From: an uncultured Erysipelotrichaceae bacterium
GTDB lineage: Bacteria; Bacillota_I; Bacilli_A; Erysipelotrichales; Erysipelotrichaceae
Assembly (NCBI GenBank): GCA_947036815.1
Contig: CAMQRS010000020.1
Coordinates: forward strand, 1-32,018
DNA length: 32,018 nt
Direction of reading: 5' to 3'
The notes under the pieces are model-generated. The model had not been told where the DNA came from. It was given only the letters and a program-made list of their open reading frames with translations, and made no database searches. Positions 1 to 32,018 of the stretch are shown here, in pieces (the first letter of the stretch is position 1; each line of letters starts with the position of its first letter). Position numbers and translations under genes: made by a program.

Positions 1-16
1 TGAATCTAAAAGTCTA

Positions 17-41
17 ATACCACGCGCATAGCACGTGGTAT
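17..41. other. 8-bp perfect inverted repeat beyond the ileS terminator
   Basis: ATACCACG at 17-24 is the exact reverse complement of CGTGGTAT at 34-41, with a 9-nt loop. No T-run follows on either strand, so it is not a convincing terminator by itself. It may belong to whatever lies left of the window. Confidence 0.35.
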
Positions 42-48
42 ATCTTAC

Positions 49-86
49 GATAAAAAGCATCTGAAGTGTATTACTTCAGATGCTTT
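49..86 (-). terminator. Rho-independent terminator of ileS
   Basis: A perfect 14-bp stem (54-67 with 73-86) has a 5-nt loop. Read on the minus strand it begins just after the ileS stop codon and is followed by TTTTTA. This is a strong intrinsic terminator. Confidence 0.9.
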
Positions 87-92
87 CCTTGT

Positions 93-2819
93 TTATTTTA
101 TTACTTCTTGACAACGAACACACAATCCTTCTTCGTGTGTACTATCACTTATATTCCAACATCTTGGACAAACTAGTCCTTCACATTTTTCTACTGATAC
201 TTCACAAGTTTCATATGCTTGTAATGTATCATTTGTGAAACTAACTTTAGAAACAATGAACCATTGTGCAATATCAGTTGCCAATACATTTTCTAAAATT
301 GTTTTGATTGTTTCACTCACGTGTAATACTACATGTGCTTCTAGTGACTTACCTACTACCTTAGCAGCTCTAGCTTCTTCAAGTGCTTTGAACACATCAC
401 TACGTAATGCGAACAATACTTCCATATCTGCTTTGATTTGAGCTGCATCTTCAATTACTTCTTCTTCATTGAATTCTTGTAAGTGAACACTTTCACCATT
501 ATATTCATTAAAGAACCAAGTAATTTCTTCTGCAGTATGCGATAAAATAGGTGCCCATAGTTTTAATAATGTATCAACAGATTTGTAGATAACCGTTTGT
601 ACTTGTCTTCTACGTAATCCATCTTTTTTATCAATATATAAGATATCTTTAGTGAAATCTGTATAGTAAGCACTTAATACATTCGTCATAAACGTACTTA
701 ATTTAGTAGTTACATTAGCGAATTCATAGTTTGTATATGATTGTTTCACTTCTTTACTTAATTCATATAATTGAATTAATACATGTTTATCAACAATCGT
801 TAATTCACTAGTTGCTACTATATCGGCTTTTTTGAAGTCATTTTCATTTACGTTCCCTAATAAGAATTTAAATGTATTTCTAACTTTACGATAGTTTTCT
901 GATACTTGTTTAAGTAAATTATCTCCCATAGAACAGTCTGCTTGATAATCAATAGTAGTTGCCCATAATCGTAAGATATCCGCTCCATATTGGCTCGTTA
1001 CTTTACTAGGTGCAACTGCATTCCATTGAGATTTAGACATCTTGACACCTTTTTCATCCATACAGAATCCGTGAGATAACACTTGTCTATAAGGTGCTTT
1101 CCCATGTACTGCTGTACCGATAATTAATGAAGAATTAAACCATCCACGGTATTGATCACTACCTTCAAAGTATAGATCTGCTGGATATCCTAATCCACTT
1201 TCAATTAAAGAACCTGTATGACTTGATCCTGAATCAAACCAAACATCCATTGTATCGCTCTCTTTTTTGAAAATTCCATTCGGACTCATTGGATGAGTAT
1301 ATCCTTCAGGTAATAATTCATTAACTTCTCTTTCAAACCATACATTACTTCCATGTTCAGCAAATAATTTAGCTACATGTTCAAAGATTGCTTCATCCAT
1401 AATTGGCATATCATCTTCTGAATAGAAAATAGGAATTGGAACTCCCCATGCTCTTTGTCTAGAAATACACCAGTCTCCACGATCAGCGATCATATTGTGC
1501 ATTCTTTGTTGTCCCCACTTAGGTGTCCAATCAACTGCTGCAATTTCATCTAATAACTGTTGACGAATTTCTTCAATTGATGCAAACCATTGTGTTGTCG
1601 CTCTAAAGATAATTGGTTTTTTAGTTCTCCAGTCATGTGGATATGAATGTGTAATGAACTCTAGTTTCAATAACATCCCTAAATCTTCTAATTTCTGAGT
1701 TACTGTTTTATTTGCTTTATCAACGTATTGACCTGCTAACCATTCTCCAGCATCTTCCATCATACATCCTTGTTCATTCACATTACAATATGCTTCTAAT
1801 CCATATTTCGCTCCTACAAAGAAGTCATCTGCACCAAATCCTGGCGCTGTATGAACACATCCTGTACCAGCCTCATTCGTTACGTGATCTCCTAAAATAA
1901 CTAAAGATTCACGATCATATAAAGGATGACTACAAGTAATCATTTCTAATTCTTTACCTTTAAAGTTTTTAATTACTTCTCTTTGTTCCAATCCAAATTT
2001 ATCGCATAGTTCTTCTACTTTTTCATCTAATAAAATAATATTTCCTTTTTCAGTTTTTACTAATGAATAAGTGAATTTTTCATTTAAACAAATTGCTAAG
2101 TTAGCAGGAATTGTCCATGGAGTTGTTGTCCAAATTACAAAATGATCATCACTTGACAATAATCCTTTTCCATCTTTAACTGCGAACTTAACAAAAATAG
2201 TAGGAGATTTAATATCATGATACTCAATTTCTGCTTCTGCTAACGCACTTTCACTACTTGGTGACCAATATACAGGTTTTAATCCTTTATAGATTAAACC
2301 AGACATTGCCATTTTACCAAACACTTCAATTTGTTTTGATTCAAATCCTTTTTGTAAAGTAATGTAAGGTTTGTTGTAATCCCCAATACATCCTAAACTT
2401 AAGAATCCTACTTTTTGTTTAGCTACTTGTTCTAAAGCAAAATCATTACATAATGCTCTAAATTCTGCTAAAGGCATTTTCTTACGATCATGACCTAATT
2501 TAGTAATTGCCGTTTCAATTGGTAATCCATGTGTATCCCAACCTGGAATAAATGGTGTTTTATATCCAGCCATAAATTTCGAACGTACAATAACATCTTT
2601 CAATGTTTTATTTAATCCATGACCTAAATGAATATCTCCATTTGCATAGGGAGGACCGTCATGTAATACAAATGATTTACATCCTTCTCTTTTTTCTAAC
2701 ATTTTCTCGTATAATTTTTCTTCTCGCCAAGTTTCTTGGATTTTAGGTTCCTTAGTTGGTAATTTCCCTCTCATCTCAAAATCTGTCTTCGGCATTAATA
2801 ACGTATTTTTATATTCCAT
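93..2819 (-). CDS. ileS: Isoleucyl-tRNA synthetase
   Basis: This class I aminoacyl-tRNA synthetase (908 aa) charges tRNA-Ile in the cytoplasm. The HIGH signature appears as HLGH at residues 64-67 and KMSKS lies at 593-597. The CP1 editing-domain motif TTTPWTIPAN is at 231-240. The C-terminal zinc knuckle is intact (Cys884, Cys887, Cys900, Cys903), as in bacterial-type enzymes. Length matches the family (about 900-930 aa). The start is an ATG preceded by AGGAGGT. The gene sits behind its own isoleucine T-box leader, so expression should rise when uncharged tRNA-Ile accumulates. It is the last gene of the sepF-ylmH-divIVA-ileS block, as in many Bacillota. Confidence 0.98.
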   Translation of the reverse strand: MEYKNTLLMPKTDFEMRGKLPTKEPKIQETWREEKLYEKMLEKREGCKSFVLHDGPPYANGDIHLGHGLNKTLKDVIVRSKFMAGYKTPFIPGWDTHGLPIETAITKLGHDRKKMPLAEFRALCNDFALEQVAKQKVGFLSLGCIGDYNKPYITLQKGFESKQIEVFGKMAMSGLIYKGLKPVYWSPSSESALAEAEIEYHDIKSPTIFVKFAVKDGKGLLSSDDHFVIWTTTPWTIPANLAICLNEKFTYSLVKTEKGNIILLDEKVEELCDKFGLEQREVIKNFKGKELEMITCSHPLYDRESLVILGDHVTNEAGTGCVHTAPGFGADDFFVGAKYGLEAYCNVNEQGCMMEDAGEWLAGQYVDKANKTVTQKLEDLGMLLKLEFITHSYPHDWRTKKPIIFRATTQWFASIEEIRQQLLDEIAAVDWTPKWGQQRMHNMIADRGDWCISRQRAWGVPIPIFYSEDDMPIMDEAIFEHVAKLFAEHGSNVWFEREVNELLPEGYTHPMSPNGIFKKESDTMDVWFDSGSSHTGSLIESGLGYPADLYFEGSDQYRGWFNSSLIIGTAVHGKAPYRQVLSHGFCMDEKGVKMSKSQWNAVAPSKVTSQYGADILRLWATTIDYQADCSMGDNLLKQVSENYRKVRNTFKFLLGNVNENDFKKADIVATSELTIVDKHVLIQLYELSKEVKQSYTNYEFANVTTKLSTFMTNVLSAYYTDFTKDILYIDKKDGLRRRQVQTVIYKSVDTLLKLWAPILSHTAEEITWFFNEYNGESVHLQEFNEEEVIEDAAQIKADMEVLFALRSDVFKALEEARAAKVVGKSLEAHVVLHVSETIKTILENVLATDIAQWFIVSKVSFTNDTLQAYETCEVSVEKCEGLVCPRCWNISDSTHEEGLCVRCQEVIK

Positions 2820-2840
2820 TTTTTCTTACCTCCTGTATAA

Positions 2841-3050
2841 AGAAAAAGTCCCTAGATAATATCTAAGGACGTGATTTACTTACGTGGTACCACCTTAGTT
2901 CATACAATAAATGTATGCACTCAACTCTGTAACGTAGAGATACGTATTTTCTTACTTATGTTCAGAAAATCTGCTCCTAAGTGATATTTAATAATGTTGT
3001 CATACTAATTTACACCAACCATTAGCTCTCTATAAATCTCTCATTATTAA
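2841..3050 (-). promoter_or_regulatory. T-box leader (Ile specifier) upstream of ileS
   Basis: Read on the minus strand, the leader has the AGAGAGCTAATGG-type Stem I start followed by GGTTGGTG (3013-3030). A specifier region at 2973-2985 places ATC (Ile; plus-strand 2983-2985) 10 nt before GGAGC-type sequence. The canonical T-box AAGGTGGTACCACG lies at 2883-2896. A terminator stem (2848-2857 with 2861-2870, one G-U pair) is followed by TTTTTC. The antiterminator uses the TGGT bulge, which pairs with the uncharged tRNA acceptor end. The leader ends about 20 nt before the ileS start. I did not find a convincing promoter of its own between divIVA and the leader. Confidence 0.93.
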
Positions 3051-3056
3051 CTTGTC

Positions 3057-3515
3057 TTATTCATCGCATGTGTCTAATAATTCTTTGTTTGGTATTGGCG
3101 GAACATCAAAGTTTTGTAACGCTTTCGTTAATAACTCCAGCTGATCATTCATATGTTCTTTCATTTCTTTTGCTTCTACACCTAGCTTACTCATATCAAT
3201 TAAAATTTCTTTTGCACTAAGCAAAGCTTCTCTTACGATAATATCTGCATTTTTTGATGCATTGTATATCATTTCGTTGGCTTCTTTTAGGGCTAATTGA
3301 GTCATTTCACTAGCTGCTCTCTCTTTTATTCCAATTTCTTCTTGGATAAAAGCAAGTTTAATTTCTAACTCTTTAATCTGATTTGTATCTTCAACACTTT
3401 GTTTTTGATATGCACTAACTTGTCTTCTTAATACAGCTAATTCAGCATTTAATTCATTTAAGGTATCATCCACTTGATAACGATTATACCCAGTTTTCAT
3501 TATATCAAAAGTCAT
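3057..3515 (-). CDS. divIVA: DivIVA-family cell-division / pole-targeting protein (short)
   Basis: 152 aa. The N-terminus (F-x4-GYN-x4-VDDTLNEL, residues 3-21) matches the DivIVA/GpsB lipid-binding domain pattern. Residues about 22-140 are charged heptad-rich sequence, expected to form a coiled coil. It probably binds curved membrane at septa or poles and recruits partners. The position between ylmH and ileS is the standard divIVA locus. The start ATG has AAGGAGG upstream and lies 12 nt after the ylmH stop, which indicates co-transcription. The coding sequence ends just before the ileS T-box. Confidence 0.87.
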   Translation of the reverse strand: MTFDIMKTGYNRYQVDDTLNELNAELAVLRRQVSAYQKQSVEDTNQIKELEIKLAFIQEEIGIKERAASEMTQLALKEANEMIYNASKNADIIVREALLSAKEILIDMSKLGVEAKEMKEHMNDQLELLTKALQNFDVPPIPNKELLDTCDE

Positions 3516-3527
3516 CCTGCTTCCTCC

Positions 3528-4265
3528 TTAAATATATTTTCCGATTTCAACCACGCATTTGTCTTTACGTGTTTTACGTTCTGCAACGTCTATAGTAAAT
3601 CGACCATACCTTTTGATTGAAACAGTACTTTTATTATTACATACATAAGCACTTTCTTCAAGCACAATTTGATTGACTTTCACATGTCCAGCTTGTATTA
3701 ATTTTTTAGCCTTTTCACGATTGATACTAGCGCATGCTGCTACTATACTATCTAGTCGCATACTAGTAACAATCTTTTCTTGATACGATAGTTTTTTATC
3801 ACTCTCTACTACGCCATCATATTCACTAAACTGTATGGAGCAACGTTTAATTTGCGTACAATTCATGATCATATAATCTTTTAATTCGTCGCATACAAAA
3901 ATGTATATTTCACCATCTTTTACAGTAATATCACCGATCTTATCACGTTCTACACCCAAGTTCATCAACGAACCTAGTACATCACGATGAGTTAAGCTCG
4001 AAAACTTAGTATCAAACTTAGCTTTTAAACATACGGTAGGAAACTGAATATCTTCTTCTTCATAATAACTAATCGCACATCTACTTAGTTCACTTTGTCC
4101 ATTTCTACTATCTACATAGACCTGGAAATCAAATAATAATTCAGTTACAATTTTTTGTTCATAATCATTTAAAAAAGAGGTATAAATGATTGTTTGATAT
4201 CGCTTTACTTTATCACCTATATCGATGATTTTGCTCACAAACTCCTCATACCCCTTATAATGCAT
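3528..4265 (-). CDS. ylmH: YlmH-family S4-domain RNA-binding protein
   Basis: The protein has about 245 aa from the chosen start. The C-terminal S4 RNA-binding domain is clear: LDSIVAACASINREKAKKLI, then an AGHVKVN turn and a hydrophobic beta segment. The N-terminal part resembles the YlmH central fold. Family members bind ribosomes or nascent-chain tRNA complexes and take part in translation quality control. The start is uncertain. The open frame extends upstream to a GTG at 4316 that would overlap sepF by 41 nt. ATG at 4298 and ATG at 4265 are alternatives, and the last begins 10 nt after the sepF stop and best matches the family N-terminus. No strong ribosome site precedes any of them, which suggests translational coupling to sepF. 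The usual neighbour ylmG (YggT) is absent. Confidence 0.88.
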   Translation of the reverse strand: MHYKGYEEFVSKIIDIGDKVKRYQTIIYTSFLNDYEQKIVTELLFDFQVYVDSRNGQSELSRCAISYYEEEDIQFPTVCLKAKFDTKFSSLTHRDVLGSLMNLGVERDKIGDITVKDGEIYIFVCDELKDYMIMNCTQIKRCSIQFSEYDGVVESDKKLSYQEKIVTSMRLDSIVAACASINREKAKKLIQAGHVKVNQIVLEESAYVCNNKSTVSIKRYGRFTIDVAERKTRKDKCVVEIGKYI

Positions 4266-4275
4266 TACAATATTT

Positions 4276-4674
4276 TTATTCTTCGTTTTTATCGCCATCA
4301 ATTGAACCGTGAACACCCATTGATCTAGGTGCGCATAAAATCACATTCGTTCCAATTTTTTGAATTGATCCATCTAGTGCGAAAGTAACACCAGTTAAAA
4401 AATCAATTGTACGTTGTGCATATTCTCTTGTTAATTTATGTAAATTTACTACAACCGCTCTATTTTCTTTGATACGTTTTGCTACTTCATCTACTTCTTC
4501 AAAAGTTCTTGGTTCAAATAAAACCATTTTCGTGTCATTCGCTAATTTAGAAACAGTTTTAGACTTAGTTGATTCGTATTCATTTATTGACTGCACTTCA
4601 TTTTCTTCATATTCCATGTACTCTTCCTCATCGGTAGGAGTAATAAATTCTTTTATTTTTTGTGTGATACTCAT
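4276..4674 (-). CDS. sepF: Cell division protein SepF
   Basis: 132 aa. SepF binds the FtsZ tail, anchors it to the membrane and polymerises into rings or arcs. The amphipathic N-terminal helix is MSITQKIKEFI. An acidic linker rich in E, D and Y follows (residues about 14-40). The conserved globular domain includes VVVNLHKL, RTIDFLTG and GVTFALDGSIQKIG, followed by the NVILCAPRSM ending. The start was placed at 4674, not at the longer frame's 4731, because TTGGAGG lies just upstream and the N-terminus then matches the family helix. A good sigma-A promoter lies upstream, so sepF begins the sepF-ylmH-divIVA operon. Confidence 0.95.
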   Translation of the reverse strand: MSITQKIKEFITPTDEEEYMEYEENEVQSINEYESTKSKTVSKLANDTKMVLFEPRTFEEVDEVAKRIKENRAVVVNLHKLTREYAQRTIDFLTGVTFALDGSIQKIGTNVILCAPRSMGVHGSIDGDKNEE

Positions 4675-4702
4675 ATTATAATACCTCCAATTTACATTAT
4701 CA

Positions 4703-4731
4703 ATTATACCATAGCTTAATATTATCTTCAA
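4703..4731 (-). promoter_or_regulatory. Sigma-A promoter for sepF-ylmH-divIVA
   Basis: On the minus strand, TTGAAG (4731-4726) and TATAAT (4708-4703) are separated by 17 bp. TGG directly precedes the -10, making an extended -10. The sepF start lies about 29 nt further downstream. Confidence 0.8.
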
Positions 4732-4747
4732 TCTCTATTCATACATT

Positions 4748-4782
4748 AAAATAATAGACGAAGTTTTACTTCATCTATTATT
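4748..4782 (-). terminator. Terminator after ylmC
   Basis: A 15-bp stem with one G-U pair on the minus strand (4750-4764 with 4768-4782) has a 3-nt loop and overlaps the ylmC stop codon. The T-run is short (TTT then AA). It separates the sporulation genes from the sepF unit. Confidence 0.7.
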
Positions 4783-5023
4783 TGTTAAGCTTAACTAAAA
4801 TTGCATCTGCTCCAATCGAATCAATACAGCCAATATATATCTTAATTTGATTACTTTTAAAGAGCCATGGCAATAACCTCTCTAAAATTCCACCTTTTTC
4901 TAATACTTGAATCTCATTCACTTGATATGTGCGTACATCGATATCAACATCTGCTATATGTCCTAAAATCTCTCCTGTATCTACATTAATGACAACCTTA
5001 TTTATTAATTTAGAATATTTCAT
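4778..5023 (-). CDS. ylmC: YlmC/YmxH family PRC-barrel sporulation protein
   Basis: This 81-aa protein is built around a PRC barrel: MKYSKLINKVVINVDTGEIL, then GHIADVDID, then a hydrophobic patch (LERLLPWLF), and a C-terminal strand. YlmC/YmxH proteins follow sigG or lie near sepF in spore formers, and their function is poorly defined. The gene starts 10 nt after the sigG stop with GGAGAAA upstream, so it is probably co-transcribed with sigG. A terminator directly follows. Confidence 0.88.
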   Translation of the reverse strand: MKYSKLINKVVINVDTGEILGHIADVDIDVRTYQVNEIQVLEKGGILERLLPWLFKSNQIKIYIGCIDSIGADAILVKLNK

Positions 5024-5033
5024 ATTTTCTCCT

Positions 5034-5816
5034 TTACAGCATAAATTCTTTTTTCAAAGCTTGTATTGCATTTTTTTCTAATCTAGATACTTGCGCTTGC
5101 GAAATGCCTAATTCACTGGCTATCTCACTTTGGGTCATATCTTCATAAAAGCGTTTCCGAATAATATCCAACTCTTTACGTTGTAAATTTTTCAAACTTT
5201 TATGTAGTGTGATGCTATTACTTATGTTGCTGGCTTCATCTTTATCTTCTTTAATTTGGTCTAGTAAATACATTTCATCTCCATCACTATTGAATATTGG
5301 TTCATAGATAGATAGTACACTGTGCATTGAACCCAATGCATCAACAACGTCTTTATAACTAACCTCTAGTTTTTGAGCTAAATATTCAATAGGTGGATCG
5401 ATTTTATTTGCTTGTACATACTCTTCTTTTAATTTATATACCTTGTAGGAAATATCCTTTAGATGTCTCGCTACCTTTACACTTTGATAGTCTCTTAAAT
5501 ATCTCTTAATTTCTCCAATAATCATCGGTACTGCATACGTCGAAAATCGAACGTTATATACTAAGCTAAAATTTTCTATTGCTTTCATCAATCCAATACA
5601 TCCTACTTGAAATAAATCATCTAAATTGTCGCTACGATTTGTGAATCGCTGAACCATCGATAATACTAACTTTAAATTCCCATTAAATAACTGTTCTCTT
5701 ATATGAATATCTTTAGTTTCTATATATTGTTTAAATAGTTTCACCATTTCATCATTCTTCAAAACAATCAATTCCTGTGTATTAATTCCTACAATCTGTA
5801 CTTTGTGCTTACTCAT
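5034..5816 (-). CDS. sigG: RNA polymerase sporulation sigma factor SigG
   Basis: 260 aa, the usual length. The N-terminus MSKHKVQIVGINTQELIVLK is diagnostic for sigma-G. Sigma region 2 contains DDLFQVGCIGLMKAIENF and FSTYAVPMIIGEIKRYLRD. Region 4 ends with a helix-turn-helix, SEIASELGISQAQVSRLEK. Sigma-G directs late forespore transcription. The strong start has AGGAGGAATTT before ATG. The gene is separated from sigE by about 70 nt, enough for a forespore promoter of its own, though I could not identify one with confidence. Confidence 0.96.
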   Translation of the reverse strand: MSKHKVQIVGINTQELIVLKNDEMVKLFKQYIETKDIHIREQLFNGNLKLVLSMVQRFTNRSDNLDDLFQVGCIGLMKAIENFSLVYNVRFSTYAVPMIIGEIKRYLRDYQSVKVARHLKDISYKVYKLKEEYVQANKIDPPIEYLAQKLEVSYKDVVDALGSMHSVLSIYEPIFNSDGDEMYLLDQIKEDKDEASNISNSITLHKSLKNLQRKELDIIRKRFYEDMTQSEIASELGISQAQVSRLEKNAIQALKKEFML

Positions 5817-5885
5817 AAATTCCTCCTACTGCTATAGTAGAAGTTTGTGCTTATGTGTTTTTTCTATGCACGAAGTACTTACCAA

Positions 5886-6587
5886 TTAATGGGATTTCAT
5901 TTGTACTTTAAGTTTTTGAATAATTTTTTTTTCTAACCTAGATATATAAGATTGAGATATTCCCAATAATAACGCTACATCTTTTTGAGTTAATTCCTCA
6001 TGCTCAATCCCATATCTCATTTGCATGATTAATTTTTCTCTACCTTTCAAGGTATTTAATGCACTTAATAATTCTTTCTTATCTTCTTTTTTTTCTAATT
6101 CTTTTTTCGTCACATCACCAGCTGTTCCAATAATGTCTGATAAGAGTAATTCATTACCATCAAAATCAACATTTAGTGGCTCATCAAAACTAACTTCTAT
6201 TTTTTGCTTATTCTTTTTACGCAAGTGCATTAATATTTCGTTTTCTATGCATCTAGATGCGTATGTAACTAGTTTTATTCCTTTGTCCCTTTTAAACGTC
6301 TTTACTGCTTTAATTAATCCAATGGAACCGATACTAATTAAATCTTCCATAAAAATAGGATTCGTTTCATAGCGCTTCGCAATAAATACAACTAAACGCA
6401 AGTTATGCTCTATTAAGGTATCTCTAGCTTCTTCGCTACCTTCTTCTAATGCAATTAACTGCTTTAATTCTTCTTCACTATTTAATGGTTTTGGTAATGC
6501 ATCATTCCCATGCAAATAGTACACTTCCTGCGTATCTTTTCTAACGAATAATAAAGTATATATTCTCTTCCATATGTTTCTCCACAT
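5886..6587 (-). CDS. sigE: RNA polymerase sporulation sigma factor SigE (pro-sigma-E)
   Basis: 233 aa from the start at 6587, which has AGGTGG upstream and begins 8 nt after the spoIIGA stop. A longer frame overlapping spoIIGA is less likely. The hydrophobic, basic N-terminus (MWRNIWKRIYTLLFVRK) is the expected pro-sequence that holds pro-sigma-E at the membrane until SpoIIGA cleaves it. Next come DEVYYL-like EVYYLHGNDALPKPL, region 2 (MEDLISIGSIGLIKAV, VTYASRCIENEILMHLR), SFDEPLN, and a region 4 helix-turn-helix (DVALLLGISQSYISRLEKK). It directs early mother-cell transcription. Confidence 0.97.
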   Translation of the reverse strand: MWRNIWKRIYTLLFVRKDTQEVYYLHGNDALPKPLNSEEELKQLIALEEGSEEARDTLIEHNLRLVVFIAKRYETNPIFMEDLISIGSIGLIKAVKTFKRDKGIKLVTYASRCIENEILMHLRKKNKQKIEVSFDEPLNVDFDGNELLLSDIIGTAGDVTKKELEKKEDKKELLSALNTLKGREKLIMQMRYGIEHEELTQKDVALLLGISQSYISRLEKKIIQKLKVQMKSH

Positions 6588-6595
6588 TTTTCCAC

Positions 6596-7312
6596 CTACA
6601 TTTCTATATTCAATAAACATTCACACCCATAAGGCAAGTTTATTTGATTATTAAAGCATATGTATACCCATTGCTTTTTATGATAATTTATCGATATTTC
6701 TACTAAATAAATTAACGTATTCTCATATTGGGACACTCCTTTAAATGCATATAGTGTTCCATTACATTGATTCATATTATGTTTATACTTATCATCCACA
6801 AATACAATTGCTACCCCCTCATATACGCATAAATTGCCACTATCCAAGTACCCTTTTAATTGAATTGTTTGATCATTCATAAACACTCTCATTGGATACA
6901 CAAACTGTTTTTTATCAACAAATGAATTCCATTTCATATGTAAACAAAGACTCATAAACAAACAGACAATTAAACTAATCATCAGGCTTATACTATAATC
7001 TACAAAGTAATAACCGATATAAAAGGTACCACCAAATACAATGTATTGTAAGAGAAACAAAACATATCTAATAGAGATATACATCATTAATTTTTTTATT
7101 GTATTTCTGAAAAAGTATAAGTAAATAAAGTAAGTTGCCCAATACACATGTAAGATGTTACCCATATGAATAATGAGTAATACTTGTTCAACCAACAACA
7201 CCATTAAATACATCTTTGTATTAAGCTTTTGAAGCGAAAAATTAGTAGATAATTCATACGCCAGTATTGAGATACAAACACAATTCACTATCACCATCTC
7301 TATTGAATACAT
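6596..7312 (-). CDS. spoIIGA: SpoIIGA, pro-sigma-E processing protease (short form)
   Basis: 238 aa from the ATG at 7312, preceded by a near-perfect GGGGAGGAGG. An upstream extension of the open frame contains the promoter and is rejected. The N-terminal half (residues about 1-125) holds several hydrophobic membrane segments, and the C-terminal half is soluble. The aspartic-protease motif GYLDSGN lies around Asp157, as in the DTGN/DSGN centre of SpoIIGA. It is activated by forespore SpoIIR and cleaves pro-sigma-E. B. subtilis SpoIIGA is about 309 aa, so this is a compact version, shorter mainly in the C-terminal domain. It is followed within 8 nt by its substrate gene sigE. Confidence 0.9.
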   Translation of the reverse strand: MYSIEMVIVNCVCISILAYELSTNFSLQKLNTKMYLMVLLVEQVLLIIHMGNILHVYWATYFIYLYFFRNTIKKLMMYISIRYVLFLLQYIVFGGTFYIGYYFVDYSISLMISLIVCLFMSLCLHMKWNSFVDKKQFVYPMRVFMNDQTIQLKGYLDSGNLCVYEGVAIVFVDDKYKHNMNQCNGTLYAFKGVSQYENTLIYLVEISINYHKKQWVYICFNNQINLPYGCECLLNIEM

Positions 7313-7330
7313 AACCCTCCTCCCCTTAAT

Positions 7331-7364
7331 AGTATATAAAATTGAAAGATAAGATATTGTCGAA
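7331..7364 (-). promoter_or_regulatory. spoIIG-type promoter with Spo0A box
   Basis: On the minus strand the sequence carries TTCGACA (7364-7358), the reverse complement of the consensus 0A box TGTCGAA. A -10 TATACT lies at 7336-7331, 21 bp from the TCGACA hexamer. In B. subtilis the spoIIG promoter also has over-long spacing and is activated by phosphorylated Spo0A overlapping the -35. Transcription would start about 12 nt before the spoIIGA ribosome site and start codon. Confidence 0.75.
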
Positions 7365-7542
7365 TTAACTTTATTCAAATTTAAATTTGTTTCTTTTGAT
7401 TGATTAGAAACCACATTCATAGATAATACTCCCTGTTTATGGCATCTAGGACTTTACATGATATATTCATATGTTTCCTGGTGACATATTCGCGCTAGCA
7501 TATAAAAAAACTAGTAAGTAATAACACATCTATCGTACGTAT

Positions 7543-7607
7543 AACATAAAAAAGTCCTCCTTTTTAAATTGCGTTTCAATTACACGTTTTGATATTAGAG
7601 GACTTTT
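7543..7607 (-). terminator. Terminator of the thrC-thrB-pheB operon
   Basis: GAGGACTTTT and AAAAGTCCTC arms (7598-7607 and 7550-7559) form a perfect 10-bp stem with a 38-nt loop that contains a smaller AATTG/CAATT hairpin. Minus-strand reading gives CTTTTTT after the stem. Confidence 0.75.
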
Positions 7608-7618
7608 ATTTTATATTG

Positions 7619-8056
7619 TTATTCAATGGCGATTAAACTACATTTACTAACACCACTTATGGTAGAAATTTCACTAATTAATCGTTCCACTTCGAGTTCC
7701 ATTTCTGAAACATCGATACTTATCGTTACCTTCGCTTGATTTCGTATTGGTATATTTTGATTTATCGTAATAATATTACACTTCATTTGTGTCAGAATAT
7801 ACAACACTTCTGATAACGTTCCCTTTTTATGGGATAAACTAAATGCCACAATCGCTTTTCTTTCTAGATTAGACTTACTTACACTGTGTACATGATCTTT
7901 ATACTTATAGTATGCACTACGAGAAATACCTACTTTTTTAACAGCATCAGACACTTGGCTACAAGTCCCTTTTTCCATCATTTCATTTACTTCGATTACT
8001 TTCACAAATATGTCGGGTAGTACTTCTTTATTCACTACTAAATAATTATTTAACAT
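7619..8056 (-). CDS. pheB: ACT-domain protein, PheB/UPF0735 family
   Basis: 145 aa. The N-terminal part (VVNKEVLPDIFVKVIEVNEM, then DAVKKVGISRSAYYKYKDHV) matches the UPF0735/PheB helix-turn-helix-like segment. Residues about 70-140 form an ACT domain (AIVAFSLSHKKGTLSEVLYI). PheB is often annotated as a chorismate-mutase-like or regulatory protein, and its true role is unresolved. It overlaps the end of thrB by 11 nt, so the two are translated together. In this setting an amino-acid-sensing role in the threonine branch is plausible but inferred. Confidence 0.88.
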   Translation of the reverse strand: MLNNYLVVNKEVLPDIFVKVIEVNEMMEKGTCSQVSDAVKKVGISRSAYYKYKDHVHSVSKSNLERKAIVAFSLSHKKGTLSEVLYILTQMKCNIITINQNIPIRNQAKVTISIDVSEMELEVERLISEISTISGVSKCSLIAIE

Positions 8057-8930
8057 GTATGACCTTCACTCCTTCTTTATCAACTTTCAATGATATTGTA
8101 TTCCATATATATGACAATGATTTTAACTCATCGGCAATTCTTTGATGATGAATTTCATCATTCATCACATTCATTAATGTAGAACCACTACCACTAATAA
8201 AAAAGCAGATACTATCAATTTCATCACAAATCGCTCTTACTGCATCATATTCATGAATTAGGTGCTTGCGATAAGGCTCGTGCAATTTATCTTCCATTAC
8301 TTTACTTAATACATCAACTCGATAATCTTCAAATGCTTTTAACACTAAAGATACTCTAGATACATTAAAGATTGCATCTTCATGTGGTATGCTTTTAGGC
8401 AATACTTTTCTTGCTTCATGTGTCAAGGTTTCAAAATTCGGATAAATCGCTAAGAAATGAAATCTTTCATCAATATCATAACTCATAGTTATTGGTTTAT
8501 CTTCTACCATACATGAAGCAGTCAACCCTCCAAATATAGCTGGTGACACATTGTCGGGATGTCCTTCAATAAGAGTAGCGATAGTTAGAATTTCATCCTT
8601 GTCAATTGTTGTATTAGTTAGTAAATAGGCACCATATATCCCTGCTACTACGCATGTTGAACTAGATCCTAATCCTCCAGCCATGGGTATTTGGCAATCA
8701 AAATGCATGCGAACTCCACTTACCTCTTTATGCAAATATGCTAAGGTCGTGTTAAATGATGTATATACTAAATTATCATCATTATTAAATGCTTCTTCAC
8801 AGCCTTCTAATGTGTATCCATTCTCTATTAGTGAAAAACTAAATGTATTATATACACTTAAAGCGATTCCTAACGTATCAAATCCACAACCTACATTTGC
8901 GCTTGTCGCAGGCACTACTACTTGATACAT
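8046..8930 (-). CDS. thrB: Homoserine kinase
   Basis: 294 aa, GHMP kinase superfamily. It phosphorylates homoserine with ATP, the penultimate step to threonine. The N-terminus VVVPATSANVGCGFDTLG is the ThrB signature. The ATP-binding GHMP motif PMAGGLGSSS lies near residues 82-91, and the C-terminal ISGSGSTLMNV motif is present. The start codon overlaps the thrC stop region by one base, which indicates tight coupling in thrC-thrB-pheB. Confidence 0.96.
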   Translation of the reverse strand: MYQVVVPATSANVGCGFDTLGIALSVYNTFSFSLIENGYTLEGCEEAFNNDDNLVYTSFNTTLAYLHKEVSGVRMHFDCQIPMAGGLGSSSTCVVAGIYGAYLLTNTTIDKDEILTIATLIEGHPDNVSPAIFGGLTASCMVEDKPITMSYDIDERFHFLAIYPNFETLTHEARKVLPKSIPHEDAIFNVSRVSLVLKAFEDYRVDVLSKVMEDKLHEPYRKHLIHEYDAVRAICDEIDSICFFISGSGSTLMNVMNDEIHHQRIADELKSLSYIWNTISLKVDKEGVKVIHVK

Positions 8931-10414
8931 TATACTAACTGTCCTGCTTTTTCCATAATGTATGATTTCATTGTTTCTTTTTCAATACTGTCATCATGCA
9001 ATACTATTTTATCTTCTAATCCGTTTAAGTTTTCCGGTATCACAACATTTGTTTCTGCGTGTAATTTTTTCATCAATGTGAATTCGTCATCATTCGTAGG
9101 TCCATGTAATGCTTCATAAACTGATTTTGTGAACTTATAAGGAGAAGCTGTAGATAACACCACACTTACATGTTCCTTATCTTTATTTTCTAATAACACT
9201 TTATATCCAACCGCTGTATGTGGATCCATTAGATAGTTTTCTTTTACATATACATCTTGGATTGTTTTTTGTGTTTCTTCATTGCTTGCATATCCTGCAC
9301 TGAACGTTTCTTTTAGTTTCGCTAGTACACGCTCGTTGACCGTATATGTCCCCGTTGTTTTTAATGAAGTCATTAATTGAGTTACATATTCATTATCACA
9401 ATCACTTACATAATATAGTAGTCTTTCTAGATTACTTGAAATTAAGATGTCCATACTTGGTGAAATTGTTTTCAAGAATTCTCTATTCTTATTGTATGTC
9501 CCTGTAGTAAGGAAATCATATAATACATTGTTTTCATTTGCTGCACATACTAACTTATTCACTGGCAATCCTAATTGTTTTGCATAGTATCCTGCTAATA
9601 TATTCCCGAAATTTCCAGTAGGAACAACGAAATTCACTTTGTCTCCACAGTTGATTTTCCCTTGGTTCACTAATGTTTTATAGGCATAAAAATAATATAC
9701 CATCTGTGGGATCAGTCGCCCAATATTAATTGAATTGGCACTACTTAATTTTATATTTTTTTCTAATAGATCACGTTTAAACGTCTCATTCAAAAATAGT
9801 TCTTTCACTCCGCTTTGTGCATCATCAAAATTTCCATCAATTGCACATACACCCGTATTCTTACCTTCTTGAGTAATCATTTGAGTTTCTTGTACTTTCG
9901 ATACTCCTCCACTTGGATAGAAAATAATAATTTTAGTTCTGTCTACATCTTTATATCCTTCTAGCGCTGCTTTACCAGTATCTCCACTAGTCGCAGTTAA
10001 TATTAGAATATCTTCTGTCATTTCATTCTTAGTTAATGCTGTTTTTGTGAATTGCGGCAATATTGAAAGAGCTACATCTTTAAATGCACTTGTAGGTCCA
10101 TGAAACAACTCTAATACGTGAGCATCTTTCAATTCGACTAAAGGCGTAATTTCTTTCGCACTAAATTTATTAGTGTATGCTTTATCCACACACATTCTTA
10201 CTTCTTCTTCACTGAAATCATTTAAGAATACACCTAGTACTTTCGTTGCTATACTTAAATAATCATCGTCTATTAAAGACTCAATATGTATATGTAATTC
10301 ATTTAAATTTCTTAAAACAAACAATCCTCCATCTTCACTTAATCCTTGTAAGATAGCTTCACTTGCTTTTTTTGATACTAATTTATCTCTTGTACTTTCA
10401 TAACATTGACTCAT
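8930..10414 (-). CDS. thrC: Threonine synthase
   Basis: 494 aa from the ATG at 10414, which has AAGGGA upstream. A longer frame from 10438 would run through the promoter region and lacks a ribosome site. This PLP enzyme converts O-phosphohomoserine to threonine. The PLP lysine lies in HGPTSAFKDVAL (Lys112). The N-terminal ASEAILQGLSEDGGLFV and the ATSGDTGKAALEG phosphate-binding segment are typical of the long E. coli-type ThrC class. It is the first gene of the threonine operon, divergent from hom. Confidence 0.97.
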   Translation of the reverse strand: MSQCYESTRDKLVSKKASEAILQGLSEDGGLFVLRNLNELHIHIESLIDDDYLSIATKVLGVFLNDFSEEEVRMCVDKAYTNKFSAKEITPLVELKDAHVLELFHGPTSAFKDVALSILPQFTKTALTKNEMTEDILILTATSGDTGKAALEGYKDVDRTKIIIFYPSGGVSKVQETQMITQEGKNTGVCAIDGNFDDAQSGVKELFLNETFKRDLLEKNIKLSSANSINIGRLIPQMVYYFYAYKTLVNQGKINCGDKVNFVVPTGNFGNILAGYYAKQLGLPVNKLVCAANENNVLYDFLTTGTYNKNREFLKTISPSMDILISSNLERLLYYVSDCDNEYVTQLMTSLKTTGTYTVNERVLAKLKETFSAGYASNEETQKTIQDVYVKENYLMDPHTAVGYKVLLENKDKEHVSVVLSTASPYKFTKSVYEALHGPTNDDEFTLMKKLHAETNVVIPENLNGLEDKIVLHDDSIEKETMKSYIMEKAGQLV

Positions 10415-10425
10415 AAATTTTTCCC

Positions 10426-10455
10426 TTGCACTTTCCATAGTCTTTATGCTACAAT
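10426..10455 (+). promoter_or_regulatory. Sigma-A promoter for hom-lysC-asd
   Basis: TTGCAC (10426-10431) and TACAAT (10450-10455) are 18 bp apart, with an extended -10 (TGC before TACAAT). The -35 lies just upstream of the divergent thrC start. Confidence 0.72.
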
Positions 10456-10478
10456 GTTTTCATTGAAAATACAAGTGT
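10449..10478 (-). promoter_or_regulatory. Possible promoter for thrC-thrB-pheB
   Basis: On the minus strand, TTGTAT and TAGCAT are separated by 17 bp within the 93-bp divergent region. A small CAATG-TTTT-CATTG palindrome (10452-10465) sits between the two back-to-back promoters. The match is moderate only. Confidence 0.4.
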
Positions 10479-10507
10479 TTTTTTACGAAAGACACAAGGA
10501 GGAACTT

Positions 10508-11677
10508 ATGAACGTAGCTATTTTAGGGTTTGGAACAATCGGTAGTGGAGTATATGAAATTATTAGTGATATTTCAAAAAAAATAAATGACATCCATGTT
10601 GTAAGCATTTTAGACTTACCTCAAAATAAAGATAAATTATCAATTATCACTAGTGATATCCATGATATTGTGAACTGTGATGAAATTGATTTAGTCGTAG
10701 AAACAATGGGCGGTATTCACCCAGCCTATGAATTCATCATGGCTTGTTTAAACGCTAAAAAACATGTTGTTACTGCAAATAAAGCAGTTGTTGCTAAACA
10801 CTTACAAGAATTTTTAAGTATAGCAAATGAGAATGGTGTTAATTTCTTATTTGAAGCTAGCGTCGGTGGAGGAATTCCTTGGCTTGCTAGTGTATCAAAA
10901 GCTTCTCGTATTGATGAAGTAGATCGCTTCTACGGTATCTTTAATGGGACAAGTAACTTTATCTTAGATTACATGAACACGTATCAAAAAGACTTTAATG
11001 ATGCGCTAACACTAGCTCAAGAATTAGGATATGCAGAAGCAAATCCTTCAGCTGATATTGATGGATACGATGTACAAAACAAAGTATGTATCTCTAGTAA
11101 CTTAGCATTTAACTCAGCTGTAAACATGGATGAATTTACAATCTATTCTATGGCTAATATAAGCTTTGATGACATTCAATACTTAAAAGAAAGCGGCTGC
11201 ATGATAAAATATATCGGTGAAGCTCAAAGAATAAACAATATCTACGAAGCGTTTGTTATGCCAAATATCTTTAAGGCAAGTAGTGTAGAAGCGAACATAA
11301 GCACAAACTTCAACATTGCTACCTTACATGGAGAAACTATTGGTGACTTGAAATTTTATGGACAAGGAGCTGGAAAACTAGCTACTGCCAATGCTATTGT
11401 ACAAGATATCTTAGACATTCAAAGTGGCTGTAACAATGTGGTAATATCAGAAAGCACCGAGTTAACACACAGTGATACGCTATTATCAAATCAATTCATG
11501 ATTCGTACAAATAATGCAGTCGAAATGAGCTCTATCATTGAAAACATAGACATATATAAAGATAATTATTATATTACTACAAAATTTATGACAACACGTG
11601 ATTTTAAAGCCAATTTTTATGATATTATTAATAGTGATAAAAAAGTTTTAATCGCAAAAATCGCAAACTTTGAATAA
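10508..11677 (+). CDS. hom: Homoserine dehydrogenase (short C-terminus)
   Basis: 389 aa. It reduces aspartate semialdehyde to homoserine with NAD(P)H. The Rossmann motif GFGTIGSG lies at residues 7-14. HVVTANKAVVAKH and GTSNFILDYM are the family hallmarks, and the Lys/Asp catalytic region ADIDGYDVQNK follows. The start is the ATG at 10508 with AAGGAGG upstream; an in-frame extension through the promoter is rejected. The tail after about residue 310 is shorter than the 430-aa ACT-containing form of B. subtilis and shows only a degenerate ACT-like segment, so feedback control may be reduced or absent (inference). It is followed 10 nt later by lysC. Confidence 0.95.
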   Translation: MNVAILGFGTIGSGVYEIISDISKKINDIHVVSILDLPQNKDKLSIITSDIHDIVNCDEIDLVVETMGGIHPAYEFIMACLNAKKHVVTANKAVVAKHLQEFLSIANENGVNFLFEASVGGGIPWLASVSKASRIDEVDRFYGIFNGTSNFILDYMNTYQKDFNDALTLAQELGYAEANPSADIDGYDVQNKVCISSNLAFNSAVNMDEFTIYSMANISFDDIQYLKESGCMIKYIGEAQRINNIYEAFVMPNIFKASSVEANISTNFNIATLHGETIGDLKFYGQGAGKLATANAIVQDILDIQSGCNNVVISESTELTHSDTLLSNQFMIRTNNAVEMSSIIENIDIYKDNYYITTKFMTTRDFKANFYDIINSDKKVLIAKIANFE

Positions 11678-11687
11678 GGGGAAGAAC

Positions 11688-13001
11688 ATGTTAAAAATAG
11701 TTAAATTTGGAGGTAGCTCCGTTGCCAACGCAACACAGTTTTCTAAAGTAAAAGGAATTGTCGAAAGTGATCCTTCAAGAAGATTTGTAGTCGTTAGTGC
11801 CTCAGGTAGACAACATAAAGATGACAATAAAATTACAGACTTATTATATCTGTGTCACGCACATATTAAATACAATATTTCTTGTGATAATATATTTAAA
11901 ATGGTAGAAAGTCGTTTCTTAGAAATTAAGAACGAACTAAACCTATCTTACGATATTCAGAAAGATTTGGACTATCTACGTCTACAACTAGATAAGAACG
12001 TTGATTTAGATTACTTAGTAAGTCGTGGTGAATACTTAACTGCATTGTTGATGGCCGAATACCTTGGTTATGAATTTGTGGATGCCAAAGACCTTATCTT
12101 TTTCAACTATGATGGATCCATTGATTATCCGAAAATGGAAAAAGCATTGGATGCCATCACTACCAAACACCCTCGTTTAGTAATCCCAGGATTTTATGGA
12201 TCTTTACCGAATGGAACATTGAAAATTATGTCAAGAGGTGGTGGAGATGTTACTGGTAGTTTAATTGCTAATATTATCAACGCTAGCGTTTATGAAAACT
12301 GGACAGACGTATCAGGAATTCTTATGGCTGATCCAAGAATCGTTAAAAATCCTAAACAAATCGAAGTCATTAACTATTCTGAACTTCGTGAATTATCATA
12401 TATGGGAGCAAGTGTATTACATGAAGAAGCTATCTTCCCTGTAAAAGATAAGAATATTCCAATTCATATTTTAAATACAAACGATCCCACATGTAATGGT
12501 ACCATTATTAAAGAAGACGTAAGTGATGATACATCAAATCACTCTATTACTGGTATTGCCGGTAAAAAAGACTTCTCTATTATTACGATCAAGAAAAAAC
12601 ACATGTCGAATGAAGTTGGTTTAATTCGCAAAGCATTAGATGTCTTTGATCGTTATAGAGTAAGTATTGAACATATTCCTAGTGGTATTGATTCATTCTC
12701 AATTATTGTTGAAAGTGCATCAATCAAAGATTTCCTATATGAAATGATCAGTGAAATCAAAAAGGAATGTACTCCCGATGAAGTAACTGTAATAGATGAA
12801 ATTGCATTAATCGCTACCGTAAGTAGAAAAATGAAAAATAGAGCTGGTATGTCAGGTAAACTATTTACCACATTAGGAAAACACGGAATTAGTGTAGCAG
12901 TGATATCACAAACAAGTGATGAGATGAATATTATAGTAGGAGTTCACAATGACGATTATTCAAAAACGATAAAAGCCATTTATGATGAATTCGAAGGATA
13001 A
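11688..13001 (+). CDS. lysC: Aspartate kinase
   Basis: 437 aa. It phosphorylates aspartate, the first step of the aspartate family. KFGGSSVAN at residues 6-14 and the FVVVSASG segment form the kinase signature, and EYLTALLMAEYL and VIPGFYG follow. The C-terminus has two ACT domains, GIAGKKDFSIITI and GKLFTTLGKHGISVAVISQ, and is of the YclM (aspartokinase III-like) monofunctional type. The symbol follows general usage, because the feedback amino acid cannot be read from sequence. The start has AAGGGGAAG upstream. It is linked with hom and asd, and threonine control is a reasonable inference. Confidence 0.95.
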   Translation: MLKIVKFGGSSVANATQFSKVKGIVESDPSRRFVVVSASGRQHKDDNKITDLLYLCHAHIKYNISCDNIFKMVESRFLEIKNELNLSYDIQKDLDYLRLQLDKNVDLDYLVSRGEYLTALLMAEYLGYEFVDAKDLIFFNYDGSIDYPKMEKALDAITTKHPRLVIPGFYGSLPNGTLKIMSRGGGDVTGSLIANIINASVYENWTDVSGILMADPRIVKNPKQIEVINYSELRELSYMGASVLHEEAIFPVKDKNIPIHILNTNDPTCNGTIIKEDVSDDTSNHSITGIAGKKDFSIITIKKKHMSNEVGLIRKALDVFDRYRVSIEHIPSGIDSFSIIVESASIKDFLYEMISEIKKECTPDEVTVIDEIALIATVSRKMKNRAGMSGKLFTTLGKHGISVAVISQTSDEMNIIVGVHNDDYSKTIKAIYDEFEG

Positions 13002-13010
13002 GGTGATAAA

Positions 13011-14027
13011 ATGAAAAAATATAATATAGCTATTTTAGGCGCTACAGGCGCTGTAGGACAAGAAATGTTGACTGTTTTAGTTGAACAAAACTTCCCTATC
13101 AATGAATTAAGATTACTTGCATCAAAAAGAAGTGCTGGTAAAAAAGTACTATTTAATCAAACAGAATATACTATCCAAGAAGCAAATAGAGATGCCTTCG
13201 AGGGGATGGACATTGTATTAGGTGCAGTTGAAAATGATTTAGCAGAAAAATTACTTCCTCATGCAGTCTTAGCAGGTGCATTAGTAATCGATAACTCTAG
13301 CGCATTCCGCTTAGATGAGACTGTTCCCTTAGTCGTTCCAGAGGTAAATCCTTTAGATATTATGACTCACAAAGGAATCATTTCGAATCCAAACTGTGCA
13401 ACAATTATCGCATTAGTTGCCATCAACAAGCTTCACGAATATGCACATGCAAATTCATTAGTAGTTTCCACTTACCAAGCCGTATCTGGGGCAGGTAATC
13501 CAGGTATCCACGAATTAGAAACTCAAGTATCACAAGTGATGAATAAAGAAGAAGTTACTTCAAGTACCTTCCCTTATCAAATTGCTTTTAATATCATTCC
13601 ACAAATTGGTGGATTTGATGAAAACGGTTATTCTAGTGAAGAAATGAAAATGCAAAATGAGGGTAGAAAAATATTGCATCACCCTGATTTAAAAGTAACA
13701 TGTACCTGTGTACGAATTCCTGTATACAGAAGTCATTCAGAATCTATTTCTATTTCATTTGATAAAGAAATAGATGTTGCTAAAGCACGTGAATTATTAG
13801 CTAATGCAGAAGGTGTAAAAGTGATGGATGATCCTAATAATCAAGTATATCCAATGCCTTTAGATACGACGAATCAAGACTTAGTATACGTAGGTCGAAT
13901 TCGTAAAGATTTAGCTAGAGATGATAATAAATCATTAACATTATGGTGTTGTGGTGATCAAGTACGTAAAGGTGCTGCTACGAACGCTGTGCAAATCGCA
14001 ATCAAATACATTGAACTAAATAAATAG
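13011..14027 (+). CDS. asd: Aspartate-semialdehyde dehydrogenase
   Basis: 338 aa, the normal length. It converts aspartyl phosphate to aspartate semialdehyde with NADPH. The glycine-rich GATGAVGQEM lies at residues 10-19. The catalytic cysteine is Cys129 in SNPNCATI, and STYQAVSGAG and the catalytic His242 in VYRSHSES are present. It is third in the hom-lysC-asd operon, 9 nt after the lysC stop with AAGGTGATAAA upstream. Confidence 0.97.
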   Translation: MKKYNIAILGATGAVGQEMLTVLVEQNFPINELRLLASKRSAGKKVLFNQTEYTIQEANRDAFEGMDIVLGAVENDLAEKLLPHAVLAGALVIDNSSAFRLDETVPLVVPEVNPLDIMTHKGIISNPNCATIIALVAINKLHEYAHANSLVVSTYQAVSGAGNPGIHELETQVSQVMNKEEVTSSTFPYQIAFNIIPQIGGFDENGYSSEEMKMQNEGRKILHHPDLKVTCTCVRIPVYRSHSESISISFDKEIDVAKARELLANAEGVKVMDDPNNQVYPMPLDTTNQDLVYVGRIRKDLARDDNKSLTLWCCGDQVRKGAATNAVQIAIKYIELNK

Positions 14028-14060
14028 AACGGTATTGAATTTTCACAATTGAATCTAAAC

Positions 14061-14097
14061 AAAAAAAGAGATAGCAATAATTGCTATCTCTTTTAGT
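14061..14097. terminator. Bidirectional terminator between asd and the next minus-strand gene
   Basis: A perfect 14-bp stem (14064-14077 with 14081-14094) has a 3-nt loop. A-run and T-run flanks serve both strands. It ends asd transcription and overlaps the stop codon of the convergent gene. Confidence 0.9.
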
Positions 14098-14833
14098 TCG
14101 TTGTAATATTTATTACTTGTATTGTTGTATTATAATTAAAATCTAATCCGTATTCATAAAACGAAAACCCAAATAATAAATCATAGTTTCCTACTTCTAC
14201 ATTTGAAAAATCAATTTCATAAATAGATTCAGCATGTACATAATTCCCGTTTTGACTTAGTGTCTGCGTCGATACAAAGTTCAACACAAATGCATCCGTC
14301 TCTCCTGTATAGCTCGCTCTAGGCACGCTTATAGGCGTTCTACTGTCAAAATCATACGTCAATACGAACTTAACTGTTGTTCCGTCATAGATTTTTTCAA
14401 CATTGAAATTGTTTACTTCATCTACATACACATATACATCTTTTTCTAATTGTGTTCCATCTGTTAATGAAACTACTAGAGTAAACACATTATTCCCTGT
14501 TTTTAAATCATATTCTACGAGTGGCAAAAACACACTTGATTCATCTTCTAACGTCGTTAATACCTTATTATTCTGTATAATTTGAATGGTACTCACTTCT
14601 AATTCTTGTTCATTCACTACCCAATTTAATGAGATTTGACTATTTTCAGAATCATATTTTCCATTGAACGATACAATACTGGTGGTACCACCAGTACTCG
14701 TATCACCACCATTTATAATACTTTCTATTGGATTCAAATTTTGGTTTATCAGACGGATTGATAGTAACGAAATTATGCAAAGCATACAAATACATAAAAC
14801 CGTAAATATTAAGTTCTTTTTTATAAAATTCAT
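14093..14833 (-). CDS. Predicted exported or membrane-anchored protein of unknown function
   Basis: 246 aa. An N-terminal hydrophobic segment (residues about 8-28, rich in L, I and C) is a signal anchor. A short glycine/threonine-rich spacer follows, with GGDTSTGGTTS. The rest is beta-rich, and repeats of about 70-90 residues suggest immunoglobulin-like folds (inference). I do not recognise a family. It begins 14 nt after the cyclophilin stop, so it is probably in the same transcript. An adjacent GTG start would add one residue. Confidence 0.75.
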   Translation of the reverse strand: MNFIKKNLIFTVLCICMLCIISLLSIRLINQNLNPIESIINGGDTSTGGTTSIVSFNGKYDSENSQISLNWVVNEQELEVSTIQIIQNNKVLTTLEDESSVFLPLVEYDLKTGNNVFTLVVSLTDGTQLEKDVYVYVDEVNNFNVEKIYDGTTVKFVLTYDFDSRTPISVPRASYTGETDAFVLNFVSTQTLSQNGNYVHAESIYEIDFSNVEVGNYDLLFGFSFYEYGLDFNYNTTIQVINITTN

Positions 14834-14847
14834 CACATAACTCTAGA

Positions 14848-15699
14848 CTATTCAACTATTTGAATTGAATTAATAATTACATCGCTAGTAGGCTTTTGAT
14901 TTCCATCTACTTCTACCGATGCAATCGACTCAACAATATCCATTCCTTCAACTACATAACCAAATACCGTATGAACTCCATCTAACCAAGGCGTACCACC
15001 AATGTTGATATATTCATCAACAATAGGTTTCACTATTTTTTTAAATTCTTCAGGAACCGCTTTTTCCATATCTTCAGCTAATTTCTTTTCTTCAGCTTCA
15101 AAGTATAAATTATATTCTTCTTCACTTAAGTCAGGTGCTTTTTCACCGATTCTAATTACCGCTTCTTGCACTAACATTTCAGCATATAAAGAAGCGTAGT
15201 AGTCTTCTATTTGTTCTTCACTTATTGGCTCACTTCCTTGTACGATAAAGAATTGTGATCCATTCGTGTTTGCTCCTGCATTTGCCATCGATAATGATCC
15301 ATAAAAGTTTCTTGCACTTAGGTCAAATTCATCATTAAATGCTTTATCCCAAATACTTTCTCCACCACTACCACTAGCAGTTGGATCTCCTCCTTGAATC
15401 ATAAAGTCTTTAATTACACGATGAAATGTTAATCCATCATAATATCCTTCTTTTGATAGAGTTACAAAATTTTCAACCGCTAAAGGTGCCACATCTTCAA
15501 ATAAAATTAAGTGGATATCTCCTTGATTTGTTTTCATTACTACTTCAATATTATTTTCTTCTTGCAGTTGTCTTAATTCAACAACATCACTTCCAATTTT
15601 AGTATCTGCTATTACATATTCATCTGTTTCATCATCATTTGAACAAGCTCCTAGAAGCATCACACACAATGCAAAACCTATAATTTTAATTTTTTTCAT
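14848..15699 (-). CDS. Cyclophilin-type peptidyl-prolyl cis-trans isomerase lipoprotein with insertion
   Basis: 283 aa. A lipoprotein signal with LLGAC places the lipidated cysteine at Cys19. The cyclophilin domain has FHRVIKDFMIQGGD (Arg94 catalytic), MANAGANTNGSQFFI and LDGVHTVFGYVVEG. An extra acidic helical insert of about 75 residues (about 156-233) splits the fold between SQFFIVQ and LDGVHTVFGY. It is expected on the outer face of the membrane, helping fold exported proteins. A TATAAT element lies about 35 nt upstream, but the matching -35 is weak. Confidence 0.93.
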   Translation of the reverse strand: MKKIKIIGFALCVMLLGACSNDDETDEYVIADTKIGSDVVELRQLQEENNIEVVMKTNQGDIHLILFEDVAPLAVENFVTLSKEGYYDGLTFHRVIKDFMIQGGDPTASGSGGESIWDKAFNDEFDLSARNFYGSLSMANAGANTNGSQFFIVQGSEPISEEQIEDYYASLYAEMLVQEAVIRIGEKAPDLSEEEYNLYFEAEEKKLAEDMEKAVPEEFKKIVKPIVDEYINIGGTPWLDGVHTVFGYVVEGMDIVESIASVEVDGNQKPTSDVIINSIQIVE

Positions 15700-15781
15700 T
15701 TAGTTTACCTACTTTCAACTATCTTATTATATCTAATAATTTCATAAAAGTATATAGAATGAATCTTTGTGAATCGACAAT

Positions 15782-16615
15782 TTATTCTGAAACTGGAATC
15801 ACAGAACCATCACTATATGTATTTGTAATAAAATCTTGAATTTCTTTTGATTGAAGAACTTCAATTAATGCTTTAATTTTTTTATCGTCAGCGTTGTCTT
15901 TTCTAGCTGCAACAATATTAACATATGGATTATCTTGAGTTGCATCTTCTAAAATAACTGCATCTTTACTAGGGTTTAATCCCCCTTGAATTGCATAATT
16001 TCCATTGATTGCTACTAAGTCTCCTTCATTGTTTTCATAAGACAGTATTAATAGTTCGGGTTTTACTTCAATGAATTCTAAATTCATAGGGTTATATTTT
16101 TCACTTTTACTAATATCTTGAATCGTTAATTCTAACACATCAATATCTTCTGGTAATACGATTAATCCAGCATCAGCTAAGATTGAAAGAATTCTACCAT
16201 TATCTGCTACCGAGTTTGAAACAACAACGACAGCTCCTTCTTGTAACTCTTCAACACTTGTTAATGTTTGTGAATAAATTCCAAACGGTTCAATGTGAAC
16301 CTGACCAACATTTACTAAGTCATAGCCATTGTTTTTTGTATCTTTTTCGTAGAATGGAAGATGTTGAAAAAAGTTTGCATCTATTTCTTTGTCATCTAAA
16401 GATCTATTAAATATATTATATTCATCCAATACTTCAATTTCTAATTCGATTCCATATGTTTCTAATAAGATAGGTGCTGCTGCTTCTAATATTTTAGATT
16501 GTGGATCTAGCGTTGCTGCCACTTTTAATTCATTTTCTCCACGTTCATCACTTCCACATGCTGCTAAAACCAAACATAATGCACATACACTAACTGCTGA
16601 TAATAATTTTTTCAT
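15782..16615 (-). CDS. metQ: Methionine ABC transporter substrate-binding lipoprotein MetQ
   Basis: 277 aa from the ATG at 16615, which has GGGGGAAA upstream. The lipobox VLAAC gives the lipidated Cys20. NlpA/MetQ family signs include LKVAATLDPQSKILEAA, FFQHLPFYE and AINGNYAIQGGL. It delivers methionine to MetI. It is the last gene of metN-metI-metQ, starting 15 nt after the metI stop. Confidence 0.93.
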   Translation of the reverse strand: MKKLLSAVSVCALCLVLAACGSDERGENELKVAATLDPQSKILEAAAPILLETYGIELEIEVLDEYNIFNRSLDDKEIDANFFQHLPFYEKDTKNNGYDLVNVGQVHIEPFGIYSQTLTSVEELQEGAVVVVSNSVADNGRILSILADAGLIVLPEDIDVLELTIQDISKSEKYNPMNLEFIEVKPELLILSYENNEGDLVAINGNYAIQGGLNPSKDAVILEDATQDNPYVNIVAARKDNADDKKIKALIEVLQSKEIQDFITNTYSDGSVIPVSE

Positions 16616-16630
16616 TTTAGTTTCCCCCAA

Positions 16631-17293
16631 TTATCTTTTATCTACTTTTTTAACTATGATATCTCCACATCCCTGTATCACAAATACAATTAATAATACA
16701 AAGAATGTAGCTGTATACATGACTACATCATTCCCTCTAGTAAATCCATACATATATGCTAGATTCCCTAATCCTCCAGCTCCAATAGCTCCTGCCATTG
16801 CGGTATAGGCAACTAATGATATAGCCATTAGTGTAGCACTTGAAATTAGTGCAGGTCTTGATTCTGGTAATAATACTTTATAAATAATTTGACTAGGTTT
16901 TGCCCCCATTGCCAGACAAGCTTCTATGACTCCTTTATCCACTTCATTTAAGGCAATCATACACATTCTCGCATAAAATGGAGCACTTGATAGAATTAGC
17001 GCGGGTAACGCTGCTTTAGCCCCTAGGATAGAACCTACAATAATCTTAGTGAACGGTGAAATGATGAACAATAAAATAATGAATGGCACTGCTCTTAATA
17101 AATTTACCACGAATGATAATATACGATGCACTAGTTTATTTTCATACAATCCTTTTTCTTGTGTAAGAAATAAGATTATCCCTAATACCAATCCGATACA
17201 AACAGCAACGACTAACGAAACAAGTGTCATAAACAATGTTTCTTCTATTGCCACTAGCATCTGATCCCAATTTACTTCATTAAAGATATCCAT
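16631..17293 (-). CDS. metI: Methionine ABC transporter permease MetI
   Basis: 220 aa with several hydrophobic helices. The permease EAA loop is ACLAMGAKPSQIIYKVLLPE. It forms the transmembrane channel with MetN. The gene follows metN with 1 nt between their coding sequences, so the two are coupled. Confidence 0.95.
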   Translation of the reverse strand: MDIFNEVNWDQMLVAIEETLFMTLVSLVVAVCIGLVLGIILFLTQEKGLYENKLVHRILSFVVNLLRAVPFIILLFIISPFTKIIVGSILGAKAALPALILSSAPFYARMCMIALNEVDKGVIEACLAMGAKPSQIIYKVLLPESRPALISSATLMAISLVAYTAMAGAIGAGGLGNLAYMYGFTRGNDVVMYTATFFVLLIVFVIQGCGDIIVKKVDKR

Positions 17294-17294
17294 T

Positions 17295-18314
17295 TTATAC
17301 CACCTCCACGCTTACTTGATGTTGTTCAAATAAGTTTAATAACGCTTGATAACTTGATTCATCATAATCATATACATGAACGTACATGACCCCAAATGAA
17401 GATAACAACGTGTTTGTAAGATTTGCATGCACAATACTCATAGACACTTCACTTTTTCTAATGATATTTGACAATATCGGTTGCTTAGCAATTGTCTCAG
17501 TGAATGTCAATCTCAATAGTTTTCCATTCGGATATATTAATTTTAAGTCTTTATCTAATTTTTCATCATCTGCTGAAGATGATAATTTACGAACAAATCG
17601 TTTAGTTACTTCATGTTTTGGTTCTTCAAACAGTGTTTTTACACTACCTTCTTCAACAATCTTACCATCTATCATCACTGCCATTTTATGACATACTTTT
17701 TGAACTACTTCCATTTGATGAGTAATTAATACAATGGTAATTCCTAGTTTATTATTAATATCAATTAATAGATCTAATATTGAATTACTTGTATCAGGAT
17801 CTAGTGCACTCGTTGCTTCATCACACAATAATATTTTAGGATGATTCGCAAGCGCTCTCGCAATGGCAACTCGTTGTTTTTGTCCACCACTTAACTGATT
17901 CGGATATGCTTTTTCTTTCCCTTGTAAACCAACTAATTCAATTAATTCTGCAACTCTTTGCGTTCTTAATTGCTTATTCATTCCTACCATTTCTAATGGT
18001 AATTCAATATTCTTTTCAATAGTACGACTCCACAATAAATGAAAATGTTGAAAGATCATCCCTATTTGACTACGTCTTTCATTTAACTTAGTATCACTAA
18101 GTAATGAAATGTCTTCACCATCAATAATTACGCTTCCACTGTCTTGTTTTTCTAATTGATTAATAATACGTATTAGAGTTGATTTTCCAGCTCCACTATA
18201 TCCAATAATTCCATAAATTTCTTTTTCTTCAATCGTTAAACTTACATCATTAATTGCATGAACTACTTGATTTTTAGACTTAAAAGTCTTTGTTATATTT
18301 TTTAACTGTAACAT
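17295..18314 (-). CDS. metN: Methionine ABC transporter ATP-binding protein MetN
   Basis: 339 aa. Walker A GYSGAGKST lies at residues 38-46, the signature LSGGQKQR follows, and Walker B is ILLCDEATSALD. The C-terminal NIL domain (LTFTETIAKQPILSNII onward) binds methionine and gives trans-inhibition in the family. The start is the second of two adjacent ATGs, 5 nt after GGAGG; the first is at 18317. It heads metNIQ and is controlled by the Met T-box upstream. Confidence 0.97.
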   Translation of the reverse strand: MLQLKNITKTFKSKNQVVHAINDVSLTIEEKEIYGIIGYSGAGKSTLIRIINQLEKQDSGSVIIDGEDISLLSDTKLNERRSQIGMIFQHFHLLWSRTIEKNIELPLEMVGMNKQLRTQRVAELIELVGLQGKEKAYPNQLSGGQKQRVAIARALANHPKILLCDEATSALDPDTSNSILDLLIDINNKLGITIVLITHQMEVVQKVCHKMAVMIDGKIVEEGSVKTLFEEPKHEVTKRFVRKLSSSADDEKLDKDLKLIYPNGKLLRLTFTETIAKQPILSNIIRKSEVSMSIVHANLTNTLLSSFGVMYVHVYDYDESSYQALLNLFEQHQVSVEVV

Positions 18315-18330
18315 CATTACCTCCTGATAA

Positions 18331-18600
18331 ATAAAAAAAACATTCACCCTACATAAAGGGCGAATGTATCGCGTTACCACCTTGTTTTATAAATATCTCA
18401 CAATATTTACCTCATTGAGTACTATCATACTCTAACATTTTTAACGGATGTACCCGACATGATTTTACAATTGCTCAACCACATAGCTCCAAGACCATTT
18501 TCATTTTACTTTCTTTATCCTTTTTCACCAAACAAGGATTCTCTACAAAAGAAATATAAAATTACTCTTCTTTTCATCGCTTTTATTTATGATTTCAATG
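18331..18600 (-). promoter_or_regulatory. T-box leader (Met specifier) upstream of metNIQ
   Basis: Minus-strand reading shows AGAGAATCC then TTGGTG, a specifier segment with ATG at plus-strand 18496-18498 placed 10 nt before GGAGC (the same register as the Ile leader). The T-box AAGGTGGTAACGCG lies at 18370-18383. The terminator stem (18341-18349 with 18358-18366, one G-U pair) is followed by TTTTTTTT. A Met specifier fits the downstream methionine importer. Confidence 0.93.
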
Positions 18601-18626
18601 TTACACCTTTTTAATTTTATTGTCAA
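18598..18626 (-). promoter_or_regulatory. Sigma-A promoter for the Met T-box / metNIQ
   Basis: The minus strand has TTGACA (18626-18621) and TAACAT (18603-18598) with exact 17-bp spacing, right before the T-box leader. Confidence 0.85.
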
Positions 18627-18642
18627 CTAATAATACAACATT

Positions 18643-19089
18643 CTACAGCTTATACCTTAAACGATATCTTTTACAATTATCATCTTCATAGTACTCATAA
18701 TATAACACTGTAATTTTGTGTATACTGCCTATTACCTTGTAGAGTAATGTACCATGGATTGTTTTCAGTGGTTCTATCACAAAGTATTCTTCCAATTGTG
18801 TATCTCCTTTTTGATATGGTTCACACAGGATTGGTTCATCTTCATTTTGTGAAAATAAAAAGTCTTCACTTAACAACTCCAAGGGTTCTACAATATTACT
18901 TCTAATGCTTATATGACACTTCAATAATTTTTCATTTTCTGAAGTTTTACTGTCTATAAGTTCCATATGATGCAACATAAAAGTAAAGTCGTTTGTTTGA
19001 TATTCATTTTTAAAAGCTCTGTTTGGAATATGATCATTTAATAATTGTCTACTCGTTTTATTGGTTTTATCTATTTTAATTAAATCCAC
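18643..19089 (-). CDS. Conserved-looking hypothetical protein
   Basis: 148 aa with a GTG start preceded by GAGGTGAGATA. No signal peptide or membrane segment is visible. The sequence has alternating beta-like segments and an acidic, tyrosine-rich C-terminus (ITVLYYEYYEDDNCKRYRLR). I do not recognise the family. It stops 17 nt before the metNIQ promoter and is divergent from the alpha/beta hydrolase. Confidence 0.65.
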   Translation of the reverse strand: MDLIKIDKTNKTSRQLLNDHIPNRAFKNEYQTNDFTFMLHHMELIDSKTSENEKLLKCHISIRSNIVEPLELLSEDFLFSQNEDEPILCEPYQKGDTQLEEYFVIEPLKTIHGTLLYKVIGSIHKITVLYYEYYEDDNCKRYRLRYKL

Positions 19090-19171
19090 TATCTCACCTC
19101 ATACATAGTATACAAATAAGTGACAGCTAATTTTGTCGTTATTTCACACAAATCAACAATAAAAATAATGG

Positions 19172-19177
19172 TATAAT
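19172..19177 (+). promoter_or_regulatory. Extended -10 promoter of the hydrolase gene
   Basis: TGGTATAAT (extended -10; hexamer at 19172-19177) lies about 16 nt upstream of the start codon. The -35 is not recognisable, as is common for extended -10 promoters. Confidence 0.6.
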
Positions 19178-19193
19178 AGAGACGGTGATATAA

Positions 19194-19928
19194 ATGTTAA
19201 AAAAACTATTAAGTAAATTTAAAAAAGAAAAAAAAGTAGAGAACGTAGTAGAAGAAAAGAATGTAATTATTGCGATACATGGTTTTGGTCTTAGGCGTAC
19301 TAAGGAGTTTGATAACTTCAAGTTATGGCATGAACAAGAAATCGTTGTATTTCCTATTTATGATCTTGAAAACAAAGAAGATTGTGTTGCTTCTACATGG
19401 ATTAAAAGATGTGAACAACGCATTGAACACTACATCGAACAAGGGTATACCATTCAATTAATAGGGTTTTCTATGGGTGGAGTTATTGCGACCCATCTAG
19501 CAAGCAAATATAAGATTGAACGCTTATTCTTACTTGCTCCCGCCTTTGATTATCTAAATATAGTCAATATTGTTAGTAGTGTAAAAAATAAAGTTATGTT
19601 TGATGAAAAAGCACATAAACATAAAATGCCGTCAAACTTTACAAGTTGCTTCATGGAAGTTGTAAAAACATGCAAAGACAGCATTGAGTATGTTACTTGT
19701 CCTATTTGTATCGTGCATGGATACAATGATGAAGTTATTCCTTTACGTAGTTCTTTAAGTGCATACAAACGGATTCAACATGATAATAAACAATTGTTTA
19801 TTATTAACGAAGGAAAACATCGAATGATGCTTAATGAACATACTGCATGGGAAACCTATCAAATATTTAAGTTATTTATGCAGAAATCGATTGTTGACTA
19901 CAATGTAGAAAATATTGAAAATAAATAA
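19194..19928 (+). CDS. Alpha/beta hydrolase family protein
   Basis: 244 aa. The serine nucleophile elbow is GFSMGG (Ser93). The acid is probably Asp179 in HGYNDEVIP and the base His209 in EGKHRMM. The oxyanion-side motif HGFG lies at residues 29-32. The N-terminal 20 residues are strongly basic. The substrate is unknown; an esterase or carboxylesterase/lipase-like role is possible. It is monocistronic, with a terminator directly downstream. Confidence 0.88.
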   Translation: MLKKLLSKFKKEKKVENVVEEKNVIIAIHGFGLRRTKEFDNFKLWHEQEIVVFPIYDLENKEDCVASTWIKRCEQRIEHYIEQGYTIQLIGFSMGGVIATHLASKYKIERLFLLAPAFDYLNIVNIVSSVKNKVMFDEKAHKHKMPSNFTSCFMEVVKTCKDSIEYVTCPICIVHGYNDEVIPLRSSLSAYKRIQHDNKQLFIINEGKHRMMLNEHTAWETYQIFKLFMQKSIVDYNVENIENK

Positions 19929-19955
19929 AACGAAGGACATCTATTAATATCTATT

Positions 19956-19990
19956 AAGAAACATAAGAAAATTTTATGTTTCTTTTTTTA
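19956..19990 (+). terminator. Terminator after the alpha/beta hydrolase gene
   Basis: An 11-bp perfect stem (19956-19966 with 19974-19984) is followed by TTTTTT on the plus strand. Confidence 0.85.
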
Positions 19991-20003
19991 TTGTTGGTCA
20001 GGA

Positions 20004-20034
20004 TATAAAAAGAAATAGCAGTATGTTGCTATTT
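20004..20034 (-). terminator. Terminator of the pncA-pncB-membrane protein operon
   Basis: AAATAGCA (20013-20020) pairs with TGCTATTT (20027-20034), and the minus strand then runs CTTTTTAT. It overlaps the stop codon of the membrane protein gene. Confidence 0.8.
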
Positions 20035-20667
20035 CATGTTTAATTGATAAAATTTTTCGTAAATATTCGTTATAAAACTATCCTTATTTGTTTTGTATCT
20101 TCTATAAATTAAGAAGGTAGTAAATAATCCACCTATAATACAAACAATAATATCGCCCATTGCATCATATACCCCTGTACTGTAATGCTTAATAGAATCA
20201 TTATCAAATAACACAAGAATTGAGAATTCATATAATTCCCAAATACATGCAATTGATATATTTATCGCATTCACAAACAAGTACATAATCGTATGTTCTT
20301 TTCTTTCAACTACTAATACTTTCTTTAAGCTACAATATAGAATATAGGCAGCCAGTGCGCCTAGCACTCCGCTATAGGCATGTGTATATTTATCCCAATA
20401 CGGCACAGTTTTATAAAAAATAAATGAGCTCCCACATAATGAAGCCATAAAAATAAATATTAGCGCAAGTATATACAATTCATAAATAGGCTTTAACTTT
20501 AATAATTTAAATGCTACTGGCACTACAAATACTAAAGCCAATGATACAAATGTCATTGAATATGCATATTCATACCCTTTTATCGTATTTACATAAAAGG
20601 CATATCCACATAATAGTAGATACATTACAAATAAACCGTAATACAAGTTCTTCTTATTATTCAACAT
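20029..20667 (-). CDS. Multi-spanning membrane protein, DUF2238/YjdF-like
   Basis: 212 aa with about six hydrophobic helices. The motifs WDKYTHAYSG, WELYEFSI and YDAMGDIIVCIIGG resemble the conserved His/Glu/Asp pattern of the DUF2238 (YjdF) family, whose function is unknown. It starts 4 nt after pncB, with TTTTC-rich sequence and AAAGGA upstream. Operon placement suggests a link to nicotinate metabolism or transport, but that is only an inference. Confidence 0.72.
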   Translation of the reverse strand: MLNNKKNLYYGLFVMYLLLCGYAFYVNTIKGYEYAYSMTFVSLALVFVVPVAFKLLKLKPIYELYILALIFIFMASLCGSSFIFYKTVPYWDKYTHAYSGVLGALAAYILYCSLKKVLVVERKEHTIMYLFVNAINISIACIWELYEFSILVLFDNDSIKHYSTGVYDAMGDIIVCIIGGLFTTFLIYRRYKTNKDSFITNIYEKFYQLNMK

Positions 20668-20671
20668 CGTA

Positions 20672-22150
20672 TTATCCTTTCCTTATATCTTCTAACATGT
20701 TTAATTTTAAATCTAATAATTGTTTAGATAAATCCACATAATATGTTTGCGGATATTCAAATCTAAATATCTCTTCCCATAAGCGATCTAATTCTTTTTT
20801 AGAATATTGTTTTATTTCTTCAATGTTTGGGCAATCGTACACGAGAGACCCCTGACTGAAGATAGGAACATGTAAGTTTTCAATTGTGAAACTTCCTTTT
20901 TCGAACGTTTTGTTTTTCCACACATTTTCAGGGTGGTAAATCGTTACATCTTCTTGTTCACCGATGATTTCATCATGCAAGGTAATTAAGTCCGCCATTG
21001 CTTTACCTGTTTCTTTATCAAAGATACGGTATAAATTTTTGAAGCCTGGATTTGTCAATTTTTCTGCATTTTCGCTTATTTTAATCTTCGGTGTATATTT
21101 TCCATTATGGTATACGGAACTCATTTTATACACTCCACCAAACACTGGTGTACTTTTACTACAGATTAAATTTTCTCCAACTCCGAATGCGTCAATTTGC
21201 GCTCCTTGAGAAATCAGTGATTTGATAATATATTCATCAAATGAGTTACTTGCGATAATTTGACAATCTGATAACCCCGCAGCATCTAATTCAGTACGTA
21301 TTTTTTTAGATAAATAGGCCATGTCTCCACTGTCAATACGCACTCCTTTTAGTCTATATCCATTAGGTATTAAATATTCATACGCTAGTTTAATTGAATT
21401 CTTCACTCCACTTTTTAGAGTGTCATAAGTATCAATTAATAACGTACATGTATCTGGGTAAATCTTTGCATAGGCTAAGAACGCTTCATATTCACTATTA
21501 TAGCTTTGTACAAATGAATGAGCCATAGTTCCAATTGCTGGAATATCAAAATCTCTTCCTGCTGAAGTTGTTGCTGTTGAGTTTACCCCACCTATATAAG
21601 CGGCACGAGAGCCAAAAGTGGCTGCATCAAAGTTATGTGCTCTTCTTGCTCCAAATTCCATTACACTACGTCCTGCTGCGCTTCTAACGATGCGATTTGC
21701 TTTAGTAGCTATTAATGTTTGATGATTTATTGTTAATAACAATGCCGTTTCTATTAATTGTGCTTCAATAATTTTAGCACGAACTCGTAATAATGGTTCA
21801 TTAGGAAACACTGGTGTCCCCTCTTTTACTGACCAAATATCTCCACTAAAGATAAAATGTCTTAAATAATTAAGAAATTCTTCACTAAATAAGTTTTGAG
21901 TACGTAAATAGGCAATGTCTTTATCGCTAAAACTTAAGTTTTGCACAAATCCTATAAATTGTTCAAGTCCTGCAAAGATAGCAAATCCACCTTCATCTGG
22001 ATTTCGTCTATAAAACATATCGAATGTCACAATTTCTTCACTTCTATTCGTTGAAAAATAAACTTGTGACATGGTTAATTCATAAAAATCCATCACTAGA
22101 CTTAAATTTCTTGTATCTCTAAAATCAAATTTTAAATCAAAATTTTTCAT
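20672..22150 (-). CDS. pncB: Nicotinate phosphoribosyltransferase
   Basis: 492 aa. It makes nicotinate mononucleotide from nicotinate, PRPP and ATP (Preiss-Handler salvage). The N-terminus MDFYELTMSQVYF, FDMFYRRNP and the phosphorylatable-histidine motif GTMAHSFVQ (His211) identify it. RRAHNFDAATFGSRAAYIGG is also typical. It lies 10 nt after pncA and 4 nt before the membrane protein gene. Confidence 0.96.
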   Translation of the reverse strand: MKNFDLKFDFRDTRNLSLVMDFYELTMSQVYFSTNRSEEIVTFDMFYRRNPDEGGFAIFAGLEQFIGFVQNLSFSDKDIAYLRTQNLFSEEFLNYLRHFIFSGDIWSVKEGTPVFPNEPLLRVRAKIIEAQLIETALLLTINHQTLIATKANRIVRSAAGRSVMEFGARRAHNFDAATFGSRAAYIGGVNSTATTSAGRDFDIPAIGTMAHSFVQSYNSEYEAFLAYAKIYPDTCTLLIDTYDTLKSGVKNSIKLAYEYLIPNGYRLKGVRIDSGDMAYLSKKIRTELDAAGLSDCQIIASNSFDEYIIKSLISQGAQIDAFGVGENLICSKSTPVFGGVYKMSSVYHNGKYTPKIKISENAEKLTNPGFKNLYRIFDKETGKAMADLITLHDEIIGEQEDVTIYHPENVWKNKTFEKGSFTIENLHVPIFSQGSLVYDCPNIEEIKQYSKKELDRLWEEIFRFEYPQTYYVDLSKQLLDLKLNMLEDIRKG

Positions 22151-22160
22151 GTTCTTACTC

Positions 22161-22772
22161 CTATGTTAATTCCACTACATGAATTCCATTTAACTGCATA
22201 ATTAAACAAGCCATTTCATTATATTTCATCGCATTATGAACGCCATCGATATGATACGTTTCCATCATATTTACTGGTGTAATTACCCTATGATTTATTA
22301 AGTCGTTCTCATTTAAATAAGTATTTATCGCTAATGCAAGTTGTAGGATGCATATATCTGTACAACAACCTACAATCACAATATCTTGATATTGCTCAAT
22401 GTTATCTTCAATAAATTGATGAATTTCTTTTGCTACAAATGCATTTGTTGAATTTTTATAATATTTGTTTTTTACATATGGTAACAGTTCGTCTATTACT
22501 TTTGACTCTTCCGTTCCTTTAATACAGTGTACTGGGAATGTTGCAAATTCTTTACTATCTAAATCATGTCCGTCACATATAAATACAGAGGGAGATGTTT
22601 GATTTAATAGATTTTTGATATCTCCAACTATTTCTAATATTGCACGATCACTTAAACTACCTTCTTTAACAAATCCATTAATCATATCAACTACAAAAAC
22701 CAATGGCTTCTGTAAAGAAGTTATATTTTCTTTTTTTATATTCTCCATGAAATTACATGAAATCTTTGCCAT
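22161..22772 (-). CDS. pncA: Isochorismatase-like cysteine hydrolase, probable nicotinamidase
   Basis: 203 aa. Likely triad residues are Asp29 (VVDMINGF), Lys106 (YYKNSTNAF) and Cys141 (GCCTDIC). Asp67, His69 and His82 could be metal ligands. It should deamidate nicotinamide to nicotinate. Function is supported by the neighbouring pncB, which uses that product. The start has GAGGTGATACATT upstream, and a TATAAT lies about 20 nt before it. Confidence 0.88.
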   Translation of the reverse strand: MAKISCNFMENIKKENITSLQKPLVFVVDMINGFVKEGSLSDRAILEIVGDIKNLLNQTSPSVFICDGHDLDSKEFATFPVHCIKGTEESKVIDELLPYVKNKYYKNSTNAFVAKEIHQFIEDNIEQYQDIVIVGCCTDICILQLALAINTYLNENDLINHRVITPVNMMETYHIDGVHNAMKYNEMACLIMQLNGIHVVELT

Positions 22773-22793
22773 AATGTATCACCTCATTGCATA

Positions 22794-22799
22794 ATTATA
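22794..22799 (-). promoter_or_regulatory. Likely -10 element of the pncA-pncB operon
   Basis: TATAAT on the minus strand is preceded by TG. A weak TTTTAT lies 17 bp upstream as a possible -35. Confidence 0.5.
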
Positions 22800-22905
22800 C
22801 ACTTTTATCACTCCTAATAAAAGCGCAATATGAAGATACGTCTGTTTATATCAAAATTGTTTTTATTTTTATATAGTAATTATTATTTTTATTTGATAAA
22901 AAGTG

Positions 22906-22934
22906 TTTACAAGTGTTCATTTTTAGTATATAAT
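22906..22934 (+). promoter_or_regulatory. Promoter of tRNA-His
   Basis: TTTACA (22906-22911) and TATAAT (22929-22934) have exactly 17 bp between them and lie 20 nt before the tRNA. Confidence 0.85.
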
Positions 22935-22954
22935 CATAAATGCAAATGAAATAT

Positions 22955-23031
22955 GGCGGTTGTGGTGAAGTGGTTAACACAGCTGGTTGTGGTCCAGTCA
23001 TGCGTGGGTTCGAGTCCCATCAGTCGCCCCA
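22955..23031 (+). tRNA. tRNA-His (GTG anticodon)
   Basis: The acceptor stem is GCGGTTG with CAGTCGC. An extra 5' G (the G-1 expected for tRNA-His) faces discriminator C. The D arm is GTG-AAGTGGTTAA-CAC, the anticodon stem is GCTGG/CCAGT with loop TTGTGGT (anticodon GTG), and the T arm GTGGGTTCGAGTCCCAT is intact. The 3' CCA is encoded in the genome. No fragment of its 3' end is repeated in this window, so I see no direct attachment-site duplication. Confidence 0.97.
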
Positions 23032-23105
23032 TTATAAATTTTCAAACATTTGCAAATATTACTAGAATTAGTTTTATTTCATTTATTTAATTTTACGCAA
23101 ATAAA

Positions 23106-23132
23106 AAGTTAGTCATTTATTACAACTAACTT
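23106..23132 (-). terminator. Hairpin downstream of tRNA-His
   Basis: AAGTTAGT (23106-23113) and ACTAACTT (23125-23132) form an 8-bp stem with an 11-nt loop. The minus strand continues TTTATTT, so it could end a minus-strand transcript; on the plus strand it has no T-run. Confidence 0.5.
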
Positions 23133-23162
23133 GATTAATACAGTTCTTCACTTTACTTTCAC

Positions 23163-23300
23163 TTGAATAAAGCGAAAATCATGTGTTATAATTATTGCGT
23201 AGAATATAATAATAGTGTTATAATAACGCAGTAACGGTTGTATTTACAGTTGAAGTGTAAATAAAATCTTTTTAAAAAGAGTCTTAGAACTCTTTTTTTT
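23163..23300 (+). ncRNA. Candidate small RNA unit with two promoters and a terminator
   Basis: Two promoters in the same direction overlap. P1 has TTGAAT (23163-23168) and TATAAT (23187-23192). P2 has TTGCGT (23195-23200) and TATAAT (23219-23224). Both have 18-bp spacing, and GTGTTATAAT is repeated 32 bp apart. A TATTTACA/TGTAAATA hairpin (23241-23248 with 23256-23263) and a 9-bp terminator stem with a T-run (23274-23300) follow. There is no credible reading frame in about 70-100 nt. No known RNA family is recognised, and this is a structural prediction only. Confidence 0.45.
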
Positions 23301-23351
23301 ATTTGGTTTTATCCATATCATTGTATCATAACCATTATTAAATGCAATAGA

Positions 23352-23403
23352 ATATAAAAAAACAAACACCTTCATCAATTTGAGGGTGTTTGTTTTTTTA
23401 TAT
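23352..23403. terminator. Perfect 19-bp inverted repeat, likely bidirectional terminator
   Basis: Positions 23352-23370 and 23385-23403 are exact reverse complements around a 14-nt loop. The arms start with ATAT plus seven A and end in CAAACACC, so both strands end in seven T. No intact gene lies immediately on either side. Confidence 0.7.
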
Positions 23404-23445
23404 GCAAGCAGTAATTACTCCATTACATTCATATAAACTAATGAT

Positions 23446-23860
23446 TCAGCGTATAGGCACAGAGTATTCTCCTTTCTTATCATTATATACAACTTTCTCC
23501 ATCAGTAGTACAGAAATTGCCTTTACAACCTTTATACGAATAAAAGGTTACGATCAATGAGTCATATAAATTTACCGAACGCTCACTTCTTTTTTGCTTT
23601 ATTTGAAAACTCATCTAAAGTATTATTTATTTTCACTTTCAAATTTTGCTTAACTCCTCAGATTCTTCACTATATACAAATTTAATGTAATTTATTTCCC
23701 TAATGATTTTTAACCTTCTAAAATTTACAGTACGATCATTCCATTCACTAATTAACTCAATTATATCAAGCAAGTATTTTGTTCACCTCAATTACATCGC
23801 AACTAATTCCCTAAAAAACATTAAGACCAACACACTTACGATAGTCTCCGTCACTTATCA
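23446..23860 (-). pseudogene. Decayed minus-strand coding remnant
   Basis: No intact gene spans here, but protein-like pieces lie in order on the minus strand in shifting frames. A 47-codon stop-free stretch at 23642-23782 includes ELISEWNDRTVNFRRLKII. A 33-codon tail at 23449-23547 ends KKGEYSVPIR before a stop at 23446. A piece near 23600 reads NNTLDEFSNKAKKK, and another near 23820 reads GDYRKCVGLNVF. Stops and frame changes separate them. The family is unknown; an ATPase-type C-terminus is a weak impression only. Confidence 0.45.
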
Positions 23861-24410
23861 GTTCCAATATTTTCATTCACATCAAATTTGATTTTTTTCG
23901 CTTTTCTATTACAACCTTCTCCCTCTTGCCATTAATAATTTTTCGCACTACTAGAAATACATTTGTATTTTATCAAAAGCATAAAATTTGTAGTTGTTTC
24001 TGAAGTAGTTTAAATTTTTTTTATTTTGAGTTGCTGCAAGACACTCTTTATTTTCTAGACATATTCTATATATTTGTCTTATGAGGATTTTGAAATTCTA
24101 AAATAAAAATTGATAACACTTCCTTAATTCTTCAAAAACATCCTACATTCTCATCTTCAATTGATTTTATCATAGTGTAAAGCTATATAACTTTAATTAA
24201 TATTTTCCCGTTTAACAAATAACCATTCATTGTATTTGAAATTAATAGTTGATATAATTAAACACGACAGTTCGATAGAAATGATTAAACCACGCAACTA
24301 AAATCACAAAACAAAAATATTTAGAATGCTCATATATAATTTTACAAAACAGTATAATCTTCAGCCATATAACATTATATTTAAAAAAAAGAGAAAAAGG
24401 AGTAATTTAT
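23861..24410. other. AT-rich intergenic stretch before the AlbA_2 gene
   Basis: I see no convincing complete gene. A 48-codon stop-free minus-strand frame at 23954-24097 contains CLAATQNKKNLNYF-like sequence and might be another eroded piece. A TATAAT at 24353-24358 precedes the AlbA_2 gene start by about 50 nt, with no clear -35. Confidence 0.4.
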
Positions 24411-25670
24411 ATGAAAAGAAATAATTTCGATTCAGTCAATTTCACAGAAGAAATTAGAAGTCTAATTGAATTAGAAACAGAGGGCAGTTATTGGGACTTC
24501 AAAGAGATGTGGTACGACAATAAAACAAGCTTATTACACGATATAATTTGTATGTCTAACAACCTTGAAAACAGAAACGCCTATATAATTTTAGGCATTA
24601 GAGATAGCAAAGATGAAAAAGGGTTTTCTGTCGTAGGCATTGATACTCAGAACGCAAATAGAAAAGACCAAGCTCAACTCATTACCTTTTTACGAGATAA
24701 AAAGTTTGCAGGTGGGATAAGACCAGAAATATATTTGCATACGATCCAATATAACGAAACAACTTCACTCGACATCATCATTATAAAAAACACTTTAAAC
24801 ACCCCTTATTACCTAAGTGAAAGTTTTGAAGGAGTTTTCAAAAGTAACATATATTCCCGCATCGGCGACTGTAATACACCAAAAGATAAAACAGCAGATA
24901 TAGATAAAGTAGAGTATCTATGGAAAAAAAGATTTGGCATCGATCTTTCTCCCCTCGAGAAAATTGAATACTTATTGCAAAACACAAAAGATTGGTTACC
25001 CAGTGGAACAGACGGAATACACACAGCTAACGATGCTACTAGCCTGTGGTACCACAAACAGTATCCAGAGTTTTCAATTAGTTATGCTATGGATATAAAT
25101 AGATTCAATAATGGGCGCATTGATGAAATTGAACAAGATATTTACTGGATGAATGTATTAGTCCAGCCACTTCATAATACTTATATTTATAATTTAAATA
25201 TAAAATATCACTCAACAACTGTATACTCTTCCACAGCAATTTTTGCAGATGGAGGTAGGTTTATCAGAACTTTATGGAAGCAAGAAACCATTAAAATTGA
25301 TGAATATAATTTTCTTCACTATTCATACGTTGAAAAGGACAACATAGATTACGCACTTGATAATTGGTTAAACAATCATTATGAGACAGTAAATCAAACG
25401 ATAAACACAAAATTTATAGACTCCACCGAACCGTGGAAATTGCATCCGGATTATATCTGCATTCATAATCCATATTGTGTTGTCCCCGTCTTTAAAAGCA
25501 AAGAAGAACACCTGGAATTTAAAGAGTATGTAACGTTACATACAGAAAAATTAAATGAAAGTATCGGAATATTTCCTAACCCCAGTTACAATGATCCAAA
25601 ATATATAAAACACTTGTGCAACTTAGGTTCAACGCTTGTAAATTGGCTAAAAATATGGAGATGTGACTAA
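24411..25670 (+). CDS. AlbA_2 (Schlafen-type) domain protein
   Basis: 419 aa. The N-terminal 170 residues show an AlbA_2/Schlafen-like pattern: LIELETEGSYWDFKEMW, HDIICMSNN, NAYIILGIRDS, then VVGID and an SNIYSRIGDCNTP core. Such domains occur in putative helicase or nuclease partners and in phage-defence loci, but the biochemical role is uncertain. The remainder (about 180-419) has no recognised domain. AAGGAG lies 10 nt before the ATG. It is followed 17 nt later by another gene, so they are probably co-expressed. Confidence 0.8.
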   Translation: MKRNNFDSVNFTEEIRSLIELETEGSYWDFKEMWYDNKTSLLHDIICMSNNLENRNAYIILGIRDSKDEKGFSVVGIDTQNANRKDQAQLITFLRDKKFAGGIRPEIYLHTIQYNETTSLDIIIIKNTLNTPYYLSESFEGVFKSNIYSRIGDCNTPKDKTADIDKVEYLWKKRFGIDLSPLEKIEYLLQNTKDWLPSGTDGIHTANDATSLWYHKQYPEFSISYAMDINRFNNGRIDEIEQDIYWMNVLVQPLHNTYIYNLNIKYHSTTVYSSTAIFADGGRFIRTLWKQETIKIDEYNFLHYSYVEKDNIDYALDNWLNNHYETVNQTINTKFIDSTEPWKLHPDYICIHNPYCVVPVFKSKEEHLEFKEYVTLHTEKLNESIGIFPNPSYNDPKYIKHLCNLGSTLVNWLKIWRCD

Positions 25671-25687
25671 ATATGGGGAGAAATTTA

Positions 25688-26386
25688 ATGCAATACACTG
25701 ATTTAAATCCGATTATTAATAAAATAAAAGATTGGAAATTATATGCAAAAAATGAAAATATCTTTGATAACGATAATTTCAGAAAAGAAAATGATTTAGA
25801 TTGCAAATTGACAGATGGGAATTTAAATGCAGACACAATTTTTTCTCTTTGGATACCTTTAAGGTTTGTTCTTGTCAAAATAAATGGATACAACAAATTA
25901 AATGAATATGCAGATATTAATAAAAAAATACCTTTTTGTGAAAAAATAATTGAAATAGAAATCTTAAATGAGTTATTACCAATTAATAATGAGTTAGTAC
26001 AAAAACTCATTAAATTATTTATGTTAGGAATAGAACGTGCTAACGTTATGATTCTACCTTCAAGAAGTCTACAGGCTAGAGGTGGGAAACCCTACTTTGA
26101 TTATATGCCTTACTTTTTGCGCGAGTGCTTTTCTGACGGTGCTTTTTCAATTCACTTCAAAAATGGCGAATTAACTCTACTTGAATGGATTGAAAAAGAA
26201 AATTTACAAATGTTTTTTAAAGACGGAATTCTTAAAAAAAATAATATTCTCGATTTATCAGGAAGCCAATGTCCAACTAAAGGTTTATCCATAGATTTGA
26301 ATTTAAATATATTTCTAGATAATTATATAGGTATTCTTGAAATCCGAAAAGAAAACTTAGAGGCTCTTGTAAATTCTTTGAAATAA
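25688..26386 (+). CDS. Hypothetical protein downstream of the AlbA_2 gene
   Basis: 232 aa, starting at ATG 25688 with GGGGAGA upstream; a slightly longer frame from 25673 is less likely. It is lysine- and asparagine-rich, with no signal peptide or membrane segment. SLQARGGKPYFDYMPYF lies centrally, and no known motif was recognised. Its position suggests partnership with the AlbA_2 protein. Confidence 0.72.
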   Translation: MQYTDLNPIINKIKDWKLYAKNENIFDNDNFRKENDLDCKLTDGNLNADTIFSLWIPLRFVLVKINGYNKLNEYADINKKIPFCEKIIEIEILNELLPINNELVQKLIKLFMLGIERANVMILPSRSLQARGGKPYFDYMPYFLRECFSDGAFSIHFKNGELTLLEWIEKENLQMFFKDGILKKNNILDLSGSQCPTKGLSIDLNLNIFLDNYIGILEIRKENLEALVNSLK

Positions 26387-26890
26387 TTGAAATACCAAGC
26401 CTTAATAATCGAGAACATCAAAAAAATGCAACAGATGATAAGTTTTTATTAAAGGGAGAATTCCGAAACTCCCCCTCATGTAATTATTAAAGACTATTCT
26501 ACAATTTTTACCAACACTAAAACTCCTTTTGGTATAACAATTTATTCGAATAAACAAGATATACAATTCAGTGTCATATTTTATAATTTGAAAGAGTGTG
26601 TTTGCACACGTTATGAACTTTTAAAAATCGAAAGTAATAAAATTAAAATCATTATAAAGGATCAACAAATAGAATGGGCTCCTCGTAAATGTATCCGCGT
26701 TCTTTCTCTGTTTCAGAGTTTAGAGGATATCCAGACTATTTTAGAAAGCCGATATACTGCAAGCAAAAAGATTATAGATAGTACAAATTACAAAGAGTTC
26801 ACTGCCACCAATAAGATGTATACAGACACACTGCCTACTCATGGTTTTATAAATGATATTGGAATTTTAGAATCAAAAAAAAAAAAATGA
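26386..26890 (+). pseudogene. Frameshifted third gene of the AlbA_2 cluster
   Basis: Two open frames overlap. One, without a start codon, runs from about 26386 (IEIPSLNNREHQ...) to FLLKGEFRNSP near 26475. The other is stop-free from 26453 to the TGA at 26888-26890. Removing one C from the CCCCC at 26471-26475 would join them (about 165 aa, containing SIYSNK-type and ICKDQQIEWAPRKCIRV-like regions). A TTG at 26588 would give only a 100-aa C-terminal product. Either a genuine frameshift or a homopolymer error is possible. The C-terminus ends in a lysine run encoded by A13. Confidence 0.6.
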
Positions 26891-26912
26891 TATATTATAA
26901 ATAAATATATCA
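26875..26912 (-). terminator. Terminator downstream of the HEPN-motif gene
   Basis: A 9-bp stem TGATATATT/AATATATCA (26888-26896 with 26904-26912) is followed on the minus strand by 13 T. It lies about 180 nt beyond the HEPN-motif gene stop and overlaps the end of the convergent frameshifted gene. Confidence 0.75.
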
Positions 26913-27093
26913 TTAAGTCACAATTAGGATATCAAATTAAGATAGCCTTTATTACAGTGGTGTGGTTTGAAATTGATTTAATGATAAAAATTTATATCAC
27001 TAGATATTAATCTATAACTAAACCCCAATCCTCCCTTAATTAAAAGAATCGAGTTATACTACACTTTTAAAAAATTAAACGAATTACTGGAAA

Positions 27094-28182
27094 TCATTTA
27101 AAATACTCATTCAATTTACGAAACTTCTTCGTGTTTTTTTTTATTCTTTCTACAATGAATTTTTTGAAATCTAACGCACAATTCAAAGCTTCATCAGCTT
27201 CTTGAAAAGTCGGGATATACCCCTTATGTATTGCCTTATTTCTAATCTGATAAGTGTTTTCATACCACTCACCAATAGGCGTATTCCGTTTATTAACATC
27301 CCAATTTCCGCCTAACTTATGAGATAGGTGTCTTTTGATAATATGCATAAACGCTGTATCTTCTAATTGTTTATTTATTTCAAAATCAGATTTACCTTCA
27401 ACTATTAATAACTCTTCAAACAGTGTCCGTATCAAAGTTTCAACGCTAGTTTGTACATAGTTTATCGATTCCATATAGTATCCTTGCCTAAAACTTTTTT
27501 TTGCCATATATGTAAGTTGTTCCCCAATTACAAATGGATTTGAGTTCGAAGTAATCACAGAATAGAAACTTGTGATTTCATACATCTCCGCTTTAGACAC
27601 TAATTCTTTTTCTATCGGCAAGTTCATATGTAGAACAAATAAGAATGAAGAACTTTCCCAACTCTCTATGTTCGTTTCTTTTGCCAGTAGAAACGCCGGT
27701 AACATTTCTTTAGTTAGATAATGACAATCATCGTCGTTCATTGTAATCATATAGCTTAAAACTATCTTATTTAATACCGAAAGCAGTTGAATAAAATAAT
27801 CATTCTTATACCTTTGACAATCCTTAAGATACGTTTCATGTTCTAAATCAACCGCAGCTATCATAAGCACCTTTGTTTTATGTTTGTTTAGCATGGACGT
27901 TTTCATATTTCCTAAATATTCTGAAGAATGATCTATGCTTATTTTATTAAATTTAAAACTGAGATTTCCTTTTTCAGATTTTATAGTAATTATGTTATTT
28001 ACATCTATAGGTAGATAAAACGGAATAACAAGTTCAAATTCAATAATAAGCCTCGGTTTATACCTTTCTAAATTATATAAAGGCAACAAAACCATTTCGT
28101 ATTCTTCTTTAGTAACAAAAGTTGAAAAATCATGTTCAGTTTCTCTACTGCGCGAATCTCCATGCTTGCTTACTTCTTCCAC
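27094..28182 (-). CDS. HEPN-motif protein, putative defence ribonuclease
   Basis: 362 aa with a GTG start and AAGGAGG upstream; an overlapping ATG is out of frame. A HEPN-type R-x4-H motif (RNKAIH, Arg314 to His319) lies in a helical C-terminal domain (about residues 225-345), preceded by YMESINYVQTSVETLIRTLF. The N-terminal 200 residues have no recognised family. HEPN proteins are commonly RNA-cleaving toxins or defence effectors; the fit here rests on the motif and helical context, not on a full family match. A TATAAT lies about 30 nt before the ribosome site. Confidence 0.72.
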   Translation of the reverse strand: MEEVSKHGDSRSRETEHDFSTFVTKEEYEMVLLPLYNLERYKPRLIIEFELVIPFYLPIDVNNIITIKSEKGNLSFKFNKISIDHSSEYLGNMKTSMLNKHKTKVLMIAAVDLEHETYLKDCQRYKNDYFIQLLSVLNKIVLSYMITMNDDDCHYLTKEMLPAFLLAKETNIESWESSSFLFVLHMNLPIEKELVSKAEMYEITSFYSVITSNSNPFVIGEQLTYMAKKSFRQGYYMESINYVQTSVETLIRTLFEELLIVEGKSDFEINKQLEDTAFMHIIKRHLSHKLGGNWDVNKRNTPIGEWYENTYQIRNKAIHKGYIPTFQEADEALNCALDFKKFIVERIKKNTKKFRKLNEYFK

Positions 28183-28275
28183 ATTAAAACCTCCTTTATA
28201 TTCCTAGAAAATATTCGAATTATAGTTTTTACATCTTATATTTTATCTTATAGTTACAATAACCACTACATCACT

Positions 28276-28429
28276 CTAATAATATATATTTCCATCTCTT
28301 GTTAACATGGAAAATCTATATGCGATAGACACCTTCTCTTTGATTGCTTCGACATCCTCTACAGTTAATATGAAAAAGATATATGTTCCCTTCGGCATAA
28401 TACTAGTAACATTTTTTTACTACTTCCAT
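28276..28429 (-). pseudogene. Small open frame split by a frameshift in an A-run
   Basis: From ATG 28398 to TAG 28276 there is a 40-aa frame (MPKGTYIFFILTVEDVEAIK...). From 28429 another frame (MEVVK...) runs into a run of seven A (plus-strand 28412-28418) and stops. One A fewer would join them into a 50-aa product. Base composition and residue use look protein-like, but no ribosome site is present, so coding is uncertain. Other bases between 28183 and 28500 show nothing further. Confidence 0.35.
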
Positions 28430-28500
28430 TAAAATGTTAAAGAGTAAAACAATTATATTACTAAGCTGAGTTAATAAATATGTATAAAACAACCACAATG

Positions 28501-28922
28501 TTAAATGTCTTCTTTTATCTTTCTACCCAAATATAAAAAATCTATGATATCTTTAAATTCCAAAATTTCTGGTGTCTCTTCTTTCATTATTCCGTATTTA
28601 AGATAATAAGACAAAGCACTTTCAAAATCCGAATACATAACTCCTTCATTTGTAAGATTTTCACCAACTTCTTTATTTTTTTCTTTACAGACAAGATACA
28701 TATTGTAATATACAGCATTTAATAGTGGGTCATCACCTATTACTTGTTTTTCCGACATATTACTGAGAAGTTCTTTTCTATCTTCAACCCACATAGCCGC
28801 ACTATCAACAGCAACTGTTTTCATAATAGCTAAAACCAATTTATCAACAACTACATCAGCTCTACTTATATGATATTGTACTTATCATATAAGTATAACT
28901 GCTGTAGTGTTAGTTTTGCCAT
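28501..28922 (-). pseudogene. Frameshifted hypothetical gene
   Basis: From ATG 28922 with GAGGTATCATA upstream, the frame reads MAKLTLQQLYLYDKY and stops after about 18 codons. A second frame, continuing from QYHISRADVVVDKLVLAIMK, runs to the TAA at 28501. One missing base near 28880 would give about 140 aa. Without it, only a TTG start at 28839 is available (112 aa). A perfect 11-bp inverted repeat (28864-28874 with 28884-28894) spans the break. Function unknown. Co-oriented with the two-TM gene upstream, 31 nt away. Confidence 0.65.
28864..28894. repeat. Perfect 11-bp inverted repeat in the frameshifted gene
   Basis: ACTTATATGAT and ATCATATAAGT are exact reverse complements around a 9-nt loop. 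No T-run follows, so it is not a terminator. Confidence 0.8.
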
Positions 28923-28953
28923 TATGATACCTCTTTTACTTTTTAAACTCCCA

Positions 28954-29760
28954 TCAGTTTATAAGTATTGATTCTATCAAAATTTGATATTCTGTGATAA
29001 TACGTTTTTCTTCTATCATCAGGTTATATAAAATATAGTACGGTGTAGCTAAGTTGGATTTGTATCCATCATCTCCGCGATTAATACCATCAATATATTC
29101 TTCTGAATGATTTTTCATAACATTAATAGCAACATCCGCAAGTTGCTTGTTTACATCATTTGCTAAAATAAATTCTTTGCAATCACCATTAACTGATACA
29201 TCAATAAACTCTAAAAACGATTTATCTATTTCTTTATAATACTTAAACTGTGATTGTGTCAAAATCGTTATCATATATTCCTTGATTTTCTGTTCATACT
29301 GATAAAAGTAGTGGACCGCTGAATTATTTATATTTTTGCTAAGAGATAGACCAGAATTATGTAAATCATGCATATCTGACCATTTAAAACTATCATTTAA
29401 CTCCGTTTTTGCATCATCTCGTTTATCAATCGGCGTTGTTACACAATTAAAGTAAAATGTATACTCTTGTATATATTTTTGTAATATCCTATCGAACTTT
29501 TCAATTTGTGCAAGTTCTTGTTTTTGTTCTTGTTCAATTTTATCTAGTTCTTTTTGATCCATGTCCTTAATATTTTTTTTATCAAATATCCATTGCACAA
29601 AAAGAACCGTGATAACAATACCAATCACTTCTGTAAATATTCCGTCATAATAAGCATCAAGATACCCAGCACCTAATAGCCATAGTATACATAACAATGG
29701 AATTAGAATAATACACACCTTAATTGCTGGTTTATGCCAGAATTTCTTTAATGTACCCAT
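28954..29760 (-). CDS. Two-transmembrane protein with coiled coil, unknown function
   Basis: 268 aa from ATG 29760 with AGGAG upstream; a TTG five codons earlier is less likely. Hydrophobic segments at about 15-36 and 43-63 form a membrane hairpin. Residues about 70-105 are a Q/E/K-rich heptad region, and the rest is soluble and helical. It starts within a few bases of the abiH remnant end, so it is placed in the same transcript. A membrane effector or sensor in a defence or phage-resistance locus is possible, but no homology is claimed. Confidence 0.7.
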   Translation of the reverse strand: MGTLKKFWHKPAIKVCIILIPLLCILWLLGAGYLDAYYDGIFTEVIGIVITVLFVQWIFDKKNIKDMDQKELDKIEQEQKQELAQIEKFDRILQKYIQEYTFYFNCVTTPIDKRDDAKTELNDSFKWSDMHDLHNSGLSLSKNINNSAVHYFYQYEQKIKEYMITILTQSQFKYYKEIDKSFLEFIDVSVNGDCKEFILANDVNKQLADVAINVMKNHSEEYIDGINRGDDGYKSNLATPYYILYNLMIEEKRIITEYQILIESILIN

Positions 29761-29763
29761 AAT

Positions 29764-29941
29764 TTCTCCTAACAAAACATCTGCTTCTGCAGGCTTATAT
29801 ATAATTTAAAATACTCACTAATTTCGTGAAGATAATTAACTTGCTCAAAACGCAAATATAACAAAACTTTAAAAATTCTCTATATCTCGTAGGTAATCCG
29901 TGAGTTAAATCAAATCCGTTACCAATTACTAAACCATTCAT
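29764..29941 (-). pseudogene. Truncated abiH remnant (abortive-infection family N-terminus)
   Basis: ATG at 29941 with GGGAGG upstream begins MNGLVIGNGFDLTHGLPTRY, the characteristic AbiH N-terminal motif (GNGFDLAHGLPT). The frame stops at 29795 after 48 aa. A second frame from about residue 25 gives a protein-like continuation (LHEISEYFKLYISL) to a stop near 29764. Intact AbiH proteins are several hundred residues, so most of the gene is gone. The symbol is left blank because the gene is not functional here. Confidence 0.75.
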
Positions 29942-30095
29942 AATAACCTCCCTAATTTAAAAATATAACTATATATACTTTTGTAATAGCATATTATATT
30001 TATTTTCCATCCCTATTCATCTATTGTCTATTTTATCATATCAAAACTCTTGATGGAACAACATATACTAAATTCGCTTAAATATCTTCTTTTGT

Positions 30096-31361
30096 CTAAA
30101 GTTCTATTAAAATTGTATTAATCACTTTTTTTAAATTTAAATCTACAATAATTTTACTTACAAAACTTCTATAATAGGTTTTTCTATCTCTACACTTCAA
30201 TTCTTCTTTCTCTTTTTCAATACTCCACATATGTTTCTCTATTTTTAACAATTCTTTTTCTAATAAATTCGTTAGTTTTAAAAATTGTTCCTCATTATAA
30301 TACCTTGCAATGTAATTATCTTCAATCGTTCTTAGTCTACTCTTAATAGAAGCGTTGCGTGCCTTTAACTCCTTTATCAGCCCTCCATCTATACCCACTG
30401 TTTTTATCGAATCCATTTGTAATAATAACTGTATTTGTCCAATTGACACTTCACAATTGCTACATCGGTAATAATAGTATTTTTTACCTTTTTTCCCAAC
30501 GCTATGTACACATATAAGGCGTCTCTCGCAATGATTACAGTACAATAATCCATCAAACATATATTTATCACAACGCTTATAATTGTTCTTTCTACACATT
30601 TTAATAGCCTTCTCTTGGTGCTCTTCTGTAATGATTGGAGGTATTATATTTTTGTAAATCTGTCCTTTGTATTTGAATACACCACTGTATTTCTTATTTC
30701 GTAACATATTGTGTATATTACTAGTTGAAAATAGCTTGTTTTCTTGAACTTCATTAATTCTCATTGCTATTTGAGACGGGGTATATCCTTGAATTGCTAA
30801 TTCAAACACTTTTATCACTATCGCAGCCTCATCTATATTTACAAGAAGGTTTTTATCCCCTCCTTTCTTATAACCGTACAATACCATTCCTCCACACGGG
30901 TATCTACCTGAATCAACAATCGCCTGTAATCCATCATTTGTTCGCTCAATAATTTTTTCCCTTTCAAACTGATTCACAGCTACTTTAACATTTGCACTAA
31001 ATCTATTACCAGCAGTAGTCAAATTGATATCGTCATGTAAAAACTTCAATATCACACCGTGTTTTTCTATTAATTTAAAAAATACATTAGTATCAAAAAT
31101 ATCTCTACTGATTCGAGATAAATCATACGCGACGATCATATGAATCTCTTTTTTCTTCACATCTTCAATTAAATGCGTCATTGCTGGTCTACTTAAAGAC
31201 GATGCACTTATGCCTTCATCAATGAAAAACATAATATCTTCTTCAATCCCAATTAATTCAATCAATTTAAGATGCTTAATAATTTGCATTTTCTGCATTT
31301 CTATACTGACCCCTTCATTCACTTGTTTTTGAGTTGATACTCTTATGTATGCTGCTATCAT
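30096..31361 (-). CDS. Large serine recombinase (site-specific)
   Basis: 421 aa from ATG 31361 with AAGGAGG upstream. The resolvase domain has the catalytic Ser9 in YIRVSTQKQ and Arg83/Arg86 in DLSRISRD. A recombinase domain follows (about 155-260, GYTPSQIAMRINE). The zinc ribbon has Cys275, Cys278, Cys300 and Cys303, and a coiled coil lies at about 325-395. Such enzymes integrate or excise mobile elements. The target site and the element's other end are not visible. Confidence 0.93.
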   Translation of the reverse strand: MIAAYIRVSTQKQVNEGVSIEMQKMQIIKHLKLIELIGIEEDIMFFIDEGISASSLSRPAMTHLIEDVKKKEIHMIVAYDLSRISRDIFDTNVFFKLIEKHGVILKFLHDDINLTTAGNRFSANVKVAVNQFEREKIIERTNDGLQAIVDSGRYPCGGMVLYGYKKGGDKNLLVNIDEAAIVIKVFELAIQGYTPSQIAMRINEVQENKLFSTSNIHNMLRNKKYSGVFKYKGQIYKNIIPPIITEEHQEKAIKMCRKNNYKRCDKYMFDGLLYCNHCERRLICVHSVGKKGKKYYYYRCSNCEVSIGQIQLLLQMDSIKTVGIDGGLIKELKARNASIKSRLRTIEDNYIARYYNEEQFLKLTNLLEKELLKIEKHMWSIEKEKEELKCRDRKTYYRSFVSKIIVDLNLKKVINTILIEL

Positions 31362-31375
31362 AATTTCCTCCTTAT

Positions 31376-31430
31376 GAATAAAAAGAGATAGCATTGACAC
31401 CTAATGTCAACGCTATCTTCACAAATTATA
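31376..31430 (-). promoter_or_regulatory. Promoter and strong hairpin in the recombinase leader
   Basis: A TATAAT (31430-31425, minus strand) would start transcription near 31418. The next bases form a 14-bp stem with one G-U pair (31386-31399 with 31405-31418) and 5-nt loop, followed by CTTTTTATT. This is a terminator-like structure sitting between the promoter and the recombinase ribosome site. The -35 (TATTTG at 17 bp) is weak. Confidence 0.55.
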
Positions 31431-31488
31431 CTATACCACCTTAATTACAAATACTAAAAATTTTAATATCAATCATTAAAGAATCAAT

Positions 31489-31581
31489 TCACTTATAATC
31501 ACCGTTATACTCAATTACCTTTAAAACTTCTTTAACTCTAGCCAGTCCATTGTTTTTATATCTACATTTCACAATTATCAT
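31489..31581 (-). CDS. Small protein upstream of the recombinase
   Basis: 30 aa (MIIVKCRYKNNGLARVKEVL then KVIEYNGDYK). A strong AAAGGAGAGGAG site precedes the ATG. It is basic with no known domain. It reads in the same direction as the recombinase, 128 nt upstream, and may be part of the mobile element. Confidence 0.5.
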   Translation of the reverse strand: MIIVKCRYKNNGLARVKEVLKVIEYNGDYK

Positions 31582-31717
31582 GTTTTTTCTCCTCTCCTTT
31601 TATTCTCACTCACTTCTTAAGCGTATTTGAATTGTAACTATCTTTACTTATTGAAACATCCCAAGTTAAGCTTCAAATAAGATATTTCAATACAAAACAA
31701 ATAAAAGATTATAAAAG

Positions 31718-31858
31718 TTATAAAAATTCTTTTAACAACGCTTTTTTTAACATCTGTAATTCCATTTCATCTTGTCCTTCTACATATTTAAGAAGCATTT
31801 CAATCGCAACTAATACAGGAACACCCGAATTTGCTAAAAGTAAAATTAATTTTCCCAA
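31718..31858 (-). CDS. Small hydrophobic/helical protein upstream of the recombinase
   Basis: 46 aa from TTG at 31858 (or 49 aa from an in-frame GTG at 31867), with AGGGGG upstream. The N-terminal half is hydrophobic (LILLLANSGVPVLVAIEMLL), followed by a charged helix. A hairpin-prone region (31862-31905) overlaps its translation start. Function unknown. Confidence 0.45.
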   Translation of the reverse strand: MGKLILLLANSGVPVLVAIEMLLKYVEGQDEMELQMLKKALLKEFL

Positions 31859-31941
31859 AAATAACACCCCCTACTTATATATATTCGTAAGTGGTGGGTG
31901 TTCCTATAATAAAATTTACAACACTTCATGAATTCTTTGAA

Positions 31942-32018
31942 TTTCCGGGGGGGGGGGGGATAAAAAAAAAAAAAACCAAAAAATTAAATTGGTTTTTCCA
32001 GATTGGGAGGGGAAAAGT
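31942..32018. other. Low-confidence contig-end sequence
   Basis: 13 consecutive G (31947-31959) then 14 A (31962-31975) and a low-complexity tail with G-rich and A-rich blocks. This looks like a sequencing or assembly artefact and should not be annotated as biology. Confidence 0.75.

Follow-up and report, generated by a model that had tools for sequence, protein, structure and literature searches.

The spoIIGA-sigE operon of an uncultured, gut-type Erysipelotrichaceae bacterium, which encodes a sporulation factor of the mother cell, was found to be preceded by a real, functional-looking promoter of a known kind, in which a box for the master regulator Spo0A (0A box) stands at the -35 position, 21 bp from the -10 element. 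As read from the DNA, this promoter for spoIIGA-sigE(-sigG) would lack a usable -35 at normal spacing and would, with high probability, be activated by phosphorylated Spo0A bound at the -35 position. In the window it has a single consensus box and a very short predicted leader. The window is the whole stretch of 32,018 nucleotides that was analysed, and belongs to a genome of 1.68 Mb in 68 contigs.

Promoter and genes of the spoIIG operon

On the coding (minus) strand, the order of elements was TTCGACA (7364-7358), 21 bp, TATACT (7336-7331), ATTAAGGGGAGGAGGGTT and the ATG of spoIIGA at 7312. The features of the region are as follows.

7535 to 7618, minus strand: hairpin resembling a terminator, which follows the ACT-domain gene and lies some 190 bp upstream of the box; fold of -18 kcal/mol, with z -4.0 relative to shuffled sequences
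7358 to 7364, minus strand: 0A box in the place of a -35; TTCGACA on the coding strand, TGTCGAA on the plus strand; read from the sequence
7337 to 7357, minus strand: spacer between box and -10, exactly 21 bp; read from the sequence
7331 to 7336, minus strand: -10 element TATACT, from the sequence; relatives carry TATACT, TATAAT or similar
7315 to 7325, minus strand: Shine-Dalgarno stretch GGGGAGGAGGG, a strong ribosome site; read from the sequence
6596 to 7312, minus strand: spoIIGA, whose product is predicted to be a membrane aspartyl protease acting on pro-sigma-E and has a DSGN motif in its sequence; ATG at 7312-7310; Pfam Peptidase_U4
5886 to 6587, minus strand: sigE (pro-sigma-E), N-terminus MWRNIWKRIYTLLFVRKDTQEVYYLHG; the top NCBIfam matches, SigE equivalogs with 318.6 and 301.7 bits, do not reach their cut-offs
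5034 to 5816, minus strand: sigG; NCBIfam SigG equivalog best, at 321 bits, below its cut-off

An earlier note on this DNA had described a box at the -35 place, 21 bp from TATACT, and all of these elements were located at the positions given there. Its reading of the box as TGTCGAA was right in position but had to be amended in strand, the box being reversed relative to the gene. Transcription is predicted to start at about 7324-7327, from which the leader would measure 12-15 nt, mostly Shine-Dalgarno. The -35-like hexamer TCGACA, one base off TTGACA, overlaps the 0A box. The optimum spacer for sigma-A is 17 bp, and the gap of 21 bp lies 4 bp beyond it. No promoter of normal spacing was detected directly before ATG 7312 by the promoter scan.

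Sigma-A promoters that Spo0A activates in the manner of spoIIG and spoIIE are marked by a 0A box overlapping the -35 position, by a good -10 element at 20-22 bp, beyond the sigma-A optimum, by their place in front of the spoIIGA-sigE genes that they drive, and by a genome that also encodes a cognate Spo0A whose DNA-binding and receiver domains are conserved. All of these were found, the -10 element at 21 bp and the operon as judged from gene order and identities. The upstream 0A site or sites of the multi-site Bacillus spoIIG promoter are absent from the window, where no second box with 0-1 mismatch was found within 60 nt on the upstream side.

The DSGN motif presumably reflects the role of SpoIIGA as an aspartyl protease. 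The sigE product is 60-75% identical to those of 34 close relatives, and its close relatives are labelled mostly Erysipelotrichaceae or Erysipelotrichales. Beyond sigG, Pfam identified SepF, YlmH, DivIVA and a class I tRNA synthetase, the last of these probably being ileS, headed by a T-box leader. In the window, the minus strand carries two T-box leaders, at 2862-3073 and 18353-18586, which exceed the Rfam gathering score. Upstream of spoIIGA lie a gene with weak ACT-domain matches and then two more minus-strand genes, which we take to be thrB and thrC. The hairpin after the ACT-domain gene, which was not picked up by the short-loop terminator scan, probably insulates spoIIG.

Conservation of box and spacing

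The motif alone is weak evidence, as its counts in the genome are close to those of a reversed control. TGTCGAA was found 4 times in the window against 3.08 expected, which is unremarkable alone; TTCGACA-N20..22-TATAMT has a single match there, and 100 shuffles yielded none. Genome-wide, TTCGACA-N20..22-TANNNT gave 17 matches against 12 for the reversed control. The pattern CGACA-N20..22-TANNNT-N3..14-RGGNG, which includes a Shine-Dalgarno, gave 8 rows against 9 in the control, and three of the eight represent one site, the spoIIG promoter. Motif rarity was therefore dropped as proof, the loose pattern being about as common as its control, and the case is made by place and conservation.

Some other matches in the genome were set aside. 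A box match before a 96-aa ORF (L151) was rejected as lying inside the coding end of spoIIP (Pfam SpoIIP, 115 bits), and two more matches, L163 upstream of genes resembling minC/minD and L148 next to one resembling a kinase (names given from reading the translations), are probably due to chance. On the minus strand of the window at 19095-19138, CGACA-22 bp-TATACT, or a sequence close to it, is followed by GAGGTG before a 148-aa ORF (GTG 19089) that has no Pfam or NCBIfam match; as far as the letters go, this is a possible further Spo0A-type promoter. Elsewhere in the genome (L155/L168, G000:C8:14660-14711), the T-run of a terminator-like hairpin, recognised by reading, merges into TTCGACA-21-TATACT. 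The 126-aa ORF that follows has no Pfam or NCBIfam match and adjoins a gene that reads as guanylate-kinase-like.

Conservation in relatives had been named beforehand as a check, and its outcome was strongly positive. In the family of the window genome (f1), 145 genomes were searched; a close sigE, with E at most 8e-80, is present in 35 of them, counting the window genome. From 51 loci (L005-L055), one was kept per identical last 100 upstream nucleotides and a start-motif rule was applied, giving 29; L128 and L129 were added, giving 31 spoIIG loci. L028 and L030 had no usable start, and L007, lost to the start-motif rule and hence outside the 31, also reads TTCGACA-21-TATAAT. Of the 31 loci, 24 have GACA-N20..22 and a -10 with no more than one mismatch ahead of spoIIGA, against a mean of 0.3 and a maximum of 3 in shuffled sequences. 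When spacers of 12-28 bp were counted, 19 loci fell at 21 bp, 4 at 20 bp, 1 at 22 bp, and one each at 16 and 27 bp; about 0.1 locus per spacer length is expected from shuffling under the same rule. The full box plus -10 was within one mismatch in total at 15/31 loci (shuffled mean 0.09, maximum 1) and within two mismatches at 20/31. The GACA rule fails at L032 and L041, which read TTCGACT-21-TATACT, and at L029, which reads TTCGTCA.

The earlier note had also remarked that only one box is obvious. This holds for the window and not for the whole family, in which the loci vary. Among 24 f1 loci, an exact second 0A box was present in 5 (0.15 expected) and one with at most one mismatch in 12 (4.37 expected); at two mismatches there was no excess (21 against 20.8). 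In the mutually similar loci L006, L008, L012 and L038, the exact second box lies, by reading, inside a terminator-like hairpin.

The same arrangement was observed before spoIIE. In the window genome, TTCGACA-22-TACTAT, a Shine-Dalgarno sequence and ATG were found, the match lying 21 nt ahead of a 493-aa fragment (its open frame has 625 aa) whose SpoIIE matches are below curated cut-offs (Pfam 21.2 bits, TIGR02865 53 bits); the free spacer rule picks 20 bp (TGTACT) at this locus, and the spacer is 22 bp with TACTAT. A relative of this SpoIIE is present in 36/145 genomes, two of the matches being weak. Of 30 spoIIE loci, L179 lacked a start, leaving 29. GACA-N20..22-(-10) precedes spoIIE in 26/29 (shuffled mean 0.22), with 21 bp in 23/29, and the GACA rule was not satisfied at L201. 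These counts are to be read with the choice of starts, which were picked by best promoter score (spacer 18-24) among Shine-Dalgarno starts and so favour the pattern, the spacer count itself being free over 12-28. Within f1 spoIIG and spoIIE spacers, T at +10 and +12 from the first base of the box is conserved, as is C at +14 in spoIIE.

Beyond f1, the geometry was also seen in family f12, a related small-genome lineage. From 33 f12 loci, two (L132, L133) gave no start. GACA-N20..22 with a -10 of at most one mismatch was found in 27 of the remaining 31 (shuffled mean 0.4, maximum 2), and the spacer is 21 bp in 26/31, with side peaks at 27 bp (6 loci) and 14 bp (3 loci). In other families, for which 37 of 38 fetched loci were counted (the f8 locus L127 was left out) and two mismatches were allowed in the -10, the rule held in f2 (3/3), f4 (3/3, all 20 bp), f6 (4/5), f17 (8/9) and f19 (2/3), and was poor in f9 (1/5), f13 (0/4) and f21 (0/5). 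A wider, looser look without shuffle control gave ACA-21-(-10) in 4/4 loci of f13, 5/5 of f21 and, again poorly, 1/5 of f9. The f21 box is TTCTACA or TTCAACA in 4/5 loci, the fifth (L119) being weak. One clostridial MAG read by eye (L054) carries TTTGACA-21-TAAAAT, and Paenibacillus cellulosilyticus carries ATAGACA-21-TATACT, 101 nt before the annotated start. Across lineages the core drifts between CGACA and TGACA, and the spacing stays. CGACA is the most common core, in 21/28 f1 spoIIG, 18/28 f1 spoIIE and 18/30 f12 loci. From the end of the -10, the start follows after 14-25 nt in f1 loci and after 15-22 nt in those of f12.

In f12 the box was often found to overlap the 5' arm of a terminator-like hairpin; the spacer is then taken up, in the direction of the -10, by the 3' arm and the T-run. 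This was observed in 19/31 loci (L060-L063, L065, L067, L069-L074, L076-L079, L082, L083, L131) against 3.9 expected when spacer and flank were shuffled. The same overlap in f1 was seen at 2/28 spoIIG loci (0.62 expected) and 2/28 spoIIE loci (0.67 expected), and the folding control reached p at most 0.05 at 17/31 f12, 5/28 f1 spoIIG and 2/28 f1 spoIIE loci. Paired letters of the hairpin vary together at several positions, which is descriptive, since the hairpins were chosen by pairing; the shuffling and folding controls serve as the tests. The tail IP(P/A)FLR, presumably that of FtsZ, ends 6 of the 19 upstream frames of the fused loci. We tentatively propose, at slightly less than even confidence, that f12 carries a single 40-bp fused terminator-promoter, in which the box also belongs to the terminator hairpin of the gene upstream, and which stops vegetative read-through into the sigma-E operon and starts transcription when Spo0A is active. 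This reading is weakened by the upstream genes, as frames on the same strand that end no more than 50 nt ahead of the box occur at 14/19 fused and also at 8/12 unfused loci, and a rival to the terminator hairpin is a pair of inverted 0A boxes. If the fused element is real, it fits the rigid 21-bp spacing, and the promoter in the window would represent this minimal design without the fusion. Our guess that f12 is the order RF39 comes from the available part of a survey that gives RF39 spoIIGA (PMC10868615).

Spo0A and the mode of activation

Spo0A_C was found twice in the window genome. One protein is a full-length Spo0A, with a receiver domain of 62.6 bits and a DNA-binding domain of 147.6 bits. 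The DNA-binding domain aligns over all 104 residues to the solved Spo0A structures 1FC3/1LQ1, and the stretch TTASRVERAIRHAIEVAW, which we take to contain the recognition helix, is identical. Co-occurrence was examined in a sample of 80 genomes, made up of 35 f1 genomes that carry a close sigE, 29 f12 genomes with spoIIGA and 16 f1 genomes without a close sigE. Spo0A_C was detected in 34/35 of the first (the miss, G132, is 79% complete), in 28/29 of the second (all except G247) and in 1/16 of the third (G007).

A mechanism can be outlined as follows. The -35-like TCGACA, 21 bp from the -10, would double as part of the consensus Spo0A box. RNA polymerase carrying the housekeeping sigma is expected to fire poorly alone at spoIIG, because there is no usable -35 at 17 bp and the hexamer is 21 bp away. 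In Bacillus spoIIG and spoIIE, phosphorylated Spo0A stimulates the polymerase via sigma region 4. As in these cases, phosphorylated Spo0A would bind the box and act on sigma region 4, leading to initiation, and the operon would then yield pro-sigma-E together with its activating protease. Spo0A binding, phosphate dependence, sigma-A use and co-transcription of sigG are what we infer for this operon, the phosphate dependence from the presence in the genome of a Spo0A with a receiver domain.

Conservation of GACA is no proof of Spo0A by itself, since the drift to TGACA also fits a plain -35 hexamer. The promoter might then be an ordinary, Spo0A-independent sigma-A promoter with TCGACA as its -35 and a long spacer, its likeness to a 0A box being a by-product of the -35 consensus. 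TCGACA is indeed one base from TTGACA, and several relatives read TTTGACA or TGTGACA. A plain -35, however, should favour about 17 bp, whereas at most one locus per set was found at 16, 17 or 18 bp against 19, 23 and 26 at 21 bp. The most common core, CGACA, favours a 0A box over TTGACA, and Spo0A co-occurs with the close sigE, so that we consider Spo0A-independence very unlikely. Still less credible is a start of spoIIGA at ATG 7420, served by an upstream promoter ATGTCA-18-TATCAT (7487-7458), with the box inside the coding region by chance. The longer frame does extend without a stop as far as 7420 and has a fair Shine-Dalgarno, and the promoter-like match was returned by the scan, but such matches numbered 4 in the stretch against 3.3 in shuffles, and the box and its spacing are conserved at the DNA level. 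The start was instead set at 7312 from the starts of relatives, their upstream stops and the profile score: the relatives' SpoIIGA N-termini (MESY(V/I)EV and similar) coincide with 7312, an in-frame stop lies within 7 codons upstream of the start in 16 of 31 upstream regions of relatives, and SpoIIGA cut at 7312 scored 31.0 bits against 27.8 from the longer start (Pfam PF03419, cut-off 28.4).

The second Spo0A_C protein (L004, G000:C36:9531-9812) is 230 aa long and has no Response_reg (receiver) match in Pfam. It could bind the box and modulate or compete with Spo0A at spoIIG, and two or more Spo0A_C matches are indeed present in 31/35 f1 genomes with a close sigE. Its DNA-binding domain is, however, divergent (46-48 bits against 148-150), no solved relative of it was detected at E 0.001, and a single Spo0A_C match is the case in 26/29 f12 genomes; a role of this paralogue at the box is thus improbable. 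Activation by the full-length, phosphorylated Spo0A remains our preferred reading of the promoter.

Relation to known sporulation systems

Of the 30 f1 loci L005-L034, 28 have a SpoIIGA-like frame containing D(S/T)GN ahead of sigE, and at the remaining two, L028 and L030, a DSGN/DTGN frame is also near sigE. In NCBIfam the window protein has no SpoIIGA match, and G023, which has a SpoIIGA-like frame at L019, has no PF03419 match. In the part available of a 2024 KO-based survey, spoIIGA is among the genes additionally present in RF39 relative to an Erysipelotrichales reference, and this part appears to treat Erysipelotrichales as lacking spoIIGA (PMC10868615). The divergence of f1 SpoIIGA, which profile searches overlook or score too low, may explain this apparent absence. 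A divergent SpoIIGA is thus found before sigE in a group that the survey, in that part, appears to call spoIIGA-less. For Erysipelotrichi, the accessible text of PMC3533761 lists no spore-former with a complete genome. Our literature search, over titles and the openings of abstracts, returned no account of this promoter in Erysipelotrichaceae and no terminator fused to a Spo0A promoter.

According to the available part of PMC3485338, Spo0A of Clostridioides difficile, a distant Firmicute, recognises the TGTCGAA core, and its DNA-binding domain binds upstream of spoIIAA, spoIIE and spoIIGA. The binding at spoIIGA is of low affinity, and no perfect box is present at early sporulation genes except spo0A (PMC3485338, same part). 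Unlike these C. difficile genes, the spoIIGA of the window has a perfect box.

The Bacillus logic, by which spoIIG and spoIIE are both switched on by Spo0A, is extended by the analysis to Erysipelotrichaceae and to uncultured relatives. The minimal form, with 21 bp and a near-absent leader, can serve to spot Spo0A targets in genomes of unculturable bacteria, and its fixed geometry allows the positioning of sigma region 4 by Spo0A to be tested directly. The spoIIE promoter of B. subtilis is a sigma-A, Spo0A-dependent promoter with a spacing of about 21 bp; the logic is the same, and f1 spoIIE promoters share the box-21-(-10) arrangement.

The earlier note had equated the window promoter with the design of B. 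subtilis spoIIG. Checked on B. velezensis (NZ_CP083716.1, L203), the resemblance stands, and box, spacer and leader differ. Both share TATACT, a -35-like element ending in ACA at a non-standard distance, and spoIIGA-sigE followed by sigG, and the spacer positions conserved in f1, +10, +12 and (in spoIIE) +14, are likewise T, T and C in B. velezensis. The B. velezensis promoter reads ATTGACA-22 bp-TATACT, whereas that of the window reads TTCGACA-21-TATACT; the element overlapping the -35 is two mismatches off the 0A box in the former and consensus in the latter. A near-consensus CTCGACA starts 53 bp upstream in B. velezensis, in contrast to the window with none (0-1 mismatch, 60 nt), and the distance from -10 to start is 55 nt against 18 nt. 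From these differences in spacer, box, upstream site and leader, the window promoter is best described as a compact variant of the Bacillus design.
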